Assembly: GCF_020991085.1 (NCBI RefSeq)
Contig: NZ_CP087719.1
Location: 2,872,001 to 2,936,000 of the forward strand
From: Roseomonas sp. OT10
GTDB lineage: Bacteria > Pseudomonadota > Alphaproteobacteria > Acetobacterales > Acetobacteraceae
DNA length: 64,000 nucleotides
Direction: 5' to 3'
Shown: positions 1 to 64,000 of the stretch, in pieces
Layout: each line of letters opens with the position of its first letter
Numbering within the stretch: position 1 is the stretch's first letter
Position numbers and translations under genes: made by a program
Notes under the pieces: model-generated
Told to the model about the DNA's origin: nothing
Seen by the model: only the letters and a program-made list of their open reading frames with translations
Databases searched by the model: none

Positions 1-1395
1 GTCATGGCCGGCGAGATGGTCGAGTTCCCGAACGCCGGCGTGAAGGGCATGGCCCTGAACCTCGAGGCGGATAACGTCGGCGTCGTGATCTTCGGCGACG
101 ACCGCGCCATCCGCGAGGGCGACACCGTCGCCCGCACCGGCACCATCGTGGACGTGCCCGTCGGCAAGGGCCTGCTCGGCCGCGTGGTCGACGGCCTGGG
201 CAACCCGATCGACGGCAAGGGCCCGATCATGTTCACCGAGCGCCGGCTGGCCGAGGTGAAGGCGCCCGGCATCATCCCGCGCAAGTCGGTGCACGAGCCG
301 ATGCAGACGGGCATCAAGGCGATCGACAGCCTGGTGCCGATTGGGCGCGGCCAGCGCGAGCTGGTGATCGGCGACCGCCAGACCGGCAAGTCCGCCGTGC
401 TGCTGGACACCATCATCAACCAGAAGCCGATCAACGCCGGCGACGACGAGAGCAAGAAGCTCTACTGCATCTACGTCGCGGTCGGGCAGAAGCGCTCCAC
501 CGTGGCCCAGCTGGTCCGCACGCTGGAGGAGCAGGGCGCGATGGAGTACTCCATCGTGGTCGCCGCCACCGCCTCCGACCCCGCCCCGCTGCAGTTCCTG
601 GCGCCCTACACCGGCTGCGCCATGGGCGAGTACTTCCGCGACAACGGCATGCACGCCCTCATCATCTACGATGACCTGTCCAAGCAGGCCGTGGCCTACC
701 GCCAGATGTCGCTGCTGCTGCGCCGCCCGCCGGGACGCGAGGCCTATCCGGGCGACGTGTTCTACCTGCACTCGCGCCTGCTGGAGCGCGCGGCGAAGAT
801 GAACGACGACTTCGGCGCCGGCTCGCTCACCGCCCTGCCGGTCATCGAGACCCAGGCGGGCGACGTCTCCGCCTACATCCCGACCAACGTCATCTCCATC
901 ACGGACGGCCAGATCTTCCTGGAGACGGAGCTGTTCTACAAGGGCATCCGCCCGGCCGTGAACGTCGGCCTCTCCGTGTCCCGCGTGGGCTCGGCGGCGC
1001 AGATCAAGGCGATGAAGCAGGTCGCCGGCAAGATGAAGCTGGAGCTGGCGCAGTACCGCGAGATGGCGGCCTTCGCGCAGTTCGCCTCCGACCTCGACGC
1101 CTCCACCCAGGCCCTGCTGGCCCGCGGCGCCCGGCTGACCGAGCTGCTGAAGCAGCCGCAGTACCAGCCCGTCCCGGTGGAGGAGCAGGTGGTCTCCCTC
1201 TTCGCCGGCACCCGCGGCTATCTCGACAAGATCGAGGTGAACCAGGTGACGCGCTTCGAGCAGCGCATGCTCTCCGAGATCAAGGCGGCCAAGCCGGAGA
1301 TCCTGGAGACGATCCGGAAGGAGCAGGCGATCTCGGGCGACACCGAGAAGAAGCTGATCGCCTTCCTCGACGGCTTCGCCAAGTCCTTCTCGTAA
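1..1395 (+). CDS. atpA: ATP synthase F1 subunit alpha (3' part, start outside window)
   Basis: Non-catalytic nucleotide-binding subunit of the F1 head of the membrane ATP synthase, acting on the cytoplasmic side. The reading frame is open from base 1, so the beginning lies upstream. About 464 of the usual roughly 510 residues are present. The Walker A motif GDRQTGKS falls near bases 370-393 and the C-terminal helical domain is intact. It is followed after 25 bases by atpG, giving the usual alpha-gamma-beta-epsilon order. Delta (atpH) is expected just upstream. The family assignment is very secure. Confidence 0.98.
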
Positions 1396-1420
1396 GGGCG
1401 CGGGTTAGGGAACACGCCCC

Positions 1421-3749
<2,329 letters not shown>

Positions 3750-3774
3750 ACGGCCTCCTGCCAGGAGAGACAGC

Positions 3775-4188
3775 ATGGCCGAGACCTTCGATCTGGAGCT
3801 GGTCAGCCCGGAGCGACTCCTCCTCTCCCGCCCGGTCGAGATGGTCACCATCCCGGCCTGGGAGGGCGAGATGGGCATCCTGCCGAAGCACTCCCCGATG
3901 ATCGTCGCCCTGCGGGGCGGCGTGATCCGGGTCCAGGAGGGCGGCCGGGAGAGCGAACGCCTCTTCGTGATGGGGGGCTTCGCCGAGATCACCCCCACCC
4001 GCGTCACCGTGCTGGCCGACGAGGCAACGCCGGTGGCCGAGGTGTCCCGGGCGGAGGCGGAGAGCCGCCTCGCCGAAGCCGAGTCGGCCTATGCCGCCGA
4101 GGCGAACAGCGCCCCGGACGTCCGCGAGCGGGCGATGGAGCGGGTGCAGGCCGCCCGCGCCATGCGCGACGCGGCCACCGCCGCCTGA
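3775..4188 (+). CDS. atpC: ATP synthase F1 subunit epsilon
   Basis: Rotor-associated regulatory subunit of F1. The 137 residues comprise the N-terminal beta-sandwich (FDLELVSPERLLLS, then GEMGILPKHSPMI) and a C-terminal alanine-rich helical hairpin (about residues 90-137). It has an AGGAGAG ribosome site eight bases before its ATG and lies 25 bases after atpD. A terminator follows 25 bases later, so it is the last gene of the operon. Confidence 0.97.
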   Translation: MAETFDLELVSPERLLLSRPVEMVTIPAWEGEMGILPKHSPMIVALRGGVIRVQEGGRESERLFVMGGFAEITPTRVTVLADEATPVAEVSRAEAESRLAEAESAYAAEANSAPDVRERAMERVQAARAMRDAATAA

Positions 4189-4213
4189 ACCACCCGGACA
4201 ACCCGACAGCGGC

Positions 4214-4245
4214 AAGGGCGACCCCAGCGGTCGCCCTTTCCTTTT
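4214..4245 (+). terminator. Rho-independent terminator of the atp operon
   Basis: Perfect 10-bp stem (AAGGGCGACC, bases 4214-4223, with GGTCGCCCTT, 4229-4238) around a 5-base loop, followed by TCCTTTT. It sits 25 bases after the atpC stop and is the clearest intrinsic terminator in the window. Confidence 0.93.
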
Positions 4246-4416
4246 GCGGGCTGCGGATTGGGGGCGATGGGGAGGGCGGCGGAAGCCGCACCGCGCTTCT
4301 GCCATCGCTTTGACTTGAAACCCGGCCCCTGCGAGCGGAGATTCACCGCGGCGCACCACACGGCCGGCCCATCCGGCGCCCCCTCTGGCCACCGCACCGG
4401 GAAGACCGATCACCGC

Positions 4417-5271
4417 ATGAAACACTGGCATATCGAGCAGATCGCCTGGGACCGCTTCGACCCGTCGAAGGTCGGGCCGGACGTGATCCCGCTGGTGAAG
4501 GCGGCGGCGATGGTGGAGAAGAACGGCAGCGACTACGCCGTCTACCTGAACAACGTCTTCGTGGGCGATCCGGACTTCCAGCAGGCGGCCGACCACTGGG
4601 CGGTGGAGGAGGAGCAGCACGGCGACGCGCTGGGCCGCTGGGCGATGCTGGCCGATCCCGGCTGGGACTTCGACACCGCCTTCGCCCGCTACCGCGCCGG
4701 CTACAAGATCGAGACGACGGTCGATGCCTCGATCCGCGGCTCCCGCACGGGCGAGCTGATCGCGCGCTGCATGGTCGAGACGGGGACCTCCTCCTACTAC
4801 ACCGCCCTGGGCGACGCGACCGAGGAGCCGGTGCTGAAGCAGATCTGCAAGCTGATCGCGGCGGACGAGTACCGGCACTTCAAGCTCTTCTACGACCACA
4901 TGAAGCGCTACCTGGCGCGGGAGAACCTCTCCTTCCTCCAGCGGCTGAAGGTCGCCATGGGCCGCATCGGCGAGAGCGAGGATGACGAGCTGGCCTTCGC
5001 CTATCATTGCGGCAACGAGGGCGCGGAGATTCCCTACAGCCACGACCGCTGCATCGCGGGCTACATGGGCCGGGCGATGGGCTTCTACCGCTTCCGCCAC
5101 ATCGAGCGCGGCATGGGCATGATCTTCAAGTCCATCGGGCTGGAGCCGCGCGGCCGCATGTCCGACCTCGCCGCCAAGGGCGCCTGGAGGCTGCTGCAAT
5201 GGCGGCGCGGCAAGTACGAGCAGGTCCTGGCCCGCCCCGCCAACGAGAACGCCGCGCGGGCCGCGGCCTGA
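4417..5271 (+). CDS. Ferritin-like diiron-fold protein
   Basis: 284-residue soluble protein of the ferritin-like / acyl-ACP-desaturase-like helical fold. Two carboxylate-histidine motifs are visible: EEQH at about residues 65-68 and, later, DEYRHF, with a further Glu in ARCMVETG between them. This is the pattern expected for a diiron site. The substrate cannot be read from sequence. The frame is open from 4258, but the ATG at 4417 begins the conserved region and clears the atp terminator. A TTGACT lies at 4310-4315, though no convincing -10 follows. A GTG start for the xylanase comes 2 bases after its stop. Confidence 0.8.
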   Translation: MKHWHIEQIAWDRFDPSKVGPDVIPLVKAAAMVEKNGSDYAVYLNNVFVGDPDFQQAADHWAVEEEQHGDALGRWAMLADPGWDFDTAFARYRAGYKIETTVDASIRGSRTGELIARCMVETGTSSYYTALGDATEEPVLKQICKLIAADEYRHFKLFYDHMKRYLARENLSFLQRLKVAMGRIGESEDDELAFAYHCGNEGAEIPYSHDRCIAGYMGRAMGFYRFRHIERGMGMIFKSIGLEPRGRMSDLAAKGAWRLLQWRRGKYEQVLARPANENAARAAA

Positions 5272-5273
5272 CA

Positions 5274-6431
5274 GTGACCTGCCGTCGCCCGCTCCTCGCC
5301 GCGGCCCTGGCCGCGGCAGCCCCGATGTCGGCCCAGGGCCGGACCGTCCAGGCCCGCACCGCCCAGGCCCAGCCGGCCGTGCCGGCGGCCCCCCCCGGGC
5401 GTGACGGCCCCGGCCTGGGAGAGATCGCCCGGTCCCGTGACCTCGCCTACGGGGCCGCGGCGCAGGGCGGCCGCCTCGTCAACGAGACGGACTATGCCCG
5501 CGCCTATGAGGTGGAGGCGGCCCTGCTGGTGCCGGAATACGAGGGCAAGTGGGCGGCGCTGCAGCCCACCGAGGGCCGCTTCGACTTCGGCCCGCTGGAA
5601 ACCCTGACCGGCTGGGCAACCGCGAAGCGGAAGGCGGTCCGCGGCCATGCCCTGGTCTGGCACCAGGACCTCCCCGCCTGGACCCAGGCCGCCCTGGCCG
5701 AAGGGCCGCGCCGCGCCCGCGGCGTGCTGGAGGCGCATATGACGGCGGTGCTGGCCCGCACGCGCACCACCATCCGCGATTGGGACGTGGTGAACGAGCC
5801 GGTGGCCGACCCGCCCGGCAGCGACACGCCCCAGGCCACGGGGGAGCTGCGCGACACCCCCTGGCTGCGCGCCCTCGGCCCCACCTACCCGGCGCTGGCG
5901 CTTCGCCTGGCGCGGGAGCGCGATCCGACGCTGCGGCTGGTGCTGAACGAGTACGGGGTGGAGGAGGAGGCGCCGCACTGCCTGGAGAAGCGCCGCCGGC
6001 TGCTCGCCCTGGTGCGCGCGATCCGCAAGGAGGGGGCGCCGCTGGACGCGGTGGGGATGCAGGCGCACCTGCAGATGGACCGGCCCTTCGACCCGGCCTC
6101 CTTCACCGCCTTCTGCCAGGAGCTGCGGGCGGAGGGGCTGGAGCTGCTGGTCACCGAGCTGGACATGCGCGAATCCTGGCAGGTGCCGGAGGGCTACCCC
6201 GCGCGCGACAAGCTGGTGGCCGAGCGGATCAAAGCCTTCACCGAGGCCGCCCTGGCCGGGGGGGTGAAGACCTTCCTCACCTGGGGCCTGCGGGACGTGG
6301 ATTCCTGGCTGGTGAAGGACCCCGGCGTGGCGCGCAAGGACGGCCTGCACCATCGCGGCCTGCCGCTGGACTGGGAAGGCAACCGCAAGCCCTTCTGGGA
6401 GGCCATGGCGAACGCCTTCCGGTCGGCCTGA
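5274..6431 (+). CDS. Secreted endo-1,4-beta-xylanase, glycoside hydrolase family 10
   Basis: GH10 glycosidase, expected to cut beta-1,4-xylan with retention of configuration. The acid/base Glu is at residue 175 in DWDVVNEP and the nucleophile Glu at residue 295 in LLVTELDM. The conserved RGHALVWHQ is also present. The first roughly 20 residues (Arg-rich, then an Ala/Leu stretch) look like a signal peptide. The 385-residue protein is a single catalytic domain without a carbohydrate-binding module. The GTG at 5274 is only 2 bases after the ferritin-like gene stop, so the two are probably co-transcribed, although no functional link is obvious. Confidence 0.9.
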   Translation: MTCRRPLLAAALAAAAPMSAQGRTVQARTAQAQPAVPAAPPGRDGPGLGEIARSRDLAYGAAAQGGRLVNETDYARAYEVEAALLVPEYEGKWAALQPTEGRFDFGPLETLTGWATAKRKAVRGHALVWHQDLPAWTQAALAEGPRRARGVLEAHMTAVLARTRTTIRDWDVVNEPVADPPGSDTPQATGELRDTPWLRALGPTYPALALRLARERDPTLRLVLNEYGVEEEAPHCLEKRRRLLALVRAIRKEGAPLDAVGMQAHLQMDRPFDPASFTAFCQELRAEGLELLVTELDMRESWQVPEGYPARDKLVAERIKAFTEAALAGGVKTFLTWGLRDVDSWLVKDPGVARKDGLHHRGLPLDWEGNRKPFWEAMANAFRSA

Positions 6432-6473
6432 CGGCCTCGCCGCCCACCCCGCCCGGCGGGCGGGAGGTGCGGT

Positions 6474-7199
6474 TCAGCCGGGGGCCCCGGCGCGCGCCAG
6501 GCCCGCCGCGACCAGGGCCGCGTTTCCGTCCGCCTGCCGGCCATCGGGCAGCAGCGCGCCATCCTCCAGCCCCAGCCGGGCCATCAGCCCCAGCTCCCGG
6601 GCGAGATCGAAACAGGGCCAGACGCTGCGGCCCTCGCCATGCAGCTGACGTTCGGCGGGGTGCTGCGCGGCATCCAGCCGATCGAGGATGGCATGGGCCA
6701 GGGCGACGGCTTCCGCAGCCGGCAGGTCCGGGATCTCCACCAGGACGCGCCGGCAGTCCAGGCCGAGGGACAGGAGCCGCGCCGCATCCCCGACCGAGGC
6801 CAGCCCTGCCTCGATCCCCACGCCCGCCCGCCGCAGCGCGGCCATGCTGTCGGGGGCGTCGGCCTCCGAGAGGTTGACCGAGGCCTCGTCGGGCCGTGCG
6901 GCGCCCAGCGCCGCCCAGCCCGCGATCCCGTCATGGCGCTCGACGGGCGGGGCGATCCAGGCGCCCGTCGAGACGGAGACCGGAAGGCCGGTAGCCGCCC
7001 GCACGGCCCGTACCGCCGCGCCGATCACCGCCGGGGCGAGCGATTCACACCCCGTGGCGTCGCGCGGGTGCAGGTGCAGCGCGACCGCCCCGACGGCGGC
7101 GCAGGCGGCCGCGTCGTGCGCCAGGGCGGCCGTGTCCAGCGGCAGCGCCGGGTGGAAGTCCCTGGGGCGGGCGCCGTTCAGGCATGCCTGGATGCGCAT
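6474..7199 (-). CDS. BKACE / 3-keto-5-aminohexanoate cleavage family protein (DUF849)
   Basis: Member of the beta-keto acid cleavage enzymes, which condense a beta-keto acid with acetyl-CoA to give acetoacetate and a new CoA ester. The N-terminal ACLNGAR and the metal-binding ALHLHPRDATG strand are typical. At 241 residues it is somewhat shorter than the usual 270-310, so substrate specificity is unclear. Its ATG overlaps the stop of the upstream small membrane protein by one base (TGATG), indicating translational coupling. Confidence 0.78.
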   Translation of the reverse strand: MRIQACLNGARPRDFHPALPLDTAALAHDAAACAAVGAVALHLHPRDATGCESLAPAVIGAAVRAVRAATGLPVSVSTGAWIAPPVERHDGIAGWAALGAARPDEASVNLSEADAPDSMAALRRAGVGIEAGLASVGDAARLLSLGLDCRRVLVEIPDLPAAEAVALAHAILDRLDAAQHPAERQLHGEGRSVWPCFDLARELGLMARLGLEDGALLPDGRQADGNAALVAAGLARAGAPG

Positions 7200-7504
7200 C
7201 AGCCCCGGCCCAGCAGGCGCCGGACCCGCTGGCCCCAGCCGTGCAGCCGGCGCGTGAGCCCCTGCTCCATCCTCTCGATCCGCGAGACCGCGCCGGGGAA
7301 GCGGCCCGCCAGCCGGCCCCAGCCCCGGGCCGCCCAGAGGTGCTGATCGCGCAGCACGAACAGGCCGAGCGCCAGGAAGATGAAGCCCTGGAGGAAGGGC
7401 AGGATGCAGCCCAGCACCCCCAGCACCAGGCAGCTCCAGCCCGCGGCCATCCGCGCGGCATCGGGCCGCAGGACCACCATGGGCACGTCATCCGATACGG
7501 TCAT
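7199..7504 (-). CDS. Small membrane protein, PGPGW/DUF454-like
   Basis: 101-residue protein with one or two hydrophobic segments (about residues 20-52: GWSCLVLGVLGCILPFLQG and on through LALGLFVL) and a basic, amphipathic C-terminus rich in Arg and Gly. The LGxILPFLxGFxFLALGL pattern resembles small inner-membrane proteins of the PGPGW/DUF454 type. Function is unknown. It precedes the BKACE gene with a one-base overlap. Confidence 0.6.
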   Translation of the reverse strand: MTVSDDVPMVVLRPDAARMAAGWSCLVLGVLGCILPFLQGFIFLALGLFVLRDQHLWAARGWGRLAGRFPGAVSRIERMEQGLTRRLHGWGQRVRRLLGRG

Positions 7505-7605
7505 GGCCGCGGCAGGTGGTCCGCCCGGGCAGCCCGATCAACGTCCCTGGGAAGGCACTCTCGCGAATGGCATCGCCGGACCCCGCCGGGCGGGGCCATG
7601 CGGCG

Positions 7606-8583
7606 TCATTCCACCCGGGCGCCGGCGGCGCGGACCACCTCCGGCCAGCGCTTCACCTCGGCACGCAGCAGCTCGCCGAAGGCGCCAGGGCCGGTGCCCG
7701 TGACCTCGAAGGCCTGGGCGCGGAGCTGCCCGGCCACCTCGGGCTCCGCCAGGGCGGCGGTGATGGCAGCAGCCAGCGTCTCGACCACCGGGGCGGGCGT
7801 GCCGGCCGGGGCGACGATGCCCTGCCAGGTGACGACCTCGAAGCCGGGAAAGCCGCTCTCCGCCACCGTCGGAACATCGGGCAGGGCCGGGTGCCGGGTG
7901 GCGGAGGTGACGGCCAGCGCCCGGATCCGGTCGCCGCGGATCTGCTCGATCGCCGCCGGCAGCGTCACCAGCAGCGCGTCGACATGCCCGCCCGCCAGGT
8001 CGACCACGGCCGGGCCACCGCCACGATACGGCACATGCGTCCAGCGCGCGCCCGAGGCGGTGGCCAGCAGCGCCCCCGCCAGATGCCCCAGGCTGCCGTT
8101 GCCCTGCGACGCCAGGGTCAGCCGCCCCTCCGCCTCCTTCGCCAGCGCCAGGAAGCCGGGGAGGTCGCGCGCCTCCAGGCCGTTGCGGACCACCAGCACC
8201 TGCGGCGCGCGCACCGCCTCCGCCACCGCCACGAAGTCGCGGGCGGGGTCATAGCCCAGCTTCGGGAAGATCGCCGGGTTGATGGCCAGCACGTCGGAGC
8301 CGACGAGCAGGGTGTAGCCGTCGGGCCGCGCCTTCGCGACGTGCTCGAAGGCGATGTTGCTGCCGGCGCCGGCCATGTTCTCCGCCACCACCGTCTGGCC
8401 GAGCGTGGCGGTCAGCCGCTTCGCCAGGACGCGGCCGATGATGTCCAGGCTGCCGCCCGGGGCGACCGGGATGATCAGCCGAAGGGGGCGGTCGGGCCAG
8501 GCCCCGGCCGGCTGGGCCCAGGCGGGGGCGGAGGCAAGCGCGAGGCCGGCGGCAAGGAGGCCGCGGCGGGTCGGGACGGGCAT
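7606..8583 (-). CDS. Tripartite tricarboxylate transporter substrate-binding protein (TctC/Bug family)
   Basis: Periplasmic solute receptor of the Bug family, 325 residues. A twin-arginine-like signal (RRGLLAAGLALASAPAWAQ) covers about residues 6-24, followed by the typical WPDRPLRLIIPVAPGGSLD start of the mature protein. The frame is open far upstream, but the ATG at 8583 gives the signal peptide directly. No tctA/tctB membrane genes are adjacent, which is usual for the many orphan Bug proteins of Acetobacteraceae and Burkholderiales. The ligand is unknown. Confidence 0.9.
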   Translation of the reverse strand: MPVPTRRGLLAAGLALASAPAWAQPAGAWPDRPLRLIIPVAPGGSLDIIGRVLAKRLTATLGQTVVAENMAGAGSNIAFEHVAKARPDGYTLLVGSDVLAINPAIFPKLGYDPARDFVAVAEAVRAPQVLVVRNGLEARDLPGFLALAKEAEGRLTLASQGNGSLGHLAGALLATASGARWTHVPYRGGGPAVVDLAGGHVDALLVTLPAAIEQIRGDRIRALAVTSATRHPALPDVPTVAESGFPGFEVVTWQGIVAPAGTPAPVVETLAAAITAALAEPEVAGQLRAQAFEVTGTGPGAFGELLRAEVKRWPEVVRAAGARVE

Positions 8584-8741
8584 GGCAAAGGGTCCGGCGA
8601 GCGATGTCGGCCCCCTTTTCCACGTGGCCGGGACGCGAATGCAAGCGAGGGAATTCCCATCCCTTCGGGCGTGATTTGGGGAAAAGGCCTTCCATGGACG
8701 GGCCGTTCCGCAGCAACGCCATGCTGCCGCGGCGACTCGGC

Positions 8742-10196
8742 TCAGGCCGCCAGCCGGAGCAACTCCTCCACCCGCACATGCCGCTCCAGGTGGTCGGCCA
8801 GCGCATCCAGCGCCGCCTCCACCTCCGCCCCGTGGTCGCGCGGCGCGGCAGGCGCGCCCAGCCGCGCCAGCCAAGCGGCGCGCTGGGCATCGCCGCCGAA
8901 CAGCCCGTGCAGATAGGTCCCGGCCACGCGGCCGTCCGGCGAGACCGCGCCCTCCGCCCGCCCCTCCAGCCAGAGCAGCGGTCGCGCCGTGTCCGGCCCG
9001 GTGGTGCGGCCGATATGCATCTCGTAGCCCTCGGCCGGCACGCCCGCCGCGTCCTGGCCCGACACCCGGGCCAACCGCTTGTCGCCGGCCAGCACCGTCT
9101 CCACCGCCAGCAGGCCCAGGCCCGGGACCTCCCCGGGCGGCCCCTCCACGCCCTCCGGATCGGCGATGCGCCGGCCCAGCATCTGGTAGCCGCCACAGAG
9201 CCCCAGAACCCGCCCGCCGCGCCGGCGATGCGCCAGGATGTCCGTGTCCCACTCCTCCGCCCGCAGCGCGGCGAGGTCGGCGATGGTGGCCTTCGACCCC
9301 GGCAGCAGAACGAGGTCGCAATCCCCCGGCAGCGCCATCCCCGGGCGCAGCAGCACCAGTTCCACCCCCGGCTCGGCGGCGAGCGGGTCGAGGTCGTCGA
9401 AGTTCGCGATGCGCGGCAGCAGCGGCACGGCGATGCGGCAGCGCTGGCCTCCCCGCCGCTCGGGCTTCCAGGCATCGAGGTCGGCGGCATCCTCGGCCGG
9501 CAGGCGCCGCGCCGCGTCGAGGAAGGGCACCAGCCCCAGCGGCGCCCAGCCCGTGCGGGCCGCGATCGCGGCCATCCCGTCCGCGAACAGCGACGGGTCG
9601 CCGCGCATGCGGTTGACGATGAAGCCCCGGATCAGCGCGGCGTCGTCCGGATCGATGACTGACCGCGTTCCCACGAGGCTCGCGATCACCCCGCCGCGGT
9701 CGATGTCGCCCACCAGCACCACGGGCGTCCCGGTCGCACGGGCGAAGCCCATATTGGCGATGTCGCCGGCGCGCAGGTTGATCTCCGAGGCGCTGCCCGC
9801 CCCCTCCACCAGCACGAGGTCGGCCTCCGCCCGCAGCCGCGCGTAGCTGTCGAGCACGAACGGCAGCAGGCTGGGCTTCAGCGCCTGGTACTCGCGCGCG
9901 CGGGCGGTCGCGTAGACCCGCCCCTGCACCACCACCTGCGAGCCCACCTCGCTCTGCGGCTTCAGCAGCACGGGGTTCATGTGCACGCTGGGCGCCACCC
10001 CGGCCGCGCGCGCCTGCAACGCCTGGGCCCGGCCGATCTCGCCGCCATCCTCGGTGACGGCCGCGTTGTTCGACATGTTCTGCGGCTTGAACGGCCGCAC
10101 CCGCAGCCCCCGCCGCGTGAAGGCCCGCGCCAGCCCGGCCACCAGCAGCGACTTGCCAACGGAGGAGCCGGTGCCCTGGAGCATGAGGGCCCTCAT
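8742..10196 (-). CDS. cobQ: Cobyric acid synthase
   Basis: Glutamine-dependent amidotransferase that amidates side chains of adenosylcobyrinic acid a,c-diamide to cobyric acid. The N-terminal dethiobiotin-synthetase-like ATPase has GTGSSVGKS at residues 9-17 and KPQNMSNNA after it. The C-terminal amidotransferase domain has its Cys near residue 334 (GLCGGYQ) and a His near residue 430 (YLHGLF). Length 484 is normal. The ATG at 10196 ([10 protein letters not shown]) fits the family; a longer frame to 10313 would read through an intergenic inverted repeat. It lies downstream of cobU-cobO on the same strand, about 210 bases away. Confidence 0.96.
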
Positions 10197-10249
10197 TCCA
10201 TTCGGCCGGGGCATGCGGGGGAGCGGCCTCCCAGGCTGTCCCCCTTTGG

Positions 10250-10367
10250 CCCCCTCCCCCTTTCGGGAGTCCGCGAGGCACCACGGCCTGCGCCCGTTCC
10301 ACGCAGGCTCCACCCGCGGGTGGGGCGCAGGTCCGGCCAGGTGCGGACTCCTGAAAGAAGGAGGGGG
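10250..10367. repeat. Long imperfect inverted repeat in the cobO-cobQ gap
   Basis: Arms of 25 bases at 10250-10274 and 10343-10367 match at 22 of 25 positions when one is reverse-complemented. They enclose about 70 bases with further self-complementary pieces (CTGCGCC.../...GGCGCAG). The gap between cobO and cobQ is unusually long for genes otherwise overlapping, and carries no reading frame of its own. It may be an mRNA hairpin affecting cobQ expression or a dispersed intergenic repeat. Confidence 0.7.
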
Positions 10368-10369
10368 AT

Positions 10370-10391
10370 TCGGGGGAGTTCACTCCCCCGA
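10370..10391. repeat. Short perfect hairpin next to the cobO stop
   Basis: TCGGGGGAGT and ACTCCCCCGA form a near-perfect 10-bp palindrome with a 2-base centre, only 14 bases downstream of cobO on the minus strand. No T-run follows it, so termination is uncertain; it may stabilise the mRNA end. Confidence 0.55.
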
Positions 10392-10404
10392 GACATCCGA
10401 CGCA

Positions 10405-11010
10405 TCAGAACTCGATCCCCGCCTGGGTCTTCACCCCCGCGGCGAAGTGGTGCTTCACCGGCACCATCTCGGTGACGGTATCCGCCGCCTCGACCAGCTC
10501 CGGCGGCGCGTTGCGGCCGGTGACGACCACGTGCAGCGCCGGCTCGCGCGCGCGCAGCGCCGCGACCACCTCCTCGGCCGGCAGGTAGCCGTAGCGCAGG
10601 GCGATGTTCAGCTCGTCCAGCACCAGCAGCGCGAGGCCCGGCCGGCGCAGCAGCGCCAGCGCCTGCTCCCAGGCGCGGCGGGCGGCGGCGATGTCGCGCG
10701 CCTTGTCCTGCGTCTCCCAGGTGAAGCCCTCGCCCAGGCTGTGCCACTCGACCAGCCCGCCGAAGCCCTCCAGCACACGGCGCTCGCCCGTGTCCCAGGC
10801 GCCCTTGATGAACTGCACCACCGCCGTGGGCCGGCCATGCCCGACCATGCGCAGCAACAGGCCGAAGGCCGCCGTGGACTTGCCCTTGCCCTTGCCGGTG
10901 TGGACCAGCAGCAGTCCCTTCTCGACGGTCTTGGACGCGACCTCCGCATCCTGCACCGCCTTGCGCGCCGCCATCTTCGCGCGGTGGCGCGCGGCCTCGT
11001 CCTCGCTCAT
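10405..11010 (-). CDS. cobO: Corrinoid adenosyltransferase CobO/BtuR type
   Basis: Transfers the 5'-deoxyadenosyl group of ATP to reduced cob(I)yrinic acid a,c-diamide or salvaged corrinoids. The 201-residue protein has the family P-loop HTGKGKGKST (about residues 37-46), VQFIKG, LDELNIAL and a C-terminal KHHFAAGVKTQAGIEF typical of CobO. Its ATG at 11010 overlaps the cobU stop by four bases (ATGA). Unrelated in fold to the PduO-type enzyme at 13114-13680, which does the same chemistry. Confidence 0.96.
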   Translation of the reverse strand: MSEDEAARHRAKMAARKAVQDAEVASKTVEKGLLLVHTGKGKGKSTAAFGLLLRMVGHGRPTAVVQFIKGAWDTGERRVLEGFGGLVEWHSLGEGFTWETQDKARDIAAARRAWEQALALLRRPGLALLVLDELNIALRYGYLPAEEVVAALRAREPALHVVVTGRNAPPELVEAADTVTEMVPVKHHFAAGVKTQAGIEF

Positions 11011-11522
11011 GCGCTTCCCTTCAGGGCCAAGGGCAGCCCGGCCGCCACGAAGACCACGTTCTCCGCCCGCGCGGCGAGGCGCTGGTTCAGCCGCCCCGCC
11101 TCGTCGCGGAAGCGCCGGGCCAGCACGTTCTCCGGCACGATGCCCAGCCCCACCTCGTTCGCCACCAGCACGGTGGGGGCGGCGCGATCCGCCAGCACGG
11201 CCTCCAGCGCCGCGACAGCGGCGGGGATGTCGCGCTCCCCCAGCATCAGGTTGGTCAGCCACAGCGTCAGGCAGTCCACCAGCACCGGCCGCCGCCCCGC
11301 GTCCCGGAGCGCATCGGCGAGGTCCAGCGGCGCCTCCACCGTCTCCCAGCCCGGCTCGCGCCGGGCGCGGTGCTCGGCGATGCGGGCGCGCATCTCGTCG
11401 TCGAAGGCCTGGGCGGTCGCGACGTAGCGCCAGGGCGCCGCGTGGCGGGTCGTCAGCGCCTCGGCCGTGCGGCTCTTGCCCGAGCGCGCGCCGCCGAGGA
11501 CCAGGGTGAGAGGGGCGGCCAT
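11007..11522 (-). CDS. cobU: Adenosylcobinamide kinase / adenosylcobinamide-phosphate guanylyltransferase
   Basis: Bifunctional enzyme of nucleotide-loop assembly: phosphorylates adenosylcobinamide, then adds GMP. The 171-residue protein has GGARSGKS at residues 10-17 and a His at about residue 51 (AEHRARR), the position of the guanylylated His in the family, followed by LVDCLTLWLTN. First gene of the minus-strand cobU-cobO-cobQ series, overlapping cobO by four bases. Also called cobP. Confidence 0.95.
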   Translation of the reverse strand: MAAPLTLVLGGARSGKSRTAEALTTRHAAPWRYVATAQAFDDEMRARIAEHRARREPGWETVEAPLDLADALRDAGRRPVLVDCLTLWLTNLMLGERDIPAAVAALEAVLADRAAPTVLVANEVGLGIVPENVLARRFRDEAGRLNQRLAARAENVVFVAAGLPLALKGSA

Positions 11523-11639
11523 CGCGCGCAGGTGGGCCGGATGGACGCCCCCGCGTCAAGCCGGGAGGCGCGGGCGCCCCGGCTCCCTCCCCGCCCGGCG
11601 CCCTGGAGCATGCCCCCCGATCCGGCCATGATCCGGGGG

Positions 11640-12179
11640 ATGCGCCTCCTGCTGGTCCGCCACCTGCCGGCCGAGATCGCGCCCGGCCTCTGCTACGGCA
11701 GGCTGGACCTGCCACCCGGCCCGGTGGAGGCGGCCGAGGCGCTGGCCGGCTGCCTCGCCGCTGCCTGGAACGGGGGTCCCGCCCGGGTCTGGACCAGCCC
11801 CGCCCGCCGCTGCGCCACGCTGGCCGGGACGGTCGCGCAGCGCCTGCGGGCCGTGCCGGAGCCGGACCCTCGCCTGCTGGAGCTGGATTTCGGCCGTTGG
11901 GAGGGCCTGTCCTGGGATGCGATCCCGCGCGACGGGCTCGATGCCTGGGCGGCGGACCCGGCCGGCTTCGCACCGCCGGGCGGCGAAAGCGGCGCCGCGC
12001 TGCTCGCCCGCGTCGCGGCCTTCGTCGCCGACCGCCGGCGGGAGGGCGCGAGCGGCGTCGTGGTGACGCATGGCGGGCCGCTGCGCCTGCTGCCGGCGCT
12101 GCTGCGCGGCACGGCGCCGGACCTGCTGGCCCCTGCCCCGCCGCCCGGCGCGTGGCAGGTGGTGGAGGCGGCGGGCTGA
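11640..12179 (+). CDS. cobC: Histidine phosphatase, probable alpha-ribazole phosphatase
   Basis: Histidine phosphatase fold: catalytic RH at residues 7-8 (MRLLLVRH), ELDFGRWEG in the middle and the second His in VVTHGGP. In a cobalamin cluster such a protein is likely to dephosphorylate alpha-ribazole-5'-phosphate in lower-ligand assembly; that role is inferred from context and from the short, CobC-like length (179 residues). Alternative ATGs at 11610 and 11628 are in frame. It is transcribed away from cobU with about 115 bases between the starts. Confidence 0.75.
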   Translation: MRLLLVRHLPAEIAPGLCYGRLDLPPGPVEAAEALAGCLAAAWNGGPARVWTSPARRCATLAGTVAQRLRAVPEPDPRLLELDFGRWEGLSWDAIPRDGLDAWAADPAGFAPPGGESGAALLARVAAFVADRRREGASGVVVTHGGPLRLLPALLRGTAPDLLAPAPPPGAWQVVEAAG

Positions 12180-12383
12180 TCCGCCACCCCCGGCCGATTC
12201 AGTTTGCCACATCTCCCCTGGCCTCGCCCCGGTACCGGGACGGCCGGAAATGCTCTAAGCCTCCGCGCCTCGGAGCATGGCGCCGGGCGGGGAACCCCGC
12301 CCGCGGGAGGCGCCGGAGCACCGGGTGACGCCCCGAACGGCCCGCCGCCTGGCCGGCCGCCAGCGAAGGAACCGCCCCCGCCG

Positions 12384-13103
12384 ATGGCCTCCCCCTCGAC
12401 GGATGGCCTGGCCCGCACCCCGCCGGACCAGACGATCCCCGCCCCGCCGTCCCCCCCTCCCCCGCCCGGGGCCGCGGACACCGGGCACGACCCCGCGCAC
12501 GGGTCGCGCGCCCCGATCAGCCGGATCGTGGCGGAGGTGGCGGCGGCCTGCCCGGGGGAGCGCATCACCCTCGGCCAGATGGCGGAGATCTTCGGCGACC
12601 GCGCCTTTGGCCTGCTGATCCTGCTGCTCTGCCTGCCGGCGATGCTGCCGGCCATGGCCACGGTCTTCGGCCTGCCGATCCTGCTGCTCGGGGTGCAGAT
12701 GGGGCTGGGCTGGCGCAGCCCGCACCTGCCGGGCTTCATGGCGCGGCAGTCGATCCGGCGCGTGGACCTGCTGCGCCTGTCCCACAGCGGCTCGCGCTGG
12801 CTGGGCAAGATCGAGCGCTTCGTCCGCCCGCGCCCGGGCCCGTTCAACTCCCCGATGGCCGACCGGGTCGTGGGATGGCTGACGGTCTGCACCGCGATCC
12901 TGCTGATCCTTCCCGGCCCCGGCACCAACGGGCCGCCGGCCTTCGGCAACATCGTCATGGCGCTGGGCGTGGTGGAGCAGGACAACCGCGTCATCGGCCT
13001 GGGCATGCTGCTGACCCTGCTGGGCGTGCTGGTCGGCACCGCGATGCTGGTGGCGATGGGCTGGGTCGGGCTGCAGGGGGCCAGCTACGTGCTGGGCTAT
13101 TGA
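12384..13103 (+). CDS. ExoD-like membrane protein
   Basis: 239-residue protein of the ExoD family, named after a Rhizobium meliloti gene affecting exopolysaccharide production and alkali sensitivity; biochemical role unknown. A Pro-rich N-terminus (about residues 1-40) precedes the conserved domain (ISRIVAEVAAACPGERITLGQMAEIFGDRAFGLLILLLCLPAMLP). Several membrane segments follow. The frame is open from 12204; the ATG at 12384 with GAAGGA 13 bases upstream is chosen because the earlier part is low-complexity and unlike the family. Confidence 0.82.
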   Translation: MASPSTDGLARTPPDQTIPAPPSPPPPPGAADTGHDPAHGSRAPISRIVAEVAAACPGERITLGQMAEIFGDRAFGLLILLLCLPAMLPAMATVFGLPILLLGVQMGLGWRSPHLPGFMARQSIRRVDLLRLSHSGSRWLGKIERFVRPRPGPFNSPMADRVVGWLTVCTAILLILPGPGTNGPPAFGNIVMALGVVEQDNRVIGLGMLLTLLGVLVGTAMLVAMGWVGLQGASYVLGY

Positions 13104-13113
13104 GTCCCCGGCC

Positions 13114-13680
13114 TCAGCGCGTGGCCCCGGGCGTCCAGGTGACGTCCAGCATCCCGCCCCCGTTCAGCACCCGCGACAGCACGAAGAGGTGGTCGGACAG
13201 CCGGTTGAGGTAGCGCACCGCGTTCGGCCCGACCGCTTCCTCCGCCGCCAGCCGGACCACCAGCCGCTCCGCCCGGCGCACCACCGTCCGCGCCACATGC
13301 GCGTGCACCGCCGCGGGGGTGCCGCCCGGCAGGATGAAGGAGGTCAGCGGCGGCAGCTCCGCATTCATGGCCGCCACCTCCGCCTCCAGCCGCGCCACCT
13401 GGCTGTCGGCGATTCGCAGCCGCGACCGCCCCTCCTCCCCGCCGCCACCGGGGACGCAGAGATCGGCACCGAGGTCGAAGAGGTCGTTCTGCAACCGCTC
13501 CAGCATCGCGTCCTCGTCCCCCGCCGCGTTCAGGCGCACCAGCCCCAGGCAGGCATTGGCCTCGTCCACCGCGCCGATCGCCTCGATGCGCAGCGAGTCC
13601 TTGCGCACCCGGCTGCCGTCGCCGAGCGAGGTCTCGCCGGCGTCGCCGCCGCGCGTGGTGATGACATCCAGCCTGACCAT
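13114..13680 (-). CDS. Cob(I)alamin adenosyltransferase, PduO type
   Basis: ATP:cob(I)alamin adenosyltransferase of the PduO/MMAB fold, 188 residues. The N-terminal TRGGDAGETSLGDGSRV, FDLGADLCVP, FILPGGT, RRAERLVV and NRLSDHLFVLSR are the family hallmarks. A GTG at 13689 overlapping the tonB stop is possible, but the ATG at 13680 has GGAG eight bases ahead and gives the family's usual MVRL start. Last gene of the CDF-TonB-PduO series. Confidence 0.94.
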   Translation of the reverse strand: MVRLDVITTRGGDAGETSLGDGSRVRKDSLRIEAIGAVDEANACLGLVRLNAAGDEDAMLERLQNDLFDLGADLCVPGGGGEEGRSRLRIADSQVARLEAEVAAMNAELPPLTSFILPGGTPAAVHAHVARTVVRRAERLVVRLAAEEAVGPNAVRYLNRLSDHLFVLSRVLNGGGMLDVTWTPGATR

Positions 13681-13685
13681 GCGGC

Positions 13686-14603
13686 TCACTCCATCCGGAA
13701 GACGACGCGGTAACGGTGGTTGGCCCAGACCGGCCTCCCCTCGCGCAGGGCCGGGGCGAAGCGGCAGCGCCGCACGCCTTGCCTGGCCCAGTCGTCGAGC
13801 GCGGGGACGCCGCTGGATTCGCCCACCCGCGCCGCCACCACGCGCCCGTCATCGGACAGGCGCAACAGCAACCCGACCGCGCCCGTGACGCGGTCGCGGC
13901 GCAGGTCCGGCGGATAGCCGATCGCCTCGGCGCAGCCCGGGCGGGGTGCCCCGGGGCCACGTGTCTCCCCCTCCGGCCCGCCGGCGCCGGCACCGAGCCG
14001 CACGCCGCCCATCGCCGCGTCCAGCGCGAGGTCGACGACCCCCGCCGCATCGGCCGCCTGCGCCGCGCGCCGCTCGGAGGGCGGCCGCGGCGGGGCGGGC
14101 GGCGGCAGCGGCATCGCATCCGCCACGGGCTCGCTCGCGGGCGGCGCCGGCAGGGCGGGCAATGGGGCGGGCAGCGGGGCGCCGTCGGGAGCAGCGGGCC
14201 GCGGCGCGGCCAGGGATGATGGCGACGGCAGATCGACCGTGTCCGGGGGCGGAGGCGGGGGAAGGCTCGCCATCGGGGATGGCGGGGCCGGCGCATCCGC
14301 CGGCGGCGGGGCGGCCGGCGCGGGCAGCGGCGCGGCACCGGGCCGCGGCGCGGTCCCACCCTCCCCCTCCCCGGACCAGACCAGGGGGATGCCGGCCATC
14401 ACCGGGACGTCCCGCAGTGGCGCGCGCTGCGCCAGCCACAGCGCCACCGCCATCGCGCCGCCATGCAGCAGCACGGAGAACGCGCCGCCCCGGAGGGAGA
14501 CGCCGGAAGCGGCACGGCGCGGCGGGCGGGCCTGCGGCCGGCGCAGCGGCCGGCCAGGCCGGCCAGGCCGGCCGGCAGCAGGAGCCGGCCGGCGGGGTGT
14601 CAC
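13686..14603 (-). CDS. TonB-like energy transducer
   Basis: 305-residue protein with TonB architecture: short Arg-rich cytoplasmic start, one membrane segment (about residues 38-55, FSVLLHGGAMAVALWLAQ), a long Pro/Ala-rich periplasmic spacer, and a C-terminal TonB domain (CAEAIGYPPDLRRDRVTGAVGLLLRLSDDG split across its start, ending VRRCRFAPALREGRPVWANHRYRVVF). The GTG at 14603 overlaps the stop of the CDF gene (GTGA). No exbB/exbD or receptor gene is adjacent. Located beside a PduO gene, it may energise corrinoid or metal uptake; this is inference. Confidence 0.8.
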   Translation of the reverse strand: MTPRRPAPAAGRPGRPGRPLRRPQARPPRRAASGVSLRGGAFSVLLHGGAMAVALWLAQRAPLRDVPVMAGIPLVWSGEGEGGTAPRPGAAPLPAPAAPPPADAPAPPSPMASLPPPPPPDTVDLPSPSSLAAPRPAAPDGAPLPAPLPALPAPPASEPVADAMPLPPPAPPRPPSERRAAQAADAAGVVDLALDAAMGGVRLGAGAGGPEGETRGPGAPRPGCAEAIGYPPDLRRDRVTGAVGLLLRLSDDGRVVAARVGESSGVPALDDWARQGVRRCRFAPALREGRPVWANHRYRVVFRME

Positions 14604-15487
14604 AGCACCACCACCCCGCTGTGCTTCGCCTTCCCTTCCGGCTCGACATGGATGCTGATCACCGCCTGGCCCAGCGCCTCGCGCAGCGCGGCCTCGACCC
14701 GGTCGCAGATGACGTGCGCCTCCTCCACCGTCATCGCGGCGGGGACGACGAGGTGGAAGTCGATGAAGGTGTAGCGGCCGGCGCGCCGCGTGCGCAGGTC
14801 GTGCGCCTCCAGCGCGCCGACCGCGTGCTGCGACACCGCGTCGCGGATCTTGGATTGCAGGTCGGGCGGCGCGGCCTCGTCCATCAGCCCGCCGACGCTT
14901 TCCCGCAGCAGGCGCCAGCCGGAGAACAGGATCATCGTCGCGGTGACCGCGGCCATCAGCGGATCGAGCCAGAGCAGCCCGGTCACCGTGACGAGGCCCA
15001 CGCCGATCACCACGCCGACCGAGGTCACCACATCCGCCATCAGGTAGTGGGAATCCGCCACCAGGGCGGGCGAGCCGTAGCGCTTGCCGCGCCGGCGCAG
15101 GATGGTCGCCCAGACGGCGTTCACCGCCGCGGCCGCCGCGGAGAGCGCCAGGCCGATCAGCGGCCGGTCGGGCGCCGACGGATTCTGCCAGGCCGACCAG
15201 ACCTCGCGCAGGATCAGCGTGGCCGCCGTCACGATCAGCGCCCCTTCCAGCACGGCGGAGAAGTACTCCGCCTTGGCGTGGCCGTAGGGGTGGTTGTCGT
15301 CGGCCGGCATGGAGGAGTAGCGCACGGCCGCCAGCGCCGCCGAGGCGGCGGCGACGTTGACGACCGTCTCCAGCATCTCCGCGAAGAAGGCGGTGCTGCC
15401 GGTGATCCACCAGGCAGCCCCCTTCATCGCGAGGACGGAGAAGCCGACGGCCAGGCTGGTCCAGGCGGTGCGTTCGGAAGGCGACAT
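14600..15487 (-). CDS. Cation diffusion facilitator (CDF) family transporter
   Basis: Divalent cation/proton antiporter of the FieF/CzcD type, 295 residues. The signature DNHPYGHAKAEYF and the second metal site ADSHYLMADVVTS are present. About six membrane helices precede a cytoplasmic C-terminal domain with FIDFHLVVP and a terminal HVEPEGKAKHS. The frame is open to 15550, but MSPSERTAW at 15487 is the natural start. First gene of an overlapping trio with tonB-like and pduO-like genes. Metal specificity cannot be read. Confidence 0.9.
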   Translation of the reverse strand: MSPSERTAWTSLAVGFSVLAMKGAAWWITGSTAFFAEMLETVVNVAAASAALAAVRYSSMPADDNHPYGHAKAEYFSAVLEGALIVTAATLILREVWSAWQNPSAPDRPLIGLALSAAAAAVNAVWATILRRRGKRYGSPALVADSHYLMADVVTSVGVVIGVGLVTVTGLLWLDPLMAAVTATMILFSGWRLLRESVGGLMDEAAPPDLQSKIRDAVSQHAVGALEAHDLRTRRAGRYTFIDFHLVVPAAMTVEEAHVICDRVEAALREALGQAVISIHVEPEGKAKHSGVVVL

Positions 15488-15580
15488 GGGCGCGGCATAC
15501 CGCGCCGCAGCGCAGCGCGGCCATACACCAGTTTGGTCGCCCCGGATCAACTCGTAGCCGCGGCTACACCCCCGCCCCGG

Positions 15581-18500
15581 TCAGACGGAGAAGTACTTGG
15601 CGCGCGGGTGGTGCAGCACGATCGCCGAGGTCGACTGCTCCGGGTGCAGCTGCCACTCGTCGCTGATGCTGACGCCGATCCGCCCGGCATCGAGCAGGCG
15701 CAGCAGCCCCTCCTGGTCCTCCAGCCGCGGGCAGGCGGGGTAGCCGAAGGAGTAGCGGCCGCCGCGGTAGCCCTGTTGCAGCATGCGGTCCATGTCGCGG
15801 TCGTCCTGCGCGGCATAGCCCCATTCGGCGCGGATGCGCTTGTGGACGTATTCCGCCATGGCCTCGGCCATCTCCACCGACAGCCCGTGCAAATAGAGGT
15901 AGTCCTGGTAGCGGTTGTCGTCGAACCAGGCGCGCGCCACGTCCGACGCCTTCTGCCCGACGGTGACGACCTGCAACCCGATCACGTCGCGCGCGGCAGG
16001 CCCATCGCCGATGTCGCGCACGAAGTCGGCGATGCAGTCGCCGTCCTGCTTCGGCTGGCGCGGCAGGGTGACGCGCCACACCTCCGTCTCGCCATCCGGC
16101 TCGAACAGGACGAGGTCGTTGCCCTGGCCGGCGCACTTCCAGTAGCCGTAGATCGCCTGCGGCTTCAGGATGTCCTCCGCCTCGGTCAGCGCCAGCATGC
16201 GCTTGAGCACCGGGCGCAGCTCCTGCTTGGCCCAGCCGAGGAAGTCGTCCAGCGAGCGGCCCTGCTTCCGGAAGCCCCACTGGAACTGGTAGAGCGAGCG
16301 CTCGTTGATGAAGGGGATGATCGCCTTGGGCGGCGCCTCGATCACGCGCGGCCCCCAGAAGGGCGGCGTGGGCACCGCCTCCTCCGCCGTCATCCGCTCC
16401 CGCCGCGCCTTCGCCTCGTTCACGTCCACGGGGGCGAAGCCGCGCGGGTCGGCGGTGCCGAGCGTCCGGCGCTCGTTGCGCGACTTGCCGACGCGCTTGG
16501 CCTGGAGGGCCGCGAGGTAGTCGTCGAAGCCGTTGCCCATCACCCGGTCCATCAGGTGCAGCCCGTCGAAGGCGTCGCGCGCATAGGCGACGCGCCCGAC
16601 CCCGCCGCCATTGGCGTAGGCGCGGACGCAATCCTCCTCGACGTAGTTGCGCGTCAGCGCGGCGCCGCCCAGCAGCACGGGCACGTCCACGCCCTGGCGC
16701 GCCATCTCCTCCAGGTTCTCGCGCATCACCACGGTGGACTTCACCAGCAGGCCGGACATGCCGATGGCGTGCGCGCGGTGCTCCTTCGCCGCCGTGACCA
16801 TGTCGTTGAGCGGCACCTTGATGCCGAGGTTGACGACCTTGTAGCCGTTGTTGGTGAGGATGATGTCGACGAGGTTCTTGCCGATGTCGTGCACGTCGCC
16901 CTTCACGGTGGCGAGGACGATGGTGCCCTTCTCCTGCCCCGCGATCCGCTCCATGTGCGGCTCCAGCCAGGCGACGGCGCTCTTCATCGTCTCGGCCGAT
17001 TGCAGCACGAAGGGGAGCTGCATCTTGCCGGCGCCGAACAGCTCGCCCACCGTCTTCATGCCGTCCAGCAGCAGCTCGTTGATGATGGCGAGCGGCGCGT
17101 GGCCGGCGGCCATGGCGGCGGCCAGGTCCTCGTCCAGCCCCTTGCGGTCGCCGTCGACGATGCGCTCCTTCAGCCGCTCCTCGACCGTCTCGGCCTTCTT
17201 GCGTGCGCCAACCTCGGCCGCCTTGCGGCCCGCGAACAGCTCCAGCAACTTCTGGAGCGGGTCGTAGCCCTCGCTGCGGCGGTCGTAGATCAGGTCTTCC
17301 GCGACCTTCACCTCCTCGGCCGGGATCAGGTGCAGCGGCTTGATCTTCGACACGTGGACGATCGCGCCCGTCATCCCCGCCTTGACGGCATGGTCGAGGA
17401 AGACGCTGTTCAGCACGTGCCGCGCCGCCGGATTCAGCCCGAAGGAGATGTTGGACAGGCCGAGGATGATCTGGATGTCCGGGAAGCGCTCCCGGATCAT
17501 GCGGATGCCCTCCAGCGTCCACAGGCCCAGCTTGCGGTCGTCCTCGTTGCCCGTCGCGATGGTGAAGGTCAGCGGGTCGATCATCAGGTCCGACTGCGGC
17601 AGGCCGTGCCGGTCGCAGGCGAACTCCACCAGCCGGGTCGCGATGCGCAGCTTGTCCTCGGCCGTCTTGGCCATGCCGACCTCGTCGATGGTCAGCGCGA
17701 TGACGGCCGTGCCGAACTTCTTCGCGAGCTTCATGCGGTCCGTCGCATGGCCCTCGCCATCCTCGAAGTTGATCGAGTTGATGATGGGCTTGCCGCCGTG
17801 CAGCTTCAGCGCCGCCTCGATCACCGGGGTCTCGGTGGAATCGATCACCAGCGGCGCGTTCACGCTGCCGGTGAAGCGGCGGATCACCTCGTTCATCTCC
17901 GCCATCTCGTCGCGGCCGACGAAGGCGGTGCAGACATCGAGGCTGTTCGACCCTTCCGCCACCTGCTCGCGCCCCATGGCGACGCAGCCGTCCCAGTCAT
18001 GCGCCGCTTGCCGCTCGCGCCACGCCTTGGAACCGTTGGCGTTGCAGCGCTCGCCGATGGAGAAGTAGGCGTTCTCCTGCCGTAGCGGAGTCGCGGCGTA
18101 GAGGCTGGCGACGCCCGGCACCCAGACCGCCTTGCGCGCGACCGGCGCCGGACGGTGCCCCGCCCCGCCCAGCCGGCGCAGCATCGCATCCAGCGCGGCG
18201 ATGTGCGGCGTGGAGGTGCCGCAGCAGCCGCCGATCAGGTTCACCCCGTCCTCGGTGACGAAGCGTTCCATCCAGCTCGCCATCTCGGCGGCACCCAGCG
18301 GGTAGTGCGTCTTCCCGTCCACCAGCTCCGGCAGGCCGGCATTGGGCTGCACGGAGACGAGGCCGCGCCAGGCGCCGGCCAGGTAGCGCACGTGCTCCGC
18401 CATCTCCTGCGGGCCCGTCGCGCAGTTCAGCCCGACAAGCGGCACGTCCAGCGCGTCGATCACCGTCGCGGCGGCGGCGATGTCGGGGCCGACCAGCAGC

Positions 18501-19093
18501 GTGCCCGTGGTCTCCACCGTCACCTGCACGAAGACGGGGATGTCGCTCCCCGCCTCCCGCTTGGCGGCCTTGGCGGCGTTGACGGCGGCCTTGATGAACA
18601 GCGTGTCCTGGTTGGTCTCGGTCAGCAGCGCATCCGCCCCGCCCGCGATCAGCCCGCGGCACTGCACCAGCAGCGCCGCCTCCAGCGTGTCGTAGTCGAT
18701 GTGGCCCAGGCTGGGCAGCTTGGTGCCCGGGCCGATGTCGCCGACCACCCAGCGATGGCGCCCGTCGGCGAAGCTCTCCGCCGCCTCGCGCGCCAGCTCG
18801 ACGGAGAGCTTGTTGATCTCGTGGGCGCGGTCGCCGAGCTGGAACTCCTCCAGCGTGATGGGCGAGCCGCCGAAGCTGTTGGTCAGCACCATGTCCGACC
18901 CCGCCTCGTAGTAGCCGCGGTGGATCTCGCGGACCATCTCGGGGCGGGAGAGGTTCAGCACCTCCGTGCAGTTCTCCTTGCCCCAGTAGTCCTTCTCGAC
19001 GTCGAGGGTCAGCGCCTGCACACGCGAGCCCATGCCGCCGTCGCAGAGCAGCACGCGGTCGCGCAGGGCGTCGAGCAGATGGGGTCGGGACAT
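15581..19093 (-). CDS. metH: Cobalamin-dependent methionine synthase
   Basis: Transfers the methyl group of 5-methyltetrahydrofolate to homocysteine via methylcobalamin. All four modules are in one 1170-residue chain: homocysteine domain with zinc cysteines (GLNCATG near residue 223, GGCCGTST near 288), pterin domain, B12 domain (DVHDIGKN, axial His near residue 734), and reactivation domain (RYSFGYPACP near residue 1112). Full length, so not the split form known in some alphaproteobacteria. Thirteen bases separate its ATG from the upstream regulator gene, so both share the operator at 20054-20075. Confidence 0.97.
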   Translation of the reverse strand: MSRPHLLDALRDRVLLCDGGMGSRVQALTLDVEKDYWGKENCTEVLNLSRPEMVREIHRGYYEAGSDMVLTNSFGGSPITLEEFQLGDRAHEINKLSVELAREAAESFADGRHRWVVGDIGPGTKLPSLGHIDYDTLEAALLVQCRGLIAGGADALLTETNQDTLFIKAAVNAAKAAKREAGSDIPVFVQVTVETTGTLLVGPDIAAAATVIDALDVPLVGLNCATGPQEMAEHVRYLAGAWRGLVSVQPNAGLPELVDGKTHYPLGAAEMASWMERFVTEDGVNLIGGCCGTSTPHIAALDAMLRRLGGAGHRPAPVARKAVWVPGVASLYAATPLRQENAYFSIGERCNANGSKAWRERQAAHDWDGCVAMGREQVAEGSNSLDVCTAFVGRDEMAEMNEVIRRFTGSVNAPLVIDSTETPVIEAALKLHGGKPIINSINFEDGEGHATDRMKLAKKFGTAVIALTIDEVGMAKTAEDKLRIATRLVEFACDRHGLPQSDLMIDPLTFTIATGNEDDRKLGLWTLEGIRMIRERFPDIQIILGLSNISFGLNPAARHVLNSVFLDHAVKAGMTGAIVHVSKIKPLHLIPAEEVKVAEDLIYDRRSEGYDPLQKLLELFAGRKAAEVGARKKAETVEERLKERIVDGDRKGLDEDLAAAMAAGHAPLAIINELLLDGMKTVGELFGAGKMQLPFVLQSAETMKSAVAWLEPHMERIAGQEKGTIVLATVKGDVHDIGKNLVDIILTNNGYKVVNLGIKVPLNDMVTAAKEHRAHAIGMSGLLVKSTVVMRENLEEMARQGVDVPVLLGGAALTRNYVEEDCVRAYANGGGVGRVAYARDAFDGLHLMDRVMGNGFDDYLAALQAKRVGKSRNERRTLGTADPRGFAPVDVNEAKARRERMTAEEAVPTPPFWGPRVIEAPPKAIIPFINERSLYQFQWGFRKQGRSLDDFLGWAKQELRPVLKRMLALTEAEDILKPQAIYGYWKCAGQGNDLVLFEPDGETEVWRVTLPRQPKQDGDCIADFVRDIGDGPAARDVIGLQVVTVGQKASDVARAWFDDNRYQDYLYLHGLSVEMAEAMAEYVHKRIRAEWGYAAQDDRDMDRMLQQGYRGGRYSFGYPACPRLEDQEGLLRLLDAGRIGVSISDEWQLHPEQSTSAIVLHHPRAKYFSV

Positions 19094-19106
19094 GGTGCTC
19101 AGGTCC

Positions 19107-20042
19107 TCAGGCCGCGAGGGCCGCTTGGGGCACGCGCCGGGCGGGCCACAGCCGCACCTCCAGCGGGCCCGCGATCGGAAGGGGCGGGGCAAGGGTGCAG
19201 CCGGCGGCGCCGAGCCAGCCGGCCACCTGGGCGTCGTCGAAGCCGGGCCAGCGATGCGCGTGGCGCTCCAGCAGCGCGGCGCGGTCATGCGGGCCAAGAT
19301 CGACCAGCAGCAGGACCCCGCCCGGCGCCAGCACCCGCGCCGCTTCGGCCAGCACCGCCGCCGGGTCCTCGGCGTAGTGCAGCACCATCTGCAAGGTCAC
19401 CGCGTCGAAGCCGGCATCCGGCAGCGGCAGGCGGTACATGTCCGCCTGGCGCACGGCGCAACGGCCGGCGAGGCCCCGCTCCGCCAGCCGGGCACGGGCC
19501 AGGGTGAGCATGGCGCGGGAGGCATCGACGCCCAGCGCGCTCTCCGCCCGCTCCGCCACCAGCTCCAGCATGCGCCCCGTGCCGGCCCCGATGTCCAGCA
19601 GCCGGCCGATGCGCGGCGGCAGCGCCTCCAGCACGGCGGCCTCGATACGGGCGGCGGGCAGGTCCAGGGCGCGCATCTCGTCCCAGTCGGCGCCCTGGCT
19701 GCGGAAGGCCTCCGAGGCCTCGCGCGCCCGTTCGGCGGCCAGCCGGGCGGCGGCGCGGCGGTCGGCCGCCAGCTGGGCGTCCTCCTCCGGCAGGCGGGCG
19801 AGCAACGCCCGGACCAGCCCGGCGCCGGCGGGGATCTGGAAATACGCATTGGAGCCTTCCGGCGTCCGCTCCAGCAGCCCGGCTTCGGTCAGCAGGCGCA
19901 GGTGACGGGACAGGCGCGGCTGGGACTGGCCGAGCACGGCGCAGAGGTCGCTGACGCACCACGCACCGCGGGCGCAGAGCGCCAGCAGCCGCAGGCGGGT
20001 CGGTTCGGCGGCGGCGCGAAGTTGCGACAGGAGGGCTTCCAC
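19107..20042 (-). CDS. sahR: ArsR-type regulator fused to a SAM-binding methyltransferase domain (SahR-like)
   Basis: 311 residues: an N-terminal winged helix of ArsR type (about 1-85, recognition region CAVLGQSQPRLSRHLRLL) joined to a Rossmann methyltransferase-like domain with LLDIGAGTGRM as motif I. This fusion beside metH is the layout described for SahR, a repressor of the methionine/SAM cycle that senses S-adenosylhomocysteine. The name is by architecture and context. GTG at 20042 is the first usable start; no ATG is in frame between it and the operator. Co-transcribed with metH and probably autoregulated. Confidence 0.85.
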   Translation of the reverse strand: MEALLSQLRAAAEPTRLRLLALCARGAWCVSDLCAVLGQSQPRLSRHLRLLTEAGLLERTPEGSNAYFQIPAGAGLVRALLARLPEEDAQLAADRRAAARLAAERAREASEAFRSQGADWDEMRALDLPAARIEAAVLEALPPRIGRLLDIGAGTGRMLELVAERAESALGVDASRAMLTLARARLAERGLAGRCAVRQADMYRLPLPDAGFDAVTLQMVLHYAEDPAAVLAEAARVLAPGGVLLLVDLGPHDRAALLERHAHRWPGFDDAQVAGWLGAAGCTLAPPLPIAGPLEVRLWPARRVPQAALAA

Positions 20043-20053
20043 GGTTGGACAAT

Positions 20054-20075
20054 GACATAAAGATATCCTTATGTC
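20054..20075. promoter_or_regulatory. 22-bp palindromic operator, probable SahR site
   Basis: Bases 20054-20075 read GACATAAAGAT then ATCCTTATGTC, a palindrome centred on GATATC with a single mismatched pair. It lies 11 bases before the sahR-like start on the minus strand and 6 bases before the plus-strand ATG at 20082. It is strikingly AT-rich within very GC-rich DNA. Position and symmetry fit a regulator site serving both directions. Confidence 0.85.
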
Positions 20076-20081
20076 TAGCCG

Positions 20082-20504
20082 ATGGCTTGGTTCCTGGACT
20101 CGCGCATCCCCGTTCAGGCCGTCCCCGACCTGCCTGCCCTGGCGGAGGCGCTGGCCGGCGGCGGCCCGGCCGCGCTCGTCGTGCCCCTCCCCTTGCCGAC
20201 GCTGCCCCCGGGCGCGGTGGCACAGGAGGCCACGGATGCCGTCGCGCATCCCGTGGCCTGCTCCTGCTGTGGCGGCATCGCCCGCCCCGCCCTGGCCGTG
20301 GCGCTGGACCGCCTGTTCCAGGCGCGCGTGCGCGGCGCGGCGCCCTGGTTCGACCGCGTGCTGGTGCTGGGTGGCGCGGCCGATGCGCTGCCGGTGGTGC
20401 TGCGCGAGGATGTGTTGACGGCGGCGCGCTACCGGCCTCCGGCCGAGGCCATGCCACCCGCCGGGCCATCCCCGACGGACGACAACCCCTTCGCCGAGGG
20501 CTGA
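20082..20504 (+). CDS. Small CobW-like CxCC protein without a GTPase P-loop
   Basis: 140 residues. The central part (CSCC at 60-63, then ARPALAVALDRLF, then WFDRVLVLGGAADA) follows the stretch of CobW/COG0523 metallochaperones running from the CxCC metal site to the strand before their LADP motif. The N-terminal Walker A loop and the C-terminal CobW domain are absent, so it would not hydrolyse GTP. It is divergent from sahR-metH and its ATG is 6 bases past the operator, so co-regulation is likely. No ribosome site is visible. Resemblance is by eye only and function is unknown. Confidence 0.6.
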   Translation: MAWFLDSRIPVQAVPDLPALAEALAGGGPAALVVPLPLPTLPPGAVAQEATDAVAHPVACSCCGGIARPALAVALDRLFQARVRGAAPWFDRVLVLGGAADALPVVLREDVLTAARYRPPAEAMPPAGPSPTDDNPFAEG

Positions 20505-20541
20505 CCGGGCGGGGGCGGCAGGCGCCGCCCCCGCAGCCGCC

Positions 20542-21849
20542 TCAGCGGGCGGCGGTCACCGGCCCCGGCTGGGTGGCATAGAAGGCTTCGCGCACGGCAT
20601 TGGCCGCGGCGCCGCCGTTCACCCCCGTCTGCGTCATCACCACGATGGACAGGCGGTTCACCGGATCGACGAAGAAGCCCGTCCCGTAGATGCCGCCCCA
20701 GCCATAGGTGCCCTGCGGCTGCAGCGTCTTCGCGGCGGCCGGGTCGGTCACCACGGAGAAGCCGTAGCCGAAATCATAGCCGGGGCCGCGCAGGTTGACC
20801 GGGAAGCCGCCCGTCTGCGGCCGCGTCATCTCCGCCACCGTCTCGGGCTTCAGCAGCCGCACCCCGTCCAACTCGCCGCCGTTCAGCAGCATGCGGGTGA
20901 AGCGGGCATAGTCGCCGATCGTCGCCGTGGCGCCCGCCCCGCCCGAGGGATAGGCGCGGTCGCTGAAGGCGCGGTTCGGATCGGCCGTCCAGGTGCCGCC
21001 CGAGAACGGATAGGGCACGACCTGCGGGCTCGCCATCGGCCGCAGCACGCCCGCCGCATCCGGGTAGAGCGCCGTGACCATCCGGCCGCGCTCCGAATCC
21101 GGCACGCGGAAGGCCAGCGAGCGCAGGCCCAGCGGCCCCGCGATGTTCTGCGCGACGTAGCGGTCCAGCGGCAGCCCGCTGGCCTTCTCCACCACCGCGC
21201 CCAGCACGTCGGTGGAGAGCGAGTAGCGCCAGCCGGAGCCGGGCTGGATCGCCAGCGGCGCGCGCGACAGGCGGCGCATGTTGTCCCACAGCCCGCGATC
21301 CGGTGCCGCCAGGCCATCATCCACGCCCAGGCGCCGGTACTCCTCCACCACGCCCGGCACGTTGAGGAAGGTGTAGGAGAGGCCGCTGGTGTGGCGCAGC
21401 AGGTCGCGGACCGTCGGCTGGCGCTGGGCCGGCACGGTCCGCCCGCCCTCCACCACGACGCGCAGGCGGCGGAACTCCGGCAGCCAGCGTCCGACGGGAT
21501 CGTCCAGCCGGACCTTGCCCTGCTCCACCAGCTGCATCACCGCCACCGAGGTGACGGGCTTGGTCATGCTGGCGAGGCGGAACAGGCTGTCCGGCCCGAC
21601 CGGCTCCGCGCCGCCCGGCTCACGCGGGCCGGCGGCGCCCTGGTAGAGCACCGTGCCATCCGCCGCGACCACCAGGGCGGAGATGGCGCCGACCTTGCCG
21701 GACTCGACCTCCCGGCGCAGCGCGGCGTCGAGGGCGGCCTGCCGCGACGGCGCCGGCGGCGGCGTGGGGGCGCAGGCGAAGAGCGCGATGGTGGAGAGGT
21801 GCAGCGCGGCCAGCGCCCCCAGGCGCCGCCGCATGACCGGCCAGTTCAT
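20542..21849 (-). CDS. Serine hydrolase of the beta-lactamase class C / EstB family, lipoprotein
   Basis: 435 residues. The signal peptide ends at a lipobox (ALFAC, Cys 26), so it is probably anchored in the envelope. The catalytic SxxK is SMTK at residues 94-97 and a Tyr-Ser motif (WRYSLSTD) follows near residue 205, as in penicillin-binding-protein-like esterases. C-terminal YGWGGIYGTGFFVDP is typical of this group. Likely an esterase or D-Ala peptidase-like enzyme; a true beta-lactamase role is not implied. An alternative ATG at 21834 is possible. Confidence 0.87.
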   Translation of the reverse strand: MNWPVMRRRLGALAALHLSTIALFACAPTPPPAPSRQAALDAALRREVESGKVGAISALVVAADGTVLYQGAAGPREPGGAEPVGPDSLFRLASMTKPVTSVAVMQLVEQGKVRLDDPVGRWLPEFRRLRVVVEGGRTVPAQRQPTVRDLLRHTSGLSYTFLNVPGVVEEYRRLGVDDGLAAPDRGLWDNMRRLSRAPLAIQPGSGWRYSLSTDVLGAVVEKASGLPLDRYVAQNIAGPLGLRSLAFRVPDSERGRMVTALYPDAAGVLRPMASPQVVPYPFSGGTWTADPNRAFSDRAYPSGGAGATATIGDYARFTRMLLNGGELDGVRLLKPETVAEMTRPQTGGFPVNLRGPGYDFGYGFSVVTDPAAAKTLQPQGTYGWGGIYGTGFFVDPVNRLSIVVMTQTGVNGGAAANAVREAFYATQPGPVTAAR

Positions 21850-21908
21850 GGATCCGTTTCCTCGACGCGATTCGGGACCGTTGCGGCCCCGGGCCGAGGC
21901 TGCCGCGC

Positions 21909-22436
21909 TCAACTGCCCGAGGGCAAGCTCCGCTCGCCCTCGCCAAGGGCGCGCTGCATGTAGACGACGTCGATCCAGCGGCCGAACTTCAGCCCCACCG
22001 CCTTCAGCACGCCCGTCTGGCGGAAGCCGAGCGAGACGTGCAGACCGATCGAGCCGATATTCTCCGAATCTCCGATCACCGCCATCATCTGGCGGAAGCC
22101 CGCCCGCTCCGCGCGCGCCAGCAGCTCGGCGACCAGCGCCTTGCCCACGCCCTGGCCGCGCACGTCGTCGCGGACATAGATCGAATCCTCCGCGGCGAAC
22201 CGGTAGGCCGAGCGCGGATGGAAGGGCGCGTAGTAGGCGTAGCCCACCACGTCGCCCGCATCGTCCTCCGCCACCAGCCAGGCCCAGCCACCCTCGCGCA
22301 CCTTGGCGAGGCGGCGGCCCATCTCCGCCTCGTCCGGCGGCGTCTCCTCGAAGGTGCCCGTGCCGTGCAGGACGTGATGCGCGTAGATCGCGGCGATGGC
22401 GGGGATGTCGGTATCGGCGGCGTCGCGGATCGGCAT
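21909..22436 (-). CDS. GNAT N-acetyltransferase, phosphinothricin/methionine-sulfoximine type
   Basis: 175-residue acetyltransferase. IRDAADTDIPAIAAIYAHHVLHGTGTFEE at the start, SIYVRDDVRGQGVGKALV (acetyl-CoA loop, RGQGVG) and SIGLHVSLGFRQTGVLKAVG are typical of the Pat/MddA subgroup acting on phosphinothricin-like amino acids or methionine sulfoximine/sulfone. The natural substrate is not determined by sequence. Single gene, 59 bases downstream of the serine hydrolase start. Confidence 0.85.
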   Translation of the reverse strand: MPIRDAADTDIPAIAAIYAHHVLHGTGTFEETPPDEAEMGRRLAKVREGGWAWLVAEDDAGDVVGYAYYAPFHPRSAYRFAAEDSIYVRDDVRGQGVGKALVAELLARAERAGFRQMMAVIGDSENIGSIGLHVSLGFRQTGVLKAVGLKFGRWIDVVYMQRALGEGERSLPSGS

Positions 22437-22614
22437 GGACCTGACCTGGAAGCGGTGGCGGAAGAGCGGGACAGCCCGCCTTGGCAGGGTGCCGCGCCGG
22501 CCCGGTCCCGCGCGGCGACGCCCTCGCCCGCCCGGCTGGCCGGCAGGGCCAGCGGGGCGGACCCGCTCTAAGGGCCGCGCGCAGCCGCCGCAAGGGCGCG
22601 GCGGCGGGCGGGCC

Positions 22615-23811
22615 TCAGCCCTCCAGCCCCAGCGCGGCGGAGAAGCGCTCGGCGAGATGCAGCAGCGCGCGGTCGCGTCCCGGGGCGGCGACGAGGGAAA
22701 GGCCCACCGGCGCGCCGTCCACCGTCGCCGCCGGGACGGACACCTCGCAGAGCCCGGCGAGCCCGGCGAAGGCGGTGACGCAGATGGTGCGTTCGCGTGT
22801 CGCCTGCTGCTCGCTGGCCGGCGCGGTGAGCAGGGGCGCGACGGTGGGAGAGGTGGGGTAGGCCAACACCCCGCCGCCCGCCAGCACGCGGCGCAGCCGG
22901 CCCTGCACCATGCGGCGGAAGGGCCGCGCGGCGGCGGTCAGCGCGGGGTCCTGGCGGCGCGCCGCCTCGAAGCGCTCGCCCACGCCAGGGCCGAAGGCAG
23001 GGCCGTGCTTCGTCACCCAGCCGCCGAGCGTCGCCCAGGCTTCCTCCCCCTGGAGCGCGCGGAAGGCCTCGTAGAAGGCATCGAGGCCCTCGGGCGCCAG
23101 ATGCACCAGCAGCGCCGGGCCGAGTATCTGCTCCAGCCGGCCGAGCGCCGGCTGCAACGCCTTGGCGGTGCCCGGAAGCGCGTTGAACCAGGCCTCCTGC
23201 AACTTCAGCAGCGGGCCGGTCAGCCCCTCCCCTCCCCCCTGGTCGGGCGGCAGCAGCGCCTCGCCCACGCGGCGCAGCACGGTGGCGCGGCCGGCGAACC
23301 AGCCGGCGGTGTCGAAGGACGGCGCCAGGGCCCGCGCGCCGGTAAGGCTCACCGCGCCCCAGGAGGGACGGATGCCCCAGATGCCGCAATAGGAGGCGGG
23401 GATGCGGACCGAGCCGCCCGTGTCCGAGCCGAGCGCCGCGTCCACCAGCCCCGCCGCCACCGCCGCGGCCGAGCCGCAGGAGGAGCCGCCGGGGAAGCGC
23501 TCCGGCGCCGCCGGGTTGACCGGCGTGCCGTGCCAGATGTTCTCGCCGGTCAGGCCGAAGGCGAGCTCGACCGTCTTGGTCTTGCCCACCAGGCGCGCCC
23601 CGGCCTCCAGCAGCGCCACGATGGCGGGAGCGGTCGCGGCGGCGGGCTCATGCGTTCGCGCCCAGTCCGGGTTGCCATAGGTGGTGACGTGGCCAGCCAC
23701 GTCGAAGAGATCCTTGGCCGCAAAGCGCAGGCCTTGCAGCGGGCCTTCCGCCGTACCGGGGAGCGTGACGCGCTCGCCCGGCATGAAGGCTCCGACCCGA
23801 TCCGATTCCAT
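22615..23811 (-). CDS. Amidase signature family enzyme
   Basis: 398-residue amidase with the Ser-cisSer-Lys triad: Lys in FAAKDLFDVAG, cis-Ser in GGSSCGSAAAVAAG and the nucleophile Ser in SDTGGSVRIPAS. Somewhat shorter than the usual 450-500, and closer to plant-like AMI1 and AtzF/allophanate hydrolase amidases. Substrate unknown. The frame extends to 23886, but MESDRVGAF at 23811 is followed at once by the conserved PLQGLRFAAKDLF, so it is preferred. Confidence 0.87.
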   Translation of the reverse strand: MESDRVGAFMPGERVTLPGTAEGPLQGLRFAAKDLFDVAGHVTTYGNPDWARTHEPAAATAPAIVALLEAGARLVGKTKTVELAFGLTGENIWHGTPVNPAAPERFPGGSSCGSAAAVAAGLVDAALGSDTGGSVRIPASYCGIWGIRPSWGAVSLTGARALAPSFDTAGWFAGRATVLRRVGEALLPPDQGGGEGLTGPLLKLQEAWFNALPGTAKALQPALGRLEQILGPALLVHLAPEGLDAFYEAFRALQGEEAWATLGGWVTKHGPAFGPGVGERFEAARRQDPALTAAARPFRRMVQGRLRRVLAGGGVLAYPTSPTVAPLLTAPASEQQATRERTICVTAFAGLAGLCEVSVPAATVDGAPVGLSLVAAPGRDRALLHLAERFSAALGLEG

Positions 23812-23951
23812 GGATGTGGTCCCCCACGCGATACCGCGTGGAAGTTGCCGCACGGCGCGGCAGCGCACAACCGTGCAAGCCCGCAACCATGTCCCGCGGC
23901 GCGACGGCCGCCACCCGACGCCGGGCGGCGGCCGTCGCGCGGCCTGGCGCC

Positions 23952-25334
23952 TCAGCGCGCGCGGAGCAGCTCCGGCACGTGCAGCAGAATGAACTCGTTG
24001 TCGTCCGCCCGCGTCAGGTGGCGCGCGGCGCTGAAGGGCAGGTTGTTGTCGTTGGCGATGATGATGTGCTCCTCATCCACCCGCGCCACGTCCTCGATGG
24101 TGAAGAAGGGGAAGGAGAAGCGGTCGCGCGGCGCGTCGGCGGCGCGGTCGCCGCGCTGGCGGGCCAGGTTCTCCGGGTCGCGGATGGCCAGCAGGTCGAT
24201 CTGGCCGATGCGCTTCACGAAGCCCTCGCCGTCGACCTCGCCGAGATCGACCAGGGTGACACGCTTCACCTTCGCCGGGTCGTGGAAGCAGGCCGGCGGG
24301 CGCTGGCCGTCGCGGCAGCCCAGCGACGGGTCGCCCTCGCCGTCGTCGCGCTCGATGATCAGGGCGCGGCGCTCGTCGATCATGTTGAAGTCGCCGATCG
24401 AGACGGCGCCCGGCGTCAGGCGGAACTTCAGCACGCGCCCCGTCCAGTCGCCGCGCGGGATGGAGAACTCGAAGATGCGCAGGAAGCCGCCCTCGGCCTG
24501 GTCGCTGCCCTCGGCGAAGAGCGGCTTCTCCAGCAGGGCGTAGAGGGTCTGGCTGTCGGCGGAGATCGCCATGCCCTCATAGCCGCCGGAGCGGCGCGAG
24601 CGGAACGGCACCGTCGCGTTCGGCGCGGCCGGCACCTGCAGCGAGGGGTGGTCCGGCGACAGCAGCGGCTTGCCGTCCAGCTTCGTCTCGACCACGCGGC
24701 GGACGCGGCCCTCGGCGTCGACCTCGATCAGGAAGGGACCGAACTCCTCGCCGATCCAGAAGCCGCCCTCGACCGGCTGGATGCTTTCCGGGTCGAAGTC
24801 GGCGCCGGTCAGGTAGCGGCGCTCCGTCCCCTCCAGCGCGATGCGGAAGGGCACGCGGCGGTCGGGGTCGGAGAGGAAGATCGTGCGCTCGACCGTCACC
24901 TGGCCGCTGCGGAAGTCGGGGCGGACCTTGTGCACCATCAGCATGGCGTCGCCGCTGTTGCGCTTGTTGCCGAAGCCGTTGTCTGTCAGCACCCAGTAGG
25001 CGCCGGGCTCGCCGCGCACCGGCTTGATGCCGGAGAAGCCCTGCACCGGCTGGCCCTGGAAGGGGAAGGACAGGCCGGTGGGACGGCCGTTCGGCGCGGG
25101 GCCGGTGGTGCCGGGGAGGCTGCCCGCCTGGTCGACTCGCAGGTTGCCCGGGCCGGCGAAGCGGCCGGAGACGCGCAGCTCCGCCGGGGCGTCGGACGGG
25201 GGCGTGGCGAAGGTGGCGGCCGGCAGCACGGCCTGGCCCGCGAGGGTGGCGGGGAAGGTGGTCTCTGCCGCCGCCGTCCCCAGCAGGGCAGCGGCGAGGA
25301 CGGGCAGGCACAGGACGGGCAGGGCAAGGCGCAT
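23952..25334 (-). CDS. Secreted esterase-like protein of the phytase-like family
   Basis: 460 residues with a clear signal peptide (about 1-23, ending TAAA). The mature part shows the phytase-like esterase beta-propeller pattern: LSFPFQGQPVQGFSGI, YWVLTDNGFGNKRNSGD, FWIGEEFGPFLIEVD, GYEGMAISAD and a terminal IANDNNLPFS. Expected in the periplasm or outside. The substrate is unknown; members of this domain family are commonly found in phosphate- or ester-scavenging settings. Its 5' side is the flank in which the IS256 element sits. Confidence 0.85.
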   Translation of the reverse strand: MRLALPVLCLPVLAAALLGTAAAETTFPATLAGQAVLPAATFATPPSDAPAELRVSGRFAGPGNLRVDQAGSLPGTTGPAPNGRPTGLSFPFQGQPVQGFSGIKPVRGEPGAYWVLTDNGFGNKRNSGDAMLMVHKVRPDFRSGQVTVERTIFLSDPDRRVPFRIALEGTERRYLTGADFDPESIQPVEGGFWIGEEFGPFLIEVDAEGRVRRVVETKLDGKPLLSPDHPSLQVPAAPNATVPFRSRRSGGYEGMAISADSQTLYALLEKPLFAEGSDQAEGGFLRIFEFSIPRGDWTGRVLKFRLTPGAVSIGDFNMIDERRALIIERDDGEGDPSLGCRDGQRPPACFHDPAKVKRVTLVDLGEVDGEGFVKRIGQIDLLAIRDPENLARQRGDRAADAPRDRFSFPFFTIEDVARVDEEHIIIANDNNLPFSAARHLTRADDNEFILLHVPELLRAR

Positions 25335-25461
25335 GCAGCGACTCCGCGATCGGATACGGCGCTGCGCTTAGGACGGGGGGATTGCACGGGGTTGACCGCT
25401 GCGTGACGCGGCGATGACAGGCGCCGCGCCCCGCGTCAGGGCAGGGTTTGCGCCGCCGGCG

Positions 25462-25470
25462 CGAACTGGC
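25462..25470. repeat. Left target-site duplication of the IS256 element
   Basis: CGAACTGGC occurs here directly before the left inverted repeat and again at 26873-26881 directly after the right one. A 9-bp duplication is what IS256-family transposition produces. Confidence 0.93.
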
Positions 25471-26872
25471 GAGCTATGGCCGGAACTGGGTGATGGCGGT
25501 GTGAGAGAGGCGGCGTATCGAGGTGGGTGACAAGCCTGCCTGAACCTCCCGAAGGAGCGATACGCCATGACGAAAGATACCACTGTCGTTCCACTTCGTC
25601 AGCCTGAGACGGTGGAGGACCCGCTGACGGCGGTCCTGAGGAGCGGGGCCCGCCGGTTGCTGGCCCAGGCGGTTGAGGCCGAGGCGGAGGCCTTCCTGGC
25701 CGAGATGAGGGGCTTGCGGCTGCCGGATGGGCGCGAGCGCCTGGTGCGGCACGGGCATGGCCCGGAGAGGCTGGTGCAGACCGGGATCGGCCCGGTGCCG
25801 GTGCAGCGGGTCAAGCTGCGCGACCGCGGTGCTGGCGAGGAGGCGGGCGGCGAGCGCATCCGCTTCGCCTCGGCTCTTCTGCCGCGCTGGGCGCGGCGGA
25901 CGCGGAGCCTGGATGCCCTGCTGCCGATCCTCTACCTGCGCGGGGTCTCGATGGGCGACTTTCAGGAGGCGCTCGGGGCCCTGCTGGGCCGCGAGGCGCC
26001 GAACCTGTCGCCCTCGGTGATCGCGCGGCTGCGGGACGACTGGGAGGCGGACTACACGCGCTGGCAGCGGCGCGACCTGTCGGCCCGTCGCTACGTGTAT
26101 GTCTGGGCCGACGGCGTCTACCTGCAGGCCCGGATGGAGCCGCAGGCCGAATGCATGCTGGTGCTGATCGGCGCCACGCCGGAGGGCAGGAAGGAGCTGC
26201 TTGGCTTCCAGGTGGGCCTGCGCGAGAGCGCGCAGAGCTGGCGGGAACTGCTGGTCGACCTCAAGGCCCGTGGCCTGATGATCGCGCCCGAACTGGCCAC
26301 AGGCGATGGCGCGCTCGGCTTCTGGAAGGCGCTCGAGGAGGTCTGCCCGGCCACCCGTCATCAGCGGTGCTGGGTGCACAAGACCGCCAACGTCTTGGAT
26401 AAGCTGCCGAGGTCGGTCCAGCCAGCCGCCAAGGCCGATCTACGCGAGATCTGGCAGGCGCCGGACCGCGCGACAGCGGAAGCGGCGATCACGACCTTCG
26501 CCGAGAAGTACGGGGCCAAATACGAGAAGGCGGCCACCTGCCTGCTGAAGGACCGCAACGCTCTGCTGACCTTCTACGACTTCCCCGCCGAACACTGGGA
26601 CCACCTACGCACCTCGAACCCCATCGAGAGCGTGTTCGCCACCGTCCGGCACCGGACCGTCCGCACCAAGGGCGCACTGTCGCAGGACACCGCTCGGCTG
26701 ATGGTGTTCAAGCTCGTCATGGCTGCGGCCAAAACCTGGCGCCGGCTGAAGGGAGAGAACCAGTTGCCCAAGCTGATCCAGGGCATCACATTCAAGAACG
26801 GCGTCGAGGTTACCAACACGCCAGCGCAGCACGCCGCCTGATCACGGCGTCACCCAGTTTCCAGCATAGCTC
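25471..26872 (+). mobile_element. Complete IS256-family insertion sequence, 1402 bp
   Basis: Bounded by imperfect terminal inverted repeats of about 28 bp that both begin GAGCTATG and share AACTGGGTGA, with about 21 of 28 positions matching. It carries a single transposase gene and is flanked by identical 9-bp duplications (CGAACTGGC). The intact gene and perfect duplication suggest a recent insertion. It interrupts the last codons of the small lipoprotein gene at 26850-27086. Confidence 0.93.
25567..26841 (+). CDS. IS256 family transposase
   Basis: 424-residue mutator-type transposase. The DDE residues are visible in the family contexts: YVWADGVYLQ (first Asp), ATGDGALGFW (second Asp) and SNPIESVFATVRHRT (Glu). 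Also typical are HQRCWVHKTANVLDKLP and the C-terminal KAA... MVFKL region. Uninterrupted, with GAAGGAG 8 bases before the ATG, so it is likely functional. It is the only gene of the element. Confidence 0.96.
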   Translation: MTKDTTVVPLRQPETVEDPLTAVLRSGARRLLAQAVEAEAEAFLAEMRGLRLPDGRERLVRHGHGPERLVQTGIGPVPVQRVKLRDRGAGEEAGGERIRFASALLPRWARRTRSLDALLPILYLRGVSMGDFQEALGALLGREAPNLSPSVIARLRDDWEADYTRWQRRDLSARRYVYVWADGVYLQARMEPQAECMLVLIGATPEGRKELLGFQVGLRESAQSWRELLVDLKARGLMIAPELATGDGALGFWKALEEVCPATRHQRCWVHKTANVLDKLPRSVQPAAKADLREIWQAPDRATAEAAITTFAEKYGAKYEKAATCLLKDRNALLTFYDFPAEHWDHLRTSNPIESVFATVRHRTVRTKGALSQDTARLMVFKLVMAAAKTWRRLKGENQLPKLIQGITFKNGVEVTNTPAQHAA

Positions 26873-27086
26873 CGAACTGGCCGAAGGGCGGGACATAGGG
26901 GCGCTGGTATGGCACCTGCGGCGAGGCCGGCGGGTCGTAGGGGCGCTGGTACTGCCCGGTGGGATAGGGCTCGGCCGGCGGCATGCAGCCCGGCAGCAGC
27001 GCGAGCAGCCCGAACAGGCCCAGCCACGGCGCCCCCCGGCCCAGCGCCCGGGCCCGGCCCGGCCCGGTACCGCGCGGCGGCATCAT
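26850..27086 (-). CDS. Small proline/tyrosine-rich lipoprotein with its C-terminus altered by the IS element
   Basis: 78 residues: signal peptide with lipobox (ALLPGC, Cys 34) and a short Pro/Tyr-rich mature part containing two copies of YQRPY. The final seven codons (GAMLETG) come from the IS end. Joining the flanks without the IS and one duplication restores a frame in which FGQF is followed by APAAQTLP and a stop at 25436-25438, giving 79 residues. The change is therefore confined to the tail. It starts with ATGATG overlapping the stop of the lipoprotein gene at 27083-27301. Confidence 0.7.
   Translation of the reverse strand: MMPPRGTGPGRARALGRGAPWLGLFGLLALLPGCMPPAEPYPTGQYQRPYDPPASPQVPYQRPYVPPFGQFGAMLETG
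26873..26881. repeat. Right target-site duplication of the IS256 element
   Basis: Second copy of CGAACTGGC, directly abutting the right inverted repeat end CATAGCTC and lying inside the reading frame of the interrupted lipoprotein gene. Confidence 0.93.
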
Positions 27087-27301
27087 CCCGCCGCCCCGCC
27101 CGCCGGGCCGAGCAGGGCACGCGGCCCGCCCGTCGCAGCCGGGTTGCGGGGCGTCTCCTCCACCGGCTGGGGCGGGCGTGCGGCAGGCACCTCGGCCGGC
27201 ATCGGCACCCGTGGCGGCGGCTCCGACGCGGCGCAGCCGGCCAGGGCCAGCAGCGCCAGCCCGGCCGGCCACGCCCGGACCGGCCGCCGGGCCTCAGGCA
27301 T
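27083..27301 (-). CDS. Small lipoprotein, hypothetical
   Basis: 72 residues with a basic start, a hydrophobic core and a good lipobox (LLALAGC, Cys 23), then a Pro-rich tail without a recognisable domain. It overlaps the RidA gene upstream by eight bases and the next lipoprotein downstream by four, so these three minus-strand genes look translationally coupled. Function unknown. Confidence 0.62.
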   Translation of the reverse strand: MPEARRPVRAWPAGLALLALAGCAASEPPPRVPMPAEVPAARPPQPVEETPRNPAATGGPRALLGPAGGAAG

Positions 27302-27683
27302 AGGCCTCGGCCTCGACCTCGACCACGAAGCGCGGGTCGGCGAGTCCCGCGACCAGGATCAGCGTCGCCGCGGCGGCATGGCCCTCGAACCAGGCGTCAC
27401 GCTTGCGGCGCCAGGGCCCGATCACCATCCGGTCGGTGAGGAAGACCGTGATCTTGGCGACGTTCTTCTGGGTCATGCCATGCGCCTTCAGCACGGTCAG
27501 CAGATTGGCGAAGACCTGGTCGATCTGCCCCTCCGGATCGGTACTCACCGTGCCGTCCGCCGCCACGCCGACCTGCCCGCTGATGATCAGCCGCTTCCCC
27601 GTCCCCTCGATCAGGGCCGCATGGGAATAGGCCGAGGCAGGGGCATGCACGCCTTCGGGATTGGAAACGGTGATGGTGGCCAT
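27294..27683 (-). CDS. RidA family protein (Rid/YER057c/UK114)
   Basis: 129-residue member of the RidA superfamily, whose archetype hydrolyses reactive enamine/imine intermediates. The trimer-fold elements are present: HAALIEGTGKRLIISGQVGVAADG split around residues 21-45, FANLLTVLKAHGM, ITVFLTD, and a final VEVEAEAYA. The Arg of true RidA deaminases (IRV/CARVQ region) is not clearly present, so it may belong to another Rid subgroup. Encoded first in a short coupled series with two small lipoproteins. Confidence 0.88.
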   Translation of the reverse strand: MATITVSNPEGVHAPASAYSHAALIEGTGKRLIISGQVGVAADGTVSTDPEGQIDQVFANLLTVLKAHGMTQKNVAKITVFLTDRMVIGPWRRKRDAWFEGHAAAATLILVAGLADPRFVVEVEAEAYA

Positions 27684-27719
27684 GGGATTCCTCCGGCAAC
27701 GGCCCCTATCCTGCGGGTC

Positions 27720-28367
27720 TTATCCGCTCTGCGAAAGGTCTTCCCGCCGGATGCCGTTCGGGCCGCCCTCGGGAGGCACCGGGGCGGCCGGGACGGTGTC
27801 CTGCAGCCAGTCGCGCAGGTTGCGGCGGACCTGCACCTCGAACTCCACGTTCAGCTCGTCCATCGCCCTGGCCACCACCTCGCGGGCATGGGCCGCCGCG
27901 GTGCGGGCATTGCCTTCCACCCGCGTCGAGCTCTGCCGCGCCTCCGCCTCCGCGAAGGCCTGGCGGGCCCCGTCATCGGACACCACCTCCACCCGGCAGC
28001 GCAGCACCACCGTCAGCCGCTCCTGCGGCTCGGTGAACATGCCGCCGCCGCCCAGCCGCTCGCGCACCAGGCTGGCCGTCTCCACCGTGAAGCGCGCCGT
28101 GCCGGTCATGCCGCCGGCCAGCACACGCTCCCGCCCCATCCGCGCCACCTCGTCGGCCGGCACCATGGGCGCGGGCGGGTCGGTGCGCCGGGCGGGGCCA
28201 GGCGGCGCCTCCACCACCTCGACCGACCGCACGTTCAGCCGCAGCGGCGTGAGCCAGGCATAGCCATCGGGGCGGAAGGGCGTGTCGGCGACGGGCGCCT
28301 CGCGGTTGCGGCCGCAGGCGGCGACGGCCAGGGGAAGCAGCAGCAGCAGGCGTCGGCCGGTCATCAT
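27720..28367 (-). CDS. Lipoprotein, hypothetical
   Basis: 215 residues. Starts with MMTGRR, a Leu-rich signal and lipobox (LAVAAC, Cys 18). The remainder is a mixed alpha/beta region with FTEPQERLTVVLRCRVEVVSDDG and a helical C-terminal part rich in Ala/Glu/Arg (FAEAEARQSSTRVEGNAR and following). The middle resembles a surface-exposed periplasmic beta domain but no named family was recognised. The frame is open upstream to 28682; the ATGATG at 28364-28367, preceded by GGGGAG, is chosen since it gives the lipoprotein signal. Confidence 0.7.
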   Translation of the reverse strand: MMTGRRLLLLLPLAVAACGRNREAPVADTPFRPDGYAWLTPLRLNVRSVEVVEAPPGPARRTDPPAPMVPADEVARMGRERVLAGGMTGTARFTVETASLVRERLGGGGMFTEPQERLTVVLRCRVEVVSDDGARQAFAEAEARQSSTRVEGNARTAAAHAREVVARAMDELNVEFEVQVRRNLRDWLQDTVPAAPVPPEGGPNGIRREDLSQSG

Positions 28368-28680
28368 CTCCCCTTTCCGCGGCGGGACGGGGCGGAGGAA
28401 ACCGCAGGGCGCGGTGGCGGGCAAGCAGGGGAACGGCAGGCCGAGCCCAGAGCCCCGGAGGCGCGCCAACCCGCCGGAGCCGGCCCCCGGACCGCAGGGC
28501 GGGGCCACGGACCATCCGCCCGCAGGATTCCCGGCCACGGGTGTCGTGCCCACCCAACGCTCGACCGGAAGTTGCACGGGCGGCTTCCCATAGGTACTCA
28601 TTTCGGCTTGGGTTCGAAAGCTGGGCCGGCGAGTCTCTCGGAGCCCCCAGAGGATCGGATCCCCTGGAGGAACCGGTGCC
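28368..28680. other. Intergenic region between divergent genes
   Basis: 313 bases between the start of a minus-strand lipoprotein gene and the start of the plus-strand orphan at 28681. No convincing reading frame. The last 100 bases are less GC-rich than the surroundings and contain CCCAGAGGATCGGATCCCC before the ribosome site, a weak symmetrical stretch. Promoters for both genes must lie here but no clear -35/-10 pair was found. Confidence 0.5.
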
Positions 28681-29331
28681 ATGTCGTGGACGCGTACGGA
28701 CTACTTCACCTACTTCACCGACGGGAACACCGGAACCACCCATCGCGCCGGCGACCAGGTGTGGAACTTCCGCTACCCGGGAGACCGCAGGGACTATTCC
28801 ATCTGGGTTTCCGGCACCAACCCGCAGAATGGAAACCACAACGCCTTCGCCAAGAAGCACCTGCTGACGGTGAAAGGCGGCAAGTCAGGCGACCTGGAGG
28901 AAAAGCTCGCCGACATCCATTCCAACCGCCGACTCGAGGACATCGACGGCTACAACGCGAAGCGCGCCAAGCAGCACTCGCGCATGTCGCTCGCGGGCCA
29001 GGCGCAGTACCCGACGATGGCCCTGGGCGGACAGGCGATGAACACCTATGCCCTGGGCGACACGACCTCCACGCTGAGCGTCGTCGTCTGCGACCTGATC
29101 CCGCCGGACAAGCTCCGGTACGCCTTCGCCAAGGCCCTGTCCGCCGCCAACCTGCAGGCGGGCCAGGCCACCCAGCACATCGTCGTCCGGTTTGGCGACT
29201 ACGCCTGCGTCAAGCGGCACGACTTCATGTCGAACGAAACCACGGACGGGAACACCATCACCGTCACCGCCTACTGCACGGCCATCAACGCCCATGGAGT
29301 GACGGCCCACATCGTGCATTGCAGTGGGTGA
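28681..29331 (+). CDS. Orphan hypothetical protein
   Basis: 216 residues, no signal peptide and no membrane segment. Composition differs from neighbours: rich in Thr, Asn, Gln, His and Tyr, and lower in Ala. The start is aromatic-rich (DYFTYFTDGN), the middle basic (AKRAKQHSR), and the C-terminal half beta-like (TITVTAYCTAINAHGVTAHI). Four Cys and many His occur. A strong ribosome site (GGAGGAA) lies 8-14 bases before the ATG. No family was recognised. It stands alone between minus-strand genes, and the differing composition suggests horizontal acquisition. Confidence 0.7.
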   Translation: MSWTRTDYFTYFTDGNTGTTHRAGDQVWNFRYPGDRRDYSIWVSGTNPQNGNHNAFAKKHLLTVKGGKSGDLEEKLADIHSNRRLEDIDGYNAKRAKQHSRMSLAGQAQYPTMALGGQAMNTYALGDTTSTLSVVVCDLIPPDKLRYAFAKALSAANLQAGQATQHIVVRFGDYACVKRHDFMSNETTDGNTITVTAYCTAINAHGVTAHIVHCSG

Positions 29332-29402
29332 CGCCGCGCCGGCGGTTTCCACCGTCGTCTCGCCGGGGAGAACGGCGCGGCGATGCGGCCGCCGCCCGGC
29401 CG

Positions 29403-30365
29403 TCAGGCCCGCCCGGACGCTGGGCGGACCTCCATCCGGTCGAAGCGGAAGGCGACGTTGCAGAACTCGCAGGTCATGGTGATCGCCCCGCCCTCCGCCA
29501 TGTGATCCAGGTCGTCCTCCGCGAAGCCCTGGAGCACGGAGGCGAGTCGCGCGCGGGAGCAGCGGCAGCCGTAGGACAGCGCCCTCGCCCGGTCGGTCAC
29601 CAGGCCCTCGGCATGGAAGAGTCGGTGCAGGAGTTCCTCGCCCGGCAGCGAATCGTCGAGCAGCTCCGCCTCCGTCACGGTGCTGGCGAGGATCGTCGCG
29701 GTGTTCCAGGCTTCCGCCTGCTCCTCCGCCGTCATGGCACCGATGCCGCCCTGCCCCGCCACCCGCTCGAGGATGAGGGCGGTGGCGCGCCAGCCCTGCG
29801 GCGTCGGCGCCGCCGCCAGCCGGACCCAGGCGGCGATCTGCTCGGAGGTCTCGAAATAGGCCCCGGTCATCTCCGCCAGGTCGCGCCCGGTGATGGCGAC
29901 GATGCCCTGATAGCGGTCCATGTCGGCCCCCTGGTCGCAGGTGAAGGCCAGGTAGCCCTTCCCCAGCAGCGACGCCGCATCGCCCTCCGGCGCGTCCCCG
30001 GCCCGGCCTTCCTCCACGCGCGCGTAGCCGCGCAGCGCCCCGCCATCGGTGCAGTCCGCCAGCAGCATCGGCACCGGCCCGTCGCCCTTGGCCTGCAGGC
30101 TGAAGGAGCCCCGGAACTTCAACGCCCCCGCCAGCCCGGCCGTCAGCGCCAGCGCCTGCCCCAGCAGCCGCGCCACGTCCGGCGCGTAGTCGTGGCGGGA
30201 CAGCAGCGCCTCGGCCAGCGGGCCGAGCCGGACCAGCCGCCCGCGCACCGGGCGATCCTCCAGGTGGAAAGGCTGCAGGCCGCGCGGCACCACCAGATCC
30301 GGCACGGGCGGCCGGTCGTGGTTGAGGAAGTCGGGCGTGCGGGACGGCTGGGTGGGATCGCTCAC
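29403..30365 (-). CDS. hslO: Hsp33 redox-regulated chaperone
   Basis: 320-residue Hsp33. This holdase is switched on when its zinc-binding cysteines oxidise. The four Cys are in CRCSR (near residue 264) and CEFC (near residue 300), the expected CxC...CxxC arrangement. The N-terminal domain has GRLVRLGPLAEALLSRHDY and FRGSFSLQAKGDGPVPMLLADCT as separate conserved stretches. GTG at 30365 is the best start; the region upstream is not family-like. Confidence 0.93.
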   Translation of the reverse strand: MSDPTQPSRTPDFLNHDRPPVPDLVVPRGLQPFHLEDRPVRGRLVRLGPLAEALLSRHDYAPDVARLLGQALALTAGLAGALKFRGSFSLQAKGDGPVPMLLADCTDGGALRGYARVEEGRAGDAPEGDAASLLGKGYLAFTCDQGADMDRYQGIVAITGRDLAEMTGAYFETSEQIAAWVRLAAAPTPQGWRATALILERVAGQGGIGAMTAEEQAEAWNTATILASTVTEAELLDDSLPGEELLHRLFHAEGLVTDRARALSYGCRCSRARLASVLQGFAEDDLDHMAEGGAITMTCEFCNVAFRFDRMEVRPASGRA

Positions 30366-30489
30366 GCAGGAAACCTGGGCAGGAAGGGTCGGGATCGCCG
30401 GAACAGATGGGGCCGGCTGGCACAGGATGCGACCGGGACCGGACGCGGGGCTGCCCTGCCGCGCAACGCCCCGCACCGGCAGGCGGCTT

Positions 30490-31680
30490 TCAGGCCGCCG
30501 GCCGCTCCATCAGCTGCGCCGTCACCAGCCGCTGCACCGGCGGCAGGTGGTTGCCCAGGCGCAGCGCCGCGTTGCGCACCAGCCGCGCCGGCAGGCTGGA
30601 ATCGTTGTAGAGCAGCGCCGTGACGTTGGTGGCCAGGAAGAGCGGCCGGGTCGAGCGGCGCAGCGCCAGGTGATAGCGCCGCAGCACGTCCGGGGCGCCG
30701 TGGTCGCGCCCGGCGGCCAGCGCCTCGCGGATCATCCCGGCCAGGGCCTCGCCGCCGCGCAGGCCGAAGTTGAAGCCATGCGCCGTGACCGGGTGCATGC
30801 CCACCGCCGCATCGCCCAGCAGCGCGGCGCGGGTGGCGAAGAAGCGCTCGGCATAGGTGGCGGCCAGGGGATAGACGTGACGGGTGCTCGCCAGCTCCAT
30901 CGCCCCCAGCCGGTGGCGGTAGCGGCGGGCGATCTCCTCGCCGAAGGCCGCTTCCGGCATCGCCTCCAGCACCGCCATCTCGGCCGGCGGCAGGGTCAGC
31001 ACCACGGAGGACATCAGCCCGTTCAGCGGCAGCATCGCCATGGTCTGGCCGTAGTCGAACCACTCCGTCGCGACATGGCCGTTCGGCTTCTCGTGGCGCA
31101 GGCGGCAGACCAGCATGCGCTTGCCGAAATCGCGCACCTCCACCCCGATGCCCAGCGCCTCGCGCGTCGGAGACTGGCGGCTGTCGGCGGCCACCAGCAG
31201 CCTCGCCGTGACCGTCCGCCCATCGGCAAGCCGCAGCGTCGCGCCCTCGATGTCCGTGGACACGCCCATCACACCCGTCCCGGCCAGCAGCGTCACCCCA
31301 GGCGCGGCCTTCGCCACCCGGTAGAGCGCCCGGCGGATCAGGTGGTTCGGCACCAGCCGGCCCAGCTCCGCCACGCCCTTCCCCTCGGGCCCGAAGCGCA
31401 GTGCATAGGGGGAGCCGCCGTTCAGCACCGCCGCCTGGCGCAGGGCGGAGGTCTCCTCCGCCGGGATCAGCGCCCAGGCGCCGACCCGGTCCAGGATCTC
31501 CTGCGACAGGTGGGTGAGCGCGATCTCCCGCCCGTCGAAGGCGGCCTGCTCCAGCGCCGCCTCGGGCTGGCGTTCGACGATGGTGACGGAGAGGCCGCTG
31601 CCGGAGAGCAGGGCGGCGAAGGCGAGGCCGGCCGGGCCCCCGCCCACCACGGCCACGTCGGTACGGATCACATCGGACAT
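30490..31680 (-). CDS. FAD-dependent UbiH/UbiF/COQ6-family hydroxylase, possibly UbiM
   Basis: 396-residue aromatic-ring hydroxylase of the ubiquinone-biosynthesis group. The dinucleotide motif VAVVGGGPAGLAFA is near the N-terminus and the second FAD motif is AALLGDAAVGMHPVTAHGFNFG. The overall length and the C-terminal LFLATNVTALLYND fit UbiH-like enzymes; UbiM is the subgroup that seems closest by eye, but UbiF/VisC cannot be excluded. An alternative ATG at 31689 adds three residues. Followed by argF on the same strand but not overlapping. Confidence 0.85.
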   Translation of the reverse strand: MSDVIRTDVAVVGGGPAGLAFAALLSGSGLSVTIVERQPEAALEQAAFDGREIALTHLSQEILDRVGAWALIPAEETSALRQAAVLNGGSPYALRFGPEGKGVAELGRLVPNHLIRRALYRVAKAAPGVTLLAGTGVMGVSTDIEGATLRLADGRTVTARLLVAADSRQSPTREALGIGVEVRDFGKRMLVCRLRHEKPNGHVATEWFDYGQTMAMLPLNGLMSSVVLTLPPAEMAVLEAMPEAAFGEEIARRYRHRLGAMELASTRHVYPLAATYAERFFATRAALLGDAAVGMHPVTAHGFNFGLRGGEALAGMIREALAAGRDHGAPDVLRRYHLALRRSTRPLFLATNVTALLYNDSSLPARLVRNAALRLGNHLPPVQRLVTAQLMERPAA

Positions 31681-31735
31681 GGCCGGCAAGATGGCCCCTG
31701 GCCGGCCTCCCGGGAAGGGGCCGGGCGGCCGGCGG

Positions 31736-32689
31736 TCAGCCCGCGCCCAGCGCCCAGAGCAGCACGCCCTTCTGCGCGTGCAGCCGGTTCTCCGCCTCGT
31801 CGAACACCACCGATTGCGGGCCGTCGATCACCTCCTCGGTGATCTCCTCGCCACGATGCGCCGGCAGGCAGTGCATGACGACCGCGTCCGGTGCCGCATG
31901 GCGCATCAGCGCGGCGTTGAGCTGGTAGGGCGCGAGCAGGTTGTGCCGGTTCACCGTCTGCGCGTCCGGCTTCTCGTCGGACATGGAGACCCAGGTATCC
32001 GTCACGACGCAGCGCGCGCCGCGCACGGCGGCCGCGGGATCGTCCGTCTCCTCGATCCGTGCGCCCTCGCGCCGGGCCCAGGCGACCAGCTCGGGCGGGG
32101 CGCGCAGCGCCTCGGGGGTCGCGAGGCGCAGGGTGAAGTCGAAGCGCGCCGCGGCCTGGATGAAGGATTGCGCGACGTTGTTGCCGTCGCCCGTCCAGGC
32201 GACGGTCTGGCCGGCGATCGGGCCGCGATGCTCCTCGAAGGTCAGCACGTCCGCCATGATCTGGCAGGGGTGCGAGACGTCGGTCAGGCCGTTGATCACG
32301 GGCACCGTCGCGTGCTCGGCCAGGCCGCGCAGCTTTCCCACGTCGTCCGTGCGCAGCATGATCGCATCGACGTAGCGCGACAGCACCTTCGCCGTGTCCG
32401 CCGGCGTCTCGCCGCGGCCGAGCTGCATGTCGCGTCCCGACAGCACCACCGCATGGCCGCCGAGCTGGGTGATGCCCACCTCGAAGGAGACGCGGGTGCG
32501 GGTGGAGGGCTTCTCGAAGATCAGCGCCACGCTCTTGCCGGCGAGCGGCTTGCCGGCGACGCGTCCGGCCTTGGCCTCGCGCGCCAGGTCGAGCATGCGC
32601 CGCAGCGTCGGCGCGTCGAAATCCATCAGCTCGAGAAAGTGGCGGGGGGCGCCTTGCCCCCCTTCCACCGTCCGGAGCGCGGCGCTCAC
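31736..32689 (-). CDS. argF: Ornithine carbamoyltransferase
   Basis: Makes citrulline from ornithine and carbamoyl phosphate. The 317-residue protein carries [13 protein letters not shown] (carbamoyl phosphate loop), [11 protein letters not shown] and [14 protein letters not shown] (ornithine side). The GTG at 32689 overlaps the argD stop by four bases (GTGA), so ArgD and ArgF are translationally coupled, a common alphaproteobacterial order. Confidence 0.97.
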
Positions 32690-33891
32690 TTGGCCGCGGC
32701 CTTCGCATCCGAGGGCGTCATGCGCAGGGCGGCGCGGTCGAGCAGGCGGATCGCCTCGTCCGCCTCCGCCTCCGTGATGATGAGGGGCGGCGCGACGCGC
32801 AGCACGTTCATCCCCGCGGCGACCGTCAGCAGCCCCTCGGCCACGGCGGCCGACTGCATCTCCGTGTTGGAGATGCCCTCGTGCAGCTTCAGGCCGAGCA
32901 GCAGCCCCGCGCCCTGCACGCCGGCGATCACCTTGGGATGCTTCTCCGCCAGGGCGAGGAAGCCGCGCCAGAGATGCCGCGCGACGCGGTCCACCTGGTC
33001 GAGGAAGCCCGGCGCCAGGATCACGTCCAGCACGGCGTTGCCGGCGGCGCAGGCGAGCGGCCCGCCGCCATAGGTGGTGCCGTGCGTGCCGGGCTTGAGG
33101 TGCTTCGCGACCTTCTCCCGCGCCAGGATCGCGCCCAGCGGGAAGCCGCCGCCGATGCCCTTGGCCGAGGAGATCACGTCCGGCTCGATGCCGGCCCATT
33201 CATGCGCCCAGAGCTTGCCGCTGCGGCCCATGCCCGTCTGCACCTCGTCCAGCGCCAGCAGCAGGCCGAACTCGTCGCAGACGGCGCGCAGCTCGCGCAG
33301 GAAGCGCAGATCCGCCGGGCGCACGCCGCCCTCGCCCTGGATCGGCTCGATCATGATGCAGGCGGTCTGCGGCGTGATCGCGTCGCGCACCGCGTTCATG
33401 TTGCCGAAGGGGACGTGGTCGAAGCCGTCCACCGGCGGGCCGAAGCCCGCGAGGTACTTCGCGTTCCCGGTCGCCGAGAGCATCGCCAGGGTGCGGCCGT
33501 GGAAGGCGCCCTCGAAGCACAGGCTGCGGAAGCGCTCCGGATGGCCGTTCTCGGCGTGGTACTTGCGCACGGCCTTGGTCATGCCCTCGTTCGCCTCGGC
33601 GCCCGAGTTGCAGAAGAAGACGCTGTCCGCGAAGGGCGTCGCCTCCACCAGCCGCGCCGCCAGCCGCTCGGCCTGGGGCACGCGGTAGAGGTTGGAGCTG
33701 TGGACGATCTTCGCCGCCTGTTCGGCGATGGCCTGCGTCAGGTGCGGATGGCCGTGCCCCAGGCTGCTGGTGGCGATGCCGGAGCCGAAATCGAGGAATC
33801 GTCGCCCGTCATCCGTCCACAGCCAGGCGCCCTCGCCCCGCTCGAAGGCGAGGTCGGCACGGTTGTAGGTCGGCATCAGGGCGGGGATCAC
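32686..33891 (-). CDS. argD: Acetylornithine aminotransferase
   Basis: PLP-dependent class III aminotransferase of arginine biosynthesis (and possibly succinyl-diaminopimelate). 401 residues. Conserved: [20 protein letters not shown] near the start (broken at residue 6), [45 protein letters not shown] and the Schiff-base Lys in [12 protein letters not shown]. Start at 33891 ([10 protein letters not shown]); MPTYN itself at 33876 is an alternative. Upstream of argF in the same operon. Confidence 0.96.
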
Positions 33892-34054
33892 GAAGCGGAC
33901 ATCCCTTGCACATCCCTCGCGGGGAGCGACCGTCGCCCGCCGGGAGGGAAGTCGGCGAAGATGGCGGAAACATTCCGCACGGTCAAAAGCCTTGTGCCCG
34001 CCTGCCCTGCGGCCCCGGCGTGGCGGACCTGCGTGCGGCCCTCCCGGAACGCGG

Positions 34055-34081
34055 AAAGGGGGCGCCGCGACGGCGCCCCCT
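34055..34081 (-). terminator. Hairpin terminator downstream of the NPPGT-repeat lipoprotein
   Basis: Perfect 10-bp stem GGGGGCGCCG (34058-34067) with CGGCGCCCCC (34071-34080) and a 3-base loop; read on the minus strand it ends in CCCCCTTTCC. It lies 22 bases past the stop of the gene at 34104. Confidence 0.75.
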
Positions 34082-34103
34082 CCCCATCCGGTGCGGCCGC
34101 GGA

Positions 34104-34454
34104 TCAGCGGCAGGTATTGGGATCGGTGGTCCCCAGGGCGCGGCTGACCTGGGTCCCCGGCGGGTTCCCCGGCGTGCAGTCGCGCTGGCGCGGATAGGCG
34201 CCGGACACGTCCGTCCCGGCGGCGCGGTCGAGGGCGCGCGTGGCCTGCGTCCCGGGCGGGTTGGCCCGCGTGCCGTCGGACTGCGCCGGGTAGGCGCCCG
34301 AGGTATTGGTGCCGGCGGCGCGGTCGAGCGCGCGCTCGGCGGCGGTGCCCGGCGGGTTGCCGGCCATGCCGGGGCCGTGGTCGGCACAGGCGGATACGCC
34401 GACCAGTGCCGCGAGGGCCACCACACCACGCAACGTCGAGCGATCGAACATCAT
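34104..34454 (-). CDS. Small lipoprotein with three NPPGT repeats
   Basis: 116 residues: signal peptide with lipobox (GVSAC, Cys 23) followed by three tandem units of about 32 residues, each built on NPPGTxxxRALDRAAGT and SGAYP. The last unit is shortened and ends in Cys-Arg. The same unit occurs in the next gene upstream (34619-35341). The repeats contain no catalytic-looking residues and suggest an envelope structural or binding role. No family name was recognised. Confidence 0.75.
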   Translation of the reverse strand: MMFDRSTLRGVVALAALVGVSACADHGPGMAGNPPGTAAERALDRAAGTNTSGAYPAQSDGTRANPPGTQATRALDRAAGTDVSGAYPRQRDCTPGNPPGTQVSRALGTTDPNTCR

Positions 34455-34563
34455 GCTACTCCCAGGTGTTGGCTCCGCCTCATCCGGCGGTGTCCTGGCA
34501 ACGCGGCGTTACACGGAAGGTTCCCTCGCCCCGCCTCGCCGCCGTCGCAGCCGCCCCCGGACG

Positions 34564-34597
34564 CAACAAGGCCCGGCCCCCGCGAAGGGGCCGGGCC
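34564..34597 (-). terminator. Strong hairpin terminator of the PRC-barrel/NPPGT gene
   Basis: Stem of 11 bp, GGCCCGGCCCC (34570-34580) pairing with GGGGCCGGGCC (34587-34597), loop of 6. On the minus strand the stem is followed by TTGTTGC. It lies 22 bases after the stop at 34619, a fitting place. Confidence 0.8.
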
Positions 34598-34618
34598 CAG
34601 CCTGTCCGTCGAAGCCGC

Positions 34619-35341
34619 TCAGCCGCGGCCGGTACCGTATTCGAAGGTCGGCAGCGCCGTCAGGCTCTCCTTGGTCGCGCCGGAGATCACCCAGCGGTTC
34701 TGCCCGCTGTCGAAGCGGAGCTGGTCGAAGGGCACGGCCACCAGCTTCGCGCCGATGCCCAGGAAGCCGCCCACGGAGAGGATCGCGGTGCGCGCGCCGC
34801 CCTGATGCGTCAGCACGATGTCGTCGACCGAGCCGATGGACTCGTTGCGGTCGTTGTAGACGTTGGTGCCGATGATCTTGCTGGCCCGCTCCATGTCACT
34901 GGCAGCGGTCACGCGCGGAGGCGAGGACGGCATGGCCGAGCTGGCCGACGGCGACGCGGCCATGCTGCCCGGGCTCGCGACCGAGCCGGTCGTGGCACGG
35001 GTGTTGGGCGCGTTGCTGGTGGCGTTGTCGGCGGCGCGGCCGATGGCGGTGCCGGGCGGGTTGTTCGGCGTGCCGTCGCTGTTCTGCGGATAGGCGCCGG
35101 ACATGTTCGTCCCCGCGGCGCGGTCGATGGCCCGCGACACCGCGGTGCCGGGCGGGTTGCCGGGCGTGCCGTCGGGGGGCGTCACATTGCCCGTCGCCGC
35201 ATCGGCGGCGCGCTGCGTCGCGGTGGAGGGCGGGTTGCCCGGCGTGCCGTCACGCGGCGTGCTGGTGTTCTGCGCCAGGACGGGCGTGACCATCAGCGCG
35301 GCGACGGCGGTCATGGCGAGAAGGTTGGTGCGGGTGCTCAT
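34619..35341 (-). CDS. Secreted protein with NPPGT repeats and a PRC-barrel domain
   Basis: 240 residues: signal peptide (about 1-23, ending VLAQ), three tandem NPPGT units (about 28-115, for instance DGTPGNPPGTAVSRAIDRAA), a Ser/Ala/Pro-rich linker, then a C-terminal PRC-barrel (KIIGTNVYNDRNESIGSVDD, and later AILSVGGFLGIGAK). PRC-barrels are small beta domains often found in stress-linked envelope proteins. Start: ATG at 35341 has GGGAG ten bases ahead; the ATG at 35350 is too close to it. Downstream gene 34104 carries the same repeats, so the two are paralogous in part. Confidence 0.8.
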   Translation of the reverse strand: MSTRTNLLAMTAVAALMVTPVLAQNTSTPRDGTPGNPPSTATQRAADAATGNVTPPDGTPGNPPGTAVSRAIDRAAGTNMSGAYPQNSDGTPNNPPGTAIGRAADNATSNAPNTRATTGSVASPGSMAASPSASSAMPSSPPRVTAASDMERASKIIGTNVYNDRNESIGSVDDIVLTHQGGARTAILSVGGFLGIGAKLVAVPFDQLRFDSGQNRWVISGATKESLTALPTFEYGTGRG

Positions 35342-35493
35342 GGCGGTCATTCTCCCAGACGTGTTCGGGTGCGCGATGAACGCATGGCCGCTCCCGGCGG
35401 TTGCGGGGCGCCGGCTCCGTCGGCCCGGGTCCCGGTCCCGTTCACGCGCGGCTCCGCTGGGCACCCCTCGCCGCGCATGGCAGGATCGGCCGC

Positions 35494-36186
35494 ATGCCAC
35501 GGCGTCAGACAGGGTGGGACACGGGTCCGGACGGGGCGGCACGGCCGGATCGGGATGCGCCGGCGGCTCGCGCCCCCGCCCGGCGGCGCGAGCCGCCGGC
35601 GGGCCCCGGGCCGGACGCGGCAAATCTGCGGGAGGCGGCGCTGGCGCATCTCGCCCGCTTCTCCAGCACGGAAGCCAACCTCGTCCGCGTCCTGCAGCGC
35701 CGCATCGGCCGCTGGGCGCAGCGGGCGGCGCGGGAAGGCCAGCCCGCCGAGGCCGTCGCCTCCCAGGTCGCCCGCGCGCGGGAGGCGGCGGTGGAGGTCG
35801 CGCGCGCGATGGTCGCCATGGGTGTCGTGGACGACGCCGCCTTCGCCGCGGCCCGGGCACGCCGCCTCTCGCGCGCCGGGCGTTCCCGCCGCGCCGTCGC
35901 CGCGCACCTGGCGGCGAAGGGCGTGGCCCCCGGCACCGCCGGGGAGCTGCTGGAGACGGGGGAGGTGGACGAGCTGGCGGCGGCGCTCGCGCATCTGCGC
36001 CGCCGCCGCCAGGGGCCCTTCGCGACGGCCGCCGCCACGCCCGCCGACGGGGGCGACCCGGCCGCCCGGCTCCGGGCGCTGGCCGGGCTGGCCCGCGCCG
36101 GCTTCCCGCGCGAGGTCGCGGAGGCCGCGCTCGACACCGATCCCGACGAGGCCGAGGCCCGCCTGATCGCCGCGCGGCGCGACTGA
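35494..36186 (+). CDS. recX: RecX family regulatory protein
   Basis: 230 residues, largely helical and Ala/Arg-rich. Contains LREAALAHLARFSSTEANLVRVLQRRI split across residues 44-70, ARAMVAMGVVDDAAFAAARARRL and the tandem three-helix layout of RecX, which modulates RecA filaments. The N-terminal 40 residues are Arg/Pro-rich and poorly conserved, and the start at 35494 is the last ATG before the domain. recA is not adjacent. Assignment is by family pattern. Confidence 0.75.
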   Translation: MPRRQTGWDTGPDGAARPDRDAPAARAPARRREPPAGPGPDAANLREAALAHLARFSSTEANLVRVLQRRIGRWAQRAAREGQPAEAVASQVARAREAAVEVARAMVAMGVVDDAAFAAARARRLSRAGRSRRAVAAHLAAKGVAPGTAGELLETGEVDELAAALAHLRRRRQGPFATAAATPADGGDPAARLRALAGLARAGFPREVAEAALDTDPDEAEARLIAARRD

Positions 36187-36191
36187 GCGGC

Positions 36192-36938
36192 ATGGCGACG
36201 GAGAGCCCGGGCGACGCGCCCGTCCCACGCCCGGCCGCGCGCGCGACCTTCACCCGCGCGGGCGTCGTGCGCGGCGCGAAGGTGGCGACGGAGCTGCTGC
36301 TCGGCATGGTGCCCTTCGGCCTGGTGGTCGGCATCCTGGCCAATTCCCGCGGCCTGTCCCTGGCGGAGCTCGGCCTGATGAGCGGGCTGGTCTTCGCCGG
36401 CGCCTCACAGCTTCTCGCGCTGGAGCTGTGGCGGGAGCCGGTGCCGCTGCTCGCCGTCGGCGCGGCGGCGCTGGTGGTGAACCTGCGCCTGCTGCCCATG
36501 GGCGCGGCGCTGGCGCCCTGGCTGGCCGGGCTGCGCGGCTGGCGGGTCTGGGGCAATCTCGGGATGATGGTGGACCACACCTACGCCCTCGCCGTGGTCG
36601 AGGAGCGCCGGGGCGGGCGCGATGCCGGCTACCTCTTCGGCATCGGCATCGTCACCTGGGCGGGCTGGCTGGCCGCCACCCTGGCCGGGCACCTGCTGAC
36701 CAGCACGCTGAACCTGCCGCCGGGGCACCCGCTCTTCTTCGCCGCCGTCGCCACCTTCCTCGCGCTGCTCGCCTCGCTGTGGCGCGGCGTGCGGCGCGAC
36801 GTGCTGCCCTGGGCGCTGGCCGGCGCCGTCTCCCTCCTCGTACACGGGCTCGGCCTGCCGGCGCCGCTGCCGCTGCTGTTCGGCGCGGCCTCGGGCGCGA
36901 CCCTGGGCGCCTGGCGGGCGACGCGCCGCCCGCGATGA
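36192..36938 (+). CDS. azlC: AzlC family branched-chain amino acid exporter, large subunit
   Basis: 248-residue membrane protein with LLLGMVPFGLVVGILANSRGLS, FAGASQLLALELW and VVNLRLLPMGAALAPWL, the hallmarks of AzlC/YgaZ. About seven hydrophobic segments. Paired with AzlD, it exports branched-chain amino acids or related compounds. Starts 5 bases after recX and overlaps azlD by four bases (ATGA). Confidence 0.93.
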   Translation: MATESPGDAPVPRPAARATFTRAGVVRGAKVATELLLGMVPFGLVVGILANSRGLSLAELGLMSGLVFAGASQLLALELWREPVPLLAVGAAALVVNLRLLPMGAALAPWLAGLRGWRVWGNLGMMVDHTYALAVVEERRGGRDAGYLFGIGIVTWAGWLAATLAGHLLTSTLNLPPGHPLFFAAVATFLALLASLWRGVRRDVLPWALAGAVSLLVHGLGLPAPLPLLFGAASGATLGAWRATRRPR

Positions 36939-37240
36939 GCCTGCACGCCGACGCCCTGGCCGGCATCCTGGTGATGGCGGCGCTGACCTACCTGTGCCGC
37001 GCCGGCGGCTACGTCCTGCGCCGCTCCTTCCGCCTGCCGCCCTTCGCCGAGGCGCTGCTGCGCGAGCTGCCGGGCCCGCTCTTCGTCGCCTACGCCGCGC
37101 CCGCCCTGCTCGCGCATGGCTGGGTGGGGCTGGTCGGGGCCGTGGCCGTAGTGCTGGCCCAGTGGCGCTTCCGCCAGTTCGGCCTGTCCATCGTGATCGG
37201 CGTGGCCGCGGTCTGGGCGGCGCAGCTGCTGGGGCGGTGA
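36935..37240 (+). CDS. azlD: AzlD family branched-chain amino acid transport protein
   Basis: 101-residue small partner of AzlC with about four hydrophobic segments (ILVMAALTYLCRAGGYVL; AYAAPALLAHGWVGLVGA; LSIVIGVAAVWAAQLL) typical of AzlD/YgaH. Its ATG at 36935 overlaps the azlC stop. Length is standard. The substrate is likely a branched-chain amino acid, though this is inferred from the family. Confidence 0.92.
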   Translation: MSLHADALAGILVMAALTYLCRAGGYVLRRSFRLPPFAEALLRELPGPLFVAYAAPALLAHGWVGLVGAVAVVLAQWRFRQFGLSIVIGVAAVWAAQLLGR

Positions 37241-37336
37241 TCCGGGCGGCCGGCGCCCCGGTCTCGCGGCACCAGCCGACGCCGGCCCTGCGCCCCGGCG
37301 GGTGCGCCGGCCGGAGGCGGCCCGAACCCGCCCGCC

Positions 37337-37735
37337 TCAGCCGCCGGCCAGCACCGTCACCGTCGGCCAGCCGGCCACCAGCGCCTCGGCCGTCCGCAGG
37401 TTCAGCGCGAGGGGCACGTCATGCACCACCGCGATGCGCATCAGCGCCCGCACGTCCGGCTCGTGCGGCTGGGCCCAGAGCGGGTCGATCAGGAAGATAA
37501 TCGCATCCACCCGCCCCTCCGCCACCCGGGCGCCGATCTGCAGGTCGCCGCCCTGCGGGCCGCTCAGCACCCGCTCCACCTTCAGCTCCGGGATCGCCTC
37601 CTTCAGCCGCTGGCCGGTCGTGCCTGTGGCGACGACCCGGTGGCCGGACAGCACGGCGCGGTGCCGCTCCGCCCAGGCCACCAGCGCATCCTTGCGGGTG
37701 TCATGGGCGATCAGGGCGAGGGTCAGAATGGTCAT
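37337..37735 (-). CDS. mgsA: Methylglyoxal synthase
   Basis: 132-residue enzyme that turns dihydroxyacetone phosphate into methylglyoxal and phosphate. The active-site region SGPQGGDLQIGARVAEGRVD followed by IFLIDPLWAQPHEPDVRAL is conserved, as are the phosphate-binding ATGTTG and KxD elements. MTILTLALIAHD at 37735 is the natural start; the frame is open to 37786. Its tryptophan-to-isoleucine change in the IFFWDPL stretch of E. coli is a minor variation. Confidence 0.92.
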   Translation of the reverse strand: MTILTLALIAHDTRKDALVAWAERHRAVLSGHRVVATGTTGQRLKEAIPELKVERVLSGPQGGDLQIGARVAEGRVDAIIFLIDPLWAQPHEPDVRALMRIAVVHDVPLALNLRTAEALVAGWPTVTVLAGG

Positions 37736-37804
37736 GCGCGACTCCGGCATCCCCGCGAGGGTGGGCACCTCGCCCCGGCGCGGCAAGGCGGGGCTGGCCT
37801 CCCC

Positions 37805-38710
37805 TCATCCCCCCGCCCCGCGCGCCTGCTCCCGCCGCAGCAGGTAGAGTCCCGAGCCGATCACCACCGCGCCGCCGAGCAGGGTCCAGCGGTCCGGGAC
37901 CTCGCCGAAGACGGCGACCCCGATGGCGATGGCCCAGAGCAACTGGGCATAGAAGAAGGGCGCCAGGACGGAGGAGGTGGCGCGCCGGTGCGCCACGATC
38001 AGCAGCCCGTGGCCCAGCGCCCCGAACAGCCCCAGCGCGGCCAGCAGCAGCCCGTCGAGCAGGCTTGCCGGCGCCTGCCAGACGAAGGGCAGCACCGGCA
38101 GGAACAGCAGCGACCCCACCAGCCCCGTGTAGAACATCGTCGTGGCGCTGCCGTCGCGCAGCGCCAGCCGTCGCGTCGCCAGGAAGTACAGCGCGTTGGA
38201 GCAGGCGACACCCACCGAGTAGAGCATGGCCGGCTGGAAGCCCGACCCGCCCGGCCGGGTGATGACCAGCACGCCGAGGAAACCCGCCAGCACCGCCACC
38301 AGGCGGCGCGGCCCGATCCACTCGCCCAGCACCGGCCCCGCCAGCACCGCCGCGATCAGCGGCGCGGCGAAGGTGATGGCGGTGGCCGTGGTGAGCGAGA
38401 GCGAGCGCAGCGCCATGAAGGAGCAGAAGGTGGAGAAGGCCAGGCAGAAGGCCCGGGCGCATTGCAGCCAGAGCATGCGGCTGCGCAGGATCTCCGGCTG
38501 CCGCACCGGGTTCAGGGCGATGGCGGTGAAGACGAAGCTGCCGAGGTAGCGCAGCGCCCCGATCTGGAGGGCGTGATAGCCCGGGCTCAGCCATTTCGCG
38601 GTGGAATCCAGGCAGGCGAAGAAGGCGACCGCCAGGAGCAGCAGCGCGATGCCGATGAGCTGCTCGCGCCGCTGCGCTCCGTGATCCTGGCTCAAATCCC
38701 ACTGTCCCAA
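37805..38710 (-). CDS. EamA-family (DMT) transporter
   Basis: 301 residues with ten predicted hydrophobic helices in two five-helix repeats (for example LIGIALLLLAVAFFACLDST; TATAITFAAPLIAAVLAGP; APFFYAQLLWAIAIGVAVF). This is the drug/metabolite transporter layout, usually exporting metabolites. Substrate unknown. Independent gene; its stop is 69 bases from the mgsA start. Confidence 0.9.
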   Translation of the reverse strand: MGQWDLSQDHGAQRREQLIGIALLLLAVAFFACLDSTAKWLSPGYHALQIGALRYLGSFVFTAIALNPVRQPEILRSRMLWLQCARAFCLAFSTFCSFMALRSLSLTTATAITFAAPLIAAVLAGPVLGEWIGPRRLVAVLAGFLGVLVITRPGGSGFQPAMLYSVGVACSNALYFLATRRLALRDGSATTMFYTGLVGSLLFLPVLPFVWQAPASLLDGLLLAALGLFGALGHGLLIVAHRRATSSVLAPFFYAQLLWAIAIGVAVFGEVPDRWTLLGGAVVIGSGLYLLRREQARGAGG

Positions 38711-38857
38711 CCGTTCGACGGCAGCGTCTGCTGCGACGCAGCATCCGCCACCCCGGTGAGGTCAGGCATGTCCCATGCCAGGGGTGGGGGGCTTGGCGCT
38801 CAGCCCGGGTGAAGAAACAGCCCAGCCAACACGGTCCGGCCGGCGGGGAGAAGCCGC

Positions 38858-39772
38858 TTAGGTCAGCACGTAGCGCACCGGCCGCGCCGGCTCCGGCAGG
38901 TCCGGCTCGCCCAGCGCCTCCAGCAGGTCGATCTCGACCACCCGCACCAGCGCGTCCAGGGGCAGGTCGTTCTGGGCGAGGCCGAAGGGCTCCTCCAGCT
39001 CGTCGCTCAGGGCATCGAGGCCGAACAGGGTATAGGCGAGGATGCCCGTGACCAGCGGGGTGAAGAAGCCGAGCGTGCCCACGTAGCCGAAGGGCAGCAA
39101 CAGGCAGAACAGCCAGGCCGAGCGGTGCAGCAGCAGGCTGTAGGCATAGGGCGTGGGCGTGTGGCGGATGCGCTCCGCCCCGGCCTGTACCAGGGACAGG
39201 GCGTTCAGCCGCGCCTCCAGCATCCCGAACAGGACCTCGCCCAGATGCCCGTCGCGCAACGCCGCCGCGAACTCCTCCGACTGCGCGCGCAGCAGGGCCG
39301 CGCCGGGGTTGCGGCGCGTGGCGAGCGCGGCCGCCTCCGCCGCCTCCAGCCAGGGCCGGGCGGCGGCGGCGCCGTCCCCGTCCCGCAGCCGGGCGGCGAG
39401 GCAGTGCGCGAAGCCGATCTGCCGCCGCAGCACCCGCCGTTGCCGCGACGCATCGCCCGGCAGCAGCGACACCACCTCGCGGGCCAGGCAGCGGCTCTCG
39501 GTGACGAGCAGACCCCAGAGCTGCCGCGCCTCCCACCAACGGGCGTAGCAGGTGTTGTTGCGGAAGCCGAGGAAGATGGAGAGCGTCAGCGCCAGCACGG
39601 AGAAGGGGGCCGTCGTCAGCTCCGGGAAATGCTGCGGCCAGCGCCGGTCGAGGAAGGCGAGGACGAGCGAGAGCCCGGCCACGAAGCCGACCTGCGGCGC
39701 GATCAGCGGCACGATGGAGCCGCGCAGGGCGAAGAGCAGGTCGAAGGCCCGCGGCCGCGGGCGCACGATCAT
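38858..39772 (-). CDS. Bestrophin-family ion channel
   Basis: 304-residue membrane protein related to bacterial bestrophins (UPF0187). Near the N-terminus FDLLFALRGSIVPLIAPQVGF precedes the FLGFRNNTCYARWWEARQLWG signature; the C-terminal half has LLPFGYVGTLGFFTPLVTG and LDALSDELEEPFG. Bacterial members conduct cations. The start at 39772 (MIVRPRPRAFD) is preferred over the open frame to 39850. It is a stand-alone gene downstream of the TRAP genes. Confidence 0.88.
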   Translation of the reverse strand: MIVRPRPRAFDLLFALRGSIVPLIAPQVGFVAGLSLVLAFLDRRWPQHFPELTTAPFSVLALTLSIFLGFRNNTCYARWWEARQLWGLLVTESRCLAREVVSLLPGDASRQRRVLRRQIGFAHCLAARLRDGDGAAAARPWLEAAEAAALATRRNPGAALLRAQSEEFAAALRDGHLGEVLFGMLEARLNALSLVQAGAERIRHTPTPYAYSLLLHRSAWLFCLLLPFGYVGTLGFFTPLVTGILAYTLFGLDALSDELEEPFGLAQNDLPLDALVRVVEIDLLEALGEPDLPEPARPVRYVLT

Positions 39773-39974
39773 GGCGGCGGCTCCGCCCGCCGGCGGCGCC
39801 GCGCACCGTGGTCCCCGGGCAGCTCCCTGCCCCGGCCGCCACGGCGGCACCCCGCCGCCCCGTGGCCCGCGTCACGCTGGCCGGTCCAGGCAGGCCCCGT
39901 GCCGGCGGCGGGTGGTCCGGCGCCCCGGCACGCGCCGCGCCGGCCGCGAGGCCGGCCGGTCAAGCCGAGGAGGG

Positions 39975-41870
39975 TCAAGCCGAGGAGACGGAGCGCATCC
40001 GCGCGCCCCGTGCGCGCTGCAGCCCGGCCACCACCGCCATCGCCGCCAGGGCCAGGGCGAAGCGGGTGGGCGCGTTGAACATGTGCCCGAAGGCCGCCAT
40101 CAGACCCGCCGCGCCCAGCAGCAGCCGCACCGGCATGGCAAGCGGCCCCATGAAGCTGCCGGCCCAGGCGGCGGTGATGGCAGTCAGCGCCAGCACCTGG
40201 ATGGAGAAGGCGAGCCCGATCTCCAGCAGGCCGCCGCGCAGCATGATCCCCGGGTCGTAGATGAAGGCGAAGCCCACGGTGAAGCCCGCGATGCCGAAGC
40301 GGGTGGCGTGCAGGCTGGTGATGGTGGGCCCCGCCTTGGCGATCGAGGCGGCGGCGAAGGCGGCGGCCGCCACGGGCGGCGTCGCGTCCGCCAGCACGGC
40401 GAAGTAGAACAGGAACAGGTGCGCGGGCAGCATGCCCACCCCCATCTCCATCAGCTGCGGCACGCCGATGGCCGCGGCGATGATGTAGCTGGGCGTGGTG
40501 GGCAGCCCCATGCCCAGGATCAGCACCGCCAGCGCCAGCAGCACCAGCAGGACCGGCAGGCTGCCGCCGGCCAGGTCCTTGATGATGCCGCCGAAGGCCA
40601 CGACCATGCCGGTGGCGGTGAGCGCGGAGACGACGATGCCCGCCCCCGCGATGGCGACCGCCAGCGGCGCCATGGTCAGCGCGGCGTTGTGCAGGCTGTC
40701 CAGGATGACCCGCGGCGACATGCGGGTACGCCGGCGCAGCATGGCGATGGCGATCATCGCCATGGTGGCGCAGAAGGCGGCGAAGTTGCCGCTCCAGCGC
40801 GACATCATCAGGTAGACGAGCAGCGCCATCGGGATCACGAGGTGCGCATCCGCCGCCACCTCGCGCCAGGAGGGGATGTCCGCCTTGGCCATCGGCGCGA
40901 TGTTCAGCTTGCGGGCCTCGAAATGCACGGCGACCAGGATGGCGAAGTAGTAGAGCACCGCCCCGAGCGCGGCCGCGACGACGATCTCGCCATAGGGGAT
41001 GTTGGTGATCTCGCTCATCACGAAGGCGGCGGCGCCCATCACCGGCGGCATGATCGCCCCGCCCACGCTGGCCGCGGATTCGATGCCCCCCGCCACCGCC
41101 GGGCGGTAGCCGATGCGCACCATCAGCGGGATGGTCATGGCCCCGGTGGTGATGACGTTGGAGACGGAGGAGCCGCTCATCGTCCCGAACAGGCCGGAGG
41201 TGACCACGGCCACCTTGGCCGGCCCGCCGACGTAGCGCCCCGCCGCCGCCGCGCCCAGGTTGCTGAACAGCCGCCCCGTGCCGGAGCCCTGCATGAAGGC
41301 ACCAAAGGTGATGAAGACGGCGATGGTGGTCGCCACGATCCCCGTCAGCGGGCCGTATACGCCGCCCGCCGTCGGCACCAGCCACGACGCCTCCAGGATC
41401 TCGGCCGGGCTGAACTCCCGCGTGTTCAGCACGCCCGGCAGCAGGTGGCCGAACTGCATGTAGGCGATGGAGAGGATGACCATCCAGGCCAGGCCAGGCT
41501 CCACCGCGCGCCGCGTCGCCTCCAGCAGCGTGACGATGGCCAGCACCGCCAGCACCATCATGGTCGGGCTGAACGGGTCCACGTATTCCATGCGGTCGGA
41601 GACGGCGGCGGCGTTCCACAGCACCCAGGCATGCGGCGCCGCGGCGGCCAGGAACCACAGCCAGTCCACCGCGCTCGGCCGGTGGCGAGGGCTGGCGATC
41701 CGCCGCGCCGGCCAGAGCAGGAAGATGGGCGGGACGAAGGCGAGCAGGTGGAAGCCGCGCATCGCGATCGGCTCGGGGAAGCCGAAGCCGCCCCAGTACA
41801 GATGCAGCGCGGCCACACCCGCGAGCCAGAGGGTGAGGATCTGCCCCAGCGGGCCCTTCAGCTTGCGCAA
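39975..41870 (-). CDS. TAXI-TRAP transporter fused permease (DctQ-DctM)
   Basis: About 631 residues with many hydrophobic segments; the small and large TRAP membrane parts are fused, as usual with TAXI receptors. Motifs: VYGPLTGIVATTIAVFITFGAF, SGLFGTMSGSSVSNVITTGAM, ASVGGAIMPPVMGAAAFVM and LGMGLPTTPSYIIAA. Uses a sodium or proton gradient to import a small organic acid. Start is uncertain: TTG at 41870 follows a G-rich stretch; a GTG at 41939 would overlap the receptor gene by 44 bases. Downstream of the receptor gene in one operon. Confidence 0.9.
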   Translation of the reverse strand: MRKLKGPLGQILTLWLAGVAALHLYWGGFGFPEPIAMRGFHLLAFVPPIFLLWPARRIASPRHRPSAVDWLWFLAAAAPHAWVLWNAAAVSDRMEYVDPFSPTMMVLAVLAIVTLLEATRRAVEPGLAWMVILSIAYMQFGHLLPGVLNTREFSPAEILEASWLVPTAGGVYGPLTGIVATTIAVFITFGAFMQGSGTGRLFSNLGAAAAGRYVGGPAKVAVVTSGLFGTMSGSSVSNVITTGAMTIPLMVRIGYRPAVAGGIESAASVGGAIMPPVMGAAAFVMSEITNIPYGEIVVAAALGAVLYYFAILVAVHFEARKLNIAPMAKADIPSWREVAADAHLVIPMALLVYLMMSRWSGNFAAFCATMAMIAIAMLRRRTRMSPRVILDSLHNAALTMAPLAVAIAGAGIVVSALTATGMVVAFGGIIKDLAGGSLPVLLVLLALAVLILGMGLPTTPSYIIAAAIGVPQLMEMGVGMLPAHLFLFYFAVLADATPPVAAAAFAAASIAKAGPTITSLHATRFGIAGFTVGFAFIYDPGIMLRGGLLEIGLAFSIQVLALTAITAAWAGSFMGPLAMPVRLLLGAAGLMAAFGHMFNAPTRFALALAAMAVVAGLQRARGARMRSVSSA

Positions 41871-41895
41871 CGCGCCCGTCCCCGTCCCGCGCCGC

Positions 41896-42894
41896 TCAGC
41901 CCGGCATGCCCGCCAGCTCGCGATAGGCGCGCGCGGCACCGGGGTGCAGCGGGGCGCCGGCGTACTTCCAGGCCACCGCCGGGTCGTAGGCGGCCATGGA
42001 GGCGTGGATCTGCTTCAGCCGGTCGCCCTTGTTGCGGATCAGCGTGCGCGTGACCTTGTAGGCGACCTCCTCGGGCAGCCCCTCCTGCACCACGATGACG
42101 CTGTCCATCGTCGTCACCGGCACGTCGCCCGTCTGCAGCGCCGGGTAGGTGCCGGCGGGGATGATGCCCTGGTTGTAGGCGTAGGTGTCGATCAGGTGCT
42201 TGCGCACGTCCTCGGGGAAGGCGACCAGCACGGCCTTGCGCCGGCCGGTGCCCAGCTCCGTCAGGATCGAGGCGGGCTTGGCGAGCGCGACGTAGAGGTA
42301 GTCCACCTGCCCGTCGCCGAAGGCGTCTGCGATGTCGTTGTAGGAGCCGTTGAGGTAGCGCCCGCCCTCCGACCGGATCCGGTCGGGCGAGGTGCCGTAG
42401 AACTTCAGGATGCGCTGCAGCGTCATCTCGTCGGTCGAGGAGCGCTGCGGACAGCCGATCTTCACCCCCGGCCGGGTGAGGATGGACTTCATGTCCTCCG
42501 GCGTGCCGTCGGCGACGCGGACGAAATTGTGTTCGGTCGGCGAGTAGCCGGTGCCCAGCGTGCGGATGCGGGCGTGCTTCTGCTGGTAGGGCTCCTCGCC
42601 CCGGACGGCGGCGGCGGTGAAGGCGTCGATGCCCCAGCCCATCTGGCTCTGCCCGTTGTTGATGCGGGTGGGGTTGGCCAGGCCGCCGCCGGGGACCACG
42701 CGGATCTGGATGTCCGGGTTCTCGTCCTTCACCAGCGCCGCCACGCCCGCCGCCATGGTGTACCAGCCGCCGCCCAGCGAGCCCGCCACGAATTCCAGCG
42801 TGCCCTGCGCCCGGGCCGGCCGCAGGAAGGGCAGCGACAGGGCGGCGCCGCCCAGGCCGGCGCCCAGGGCGCGCCGTGTGAGATGGATCGTCAT
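41896..42894 (-). CDS. TAXI family TRAP transporter substrate-binding protein
   Basis: 332-residue periplasmic receptor. A twin-arginine-like signal (TRRALGAGLGGAALSLPF, ending ARAQ) is followed by the typical LEFVAGSLGGGWYTMAAGVA, GGGLANPTRINNGQSQMGWG and IIPAGTYPALQTGD stretches. Ligand unknown. It is encoded just before the fused permease, 25 bases from its TTG start, forming a two-gene uptake system. Confidence 0.92.
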   Translation of the reverse strand: MTIHLTRRALGAGLGGAALSLPFLRPARAQGTLEFVAGSLGGGWYTMAAGVAALVKDENPDIQIRVVPGGGLANPTRINNGQSQMGWGIDAFTAAAVRGEEPYQQKHARIRTLGTGYSPTEHNFVRVADGTPEDMKSILTRPGVKIGCPQRSSTDEMTLQRILKFYGTSPDRIRSEGGRYLNGSYNDIADAFGDGQVDYLYVALAKPASILTELGTGRRKAVLVAFPEDVRKHLIDTYAYNQGIIPAGTYPALQTGDVPVTTMDSVIVVQEGLPEEVAYKVTRTLIRNKGDRLKQIHASMAAYDPAVAWKYAGAPLHPGAARAYRELAGMPG

Positions 42895-43072
42895 GCGGAA
42901 CCGGCTCCTTGTGCTTCCCCGGGCTGCTGGGGCCCGGCCATGCCGGGCGCCGGACAGCAAGCGCCGTGCCTGATCCTGCGCTGCCCCCCGCCCGGACGGC
43001 AACCGGAGGGTCACATGGTTTGACGGCCCTCCCCCTCTGCCGCCAGCCTGCCCGCCGATCCGGGAGGGAACG

Positions 43073-43636
43073 ATGCCCGCCTCGCACCACCAGACCATGC
43101 GGGCCCTGGCGCACAACAACGCCTGGGCCAACCACCGCCTGCTCGCCGCCTGCGCCGGGCTGTCCCAGGCGGAGTTCGCGGCGCCGCGGACGGGGTTCTT
43201 CCCCTCGATCCAGGCGACGCTGAACCACATCCTGGTCATCGACCGCTTCTACGTGGACGCGCTGGAAGGCGGCACGCTCGGCCCCGCCGCCTGGGCGGAG
43301 CGCATCCCCTGCCCCACCCTGGCCGGGCTGCGCCCCGCCCAGGCGGCGGTGGACCGGCGCCTGATCGCCTGGGTGGAGGGATGCGGCGACGCCGGGCTGG
43401 ATGGGATCGTCACCGTCCACCGTGGCCAGCGGGTCCAGCGGGAGCGTGCCGACCGCCTGCTGCTGCACCTGTTCCAGCACGACATCCACCACCGCGGGCA
43501 GGTCCATGCCATGCTGAGCGGCACCCCGGTCGCCCCGCCGCAGCTCGACGAATTCTTCCCGGCGGAGGAGGCCCCGCTGCGCGCCGGGGACTTCGCGGAG
43601 CTGGGCTGGTCCGAGACGACCGTCTGGGGCGCTTGA
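43073..43636 (+). CDS. DinB family protein
   Basis: 187-residue four-helix-bundle protein of the DinB/YfiT type. Conserved His residues fit the metal triad: HILVIDRFYVDAL near residues 52-64 and LFQHDIHHRGQVHAML near residues 135-150. The biochemical role of this subgroup is not established; related members are thiol-dependent transferases. Good ribosome site GGAGGGAA 3-10 bases ahead of the ATG. Divergent from the TAXI gene. Confidence 0.87.
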   Translation: MPASHHQTMRALAHNNAWANHRLLAACAGLSQAEFAAPRTGFFPSIQATLNHILVIDRFYVDALEGGTLGPAAWAERIPCPTLAGLRPAQAAVDRRLIAWVEGCGDAGLDGIVTVHRGQRVQRERADRLLLHLFQHDIHHRGQVHAMLSGTPVAPPQLDEFFPAEEAPLRAGDFAELGWSETTVWGA

Positions 43637-43757
43637 GGCCCCCGCGCGCAACCGCCCAGGATTGTGTCCCCCAGCCCTGTCATCCTGGTGTAACATGGCG
43701 GCATGCGGCGGTCCGGGGCAGCCTTCATGCCTCGGCGAGGAGGGGAGCAAGGCGCCC

Positions 43758-44015
43758 GTGGCCCCTGCATGGGATGGCGTACCCGACAGGCCCGATCGGA
43801 GCGGCTGGCACTGGGTGGAGGACGGCGACGGGCTGCGGCCGCTGCTCTGGCGTGGCGGCGACTGGGCCGATCCGGAGGATCGCCATGCCTGGAAGGACGG
43901 CTTCGCCCTGCTCTCGCCGCACGACCTGCGCAACGCCCGCTATTTCGGCCCGGTCGAGATGCCGCGCGTCGTGGCCGACCGCTTCCGGCTGGAGCTGCTC
44001 TTCGGCCTGACCTGA
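43758..44015 (+). CDS. Hypothetical protein
   Basis: 85 residues, soluble and acidic, rich in Trp, Asp and Arg (SGWHWVEDGDGLRPLLWRGGDW and later HDLRNARYFGPVEMPRVV). No family was recognised. The frame is open from 43662, but the GTG at 43758, preceded by AGGAGGGGA, gives the conserved-looking part and is preferred. It follows the DinB gene by about 120 bases on the same strand. Confidence 0.58.
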   Translation: MAPAWDGVPDRPDRSGWHWVEDGDGLRPLLWRGGDWADPEDRHAWKDGFALLSPHDLRNARYFGPVEMPRVVADRFRLELLFGLT

Positions 44016-44033
44016 GCGGCGCGGGCCGGCCGC

Positions 44034-45017
44034 TCATCGCCCCGCCGGCGGGACCACGCGCAGCGAGACGTCGGAGAGGAAGGCCTCGGCCTTCTCCGCC
44101 CCGCGCGCCATCAGCCGTTGCAGCAGCGCTGGGCTGCGGTCGAGCTTCGACGGGTAGTCCAGGGCGATGTCCAGGGCGATCTCCCGCACCGTGACGGGAT
44201 CGTACCGCGTGGCCAGGACGGGGAACTCCGCGCGCAGCCGGTTGATCTTGTCGATCAGGTAGAGCTCGTGGTCGAGCGGCAGGTTCCCGGCCATCTGGTT
44301 GCGGCGGTCGCGGATGCCGGCGCTGCTCACCGGCTCCGCCTCGCAGCCGGACGGGTTGATGCGCACCACCCAGATCTCCTGCGGCTTGGTGTCCAGGTCG
44401 AACAGCTCCCGCACCGGCGGGTTCTGCGAATAGAGCCCGTCCCACCACAGGCGCCCGTCCGCCCGCACCGCCTGGAACAGCGGCGGCACGGCGGCGGAGG
44501 CGATCACCTCCTCCAGCGCCAGGGTCTCGCCGCGGAAGGCCGTGCCGCCACCGTTCAGCACGTCCGCCGCGCCGACGAACAGGGCCGGGCGCCGGCGGCG
44601 GCCGGGATCGTCGGGAACCTCCTCCAGCCGCAGATGGCGGCGCAACAACCGCTCCAGCGTCGGCTGCGCGGCGGGGGAATAGGCGTAGGGGCTGACGTCC
44701 ACGGTGACCGGGAAGCCCGCCGCCCAGACGGCCCAGTTGTTCAGCACGGCATCCCAGGGCGCCGCCGCCGCCAGGTCGGACCAGAAGCCCGCCAGGCGCT
44801 CGCGCGCCGATTCCGCACCCTCCGTCACCAGCCCCGCCCAGGCCAGCGCGGCACACACCGCCCCGCCCGAGGTGCCGGACAGCCCGACCAGCTCGTAGCC
44901 GGCGAGCCGCCCCGGCAGCAGCAGCTCCCGCAGCGCCCCGGCGGTGAAGGCCGTGTGGCTGCCGCCGCCCTGGCAGGCGATGGCGATGCGGGTGGGGGCG
45001 GTCGTGGGACGGCGCAT
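44034..45017 (-). CDS. Patatin-like phospholipase
   Basis: 327-residue lipid acyl hydrolase with the Ser-Asp dyad: oxyanion loop CQGGGSHTAFTAG near residue 16, nucleophile elbow SGTSGGAV near residues 47-54 and the Asp in WWDGLYSQNPP. No signal peptide, so intracellular or exported by other means. A domain of about 100 residues after the Asp (RNQMAGNLPLDHELYLID) is shared with bacterial patatins. Substrate lipid not known. Confidence 0.92.
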   Translation of the reverse strand: MRRPTTAPTRIAIACQGGGSHTAFTAGALRELLLPGRLAGYELVGLSGTSGGAVCAALAWAGLVTEGAESARERLAGFWSDLAAAAPWDAVLNNWAVWAAGFPVTVDVSPYAYSPAAQPTLERLLRRHLRLEEVPDDPGRRRRPALFVGAADVLNGGGTAFRGETLALEEVIASAAVPPLFQAVRADGRLWWDGLYSQNPPVRELFDLDTKPQEIWVVRINPSGCEAEPVSSAGIRDRRNQMAGNLPLDHELYLIDKINRLRAEFPVLATRYDPVTVREIALDIALDYPSKLDRSPALLQRLMARGAEKAEAFLSDVSLRVVPPAGR

Positions 45018-45183
45018 GGCAGGACGGACCTCCCGGAGGGATGGGAGGCGGAGGCTACACGGAATGAGGCGGGGTGTGGGCCTGGGTCCCGGCCCGGGAG
45101 GTCGGGGCGCGATGACCGGCCGCCGGCGAGGCCGATCCAGGTTCGGGAATGACTGCGGCAGCCGTCATCGGCCCGGTGCCGTC

Positions 45184-45819
45184 CTAGGTGGCCGTTGCGG
45201 GGATGCTGGGACGTTCCGCCACGCGCTGCCACCATTCCCGGAGTCCGGCATGCGGGCGAAGCAAATCCTCAGCTTCGGGTGTGGCATGGAAGCAGGCGAA
45301 CATCGGAATGGCATGAAGGTCAGCCAGAGTCAGGACCGAGCCTGCCAGGAAGGGCCCCGCGCCTCTGATGTCGGCCAAAGCCTTCAGGCAGGTGATCGCC
45401 ATGGGAATGGCGGCCTGCAATGTCGCCTCGTCCGGGACCTGGCCGCGCCTGGGGACGGAGACCCGCTCCACGAAGATGCCTCGGACCAGGGAGGGGTAGG
45501 CGTAGGAATCGAGGATGCTGATGATCTGATTGGCCCTGGCGCGGGCTTCGGCTCCCTCGGGCTGGAGGGATGGGCCGGCAAACGCTTCATCGATGTAGCG
45601 CATGATCGCCCCGGCTTCGTAAAGCCTGAAGCGGCCGTGCTCAAAAGCCGGGATGCGGCCGAATGGCTGGCGGGCGAGGTGATCGGCCGGAGGACCTCCG
45701 GGCGCGAACACATCCACAGGCACCAGGGTGTAAGGCACGCCTTTCTCGGCGAGGGTCAGACGGACCGCACGCACATACACGCTGTAGGACGCTCCGTAGA
45801 GGATGGGATGTTCGCTCAT
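45184..45819 (-). CDS. Glutathione S-transferase family protein
   Basis: 211-residue GST: thioredoxin-like N-terminal domain (LYGASYSVYVRAVRLTLAEKG, QPFGRIPAFEHGRFRLYEAGAI with the glutathione-binding Glu-Ala) and an all-helical C-terminal domain. The class was not determined. The ATG at 45819 is chosen because GGGGCAGGA lies just ahead; the frame continues upstream through the 14-bp repeat array to 45984. The array therefore abuts the start and could alter its expression. Confidence 0.88.
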   Translation of the reverse strand: MSEHPILYGASYSVYVRAVRLTLAEKGVPYTLVPVDVFAPGGPPADHLARQPFGRIPAFEHGRFRLYEAGAIMRYIDEAFAGPSLQPEGAEARARANQIISILDSYAYPSLVRGIFVERVSVPRRGQVPDEATLQAAIPMAITCLKALADIRGAGPFLAGSVLTLADLHAIPMFACFHATPEAEDLLRPHAGLREWWQRVAERPSIPATAT

Positions 45820-45821
45820 TC

Positions 45822-45919
45822 CTGCCCCTTTGGCCCTGCCCCTTTGGCCCTGCCCCTTTGGCCCTGCCCCTTTGGCCCTGCCCCTTTGGCCCTGCCCCTT
45901 TGGCCCTGCCCCTTTGGCA
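45822..45919. repeat. 14-bp tandem repeat array, seven copies
   Basis: Seven head-to-tail copies of CTGCCCCTTTGGCC (six perfect, the last with one changed base) covering 98 bases and ending two bases from the GST start codon. On the minus strand each unit reads GGCCAAAGGGGCAG, so every copy contains a Shine-Dalgarno-like AAGGGG; the copy nearest the ATG supplies the GST ribosome site. Unit length is not a multiple of three, so a change in copy number changes any reading frame passing through. Confidence 0.97.
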
Positions 45920-46149
45920 TGGTCCCGGCACACGCCAGACAAGCCATGGCGAGGGTCCGGATGCCACCCATCGCAGCCCTCCACGGGGCGCGAGGTCGCT
46001 CATCGCCGCGGCGAGGGCGGTGAGATGCCCGGCATGGCCACGTCCAGGGCACGGCCGGCTGGAAGGATGCCTCCCAGGATGATGTCCCTATGAACGACAC
46101 GGGCCGGAGCACGCCCGCGGCGCACCCCGGCCCGGCAGGGTCGTAAGGC
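45920..46149. other. Non-coding stretch between the repeat array and the typA terminator
   Basis: About 230 bases with only short shadow frames. Together with the repeat array it forms a 370-base gap between typA and the GST gene. The promoter of the GST gene should be here, but no clear -35/-10 boxes could be assigned. Confidence 0.5.
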
Positions 46150-46178
46150 AAACCCGGCGGCGTCTCCACCCGCCGGGC
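46150..46178 (-). terminator. Terminator of typA
   Basis: Perfect 8-bp stem CCCGGCGG (46153-46160) with CCGCCGGG (46170-46177), loop of 9, followed on the minus strand by TTTGCC. It lies 12 bases past the typA stop. Confidence 0.75.
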
Positions 46179-46189
46179 TGCCCCTCGTC

Positions 46190-48019
46190 TCAGGCCGCCT
46201 CGCTCTCCGCGCGGCGGGCGTGCTTCTTGCGCTCGTGCGGGTCGAGGTAGCGCTTGCGGATGCGGATGGCGCTCGGCGTCACCTCCACCAGCTCGTCCTC
46301 CTCGATATAGGCGATCGCCTGCTCCAGGCTCATGCGGCGGGGCGGGACCAGGAGAAGCGCCTCATCCTTGCCGGCGGCGCGGATGTTGGTGAGCTTCTTC
46401 TCCTTGATCGGGTTCACCTCCAGGTCGTTGTCGCGGGAGTGCTCGCCCAGGATCATGCCCTGGTAGACCTTCACGCCCGGATCGACGAAGAGCGCGCCGC
46501 GCTCCTGCAGGTAGAACAGCGCGTACTGCACCGCCTCGCCATCGGCATTGGAGATCAGGCTGCCGTTGCGGCGGCCCTCGATCGGCCCGGCCCAGGGCTG
46601 ATAGCCCAGGAACAGCCGATTCATCATGCCCGTGCCGCGCGTGTCCGTCAGGAACTCGCCGTGATAGCCGATCAGCCCGCGGGAGGGGATGTGGAAGGTC
46701 AGCCGGACCTTGCCGCCGCCCGAGGGACGCATGTCCTGCATCACGCCCTTGCGGAGGGAGATCTTCTCGACGACCACGCCGGAATACTGCTCGTCCACGT
46801 CGATGAGCGCCTCCTCGAAGGGCTCCTCGCGCTCGCCGGTCTCCGGGTTCTCACGGGTCAGGACGCGCGGGCGCCCGATGGTCAGCTCGAAGCCCTCGCG
46901 GCGCATCTGCTCGATCAGCACGCCAAGCTGGAGCTCGCCGCGGCCGGCCACCTCGAAGGCGTCCACCTCCTCGGAGATCTTCACCCGGATGGCGACGTTG
47001 CCCTCCGTCTCCTTGAACAGGCGGTCGCGGATCTGGCGCGAGGTGACCTTCTTGCCCTCGCGGCCGCCCAGCGGGCCGTCATTGATGCGGAAGGTCATGG
47101 CCAGCGTCGGCGGGTCGACCGGGATGGCGTGCAGCGGCTCCGTCACCTCGGGCGAGGCGATGGTGTCGGGGATGGTCGCATCGGACAGGCCGGCGATGGC
47201 GATGATGTCGCCCGCCTGCACCTCGTCCACCGGCACGCGGTCCAGGCCGGAGAAGGTCATCAGCTTGGTCAGCCGCCCCGTCTCCACCACCGTGCCGTCC
47301 TGGCGCAGCACGCGGACGGGCATGTTCACCTTGGCGGTGCCCTGCTCGATGCGGCCCGTCAGGATGCGGCCGAGGAAATTGTCCGCCTCCAGGATCGAGG
47401 CGTTCATGGCGAAGGGCTTGTCCAGCTCGACCTTCGGCGCCGGCACGTGGCTCAGGATCAGGTCGAACATGGGCGACAGGTCCTTGCGCGGCCCGTCCAT
47501 GGTCAGGTCCGCCCAGCCCTGGCGGCCCGAGGCGAAGAGGGTGTGGAAGTCGAGCTGCTCGTCCGTCGCGCCGAGGGCGGCGAAGAGGTCGAACACCTCG
47601 TTATGGACCTCGTCCGCGCGGGCGTCCTGGCGGTCCACCTTGTTGATGACGACGATGGGCTTGAGGCCCCGCGCCAGCGCCTTGGTCAGCACGAACTTGG
47701 TCTGCGGCAGCGGCCCCTCGGCCGCGTCGCACAGCACGATGGCGCCGTCCACCATGGACAGGATGCGCTCCACCTCGCCGCCGAAATCGGCGTGGCCGGG
47801 CGTGTCAACGATGTTGATCTTGACGCCCTTCCACTCCACGGCCGTGGACTTGGCGAGGATGGTGATGCCCCGCTCGCGCTCCAGGTCGTTGCGGTCCAGG
47901 GCGCGCTCGGCGACCTGCTGGTTGGCGCGGAAGGCGCCGGCCTGCTTGAGCAGGTTGTCCACGAGCGTCGTCTTGCCGTGGTCGACGTGCGCGATGATCG
48001 CGACGTTGCGAAGTTCCAT
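46190..48019 (-). CDS. typA: Ribosome-associated GTPase TypA/BipA
   Basis: 609-residue translational GTPase that helps ribosome assembly and stress or cold adaptation. GTPase motifs: AHVDHGKTTL (G1), RERGITILAKSTA, DTPGHADFGGE (G3) and NKVDRQDARADEV (G4). The elongation-factor-like domains and the TypA-specific C-terminus follow (PSRGLIGYHGEFLTDTRGTG, then HERKKHARRAE). MELRNVAII at 48019 with GAGGAA ahead is the correct start. Single-gene transcript. Confidence 0.97.
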   Translation of the reverse strand: MELRNVAIIAHVDHGKTTLVDNLLKQAGAFRANQQVAERALDRNDLERERGITILAKSTAVEWKGVKINIVDTPGHADFGGEVERILSMVDGAIVLCDAAEGPLPQTKFVLTKALARGLKPIVVINKVDRQDARADEVHNEVFDLFAALGATDEQLDFHTLFASGRQGWADLTMDGPRKDLSPMFDLILSHVPAPKVELDKPFAMNASILEADNFLGRILTGRIEQGTAKVNMPVRVLRQDGTVVETGRLTKLMTFSGLDRVPVDEVQAGDIIAIAGLSDATIPDTIASPEVTEPLHAIPVDPPTLAMTFRINDGPLGGREGKKVTSRQIRDRLFKETEGNVAIRVKISEEVDAFEVAGRGELQLGVLIEQMRREGFELTIGRPRVLTRENPETGEREEPFEEALIDVDEQYSGVVVEKISLRKGVMQDMRPSGGGKVRLTFHIPSRGLIGYHGEFLTDTRGTGMMNRLFLGYQPWAGPIEGRRNGSLISNADGEAVQYALFYLQERGALFVDPGVKVYQGMILGEHSRDNDLEVNPIKEKKLTNIRAAGKDEALLLVPPRRMSLEQAIAYIEEDELVEVTPSAIRIRKRYLDPHERKKHARRAESEAA

Positions 48020-48344
48020 GTTCCTCGGGATCCCGGAGTGCGGTGCGCGCACGGGAATCCCCCCGATGGCGCCATGTTGCGGCGCACAGATAGGGGAACG
48101 GGCGGCAAAAAGCGAGGGTTGCAGCCCTGTGCGCCTGTCGCGCCTGGGGCGCGCGGGTCGCCGCGGGGACGAGCGCCCCAGGCAGGGGCGCCTTCAGGAG
48201 CGTGCGCCGGGGGCGATACCCCCTGGCCTCGCTGCGGACGGGTGCCCCCAGGACCAGGCGGCCCGGGGGGCCAGCCCCGACGGGGTGGCCAGGGCGGCAT
48301 GCGTCCGTGCCGGGTCCCCGGGGAACGGGGGCCCGGCGGGGGCC
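48020..48344. other. Intergenic region upstream of typA
   Basis: 325 bases without a supportable gene. It contains GC-rich self-complementary segments; the best is a hairpin at 48309-48337 (12-bp stem, one mismatch) just past the stop of the gene at 48345, possibly its terminator though without a T-run. The typA promoter must be near 48030-48130, but no clear boxes could be assigned. Confidence 0.5.
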
Positions 48345-48854
48345 TCAGCGGGCCGGGGCCATGCCGCCGCCCATATGCGCGGCCAGGGCGGCATCCGCCT
48401 CGTTCAGCGCCGCCGTGGCCGCGGCGCCGTTGCGTGCCGCCAGCGCGGTGCGCGCCCGGCGCAGGGCGGTGATCGGGGCGGCGTCGTCCGGCCGGCCGGC
48501 ACGGGCCAGCGCCTCGGCCTGGGCGGCTTCCATGGTCGGCGCGGTCGCGGTGATGGTGCGCGTCAGGATGCGGGTCTCGGCGCGCTCCACCAGCTCATTC
48601 GCCATGCCGAGGTTCCGGCGGGCGATCGCCTGCTTGGCCGAGGCGATCATGCCCCGCACGTCGCGCGTATAGGCCGCGTCCGCCGCGGCGGCATCGCGGT
48701 TCTGCGCCGGGACGGCCGGGACGGCGGCGGCGTTGCCGCGGGCCCGGTTCATCTCGTCGATCGAAGTCTGGGCCTGGGCCTGGGGCACCGCGGCGGCGAG
48801 CATCCCCGACAGGATGGCCACGCCCAGGTTGGCGGTGCAGCGACGTGCGATCAT
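48345..48854 (-). CDS. Secreted helical protein, hypothetical
   Basis: 169 residues: signal peptide (about 1-27, ending AQAQ), then a mature region predicted largely helical and Ala-rich with TPR-like character (MIASAKQAIARRNLGMANELVERAETRIL split into two stretches, and ALRRARTALAARNGAAATAALNEAD). No named family was recognised. The ATG at 48854 has GGAGAGG eight bases upstream. Periplasmic location is inferred. Confidence 0.68.
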   Translation of the reverse strand: MIARRCTANLGVAILSGMLAAAVPQAQAQTSIDEMNRARGNAAAVPAVPAQNRDAAAADAAYTRDVRGMIASAKQAIARRNLGMANELVERAETRILTRTITATAPTMEAAQAEALARAGRPDDAAPITALRRARTALAARNGAAATAALNEADAALAAHMGGGMAPAR

Positions 48855-49029
48855 GACGACCTCTCCTTGTTGCCATTGCCGAATCGAAGGCGAATCAAAC
48901 CGGGGCAATCATCCTGCCCGGCTACCGTTCAGTGGCAGGCGGCCCCTGTCAAACGAATGCCTCTCGCCAACCGGATGCTGGGTGAGGCTGCCTCGCGGTG
49001 GCTCCCTTCCTGGCATTCCACCGCCCCCG

Positions 49030-49293
49030 CTAGCGCACGTCGCCCTGCGCCGGGGACCGCGCATCCACCGGGGAGCCGGTGCTCCCGGCCGCGAAGGGCA
49101 CCGGGGTGGGGTCGCCCGGCCGGTTGCGGAAGGGCGCCTCCATGTCCCGCCCCTGCGACTGCGGCAGCGCGGCGGAGGAATGCACGACGCCGGACGAGGG
49201 CGGTGCCCCGGGCGTGCCGCAGGCTGAGAGCGCCAGGGTGGCAGCGAGAGTGGCGGCGAGAAGCGGCAGGGCCGGGAAAGGCGGGCGTCGCAA
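49030..49293 (-). CDS. Small lipoprotein with a TTG start
   Basis: 87 residues, with a signal peptide ending in a good lipobox (LALSAC, about Cys 24) and a Pro/Ser-rich tail (GTPGAPPSSGVVHSSAALPQ). No ATG or GTG is in a usable position; TTG at 49293 has GGAG ten bases ahead. The frame is open further upstream to 49950 but that part is only the shadow of other sequence. Function unknown. Confidence 0.5.
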   Translation of the reverse strand: MRRPPFPALPLLAATLAATLALSACGTPGAPPSSGVVHSSAALPQSQGRDMEAPFRNRPGDPTPVPFAAGSTGSPVDARSPAQGDVR

Positions 49294-49393
49294 GGCGTGG
49301 TCGCTCCGGCAGAACGGGGATAAGGGCCGCGGCAGGGCCACGGCCTGGAGGGCAAACCGGCAGAGCGGCGCCGGGTTGCGTCGAAACGGCGCG
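49294..49393. other. Short gap, part of a 450-base gene-poor stretch
   Basis: Between the TTG-start lipoprotein and the adenosine kinase stop at 49748 there is no intact gene. This part holds nothing clear; the remainder (49394-49620) contains a frameshifted coding remnant. Confidence 0.4.
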
Positions 49394-49620
49394 TCAATGC
49401 GGCGGGCCGCCCGGCATTCCCCGGATGCGCTGGAGCCCCGCGTCCAGGGTGGCGACGCCGTTGTCGAAGCCGCCCGGGGTCTCGATCCTTGAGAACAGGC
49501 CGAGCGGCCCCTTGGTCCGGCGCCCGCGACGATCAGGCTGTCGCGCAGCGGCCCAGCGAGATCGCGGGCGATGGCCGCATCGCTCTCCGGCGCCACCGTC
49601 GGCGTCACGCAGCGCTGCGT
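49394..49620 (-). pseudogene. Possible frameshifted gene remnant
   Basis: On the minus strand a coding-like frame (VTPTVAPESDAAIARDLAG, then PLRDSLIVAGAGP) runs to about 49514, where the frame switches by one base and continues (KGPLGLFSRIETPGGFDNGV, then ATLDAGLQRIRGMPGG) to a stop at 49394. Both parts have normal amino-acid composition for coding sequence. A one-base deletion in a run of G/C would explain it. The family was not recognised, and no start was located. Confidence 0.4.
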
Positions 49621-49747
49621 CCCCAAGGATCGTGGCAGCGCGTCACCGCCGACGGCATCGCTGGCACGGCCGAGGGGCGACTGGCCGCGGGGGCCCGCAT
49701 CGTCGCCGCGCTCGCCCGCACCGGGCAGTCCCGGCCCCGCCAGGGCG

Positions 49748-50731
49748 TCAGCGCAGCCCCAGCCGCGCGCGCAGGTCCGATTGCGGCCGGGCACCGAAAT
49801 GCGAGATCGCCTCCGCCGCCGCCACGCTGCCCCAGCGGCCGCACTCGGCGGGCGGCAGGCCCTTCGCATGGGCGGCCAGGAAGCCGGCGGCATAGGCATC
49901 GCCGGCCCCGGTGGTGTCCACCACCGCCGTCGGCTCGGCGGCGACGGCATGCGCCACGCCCTCCACGACCACCACGCTGCCCTTCTCGCTGCGCGTCAGC
50001 GCGGCGACGCGCACCTCGCGCGACGCGGCCGCGAGCCCCGCCTCGAAGCTGTCCACCTGGTAGAGGCTGAGCAGCTCCGCCTCGTTGGCGAAGAGGATGT
50101 CCGCGCGGTCGCGCACGAAGTCGCGGAAGGCGTCGCGGTGGCGGCCGACGCAGAACGCGTCGGAGAGGGTGATCGCCACCTCGCGCCCCGCCCCGCGCGC
50201 GATGTCGGCGGCGTGGCGGAAGGCGGCCTGGGCGGCCGGCGGATCGAAGAGGTAGCCTTCCATGTAGGTCACGGCGGCGGCGCGGATCGACGCCTCATCC
50301 AGGTCCTCCGGCCCGAAGCCGACGCAGGCGCCGAGATAGGTGTTCATCGTGCGCTGCCCGTCGGCGGTGACGAGGATGAGGCAGCGCGCGGTGGGCGCGC
50401 CCGCCTTCGCCGGCGGCGTCGGGAAATGCACGCCGATCGCCCGCATGTCGTGCGCGAAGACGCGGCCCAGCTCGTCCTCGGCCACCTTGCCGAGATAGCC
50501 GACCCGCGCGCCCAGCGCCGCGGCCACCGCGCAGGTGTTGCCGGCGGAGCCGCCGCTGCTCTCGATCCCCGGCCCCATGGCGGCGTAGAGCGCATCCGCC
50601 TCGGCCGCGTCGATCAGCCGCATCTCGCCCGGATGCAGCCCGCGCCCCGCCAGGAAGTCCGGCTCGGCCCGGGCCAGCACGTCCACGATGGCGTTGCCGA
50701 TGCCCAGGATGTCGAGGGTGGGGGCGGTCAT
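49748..50731 (-). CDS. Adenosine kinase, PfkB family
   Basis: 327-residue sugar-kinase-fold protein. The N-terminal ILGIGNAIVDVLA, GGSAGNTCAVAAALGARVGY and the PfkB signature DTTGAGDAYAAGFLA (catalytic Asp near residue 278) are present. The GNAIVD start is typical of bacterial adenosine kinases of alphaproteobacteria. It would salvage adenosine released by S-adenosylhomocysteine hydrolase, linking it to MetH/SahR elsewhere in this window. Divergent from the bactofilin gene. Confidence 0.9.
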   Translation of the reverse strand: MTAPTLDILGIGNAIVDVLARAEPDFLAGRGLHPGEMRLIDAAEADALYAAMGPGIESSGGSAGNTCAVAAALGARVGYLGKVAEDELGRVFAHDMRAIGVHFPTPPAKAGAPTARCLILVTADGQRTMNTYLGACVGFGPEDLDEASIRAAAVTYMEGYLFDPPAAQAAFRHAADIARGAGREVAITLSDAFCVGRHRDAFRDFVRDRADILFANEAELLSLYQVDSFEAGLAAASREVRVAALTRSEKGSVVVVEGVAHAVAAEPTAVVDTTGAGDAYAAGFLAAHAKGLPPAECGRWGSVAAAEAISHFGARPQSDLRARLGLR

Positions 50732-51053
50732 GCGGATCTCCGGCGGGAACCCGGCGATCCCGGGCGGCGCCCCCGTTAGCAGTCCGCGCCGGCGCCGTCA
50801 GGGGGCTCCGGCAGGCGCCGCCGGCCCGGCGCGGCTCCCGGGGCCCGGTGCGCGAATCACGGCTTGTGTCTTTACGACACACCGTGTGTGCCGCAGTGCC
50901 ACAATTGTCCGGCCTGTCGGGCACGTGTTAGCGAGGTTTCGGGCCGGTACGATGGGGATCGTGCCGCACCCGGCCCGGCCTGCGGAGGGGAGACCGCTCG
51001 CCGCGCGCCATCCGCCACACCTTGACACTCGCCGACAGGGGGGGAGCCGCAGC
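50732..51053. other. Divergent intergenic region, adenosine kinase / bactofilin
   Basis: 322 bases with no supportable gene. It contains two overlapping small palindromes at 50865-50889 (listed separately) and an isolated TTGACA at 51022-51027. Promoters for both neighbours must lie here. Confidence 0.5.
50865..50889. promoter_or_regulatory. Overlapping inverted repeats, possible operator
   Basis: TGTGTC (50865-50870) and GACACA (50876-50881) form one inverted repeat; ACACAC (50877-50882) and GTGTGT (50884-50889) form another around a single C. Both lie upstream of the bactofilin and adenosine kinase starts in a locally AT-richer stretch. The shared bases mean the two structures exclude each other. 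A protein-binding role is a guess. Confidence 0.35.
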
Positions 51054-51713
51054 ATGTCCGTCTTCCGACGCAAGCGGGAGGATGTTCCGCCCGAGGCGCC
51101 GTCCACCGCCATTCCGGTGGCCCGGGACCCCGAACTGACCGTTCCGCCCTTCCGACCGCCCGCGCCGGCGGCCGGAGCCGCAAAGGATGCCAGCGCGATG
51201 AGCCTGCCGCCCAAGCCCAACGCCATGCCCGGCCAGGCCGTTCCGCCCGGCCCGGCCACCCGCGCCGCCGGCCCCGCCCCGGCCGGTGGCCCCGCCTCGC
51301 GCCCGTCGCCGGCCGAGCGCCGCACGCTGGTCGTGGGCAAGGGCATCAGCCTGCAGGGCACCGTCTCCGATGCCGAGCGGCTGGTCGTCGAGGGCACGGT
51401 CGAGAGCCAGATGATCCACGCCCAGGAGCTGCAGATCAGCCACGCCGGCGTGTTCAAGGGCGAGGTGCAGGTCGAGGATGCGGAGGTCGCCGGCGTGTTC
51501 GACGGCACCATCACCGCCCGCGGCAGCCTGATCATCCGCGCCACCGGCCGGGTGCTGGGCGTCGCCCGCTGCCGCCGCCTGCAGGTGGAGGAGGGCGGCC
51601 AGCTGTCCGGCCGGATGGAGATGCTGGGCGACGGCAACGTCCCGCCGGGTCCGGCCCCCGCGCCCTTCTCCGCGGCGGAGCCCGGGATGGCCCCCGGGAT
51701 GGCCGAGGTCTGA
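51054..51713 (+). CDS. Bactofilin family cytoskeletal protein
   Basis: 219 residues: a Pro/Ala-rich N-terminal tail (about 1-90), a central bactofilin beta-helix (about 95-190; LVVGKGISLQGTVSDAERLV, then HAGVFKGEVQVEDAEVAGVF) and a short Pro-rich C-tail. Bactofilins polymerise without nucleotide and organise cell-wall or stalk features. ATG at 51054 has GGGGAG eight bases ahead. No peptidoglycan hydrolase gene is next to it, unlike many bactofilin loci. Confidence 0.92.
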   Translation: MSVFRRKREDVPPEAPSTAIPVARDPELTVPPFRPPAPAAGAAKDASAMSLPPKPNAMPGQAVPPGPATRAAGPAPAGGPASRPSPAERRTLVVGKGISLQGTVSDAERLVVEGTVESQMIHAQELQISHAGVFKGEVQVEDAEVAGVFDGTITARGSLIIRATGRVLGVARCRRLQVEEGGQLSGRMEMLGDGNVPPGPAPAPFSAAEPGMAPGMAEV

Positions 51714-51771
51714 TCACGCACGCGCCGCAGCCCCCCGGGTCGCGGCGTCCTTGCCGGAGAGCGTCAGCAGC

Positions 51772-52314
51772 ATGGGGCGGGTGCCATCCCAACGGGGCCG
51801 TGTCCCTCCCGTGCTGACGCTGTTCCTGCTGTCCGCCTGTGCCGCCACCCCGCAGGAGGAGGCGCAGGCGGTGCTGGCCGAGGTCATGGCCAACCATCGG
51901 GCCTCGATGGCGGCCAGCGGAGGCGCCGCGGCGGGTTCGACCGCCGGCGCGTCCGCCGCGGAGGGGGTTTCCGCGGCGGGCAGCGGCGCTGGGCGCGGCG
52001 GGACGGAAGGCCTACGTCCCGTCGCGCTGCGCCCTCCTGCGGCAGGGGCCGGCATCGCCTCGGCCGCCGCCCTGCTGGAACAGTCGCCCGAGGCGGTGCT
52101 GCGCGCCCTCGGCCCTCCTGCCCTGCGCCGCCGCGAGGGGACGGCGGAGGTCTGGCTCTACGAGGGCGGGCGCTGCCACCTCGACCTGATCCTCTATGCC
52201 CGCCCCGGCGGCGGCGCCCAGGTCGCCTGGGCCGCCGCCCGCGCCGCCGGGACCGGGCGCGTGACGGAGGCCGCCTGCCTGGCCGCCATCGCCCGCCGGG
52301 GAACCGGGCTCTGA
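51772..52314 (+). CDS. Small lipoprotein with a BamE-like C-terminal strand pattern, hypothetical
   Basis: 180 residues. Signal peptide with lipobox (LLSAC, about Cys 21), Ala/Gly-rich spacer, and a C-terminal part (AVLRALGPPALRRREGTAEV, then WLYEGGRCHLDLILYARPGG) whose LGxPxxRR...W.Y pattern resembles SmpA/BamE-like domains. Similarity is weak and by eye. ATG at 51772 with GGAGAG eleven bases ahead. Follows the bactofilin gene by 58 bases. Confidence 0.62.
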   Translation: MGRVPSQRGRVPPVLTLFLLSACAATPQEEAQAVLAEVMANHRASMAASGGAAAGSTAGASAAEGVSAAGSGAGRGGTEGLRPVALRPPAAGAGIASAAALLEQSPEAVLRALGPPALRRREGTAEVWLYEGGRCHLDLILYARPGGGAQVAWAAARAAGTGRVTEAACLAAIARRGTGL

Positions 52315-52464
52315 TGGCGCCGCCCGGCCGGGCCGGCCTTGCCGCGGCACCGCCGGTCCGGCGGCCCTTCCCCGTCGCGCCCGGAGGGCGGGGCGTGTGC
52401 GATTTCCGGCGCGGCCGGCCCGGCATGGGCACGGCATCCGCCCTGGCAGAAGGAGGGCCCCCCG

Positions 52465-52935
52465 GTGCCCACCAGTGATCGCGTCTTCCTCGTCGTGGTC
52501 GACGACAGCCCGGAGCGGGTGGTCGCGATGCGCTACGCCTGCCTGCGCGTGCAGAAATCCGGCGGACGGGTCGCGCTGCTGCGCGTCACCGAACCCGCCG
52601 AGTTGCAGGAATGGGCCGGCATCGGCGCGATGATGGAGGAGGAGCGCCGGCAGGAGGCGGAGCAGCTTCTCTCCGCCTTGGCCGCCGAGGTGCAGGAGAT
52701 CACCGGCGGCCTGCCCCTGCTGCTGATCCGCGAGGGCGAGCCCGTGGAGGAGATCCTGGCGCTGCTGCAGGAGGATCCGCGGATTTCCATCCTGGTCCTC
52801 GCCGCCTCGCCGGCCGGCAGCGGCCCGGGGCCGCTGGTGACGGCGCTGACCGGCCGCCACGCGGCCCAGCTCCGCTGCCCGCTGACGATCGTGCCCGGCA
52901 ACCTCAGCGACCAGGAGCTGAACCGGGTCACCTGA
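52465..52935 (+). CDS. Universal stress protein family protein
   Basis: 156-residue USP-fold protein: RVFLVVVDDSPERVVAMRYA at the start, ISILVLAAS in the middle and RCPLTIVPGNLS at the end. The typical ATP-binding glycines before the last strand are partly present (SPAGSGPGP), so nucleotide binding is uncertain. The GTG at 52465 has AAGGAGGG eight bases upstream and is clearly the start, despite an open frame to 52339. Confidence 0.86.
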   Translation: MPTSDRVFLVVVDDSPERVVAMRYACLRVQKSGGRVALLRVTEPAELQEWAGIGAMMEEERRQEAEQLLSALAAEVQEITGGLPLLLIREGEPVEEILALLQEDPRISILVLAASPAGSGPGPLVTALTGRHAAQLRCPLTIVPGNLSDQELNRVT

Positions 52936-53088
52936 ACCCCGGCGGCTGCGCCAGATCGGGGCCGCGGGTCTGGCATGCCCGCCGGTCGGCGCGGTTGCTT
53001 CCCGGCCGGACCCGTCCCACATACCCCGCGATCACGCGCGCGCGACGCCAGGCCGGGGCGCGGACCCGGCAAGCCAGACGGGAACACC

Positions 53089-53652
53089 ATGTTCATCGAG
53101 ACCGAGCCCACCCCCAACCCCGCCACGCTGAAGTTCCTGCCGGGCCAGGATGTGCTGGGGGCACGCGGCACCGCCGACTTCCCGGACGCCGATTCGGCGG
53201 AGCGCTCCCCCCTGGCGGAGCGGCTGTTCCGGCTGGACGGCGTGGCGCGGGTCTTCCTCGGCGCGGATTTCGTCACCGTCACCAAGGCGGACGGCACGGA
53301 CTGGCAGTCCCTCAAGCCGCAGGTGCTGGGCGCGGTGATGGAGCATTTCCTCGCCGGCCGGCCGATCCTGGCGGACATGCCCTCCGAGGCGGAGGAGGAG
53401 GAAGTCGACCCCGCCGATGCGGAGGTGGTGGCGCAGATCAAGGAGCTGCTGGATACGCGCGTCCGGCCGGCGGTGGCCAGCGATGGCGGCGACATTGTCT
53501 TCCGCGGCTTCCGGGACGGCGTCGTGCGGCTGCACATGCAGGGCGCGTGCTCCGGCTGCCCCTCCTCCCGCGCCACGCTGAAGCACGGCGTGGAGACGAT
53601 GCTGCGCCACTACGTGCCCGAGGTGGTCGCGGTGGAGCAGGTCGAGGCCTGA
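53089..53652 (+). CDS. Nfu-type iron-sulfur cluster scaffold/carrier
   Basis: 187 residues. N-terminal Nfu domain (MFIETEPTPNPATLKFLPGQ) and C-terminal NifU-like domain with the cluster-binding CSGCPSS (Cys near residues 153-156), followed by HGVETMLRHYVPEV. Delivers Fe-S clusters to target enzymes; the Fe-S proteins at 58695-62328 are possible clients but that is speculation. ATG at 53089 begins the conserved sequence. Confidence 0.94.
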   Translation: MFIETEPTPNPATLKFLPGQDVLGARGTADFPDADSAERSPLAERLFRLDGVARVFLGADFVTVTKADGTDWQSLKPQVLGAVMEHFLAGRPILADMPSEAEEEEVDPADAEVVAQIKELLDTRVRPAVASDGGDIVFRGFRDGVVRLHMQGACSGCPSSRATLKHGVETMLRHYVPEVVAVEQVEA

Positions 53653-53828
53653 CCCTCCCGCGGCGCCGCCCGGTGGGTGGCGCCCGCCCCCTTCGCCCCT
53701 GTTGAGCCGCCCCTCCTAAACCTCCCGTGATGGGACGGGCGGTTGACCGCCTCCGGCTGCCCGGCTGATGGTCCCGGCCCGTCCGGGGCGGCGACCCGCC
53801 CGCCGGGGGGAAAGCCAGGGGAACGACC

Positions 53829-54461
53829 ATGCGCCTGCCGACCGCCCTTCTCCTCGCCGCCGTGGCCGCTTCGCCGGCCGTGCTCCCGGTCCGGGCCCAG
53901 GCCCAGGCGGTGCCGCAGATCGAGCCGCGCTCGGATGCCGCCGTCACCTACCGCCTCACGGGGCAGGGCGTGCCGGAAGGGACGCAGCTGCGGGTGGAGT
54001 GGCTGGCCGCCGAGCGGGTGCTGCGCACGGCCCCGCCCGGCCTGCCGGGCTATGTCCTGTTCAACCGCAAGGCAGGCACGGCCCGGATGGTGATGGAGCA
54101 GGCGCGGATGGTGATGGATCTTCCGGTCAGCCCCGAGACGCTGCGCGGCATGGGCATGGCGTCGAGCCCGACGGCACGCTTCACCCGCGGCGGGACGGAG
54201 CGGATCGCCGGCCTGACCTGTACCGTCTGGACCATGCAGGATGGCCAGACCACGGGCAGCGGCTGCATCACCGAGGATGGGGTGATGCTGCGGGGCGAAG
54301 GGCAGAGCAACGGCCGCAAGGGCAGCCTGGAGGCGCTGGAGGTGTCCCGCGCGGCGGCCGACCCGGCCCGCTTCCGCGTCCCGGCCGGCTTCCAGGCGAT
54401 GCAGATCCCGAACCTGCCCGGCGTGCCCGGCCTGCCGGGCGCCGCCCCCAAGCGGAACTGA
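53829..54461 (+). CDS. Secreted DUF4412-like protein
   Basis: 210 residues: signal peptide (about 1-23, ending VRAQ) followed by a beta-rich region with repeated strand patterns (VTYRLTGQGVPEGTQLRVEW; RMVMEQARMVMDLPV; GLTCTVWTMQDGQTTGSGCI) and a Pro-rich end (IPNLPGVPGLPGA). The pattern resembles DUF4412, a periplasmic domain of unknown function. Two Cys (in LTCTV and SGCIT) may form a disulfide. Upstream DNA has no convincing promoter. Confidence 0.65.
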   Translation: MRLPTALLLAAVAASPAVLPVRAQAQAVPQIEPRSDAAVTYRLTGQGVPEGTQLRVEWLAAERVLRTAPPGLPGYVLFNRKAGTARMVMEQARMVMDLPVSPETLRGMGMASSPTARFTRGGTERIAGLTCTVWTMQDGQTTGSGCITEDGVMLRGEGQSNGRKGSLEALEVSRAAADPARFRVPAGFQAMQIPNLPGVPGLPGAAPKRN

Positions 54462-54485
54462 AGGCGGGGCCGCGTTGCCCCGCCG

Positions 54486-55286
54486 CTACAGCGCCAGTTC
54501 CACCATCACCGGCACGTGGTCGGAGGCCTGCGCCCACCCCCGCGCCGGCTTCAGCACCACATGCCGCCGCAGCGCCCCGGCGAGGTCCTGGCTGACCCAG
54601 ACATGGTCCAGCCGGCGGCCGCGATCCGCCGCCTCCCAGTCGCGGGCGCGGTAGGACCACCACGTGTAGAGCTTCTGCTCCGGCGGCACGAAGTGGCGCA
54701 GCGCGTCGTGCCATTCCCCCGCCTGCTGCCAGCGGGTCAGTGCCTCCACCTCGATGGGCGTGTGCGAGACGACGGTGAGCAGTTGCCTGTGCGACCAGAC
54801 GTCGTGCTCCAGCGGCGCGATGTTCAGGTCGCCCACCAGCACCGCGCGGCGTGCCGCACCGCGCCCGGCGGTCCAAGCGGTGGCCTCGGCCAGGAAGTCC
54901 AGCTTGTGGCCGAACTTGGGATTCGCCTCGCGGTCCGGGATGTCGCCGCCGGCGGGGACATAGAAATCGTGCAGCTCGACCGGCCCGCCCGGCGCGTCGA
55001 TATCCACGCCCAGGTGGCGGCAGTCACCGCGGCCGCACCAGTCCGGCTCGCCGGGGCGCAGCAGGATCGGCAGGCGCGAGAGCACGGCGACGCCGTTGTA
55101 GCCCTTCATTCCGCGGATGACGCGGTGGGTGTAGCCCAGCGCCTCGGCCGCCGCGTGCGGGAAGACGTCGTCAGGCGACTTCGTCTCCTGCAGGCAGAGC
55201 ACGTCCGGCGCCAGCTCGGCGTCAAGCTGCGCGAGCAGGGGCGCGCGCAGCCGGACGCTGTTGATGTTCCAGGTGACGATGCGCAA
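54486..55286 (-). CDS. xth: Exodeoxyribonuclease III
   Basis: 266-residue AP endonuclease/3'-5' exonuclease for base excision repair. Active-site motifs: TWNINSVRLRAPLL, LCLQETKS (metal Glu), VGDLNIAP (Asp/Asn) and SDHVPVMVEL (His). Length and motif order match XthA. Its start is 11 bases after the stop of the upstream FAH-family gene on the same strand. Confidence 0.95.
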   Translation of the reverse strand: MRIVTWNINSVRLRAPLLAQLDAELAPDVLCLQETKSPDDVFPHAAAEALGYTHRVIRGMKGYNGVAVLSRLPILLRPGEPDWCGRGDCRHLGVDIDAPGGPVELHDFYVPAGGDIPDREANPKFGHKLDFLAEATAWTAGRGAARRAVLVGDLNIAPLEHDVWSHRQLLTVVSHTPIEVEALTRWQQAGEWHDALRHFVPPEQKLYTWWSYRARDWEAADRGRRLDHVWVSQDLAGALRRHVVLKPARGWAQASDHVPVMVELAL

Positions 55287-55297
55287 AGCGCGCGCGC

Positions 55298-55981
55298 TCA
55301 GGCGATCGTGGTGCGCACGGTGCCGACGCCCTCGACCGTCCCTTCCAGCACGTCGCCCTTCACCACCGCCGCCACGCCCTCGGGCGTGCCGGTCATGATG
55401 AGGTCGCCCGGGGCGAGGGCCACGAGGTGGGAGAGGTTGGCGATGATCTCCGGCACCGACCAGATCATCTTCGACAGGTCGGAGGACTGCCGGACCTTGC
55501 CGTTCACCACCAGCTCGATCTTGCCCTTGCCCGGGTCGATGCCGGCCGCGGGCACCAGCTCGCCCATCGGGGCGGAGGCGTCGAAGCCCTTCGCCATGTC
55601 CCAGGGGCGGCCCATCTTCTTCGCCACGGTCTGCATGTCGCGCCGCGTCAGGTCGAGGCCGACGCCATAGCCCCAGACGTGCTTCAGCGCCTCGGCCTTG
55701 GGGATGTCCCGGCCGCCGGTGCCGATCGCCACGATCAGCTCCAGCTCGTGGTGCAGGTCGGCCGTCTCGGTCGGGTACGGGGTGTCGGCGCCGCCCGTCA
55801 CCACGGCATCGGCCGGCTTGGTGAAGTAGAAGGGCGGCTCGCGGTCGGGATCATGGCCCATCTCGCGCGCATGCTCGGCATAGTTCCGGCCGACGCAGAA
55901 GATCCGGCGCACTGGGAAGGCCCCGCCGCCCTTCACCGGCACGGCAGCCTGGACGGGGGCGGCGATGACGAATTCGGCCAT
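55298..55981 (-). CDS. Fumarylacetoacetate hydrolase family protein
   Basis: 227-residue FAH-fold enzyme with the metal-binding carboxylates in [12 protein letters not shown] and the downstream [29 protein letters not shown] near the start is typical of the short fumarylpyruvate hydrolase/acylpyruvase subgroup. Probable C-C bond hydrolysis of an acylpyruvate or oxaloacetate-decarboxylase-like activity; exact substrate unknown. Co-directional with xth, 11 bases apart. Confidence 0.9.
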
Positions 55982-56133
55982 GGTGGCGGTAGACTCCCTG
56001 CTCGACGGACCATCGCGCCCTCAGCGCCCCGGTCATGGGGCGGCAGGCGGATGGCCGGTGCGGGCGGGAAGATAGCGGCAGGGGATGGTGGCCCGATAGA
56101 TGGCCCGGCGATCGTTCCGGGCGCCACCAACGA

Positions 56134-56164
56134 CAAAAGCCCGGCCTCGCGGAGCGAAGCTGGG
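56134..56164 (-). terminator. Rho-independent terminator
   Basis: On the minus strand CCCAGCTTCGC pairs with GCGAGGCCGGG (11 bp, one mismatch and one wobble, 3-base loop) and is followed by CTTTTG. It could end the amidotransferase gene transcript or a small RNA made from this gap. Confidence 0.78.
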
Positions 56165-56330
56165 TTGGGAAGGGTGGCGCCCGGTCAGGGGGGTGACCGG
56201 GCGCCGTACGCTTCAGACACTACTTCCGATCGGAGTCGTGGTCGGGCGAGCCGGCAGGGGAACCGGCTGCCGCTGGAGCAAGTTATGCACCAGCCCTGCA
56301 ACTCTATGCCCTTTTCACGTTGAGATGCAA
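56134..56330 (-). ncRNA. Candidate small RNA or structured 3' UTR
   Basis: About 200 bases with no gene, ending on the minus strand in an intrinsic terminator. Inside lies a perfect 12-bp hairpin (GGCGCCCGGTCA / TGACCGGGCGCC, 56176-56205, 6-base loop). Near 56290-56330 is a less GC-rich stretch that could be its promoter (TTGCAT then ATAGAG, 17 bases apart, both poor matches). No known RNA family was recognised. It may equally be the 3' UTR of the amidotransferase mRNA. Confidence 0.35.
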
Positions 56331-56405
56331 AGGGTTTGTGGCACGCGCCCACGCGATGGGCGCCATGTCCTGGTCACGGCCATGTGAAACGCCGGCCATG
56401 ATTGC

Positions 56406-57209
56406 CTATTCCGCCGCCAGCAGGGTGGCGGAAGACTGCCTCCCCTGTCGGAACGCCAGGGCCGCCCGCCCGAAATGCTCAAACAAGCGGCGGGACAGCG
56501 GATCCGTCTGCCAATCGTATTCCGGGTGCCATTGCACCCCGATCGCGAAGCCACGGGCCCCCTCGACGCGCGCGGCCTCCACCGTGCCATCCGGCGCCCA
56601 GGCCTCGGCGATCAGCCGGGGGGCGATCCGGGCGATGCCCTGGTTGTGCAGCGAATTGACCGGAACCGAATCCAGCCGCGCATCGAGACCGCTCCAGAGG
56701 CGGGCGAGGTTCGCCTCCGGATCCACCCGGACCGCATGGGCCTTGCCGGTCCGCACGCCGGCCAGCGCCTGGTCGGAGGGAGTCGAATGGTCCATCCGGC
56801 CCGGCAGGTCCTGGATGCGCTGATCGAGGGTCCCGCCGAGCGCGACGTTCAGCTCCTGGAAGCCGCGGCAGATCGCCAGCACCGGCACCCCCGCCTCCAG
56901 GGCGCCGCGGATCAACGGCAGGGTCGTGGCATCCCGGGCGCAATCCTCCGGCGTCCCCTCGCAATGCGGCGGGCCGCCATAGAGGGAGGGCTGCACGTTG
57001 GAGCGCGAGCCGGTCAGCAACACGCCGTCCAGATGCGGCAGCACCGCCGCCACCGCCTCCTCGCCGAAGGCCGGGACCAGCACCGGCACCCCGCCGACGG
57101 GCCCCAGAACGACGGTGGCATAGTGGTCCGAGGCGGCATGGTTCGGCATGCCGAAGATTCCGAAGGGCTTCACGCAGCAGGAGACGCCGATCAGCGGACG
57201 CATGCTCAC
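56406..57209 (-). CDS. Class-I glutamine amidotransferase-like hydrolase (peptidase C26, PuuD-like)
   Basis: 267 residues. Nucleophile Cys in VLAICRGFQELNVALGG, His in GVQWHPEYDW, plus the N-terminal PLIGVSCC and LLTGSRSNVQPSLYGG. This is the gamma-glutamyl-GABA hydrolase (PuuD) family, which frees GABA or similar amines from gamma-glutamyl conjugates; no other putrescine genes are adjacent, so the substrate is inferred only. Start at 57209 (MSMRPLIGV). Confidence 0.88.
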   Translation of the reverse strand: MSMRPLIGVSCCVKPFGIFGMPNHAASDHYATVVLGPVGGVPVLVPAFGEEAVAAVLPHLDGVLLTGSRSNVQPSLYGGPPHCEGTPEDCARDATTLPLIRGALEAGVPVLAICRGFQELNVALGGTLDQRIQDLPGRMDHSTPSDQALAGVRTGKAHAVRVDPEANLARLWSGLDARLDSVPVNSLHNQGIARIAPRLIAEAWAPDGTVEAARVEGARGFAIGVQWHPEYDWQTDPLSRRLFEHFGRAALAFRQGRQSSATLLAAE

Positions 57210-57302
57210 CTCAGACCTCGCAGCAGGTTTGCCGGCACAGTGTGACAGCAGGATGGCAACGGCAGGCAGGCAATCCGCGTGCCGCAGCCACGCGGCGCGC
57301 GC

Positions 57303-57965
57303 TCAGCGCCGCTCCCGCTCCCATTCCGGGAAGCGGGGGTCGTTGAAGTCGAAAAGCCGGGGGTCGAGGCGCATGCCCGTCTCGATGGCGGAGAGGGTGA
57401 CCCGGGTCTGCTGCCCCTGTGCATCGACCACCAGCCATTGCCGCAGTTCCATCGGCTCCTCGGCGAAGACCAGGGTCAGCCGCCCCTCGGCGGGGCTGTT
57501 CGTCCGGTGCAGCGTCACGCGCAGGAAGCCGCCGGAGCGCTCCAGCCCCGTGACCGTGACGTCGCCCGACAGGCGCAGGTCCCGCCGCAGCAGGAAGCCC
57601 AGCGGCGTGGAGGAGACGGGCACGATGGAGGGCTGACTGAGCTCCCGGTCGAAATGGTAGAACTGCCCGTCGCTGGCGATCAGCAGCAGCGGCTCCGGCG
57701 GGTCGTAGTCGAAGCGCATCCGCCCCGGCCGCCAGATATAGGCCGTGCCCTGTGCCGTGCCGCCATTCTGCGCCAGTTGCAGGAAGCGCGCCCGCAGCGT
57801 GGTCAGCCCGTTGAAATAGGCCTCGATCTTCCGCAGCTCGGCGGGGCCGGGCCGGGCCCCGGCCGTTTGGGCCGCGGCCGATGCGATCAAGGACGGTGCC
57901 CCCGGGGACAGGACCAGGGGGGCGGCGAGGAGCGGGAGCAGCGAGCGGCGCAACATGCCCCGCAT
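57303..57965 (-). CDS. LolA-like outer-membrane lipoprotein carrier domain protein
   Basis: 220 residues with a signal peptide (about 1-33, ending SAAAQ) and a LolA-type half-barrel: KIEAYFNGLTTLRARFLQLA, GTAYIWRPGRMRFDYDPPEP and LLIASDGQFYHFDRE follow the order of LolA, which carries lipoproteins across the periplasm. It could be LolA itself or a paralog. A shorter start at 57956 is possible. Confidence 0.85.
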   Translation of the reverse strand: MRGMLRRSLLPLLAAPLVLSPGAPSLIASAAAQTAGARPGPAELRKIEAYFNGLTTLRARFLQLAQNGGTAQGTAYIWRPGRMRFDYDPPEPLLLIASDGQFYHFDRELSQPSIVPVSSTPLGFLLRRDLRLSGDVTVTGLERSGGFLRVTLHRTNSPAEGRLTLVFAEEPMELRQWLVVDAQGQQTRVTLSAIETGMRLDPRLFDFNDPRFPEWERERR

Positions 57966-58106
57966 GTGGCGGGACAGGCGGGGCGCGAAAAGGGCCAGCC
58001 CGTCCGATCCCTGCCCCGAGCCCCGCGCGGGTCCCGCCGCCTGCCGCCCCGCCCGCCCGCCCGGCACGGGCCCCGCCGCCCGTGCCGGGGCGGGTGCGGG
58101 CCGGCA

Positions 58107-58514
58107 TCAGACCTCCACCACCCTCCGGCCCACGGGGAAGAGGCTGGCTGCGGCCAGCTTCAGGTGCGCCCAGGCGAAGGGCAGCCCGATGATGGTCAGG
58201 GCGCAGCCCAGGGCCAGGGAGAGATGGGCCAGGCACAGCCAGATCCCCGCGAAGACGAACCACAGCACGTTCGCCACGACGCCCAGCGGCCCCATCCCGA
58301 TGGTGGGGCGGCCGGTGACCTGCGAAACGGGGACGAGCTCCCGGCCGAAGGGCAGGAAGCTGTACTCGGCGATGGTCAGGCAGGCGCGGGCCCAGGGCAG
58401 GCCGACGATGGTCAGCGCCATGATCGCGGCCGCGACCAGCCAGCCCAGCGCCACGACGAAGCCGAGGCCCGGGACGTTCCACAGGATGTTGAGAAGCAGG
58501 GTCATGGCCGTCAT
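58107..58514 (-). CDS. YccF domain inner-membrane protein
   Basis: 135 residues with two copies of the YccF motif (LWNVPGLGFVVALGWLVAAA ... GLPWARACLTIAEYSFLPFGRE; then LWFVFAGIWLCLAHLSL ... GLPFAWAHLKLAAASLFPVG). Four hydrophobic segments. Function unknown in the family. Start could be 58505. Separate from neighbours by 141 bases on its downstream side. Confidence 0.88.
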   Translation of the reverse strand: MTAMTLLLNILWNVPGLGFVVALGWLVAAAIMALTIVGLPWARACLTIAEYSFLPFGRELVPVSQVTGRPTIGMGPLGVVANVLWFVFAGIWLCLAHLSLALGCALTIIGLPFAWAHLKLAAASLFPVGRRVVEV

Positions 58515-58694
58515 CTATGCAGCGACACGGCCGTTTTCCAGGAAATCGTCCGGCCTTTCGCCGCGACGGTCGGAAGGATGGCCGGGCGGACCGGCCTGGG
58601 CCCGGCTGGGCCGGGGGGTCCTTGACGTGGGTCATCTCCGCCCCGGGGCAAATCGGGCATAGGCTGCCCCGGCACGCCGCGGAAAGGAGCCGAG

Positions 58695-59438
58695 ATGCCC
58701 GAGACGGAGCCCGCCCCCGGGGATACCGACGGCGAGGGAACGGGCGCGGCGCCGGTCCGCCTGGTCTTCGACGGGCATGCGCTGGAGGCCGCGCCGGGAA
58801 CCTCGCTGCTCCAGGCCTGGCTCGCCGCCGGGCTGCCGCTGACGGAGAATGCGGGCTGCCTCGGCCAGGGGGTGTGCGGCGCCTGCCGCGTGCTGGTGCG
58901 CCGCCCGGGCGAGCGGCTGGCCGGCACCGCGCTGGCCTGCGAGGTGCCGGTGGCGGAGGGGATGCAGGTGGCCTTCCTCGACCACTTCCCCGCCACCCGG
59001 CCGCACCCCTACGACCTGCGCGCGCTGACCGACAGTTGGACGGCGCTGGACCAGATCGACGCCGTCTTCCCCGAGGCGAAGCACTGCCGACACTGCGGCG
59101 GCTGCGACCGTGCCTGCCCCAAGGGGATCGAGGTGCAGCGCATGGTCAACCTCGCCGCCGCCGGGCAGGCCTTCGCCGCCGCCGAGCTGTTCGACCATTG
59201 TGTGCTTTGCAACCTCTGCGTCGCCGCCTGCCCGGAGCATATCGACCCCGCGCATCTGGGCCAGTTCGTGCGGCGGATGAGCGCCTCGCTGACGCTGCGG
59301 CCCTCCGACCTGATCCTGCGCCTGCGCGAGATCGGCGAGGGCCGGCAGCCGATCGACCCGGACGCACCCGGTGCCAACCCACCCGGCGCCAACCCGTCCG
59401 GCGCCAACCCGCCCGCGCAGGCCGGGGCCGCGCCGTGA
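58695..59438 (+). CDS. Iron-sulfur subunit: plant-type [2Fe-2S] plus two [4Fe-4S] ferredoxin-like motifs (FrdB/SdhB-like)
   Basis: 247 residues. Cys 55, 61, 64 and 82 form a plant-type [2Fe-2S] site; Cys 131, 134, 137, 141 and Cys 169, 172, 175, 179 form two CxxCxxCxxxCP cubane sites. This is the layout of succinate dehydrogenase/fumarate reductase iron-sulfur proteins, but the third site is CxxCxxCxxxCP rather than a 3Fe-4S type. The C-terminus has a short repeat (GANPPGANPSGANPP). GTGA overlap with the flavoprotein gene. Proposed to pass electrons between the NuoF-like and flavoprotein subunits. Confidence 0.85.
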   Translation: MPETEPAPGDTDGEGTGAAPVRLVFDGHALEAAPGTSLLQAWLAAGLPLTENAGCLGQGVCGACRVLVRRPGERLAGTALACEVPVAEGMQVAFLDHFPATRPHPYDLRALTDSWTALDQIDAVFPEAKHCRHCGGCDRACPKGIEVQRMVNLAAAGQAFAAAELFDHCVLCNLCVAACPEHIDPAHLGQFVRRMSASLTLRPSDLILRLREIGEGRQPIDPDAPGANPPGANPSGANPPAQAGAAP

Positions 59439-61057
59439 GCCCCGCCGGCATCCCCCATGCCCGGGCGCTGGCCGCCTGGCGCGCCGCCGCCCCCGCGCCG
59501 GAGCATCCGCTGGACCTGCCCGTTCCCGAGCTGCTGCGGGGCTTCCACCCCGACCATACGCCCGGCGCGATGGAGACGCTGCGCGTGGGCGTCAGCGCCG
59601 GCGCCCCCTGCCCTGCCGCGCTGGCCGAACTCCTGCAATCCGACGCCCTGCTGGAGGACGAGGACATCGCCGGCGCGCCGATCCTCGACACCGACGTGCT
59701 GGTGCTCGGCGGCGGCGGCGCGGGCTGCGTCGCGGCGCTGACGGCGGCGCGGGCGGGGGCGCGGGTGCTGCTCGCGACCAAGCTGCGGATCGGCGACAGC
59801 AACACGGTGATGGCCGAGGGCGGCATCCAGGCCGCGGTCGGCCCCGAGGACAGCCTGCAACGCCATTTCGAGGACACGCTGCGCGCCGGCCACTTCGCCG
59901 CCGACAAGGTGCTGGTCGCGGCGCTGGTCGGCGACGGGCCGGAGGTGATCCGCTGGCTGATCCAGGAGGGGATGAGCTTCGACCTCGCTCCCGGGGGCGA
60001 CCGCATCGGCGGCACGCTGCTGCGCAAGACCCCCGGCGGCGCCACCGCCGCGCGGCTGCTCTCCTACCGCGACTTCACCGGGCTGGAGCTGATGCGGGCG
60101 CTGCGCGAGGCGACGCTGCTGCAGCCCGGCATCACCCTGCTCGACCGCCACCCGGCGCTGGAGTTGCTGACGGACGACCGCGGCCGCTGCGCCGGGGCGG
60201 CGTTGCAGGACCTCGCGCACGGGCGGGTGGTGCTGGCCCGCGCGGGCGCGACGGTGCTGGCCACCGGCGGCGCCGGGCGGCTGCACCTGGCGGGCTTCCC
60301 CACCTCCAACCACTACGGCGCCACGGCGGACGGGCTGGTGCTGGCCTATCGCCTGGGCGCCGTGCTGCGCGAGGCGGAGAGCTTCCAGTTCCACCCCACC
60401 GGCATCGCCTGGCCGCGCTTCCTGGAAGGCCAGCTCGTCAGCGAGGCGGCGCGCTCCTCCGGCGCCTTCCTGGTCAACGGGCTGGGCCGGCGCTTCGTGG
60501 AGGAGCTGAAGCCGCGCGACGTCGTGGCCTCCGCCATCCTGCGCGAGATCGCCGAGGGGCGCGGGGTGGTGCGCGACGGGCAGGCGGGCGTCTTCCTCGA
60601 CACCCCCTCGCTGGAGCAGGCGAAGCCCGGCATCCTGCACAAGGGGCTGGTGACGCTCTCCCACCTCGCCCACCGCGCCGGCTTCGACCCGGCGGCGGAG
60701 CCCTTCCTGATCCGCCCCACGCTGCACTACCAGAATGGCGGCGTGGCGATCGACCCGGCGGGGCGGACGGGCGTGCCCGGGCTGCTCGCGGCCGGCGAGG
60801 TCACGGGCGGGCTGCACGGGAAGAACCGCATGATGGGCAACGCCCTGCTGGAGCTGTGCGTCTTCGGCCGGCGCGCCGGGGCCGCGGCGGCGGCCGATTC
60901 CCGCGCCGAGCGGCCACGCAACGTCGGGCTGACGCACCTCGCCGACTGGCGCCGGGCGCTGATCGCGCAAGGGCTGCCGCTGGAGCGGAAGGCGCCGATG
61001 CTCTTCCCGCCCTACGGCAACTACGACGCCGCCACCGCGCGGAGGCGGGCGGCATGA
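59435..61057 (+). CDS. FAD-binding fumarate reductase/succinate dehydrogenase-like flavoprotein
   Basis: 540 residues. After an unusual N-terminal region of about 84 residues comes the FAD motif VLGGGGAGCVAAL (92-97 GGGGAG) and SNTVMAEGGIQAAVG, where Asn 123 stands at the place of the His that binds FAD covalently in FrdA/SdhA; FAD is therefore probably noncovalent. Substrate-side residues are kept: FQFHPTGI (His 320), SEAARSSGAFLVNG, HYQNGGVAI (His 431) and GKNRMMGNALLEL. L-aspartate oxidase is an alternative, but the partner subunits argue for a reductase complex. ATGA overlap with the next gene. Confidence 0.85.
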   Translation: MSPAGIPHARALAAWRAAAPAPEHPLDLPVPELLRGFHPDHTPGAMETLRVGVSAGAPCPAALAELLQSDALLEDEDIAGAPILDTDVLVLGGGGAGCVAALTAARAGARVLLATKLRIGDSNTVMAEGGIQAAVGPEDSLQRHFEDTLRAGHFAADKVLVAALVGDGPEVIRWLIQEGMSFDLAPGGDRIGGTLLRKTPGGATAARLLSYRDFTGLELMRALREATLLQPGITLLDRHPALELLTDDRGRCAGAALQDLAHGRVVLARAGATVLATGGAGRLHLAGFPTSNHYGATADGLVLAYRLGAVLREAESFQFHPTGIAWPRFLEGQLVSEAARSSGAFLVNGLGRRFVEELKPRDVVASAILREIAEGRGVVRDGQAGVFLDTPSLEQAKPGILHKGLVTLSHLAHRAGFDPAAEPFLIRPTLHYQNGGVAIDPAGRTGVPGLLAAGEVTGGLHGKNRMMGNALLELCVFGRRAGAAAAADSRAERPRNVGLTHLADWRRALIAQGLPLERKAPMLFPPYGNYDAATARRRAA

Positions 61058-62328
61058 CGGCGGAGTCCCACGTCCCGCTCGACGGTCCCGTGCTGACCGC
61101 CCGCGCCGTCCGGGTGGGGCCCGACCTCGGCGCCTGGGAGGCCACCGGCGGCGGCAAGGGGCTGCGCCACGCCCTGGCCGACCGCGACGCCATCCTGCCC
61201 GTGCTGGAGGCGGCCGGGCTGCGCGGCCTGGGCGGCGCGGGCTTCCCCACCCACCGGAAATGGGCCGCCGTGGCGGCGCAGCCGGCACCCGCCGGCGGCA
61301 AGTGGGTGGTGGTGAACGGCAACGAGGACGAGCCCGGCACCTTCAAGGACCGCTTCCTGCTGTCCGAGACGCCGCACCAGGTGATCGAGGGGGCGCTGAT
61401 CGGCGCGCTGGCGGTGGGTGCCGTCAACGTCGCGCTCTACGTGAACCCGCGCGAGGGCGCCTCGGTCCGCGTGCTGCACGCCGCCGTCGCCGCCTGGGAC
61501 GGCACGCCGCTGCTCGCCGAACTCTCCGGCGCGCTGGGCGCCCCCATCTCGCTGCGCGTGGTGGAAGGCTCCGGCCTCTACGTGGGGGGCGAGGAGACGG
61601 CCGCCATCGCCAGCGTGATGGGCGGCTTCCCCTTCCCCTCGCTCAAGCCCCCCTTCCCGGCCGAGCAGGGGGTGGACGGCGCCCCCACCCTGCTGAACAA
61701 CGTCGAGACCTTCGCCCATGCCGGGCACATCCTGCGCCACGGCGCGGAGTGGTACCGGGCGCTGGGGCGCAACGGCGCGCCGGGGACGAAGCTCTTCTCC
61801 CTGTCCGGCGACGTGATGCGCCCCGGCCTCTACGAGCTGCCGATGGGCACGCCGCTGCGCGAGCTGGTCTTCGACTGCGGCGGCGGCGTGCTGGCGGGGC
61901 GGCCGTTCAAGGCGGTCTTCACCGGCGGGCCGTCCAACACGCTGCTGACGGCGGCCGACCTCGACGTGCCGCTGGATTTCGACAGCGTGCGCGCCCAGGG
62001 CTCGCGGCTCGGCACGGGGGCGATGATCGTCGTCGGCGAGGGCACCAGCATCCTGCGCAAGACGGCCGAATACGTCGCCTTCTTCGCCGCGAATTCCTGC
62101 GGCCAGTGCCCGCCCTGCAAGGTCGGCACCCGCCAGGTCTCCCGCATCCTGGAGCGCATCGAGGGCGGCAGCGGAAGGCCCGGCGACCTGGAGGCGCTGG
62201 AGAACCTGACCCGGCTCCTCCCCGGCTCCGGCCGCTGCGGCCTGGTGGACGGGGCGGCGACCGTGCTGGCCAGCTCGCTGCGCACCTTCCGCGGCGAGTA
62301 CGAGCGGGCCGTGGGTCGGGACGGGTAG
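61054..62328 (+). CDS. NuoF-like NADH-binding FMN/Fe-S subunit
   Basis: 424 residues of the complex I 51-kDa family. The FMN/NADH part has GLGGAGFPTHRKW (residues 59-70), GNEDEPGTFKDR, GEETAAIASVMGG and LLNNVETFA. A [4Fe-4S] site is at Cys 349, 352, 355 (SCGQCPPCKVG) and Cys 395 (GRCGL). No NuoE-type [2Fe-2S] partner is next to it. It overlaps the flavoprotein gene by four bases. Likely oxidises NADH (or reduces NAD+) for the linked flavoprotein. Confidence 0.87.
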   Translation: MTAESHVPLDGPVLTARAVRVGPDLGAWEATGGGKGLRHALADRDAILPVLEAAGLRGLGGAGFPTHRKWAAVAAQPAPAGGKWVVVNGNEDEPGTFKDRFLLSETPHQVIEGALIGALAVGAVNVALYVNPREGASVRVLHAAVAAWDGTPLLAELSGALGAPISLRVVEGSGLYVGGEETAAIASVMGGFPFPSLKPPFPAEQGVDGAPTLLNNVETFAHAGHILRHGAEWYRALGRNGAPGTKLFSLSGDVMRPGLYELPMGTPLRELVFDCGGGVLAGRPFKAVFTGGPSNTLLTAADLDVPLDFDSVRAQGSRLGTGAMIVVGEGTSILRKTAEYVAFFAANSCGQCPPCKVGTRQVSRILERIEGGSGRPGDLEALENLTRLLPGSGRCGLVDGAATVLASSLRTFRGEYERAVGRDG

Positions 62329-62348
62329 GCGGGCCCCCGTCGCGTCCG

Positions 62349-62978
62349 TCAGAAGCTCGGCTGGATGACCCGCGTGCCCTCGGTGATCGGGTTGGGCGCG
62401 GCGGGAACCACCCAGCCGTCGCCGGCATCGAGGCGGCGGACCTCCTGGTTCAGCGCCCCCAGCGCAAGCTCCCCCATCGGCAGCGGGCCGGGCGAGGCCA
62501 GCCGCTCCAGCGTCCGCTGCCCGCCGAAGCGGAAGCTGCGCTCGTCCAGCGCCCCCGCTGCCGCCGCGCGGTCGCCGCGGCCCAGCGCCGCCGCGGCGCG
62601 GGCCAGCGCGGCCGCGGCCTCCGTCGCGCTCATGCCGGGCATCTGGCCGGTGACGTCGCGCATCTCCTCCCGGGCGGCGAGCACCCGGCTGCGCAGCCCC
62701 TCGGCCAGCGGGTCCCAGCGCGGATTGGCCTGGATGTCCGCCCCCAGCCATTCCAGCAGGGCGGCGGCCCGCGCGGTGGCGGCCGGGTTGCCCTCCAGCC
62801 CGCGGCCATTGTCGCGGTAGGTCTCCGCCAGTTCCGCGATGGCCTGGCGGGCCGGGTCGGGACCGGGGATCAGGCCGGGCGGGGGAGAGACGGGAGCGCG
62901 GGGGGTGCGGACCTGCTCACGCAACGGGGCGCAGGCGGGAAGCAGCGCGGGGGAGAGAAGCAGGGCGCGTCGGCGCAT
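62349..62978 (-). CDS. Lipoprotein, hypothetical (paralog of the next gene)
   Basis: 209 residues: signal with lipobox (LLPAC, Cys 16), Pro-rich spacer, then a helical domain (ATARAAALLEWLGADIQANP; AATEAAAALARAAAALGRGD-like helices; QRTLERLASPGP). The same helix order appears in the gene at 62989-63546, with ten bases between the two, so they arose by duplication. No family recognised. Convergent with the NuoF-like gene. Confidence 0.68.
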   Translation of the reverse strand: MRRRALLLSPALLPACAPLREQVRTPRAPVSPPPGLIPGPDPARQAIAELAETYRDNGRGLEGNPAATARAAALLEWLGADIQANPRWDPLAEGLRSRVLAAREEMRDVTGQMPGMSATEAAAALARAAAALGRGDRAAAAGALDERSFRFGGQRTLERLASPGPLPMGELALGALNQEVRRLDAGDGWVVPAAPNPITEGTRVIQPSF

Positions 62979-62988
62979 GGCGGTTCCG

Positions 62989-63546
62989 TCACTGGCGGCC
63001 GAGGGCCAAGGGGATGTCGTCGTCGCGGCCGAATTCCAGGTCCCGCCGCGCCCGTTGCAGGGCGGTGTTCGCCTGCGGCAGGCGCGGCAGCGCCGCGAGC
63101 CGGTCCAGCGTATCCGGCGCGAAGTCCGGCGGCGAGAGGGCGGAGCGCGCCGCGGCGGGGTCGCCCGCGCGCAACGCGCCGGCGGCGTTCACCAGCCCGT
63201 CCACCACGGGTTGGGTCGGGGCGGCGCGGCGGATGCCCAGGGCCCCGCGGACCTCGCTGCGCGCCGCCTGGAGCGCCGGGGCGGTGACGGAGGAGAAGTT
63301 CTGGAACATCAGCGCCCGCGGCACCTCGGCCGCCAGCCATTCCAGCCGCGCGACGGCGATGGCGGCCTCGGCCGGATCGCCGGCCAGCGCCGCAGGATGG
63401 GCGAAGGCCGTCGCGGCGCCCTGGATGATGTTGGTGGCCCCCGCCGCAGCCGGGCCCTCGGTCAGGGCGGCGGCGGCGAAGGTCTCGGGCTCCGGCGCCG
63501 CGCAGGCCAGGAGGGGCAGCAGCAGGGCAAGCTGGGTGGCGCGCAT
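62989..63546 (-). CDS. Lipoprotein, hypothetical (paralog of the previous gene)
   Basis: 185 residues with a signal and lipobox (LPLLAC, Cys 15). The helical segments AAIAVARLEWLAAEVPRALM, ALRAGDPAAARSALSPPDF and LPQANTALQRARRDLEFG correspond in order to those of the neighbouring lipoprotein. It lacks a recognised family. Upstream on the same strand of its paralog, so probably one transcript. Confidence 0.68.
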   Translation of the reverse strand: MRATQLALLLPLLACAAPEPETFAAAALTEGPAAAGATNIIQGAATAFAHPAALAGDPAEAAIAVARLEWLAAEVPRALMFQNFSSVTAPALQAARSEVRGALGIRRAAPTQPVVDGLVNAAGALRAGDPAAARSALSPPDFAPDTLDRLAALPRLPQANTALQRARRDLEFGRDDDIPLALGRQ

Positions 63547-63622
63547 GGTCCGTCCTCGTCCCGGGCCGTGCGTCGGGCCGGCCGCCGTCGCAGATGGGGC
63601 GGCGGCGGCCGGCGGGAAGCGG

Positions 63623-64000
63623 TCAGGCGGCGCGGTTGAGGCGCGCCTGCACGTCCACGCCCAGCATCAGGCCGAGATTCTGCACCGCGGCCCCCGAGGC
63701 ACCCTTGCCGAGGTTGTCCAGCCGGGCGACCAGCACGGCATGGCGGCGCGCCGCGTTGCCGAAGACGCGGAGTTCGAGGGCGTTGGTGTCGTTCAGCGCC
63801 TCCGCCTCGATCTTGCCGTTGGCCTCGGCGGGCAGCACGCGCACCCAGGCCGAACCGGCGTAGCGCGCCTCCAGCGCCTGGCGCAGCGTCTCCAGCGACG
63901 GATTGCCCGGCAGCGCGTCCAGGTGCAGCGGGATGGAGACGAGCATGCCCTGGCGGAAATGCCCCACGCTGGGCACGAAGATCGGGCGCCGGGTCAGGCC
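63623..64000 (-). CDS. argC: N-acetyl-gamma-glutamyl-phosphate reductase, C-terminal part (start outside window)
   Basis: The frame is open to the end of the window; at least 125 C-terminal residues are seen. FVPSVGHFRQGMLVSIPLHLD and the ending ALVARLDNLGKGASGAAVQN-like region (DNLGKGASGAAVQNLGLMLG) are typical of ArgC, the third enzyme of arginine biosynthesis. The catalytic Cys lies in the missing N-terminal part. It is not adjacent to argD/argF here. Confidence 0.92.
   Translation of the reverse strand, partial: GLTRRPIFVPSVGHFRQGMLVSIPLHLDALPGNPSLETLRQALEARYAGSAWVRVLPAEANGKIEAEALNDTNALELRVFGNAARRHAVLVARLDNLGKGASGAAVQNLGLMLGVDVQARLNRAA

Follow-up and report, generated by a model that had tools for sequence, protein, structure and literature searches.

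What enzyme is encoded by the three overlapping genes in this part of the Roseomonas sp. OT10 genome? The window, by which we mean the whole 64,000-nucleotide stretch that was analysed, contains genes for an iron-sulfur (Fe-S) subunit, a flavoprotein and a NuoF-like protein, joined by 4-base overlaps (Table 1); coordinates, strand and overlaps all agree with the original prediction. Homology, conserved residues and gene context suggest that the trio probably encodes a soluble, cytoplasmic, three-subunit NADH:fumarate oxidoreductase, which would dispose of NADH and whose product, succinate, would be exported.

Table 1. Positions of the three genes and their overlaps in the window.
Feature	Position	Strand	Description
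Fe-S subunit gene	58695..59438	+	247 aa; [2Fe-2S] domain and two [4Fe-4S] motifs
Gene 1/gene 2 stop/start overlap	59435..59438	+	GTGA
Catalytic flavoprotein gene	59435..61057	+	540 aa, GTG start; FAD_binding_2 domain
Gene 2/gene 3 stop/start overlap	61054..61057	+	ATGA
NADH-input subunit gene, NuoF-like	61054..62328	+	424 aa; FMN-binding, SLBB and one [4Fe-4S] domain

Conservation of the gene trio

Because 78 of 80 relatives (the 80 kept of 441 in a genome scan) carry all three genes in the same order, the trio is a real unit rather than a chance arrangement; the two loci without the full trio are contig-end runoffs. Co-occurrence elsewhere was the ground on which the original prediction had offered itself for refutation, and it survived. 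The hosts, many soil and water bacteria among them, include Cupriavidus, Paraburkholderia, Pseudomonas and Roseomonas, and span the alpha-, beta- and gammaproteobacteria and perhaps, from bins only, the myxobacteria. Might the trio be the fixed cargo of a mobile island? We rejected this idea because the flanks differ from locus to locus. In the window and eight family-level relatives, the trio was kept in each; the sole highly identical neighbour shared among these nine loci was a DASS gene (89%, in two of the nine), and the remaining neighbour cross-matches were of 29-37%. The single annotated copy of the trio that we saw bears generic domain names only, and searches of an open-access library listed no paper that looked like a description of it.

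Features of the three subunits

The flavoprotein belongs to the TfrA/SdhA/NadB superfamily (FAD_binding_2, E 1e-68). Its top NCBIfam model is TfrA (311.7 bits), followed by the NadB model TIGR00551 (276.8 bits), and the SDH/quinol:fumarate reductase model TIGR01812 gives 270.4 bits; all three scores lie under the respective cut-offs (718, 452.75 and 567.3 bits). Its N-terminus is extended by about 80 aa, and the C-terminal helical domain of SdhA, FrdA and NadB is missing. The substrate-site residues (H320, S336, E337, R340, R361, H431 and R465, by comparison with E. coli FrdA, SdhA and NadB) are present, as had been claimed, and the catalytic residues are invariant in 19 aligned sequences (the window and 18 relatives). 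Equally invariant in these 19 is Asn123, which aligns with the FAD-linking His of E. coli FrdA and SdhA, exactly the replacement foreseen. Mutants of FrdA His44 lose succinate oxidation and keep fumarate reduction; because of this, the missing His fits a predicted enzyme suited to reduction over oxidation. FrdA Thr245 (gene numbering) is replaced by Ser, and Pro200 aligns with Glu121 of E. coli NadB. In the tree, the flavoprotein falls in a three-gene clade (support 96/98) that is separate from NadB and is united with a sister clade from reductive-TCA (rTCA) clusters (100/100).

The Fe-S subunit contains the expected one [2Fe-2S]-type motif and two cubane motifs (CxxCxxCxxxCP), and none of its 12 cysteines varies among the 18 sequences aligned (the window and 17 relatives); no [3Fe-4S]-type motif was found in the sequence. 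It shows weak matches to FrdB, the N-terminal half of TfrB, NuoI, RnfC and others, the TfrB match being 23.2 bits over profile positions 53-174 of 488 (cut-off, 385). A fold model of low confidence (pLDDT 72.4, pTM 0.51) gave matches split between NuoG/HoxU-type and SdhB/FrdB chains, with query TM-scores of 0.23-0.29.

The third protein is NuoF-like, as anticipated, with FMN-binding (PF01512), SLBB and NADH_4Fe-4S (PF10589) domains; the domain search found no NuoE-like domain in it. We rejected its identity as a plain complex I NuoF: another NuoF-type gene exists in the genome (C1:1172786-1173919), and the complex I NuoF model TIGR01959 gives 367.6 bits, under the cut-off of 558.65. Its best PDB sequence match is HydB of an electron-bifurcating hydrogenase.

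Neighbouring genes

In the 80 loci, neither a membrane anchor nor a NuoE partner was seen as a conserved neighbour, as had been noted for the window, and no fourth conserved subunit gene was found nearby. Ten neighbour-cluster representatives checked against Pfam (ORFs of at least 100 aa) included no membrane anchor and no NAD-synthesis gene, and a loose scan for NuoE motifs returned two ORFs in two loci. Apart from a transporter, no neighbour cluster of such ORFs exceeds 18 of the 80 loci. This transporter is of the DASS type (the CitT/TtdT, succinate antiporter family) and lies within 2.5 kb of the trio in 39 of the 80 loci, in four arrangements; the density of DASS ORFs is 41 in 366 kb near the trio vs 1 in 851 kb far from it. 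Half of the DASS ORFs (21/42) are 52-57% identical over most of their length to E. coli CitT or TtdT, the citrate:succinate and tartrate:succinate antiporters. No DASS gene was found near the trio in the other 41 loci, some of them on short contigs. Nor was one found in the window, whose genome has its DASS gene about 1.08 Mb away; where the window's closest relatives have one beside the trio, its identity to CitT/TtdT is mostly 33-37%. Of 15 genomes of the genus, the seven with a DASS match above the family cut-off are the very seven with the trio, and the other eight have neither; this agreement may be due to shared descent.

An FNR-box scan gave weak excesses in the stretches upstream of the trio (with at most two mismatches, 14/76 vs 9.6% of 1425 others; with one mismatch, 4/76 vs 1.1%), so anaerobic control is not established.

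A sister pair in reductive-TCA clusters

The sister clade of the flavoprotein and its Fe-S partner sit in rTCA gene clusters of Pseudomonadota (loci L157-L161 and L165). In L157 the order is aconitase, a lactate/malate dehydrogenase family gene, fumarase, Fe-S protein, flavoprotein, succinyl-CoA-synthetase-type genes and 2-oxoacid:ferredoxin oxidoreductase. In the three sequences aligned, this pair shares with the trio both the N-terminal extension and the Asn that replaces the FAD-linking His, and it retains the Thr at the FrdA Thr245 position; unlike the trio, it showed no NuoF-like third gene in wider stretches. When a dedicated NuoF was sought in one rTCA-pair genome (G100), the closest was found among what look, from the sequence starts, like the genes of a complex I operon. 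Of the 29 rTCA-pair genomes, 18 were examined and all 18 have SdhA above the family cut-off, so the pair is not their sole possible fumarate reductase.

Comparison with known enzymes

How does the trio relate to known fumarate reductases? It had been supposed that NADH-type enzymes are single chains only, a view contradicted by the multi-subunit NADH-dependent FrdABCDE described in PMC11508158; a 2008 title in the reference list of PMC12743299 also names the Hydrogenobacter fumarate reductase as soluble. Compared by description rather than by sequence, FrdABCDE resembles the trio in being multi-subunit and in using NADH, a use predicted for the trio. The trio likewise has a fumarate-reductase flavoprotein with a conserved active site and, in the 10 neighbour clusters checked, no membrane anchor. 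FrdABCDE and the Hydrogenobacter enzyme are presumably the same five-subunit enzyme, and the FrdABCDE genes are scattered in the genome. Whereas FrdABCDE has five subunits by name, the trio has three genes in one overlapping cluster in 78 of the 80 loci, and would most likely represent a compact variant of the multi-subunit NADH-dependent fumarate reductase, an enzyme that is known yet rare.

Three other identities were considered, and the second and third rejected. First, the thiol:fumarate reductase TfrAB of methanogens shares with the trio the flavoprotein's top model and a weak TfrB match, whereas the flavoprotein scores far under the TfrA cut-off (311.7 vs 718 bits), the 247-aa Fe-S protein leaves the rest of TfrB unmatched, and a NuoF-like subunit is found instead. 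This remaining half of TfrB is HdrB-like and thiol-oxidising. Second, quinol-linked FrdABCD and SdhCDAB share the flavoprotein fold and active-site residues, but no anchor gene was seen beside the trio, which lacks the covalent-FAD His (Asn123 in its place), the [3Fe-4S]-type motif and the C-terminal helical domain, and TIGR01812 scores under its cut-off. Third, the L-aspartate oxidase NadB was rejected on its TIGR00551 score, under the cut-off, and on Pro200 in place of Glu121. Elsewhere, putative TfrAB has been placed in rTCA clusters of tubeworm symbionts in PMC6315080, and PMC6606698 describes for Nitrospira an SdhA/NadB-like gene on its own and, at another site, a nuoF next to a ferredoxin gene; neither arrangement is the trio.

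Proposed electron path and its alternatives

Homology, residues and context all speak for the path originally predicted, from NADH through FMN, Fe-S and FAD to the substrate, and for a putative fumarate reductase. If the subunits form a single complex, as we infer, the NuoF-like subunit would transfer the hydride of NADH onto FMN, and single electrons would pass from FMN through the [4Fe-4S] cluster of the same subunit to the [2Fe-2S] and two [4Fe-4S] clusters of the Fe-S subunit. They would then reach the non-covalently bound FAD of the TfrA-like flavoprotein, where fumarate would be reduced to succinate with Arg361 as the proton donor. Succinate might leave through the CitT/TtdT-family transporter, which would bring in another di- or tricarboxylate in return. 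Because it would not be membrane-bound, the proposed enzyme would conserve no energy, and its use may lie in getting rid of NADH, to keep redox balanced when oxygen is low or during overflow.

Could the same complex and electron path serve another substrate? An unsaturated di- or tricarboxylate imported by the neighbouring transporter (maleate, mesaconate, methylfumarate or cis-aconitate) would be compatible with the several carboxylates that DASS transporters carry, with the Thr-to-Ser change in the substrate site and with a small ORF, a single cluster of tautomerase-family type by the one member tested, that follows the trio in 4 of the 80 loci. We consider this unlikely: the L157 sister pair is flanked by fumarase on one side and succinyl-CoA-synthetase-type genes on the other, the trio of Cupriavidus necator is followed after 68 bases by a fumarase C-type gene, and the characterised antiporter relatives exchange succinate. 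The HydB match suggests a further alternative, in which the complex would bifurcate electrons on a flavin, as HydABC and NfnABC do with their NuoF-type modules, so that the reduction of fumarate by NADH would be coupled to that of ferredoxin. This is very improbable, since known complexes of the kind have a NuoE-like partner and additional Fe-S domains, neither seen here, and the host genera are largely aerobes. That the complex works as a dehydrogenase of succinate or a related compound feeding NAD+ agrees with the SDH superfamily membership, but we give it almost no credence: the potentials (fumarate/succinate, about +30 mV; NAD, about -320 mV) make it strongly uphill without a second acceptor, the covalent-FAD His is absent, and SdhA (L004) is already present in the window's genome. 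We give as little credence to an enzyme acting on amino acids, a class of substrate originally entertained, whether like L-aspartate oxidase or of another type, with NAD+ as its electron acceptor: NadB is the second-best model, yet it scores under its cut-off, Pro200 replaces Glu121 (which we take to bind the amino group), the clade lies apart from NadB, no NAD-synthesis gene was among the neighbour clusters checked, and the context is one of dicarboxylates.

Origin and implications

On balance, we lean towards regarding the trio as an undescribed, minimal three-gene NADH:fumarate reductase that may have arisen when the two-subunit fumarate reductase of rTCA clusters, or its ancestor, was combined with a complex I-type NADH module, NuoF replacing the thiol module of TfrB. 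It may then have spread as a cassette through the alpha-, beta- and gammaproteobacteria, perhaps also the myxobacteria, and with the succinate antiporter would form a membrane-free NADH sink in mostly aerobic bacteria.

If this NADH:fumarate reductase model is correct, a recurrent but generically named gene trio would gain a function, the spending of NADH on fumarate without a membrane, and its genes would be guarded against misfiling as SdhA, NadB or NuoF. Succinate production would also gain a compact soluble enzyme, and the trio would illustrate how electron input evolves in modules, with quinol, thiol or NADH feeding a single fumarate-reducing core.

The locus and its three products

The genome carrying the trio comprises 5.69 Mb in 3 contigs, and a genome scan found the closest named relatives of the trio genes in Roseomonas and Pseudoroseomonas species, from which an acetobacteral alphaproteobacterium is the most likely host. 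The three genes lie on the plus strand and are flanked on both sides by minus-strand genes. A long ORF antisense to the trio was taken as an artefact, such ORFs being common in this GC-rich window.

Features at the trio locus (window coordinates; domains from Pfam)
Feature	Position	Strand	Overlap sequence	Description
Upstream neighbours		-		YccF-domain gene and LolA-domain gene
P0001/P0002 overlap	59435	+	GTGA	
P0002/P0003 overlap	61054	+	ATGA	
Antisense ORF	59009-61288	-		759 aa, across the trio
Downstream neighbours		-		two ORFs without Pfam match

The Fe-S protein P0001 (247 aa) has Pfam matches to a Fer2_4 [2Fe-2S] domain and to dicluster 4Fe-4S domains, and 12 of its cysteines are invariant in an alignment of 18 sequences. 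Read directly, both of its cubane motifs are CxxCxxCxxxCP, from which the [3Fe-4S] site of SdhB differs. Its matches to curated models were weak throughout (CdhA at the top with 42 bits, then NuoI, HoxU, RnfC, TfrB (23.2), SdhB and others), none with a score close to the cut-off; among PDB entries, E. coli FrdB (E 6.5e-06) was within the best five.

The flavoprotein P0002 (540 aa), an FAD_binding_2 protein, matched the NCBIfam models TfrA (best, 311.7 bits against a cut-off of 718) and NadB (second, 276.8 against 452.75), and scored 270.4 bits with the SdhA/FrdA model (cut-off 567.3); it is therefore a member of none of these curated families. Its N-terminus is extended by about 80 aa (AlphaFold2 pLDDT 75 to 93 in 10-residue blocks), and the helical domain found at the C-terminus of FrdA, SdhA and NadB is missing. 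The top structural match of its model was E. coli FrdA (1kf6_A; TM 0.66 by query). When P0002 was aligned with E. coli FrdA, SdhA and NadB, the residues with literature roles in dicarboxylate binding or proton transfer were found to be kept (H320, S336, E337, R340, R361, H431 and R465), S336 standing where all three have Thr. Asn123 occupies the position of the FAD-linking His, where NadB has Ser, and Pro200 aligns with NadB Glu121; except for Pro200, these site residues are invariant among 19 aligned trio-family sequences. C59 of the N-terminal extension is likewise invariant in 19 aligned three-gene sequences, and it is missing from three aligned sequences of the sister pair found in reductive-TCA (rTCA) gene clusters.

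The NuoF-like protein P0003 (424 aa) scored 367.6 bits against a cut-off of 558.65, and domain and model searches found in it no NuoE-like or additional ferredoxin domain.

Co-occurrence and spread of the trio

Is the trio conserved as a unit? Among 99 other genomes, a close flavoprotein (79-84% identity) was present in 8, namely 6 of the 14 genomes of the genus and 2 of the 45 from the family's other genera, beyond which the best match did not exceed 200.7 bits; judged by motif, the other two genes adjoin it in all 8. We then scanned 84,980 species, each represented by one genome, with two peptide patterns, which gave 441 relatives. Of the 80 retained, 78 have the three genes in this order on a single strand, and the two exceptions (L123 and L151) end at contig ends. 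The trio is thus real and conserved. These 80 comprise 38 beta-, 28 alpha- and 7 gammaproteobacteria, 2 unclassified proteobacteria, 3 Myxococcota and 2 Actinomycetota; all Myxococcota and Actinomycetota copies come from metagenome bins. The actinobacterial copies (75% identity), of which the one on the tree nested among proteobacterial copies, could be binning errors.

Of 299 genomes in the window's family, 16 carry the Fe-S gene (E 1e-40 or better), a count that includes the genome of the window. One of these, G676, has it in two pieces on contigs C42 and C51, one with an internal TAA; genome G728 has two copies, on contigs C113 and C223. A PLSDB search also gave 7 records with the flavoprotein at 63-66% identity, on plasmids, megaplasmids or chromids that range from 195 kb to 2.6 Mb. 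Three of these regions were read, and the one that is annotated holds the entire trio, named '4Fe-4S dicluster domain-containing protein', 'FAD-binding protein' and 'NADH-ubiquinone oxidoreductase-F iron-sulfur binding region domain-containing protein'. Plasmid pL11-C of Pseudoroseomonas cervicalis (L171, 195 kb) carries a more distant trio (flavoprotein 63% identical) after acetoin dehydrogenase and PTS genes, a fermentation-like setting.

The window and the 8 loci share no high-identity neighbour except a transporter of the DASS family (PF00939; 89%) in 2; the remaining cross-matches lie at 29-37% identity. Because the spread is patchy and the flanks differ, we suggest that the trio moves as a cassette by transfer.

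A sister clade in rTCA gene clusters

A distant Fe-S relative (72-106 bits) was found in 29 genomes besides the window's among 398 Pseudomonadota genomes. A flavoprotein relative (43-50% identity) lies beside it in 27 of the 29 small loci, and the remaining two loci end early. Wider stretches were read for 10 loci. In L157, aconitase B, a lactate/malate dehydrogenase family gene and fumarase alpha and beta precede the pair (Fe-S gene first, then flavoprotein), which is followed by two succinyl-CoA synthetase-domain genes and then a 2-oxoacid:ferredoxin oxidoreductase. In L158-L161 and L165, the genes after the pair have sequence starts like those two synthetase-domain genes, and 2-oxoacid:ferredoxin-type genes lie near the pair (by sequence starts, and by Pfam for two in L159). 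In L162-L164 our simple ORF choice took wrong frames in places, and L166, on a short contig, has no such neighbours. An ORF of about 260-295 aa near the pair (L159:9144-9956, L163:8923-9717 and L165:9462-10346; similar by eye in L158, L161 and L164) had no Pfam match in these first three, which were tested, and could be a partner subunit of the pair.

Maximum-likelihood analysis of 47 proteins put the 25 three-gene flavoproteins into a single group (96/98) that recurs in 94% of 200 bootstrap trees. The 7 rTCA flavoproteins make up a separate group (100/100), and the two are jointly split from SdhA, FrdA, NadB and the other superfamily rows (100/100). The tree program flagged long branches (E. 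coli FrdA and L033), the joining of L033 to the TfrA-like rows, and unusual composition in six rows, of which two belong to the three-gene group. All TfrA-like rows come from alphaproteobacteria, and none from methanogens; for two of them TfrA was the best model, with a score below the cut-off.

Taken together, the sister clade in rTCA clusters and the tree place this family of flavoproteins at the step from fumarate to succinate. Two observations guard against over-reading: all 18 of the 29 genomes that were examined also carry a standard SdhA, and the 10 wider stretches showed no NuoF-like gene near the sister pair.

Neighbouring transporters

When flanking ORFs of at least 100 aa at the 80 loci were grouped by mutual match, the biggest cluster was the DASS transporter (39 loci), a cluster that includes a few fragment ORFs. 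Of the 42 ORFs in the cluster, all except one are found no more than 2.5 kb from the trio, which gives 41 in 366 kb of near flank and a single one in 851 kb of far flank. Counting one per locus, 19 are upstream divergent, 11 downstream convergent, and the rest share the strand of the trio (5 upstream, 4 downstream). Matches to E. coli CitT (annotated as a citrate:succinate antiporter) or TtdT (annotated as an L-tartrate:succinate antiporter) were found for 41 of the 42; in 21, identity to the closer of the two is 52-57% along the greater part of the protein. The majority of the others, including most in the Roseomonas-group loci nearest the window, show 27-38%, a level at which they can be placed in the family, CitT/TtdT function not being assignable.

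The DASS gene of the window's genome lies about 1.08 Mb from the trio. Across the 15 genomes of the genus, a match over the cut-off occurs in 7 of 7 trio carriers and 0 of 8 non-carriers, which show sub-threshold matches only; by hand, this coincidence is 1 in 6435 on the assumption of independent genomes, an assumption that related genomes violate.

An SDF-family dicarboxylate symporter lies within 2.5 kb in 4 of the 80 loci and farther off in a fifth. In Cupriavidus necator (L113) a fumarase C-type gene is located 68 bases downstream of the trio; in the other two loci with a gene of this fumarase cluster, the gene lies more than 5 kb from the trio. In L111, L115, L119 and L125 (Paraburkholderia/Caballeronia) the trio is followed by a small ORF, all four from a single cluster; the one member tested, that of L111, belongs to the tautomerase family. 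FNR-type boxes upstream of the trio showed a weak excess only.

Discussion

How might the three subunits work together? The trio product is probably a soluble NADH:fumarate reductase of compact design, and may be regarded as a compact variant of an enzyme already known as a kind. The NADH-dependent FrdABCDE is a single five-subunit enzyme with scattered genes. For tubeworm symbionts, TfrAB homologues encoded in rTCA clusters have been proposed as fumarate reductases (PMC6315080). The trio is set apart by three overlapping genes, by a NuoF-like subunit of its own and by the absence of the other half of TfrB. One idea, based on the weak TfrB match of P0001 and on TfrB anatomy, is that the TfrB thiol module might have been swapped for NuoF. 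Our searches of an open-access library listed no paper recognisable as a description of the trio, subscription papers being outside their scope.

We propose that electrons would pass from NADH to FMN and then to a [4Fe-4S] cluster, both in P0003, and from there through the P0001 clusters ([2Fe-2S] and two [4Fe-4S], no order being implied) to the FAD of P0002 and finally to fumarate. The potentials make the NADH-to-fumarate reaction far downhill and one-way. With no membrane arm, no energy would be conserved, so the most probable role that we can predict for the trio is to dispose of NADH, with succinate being exported.
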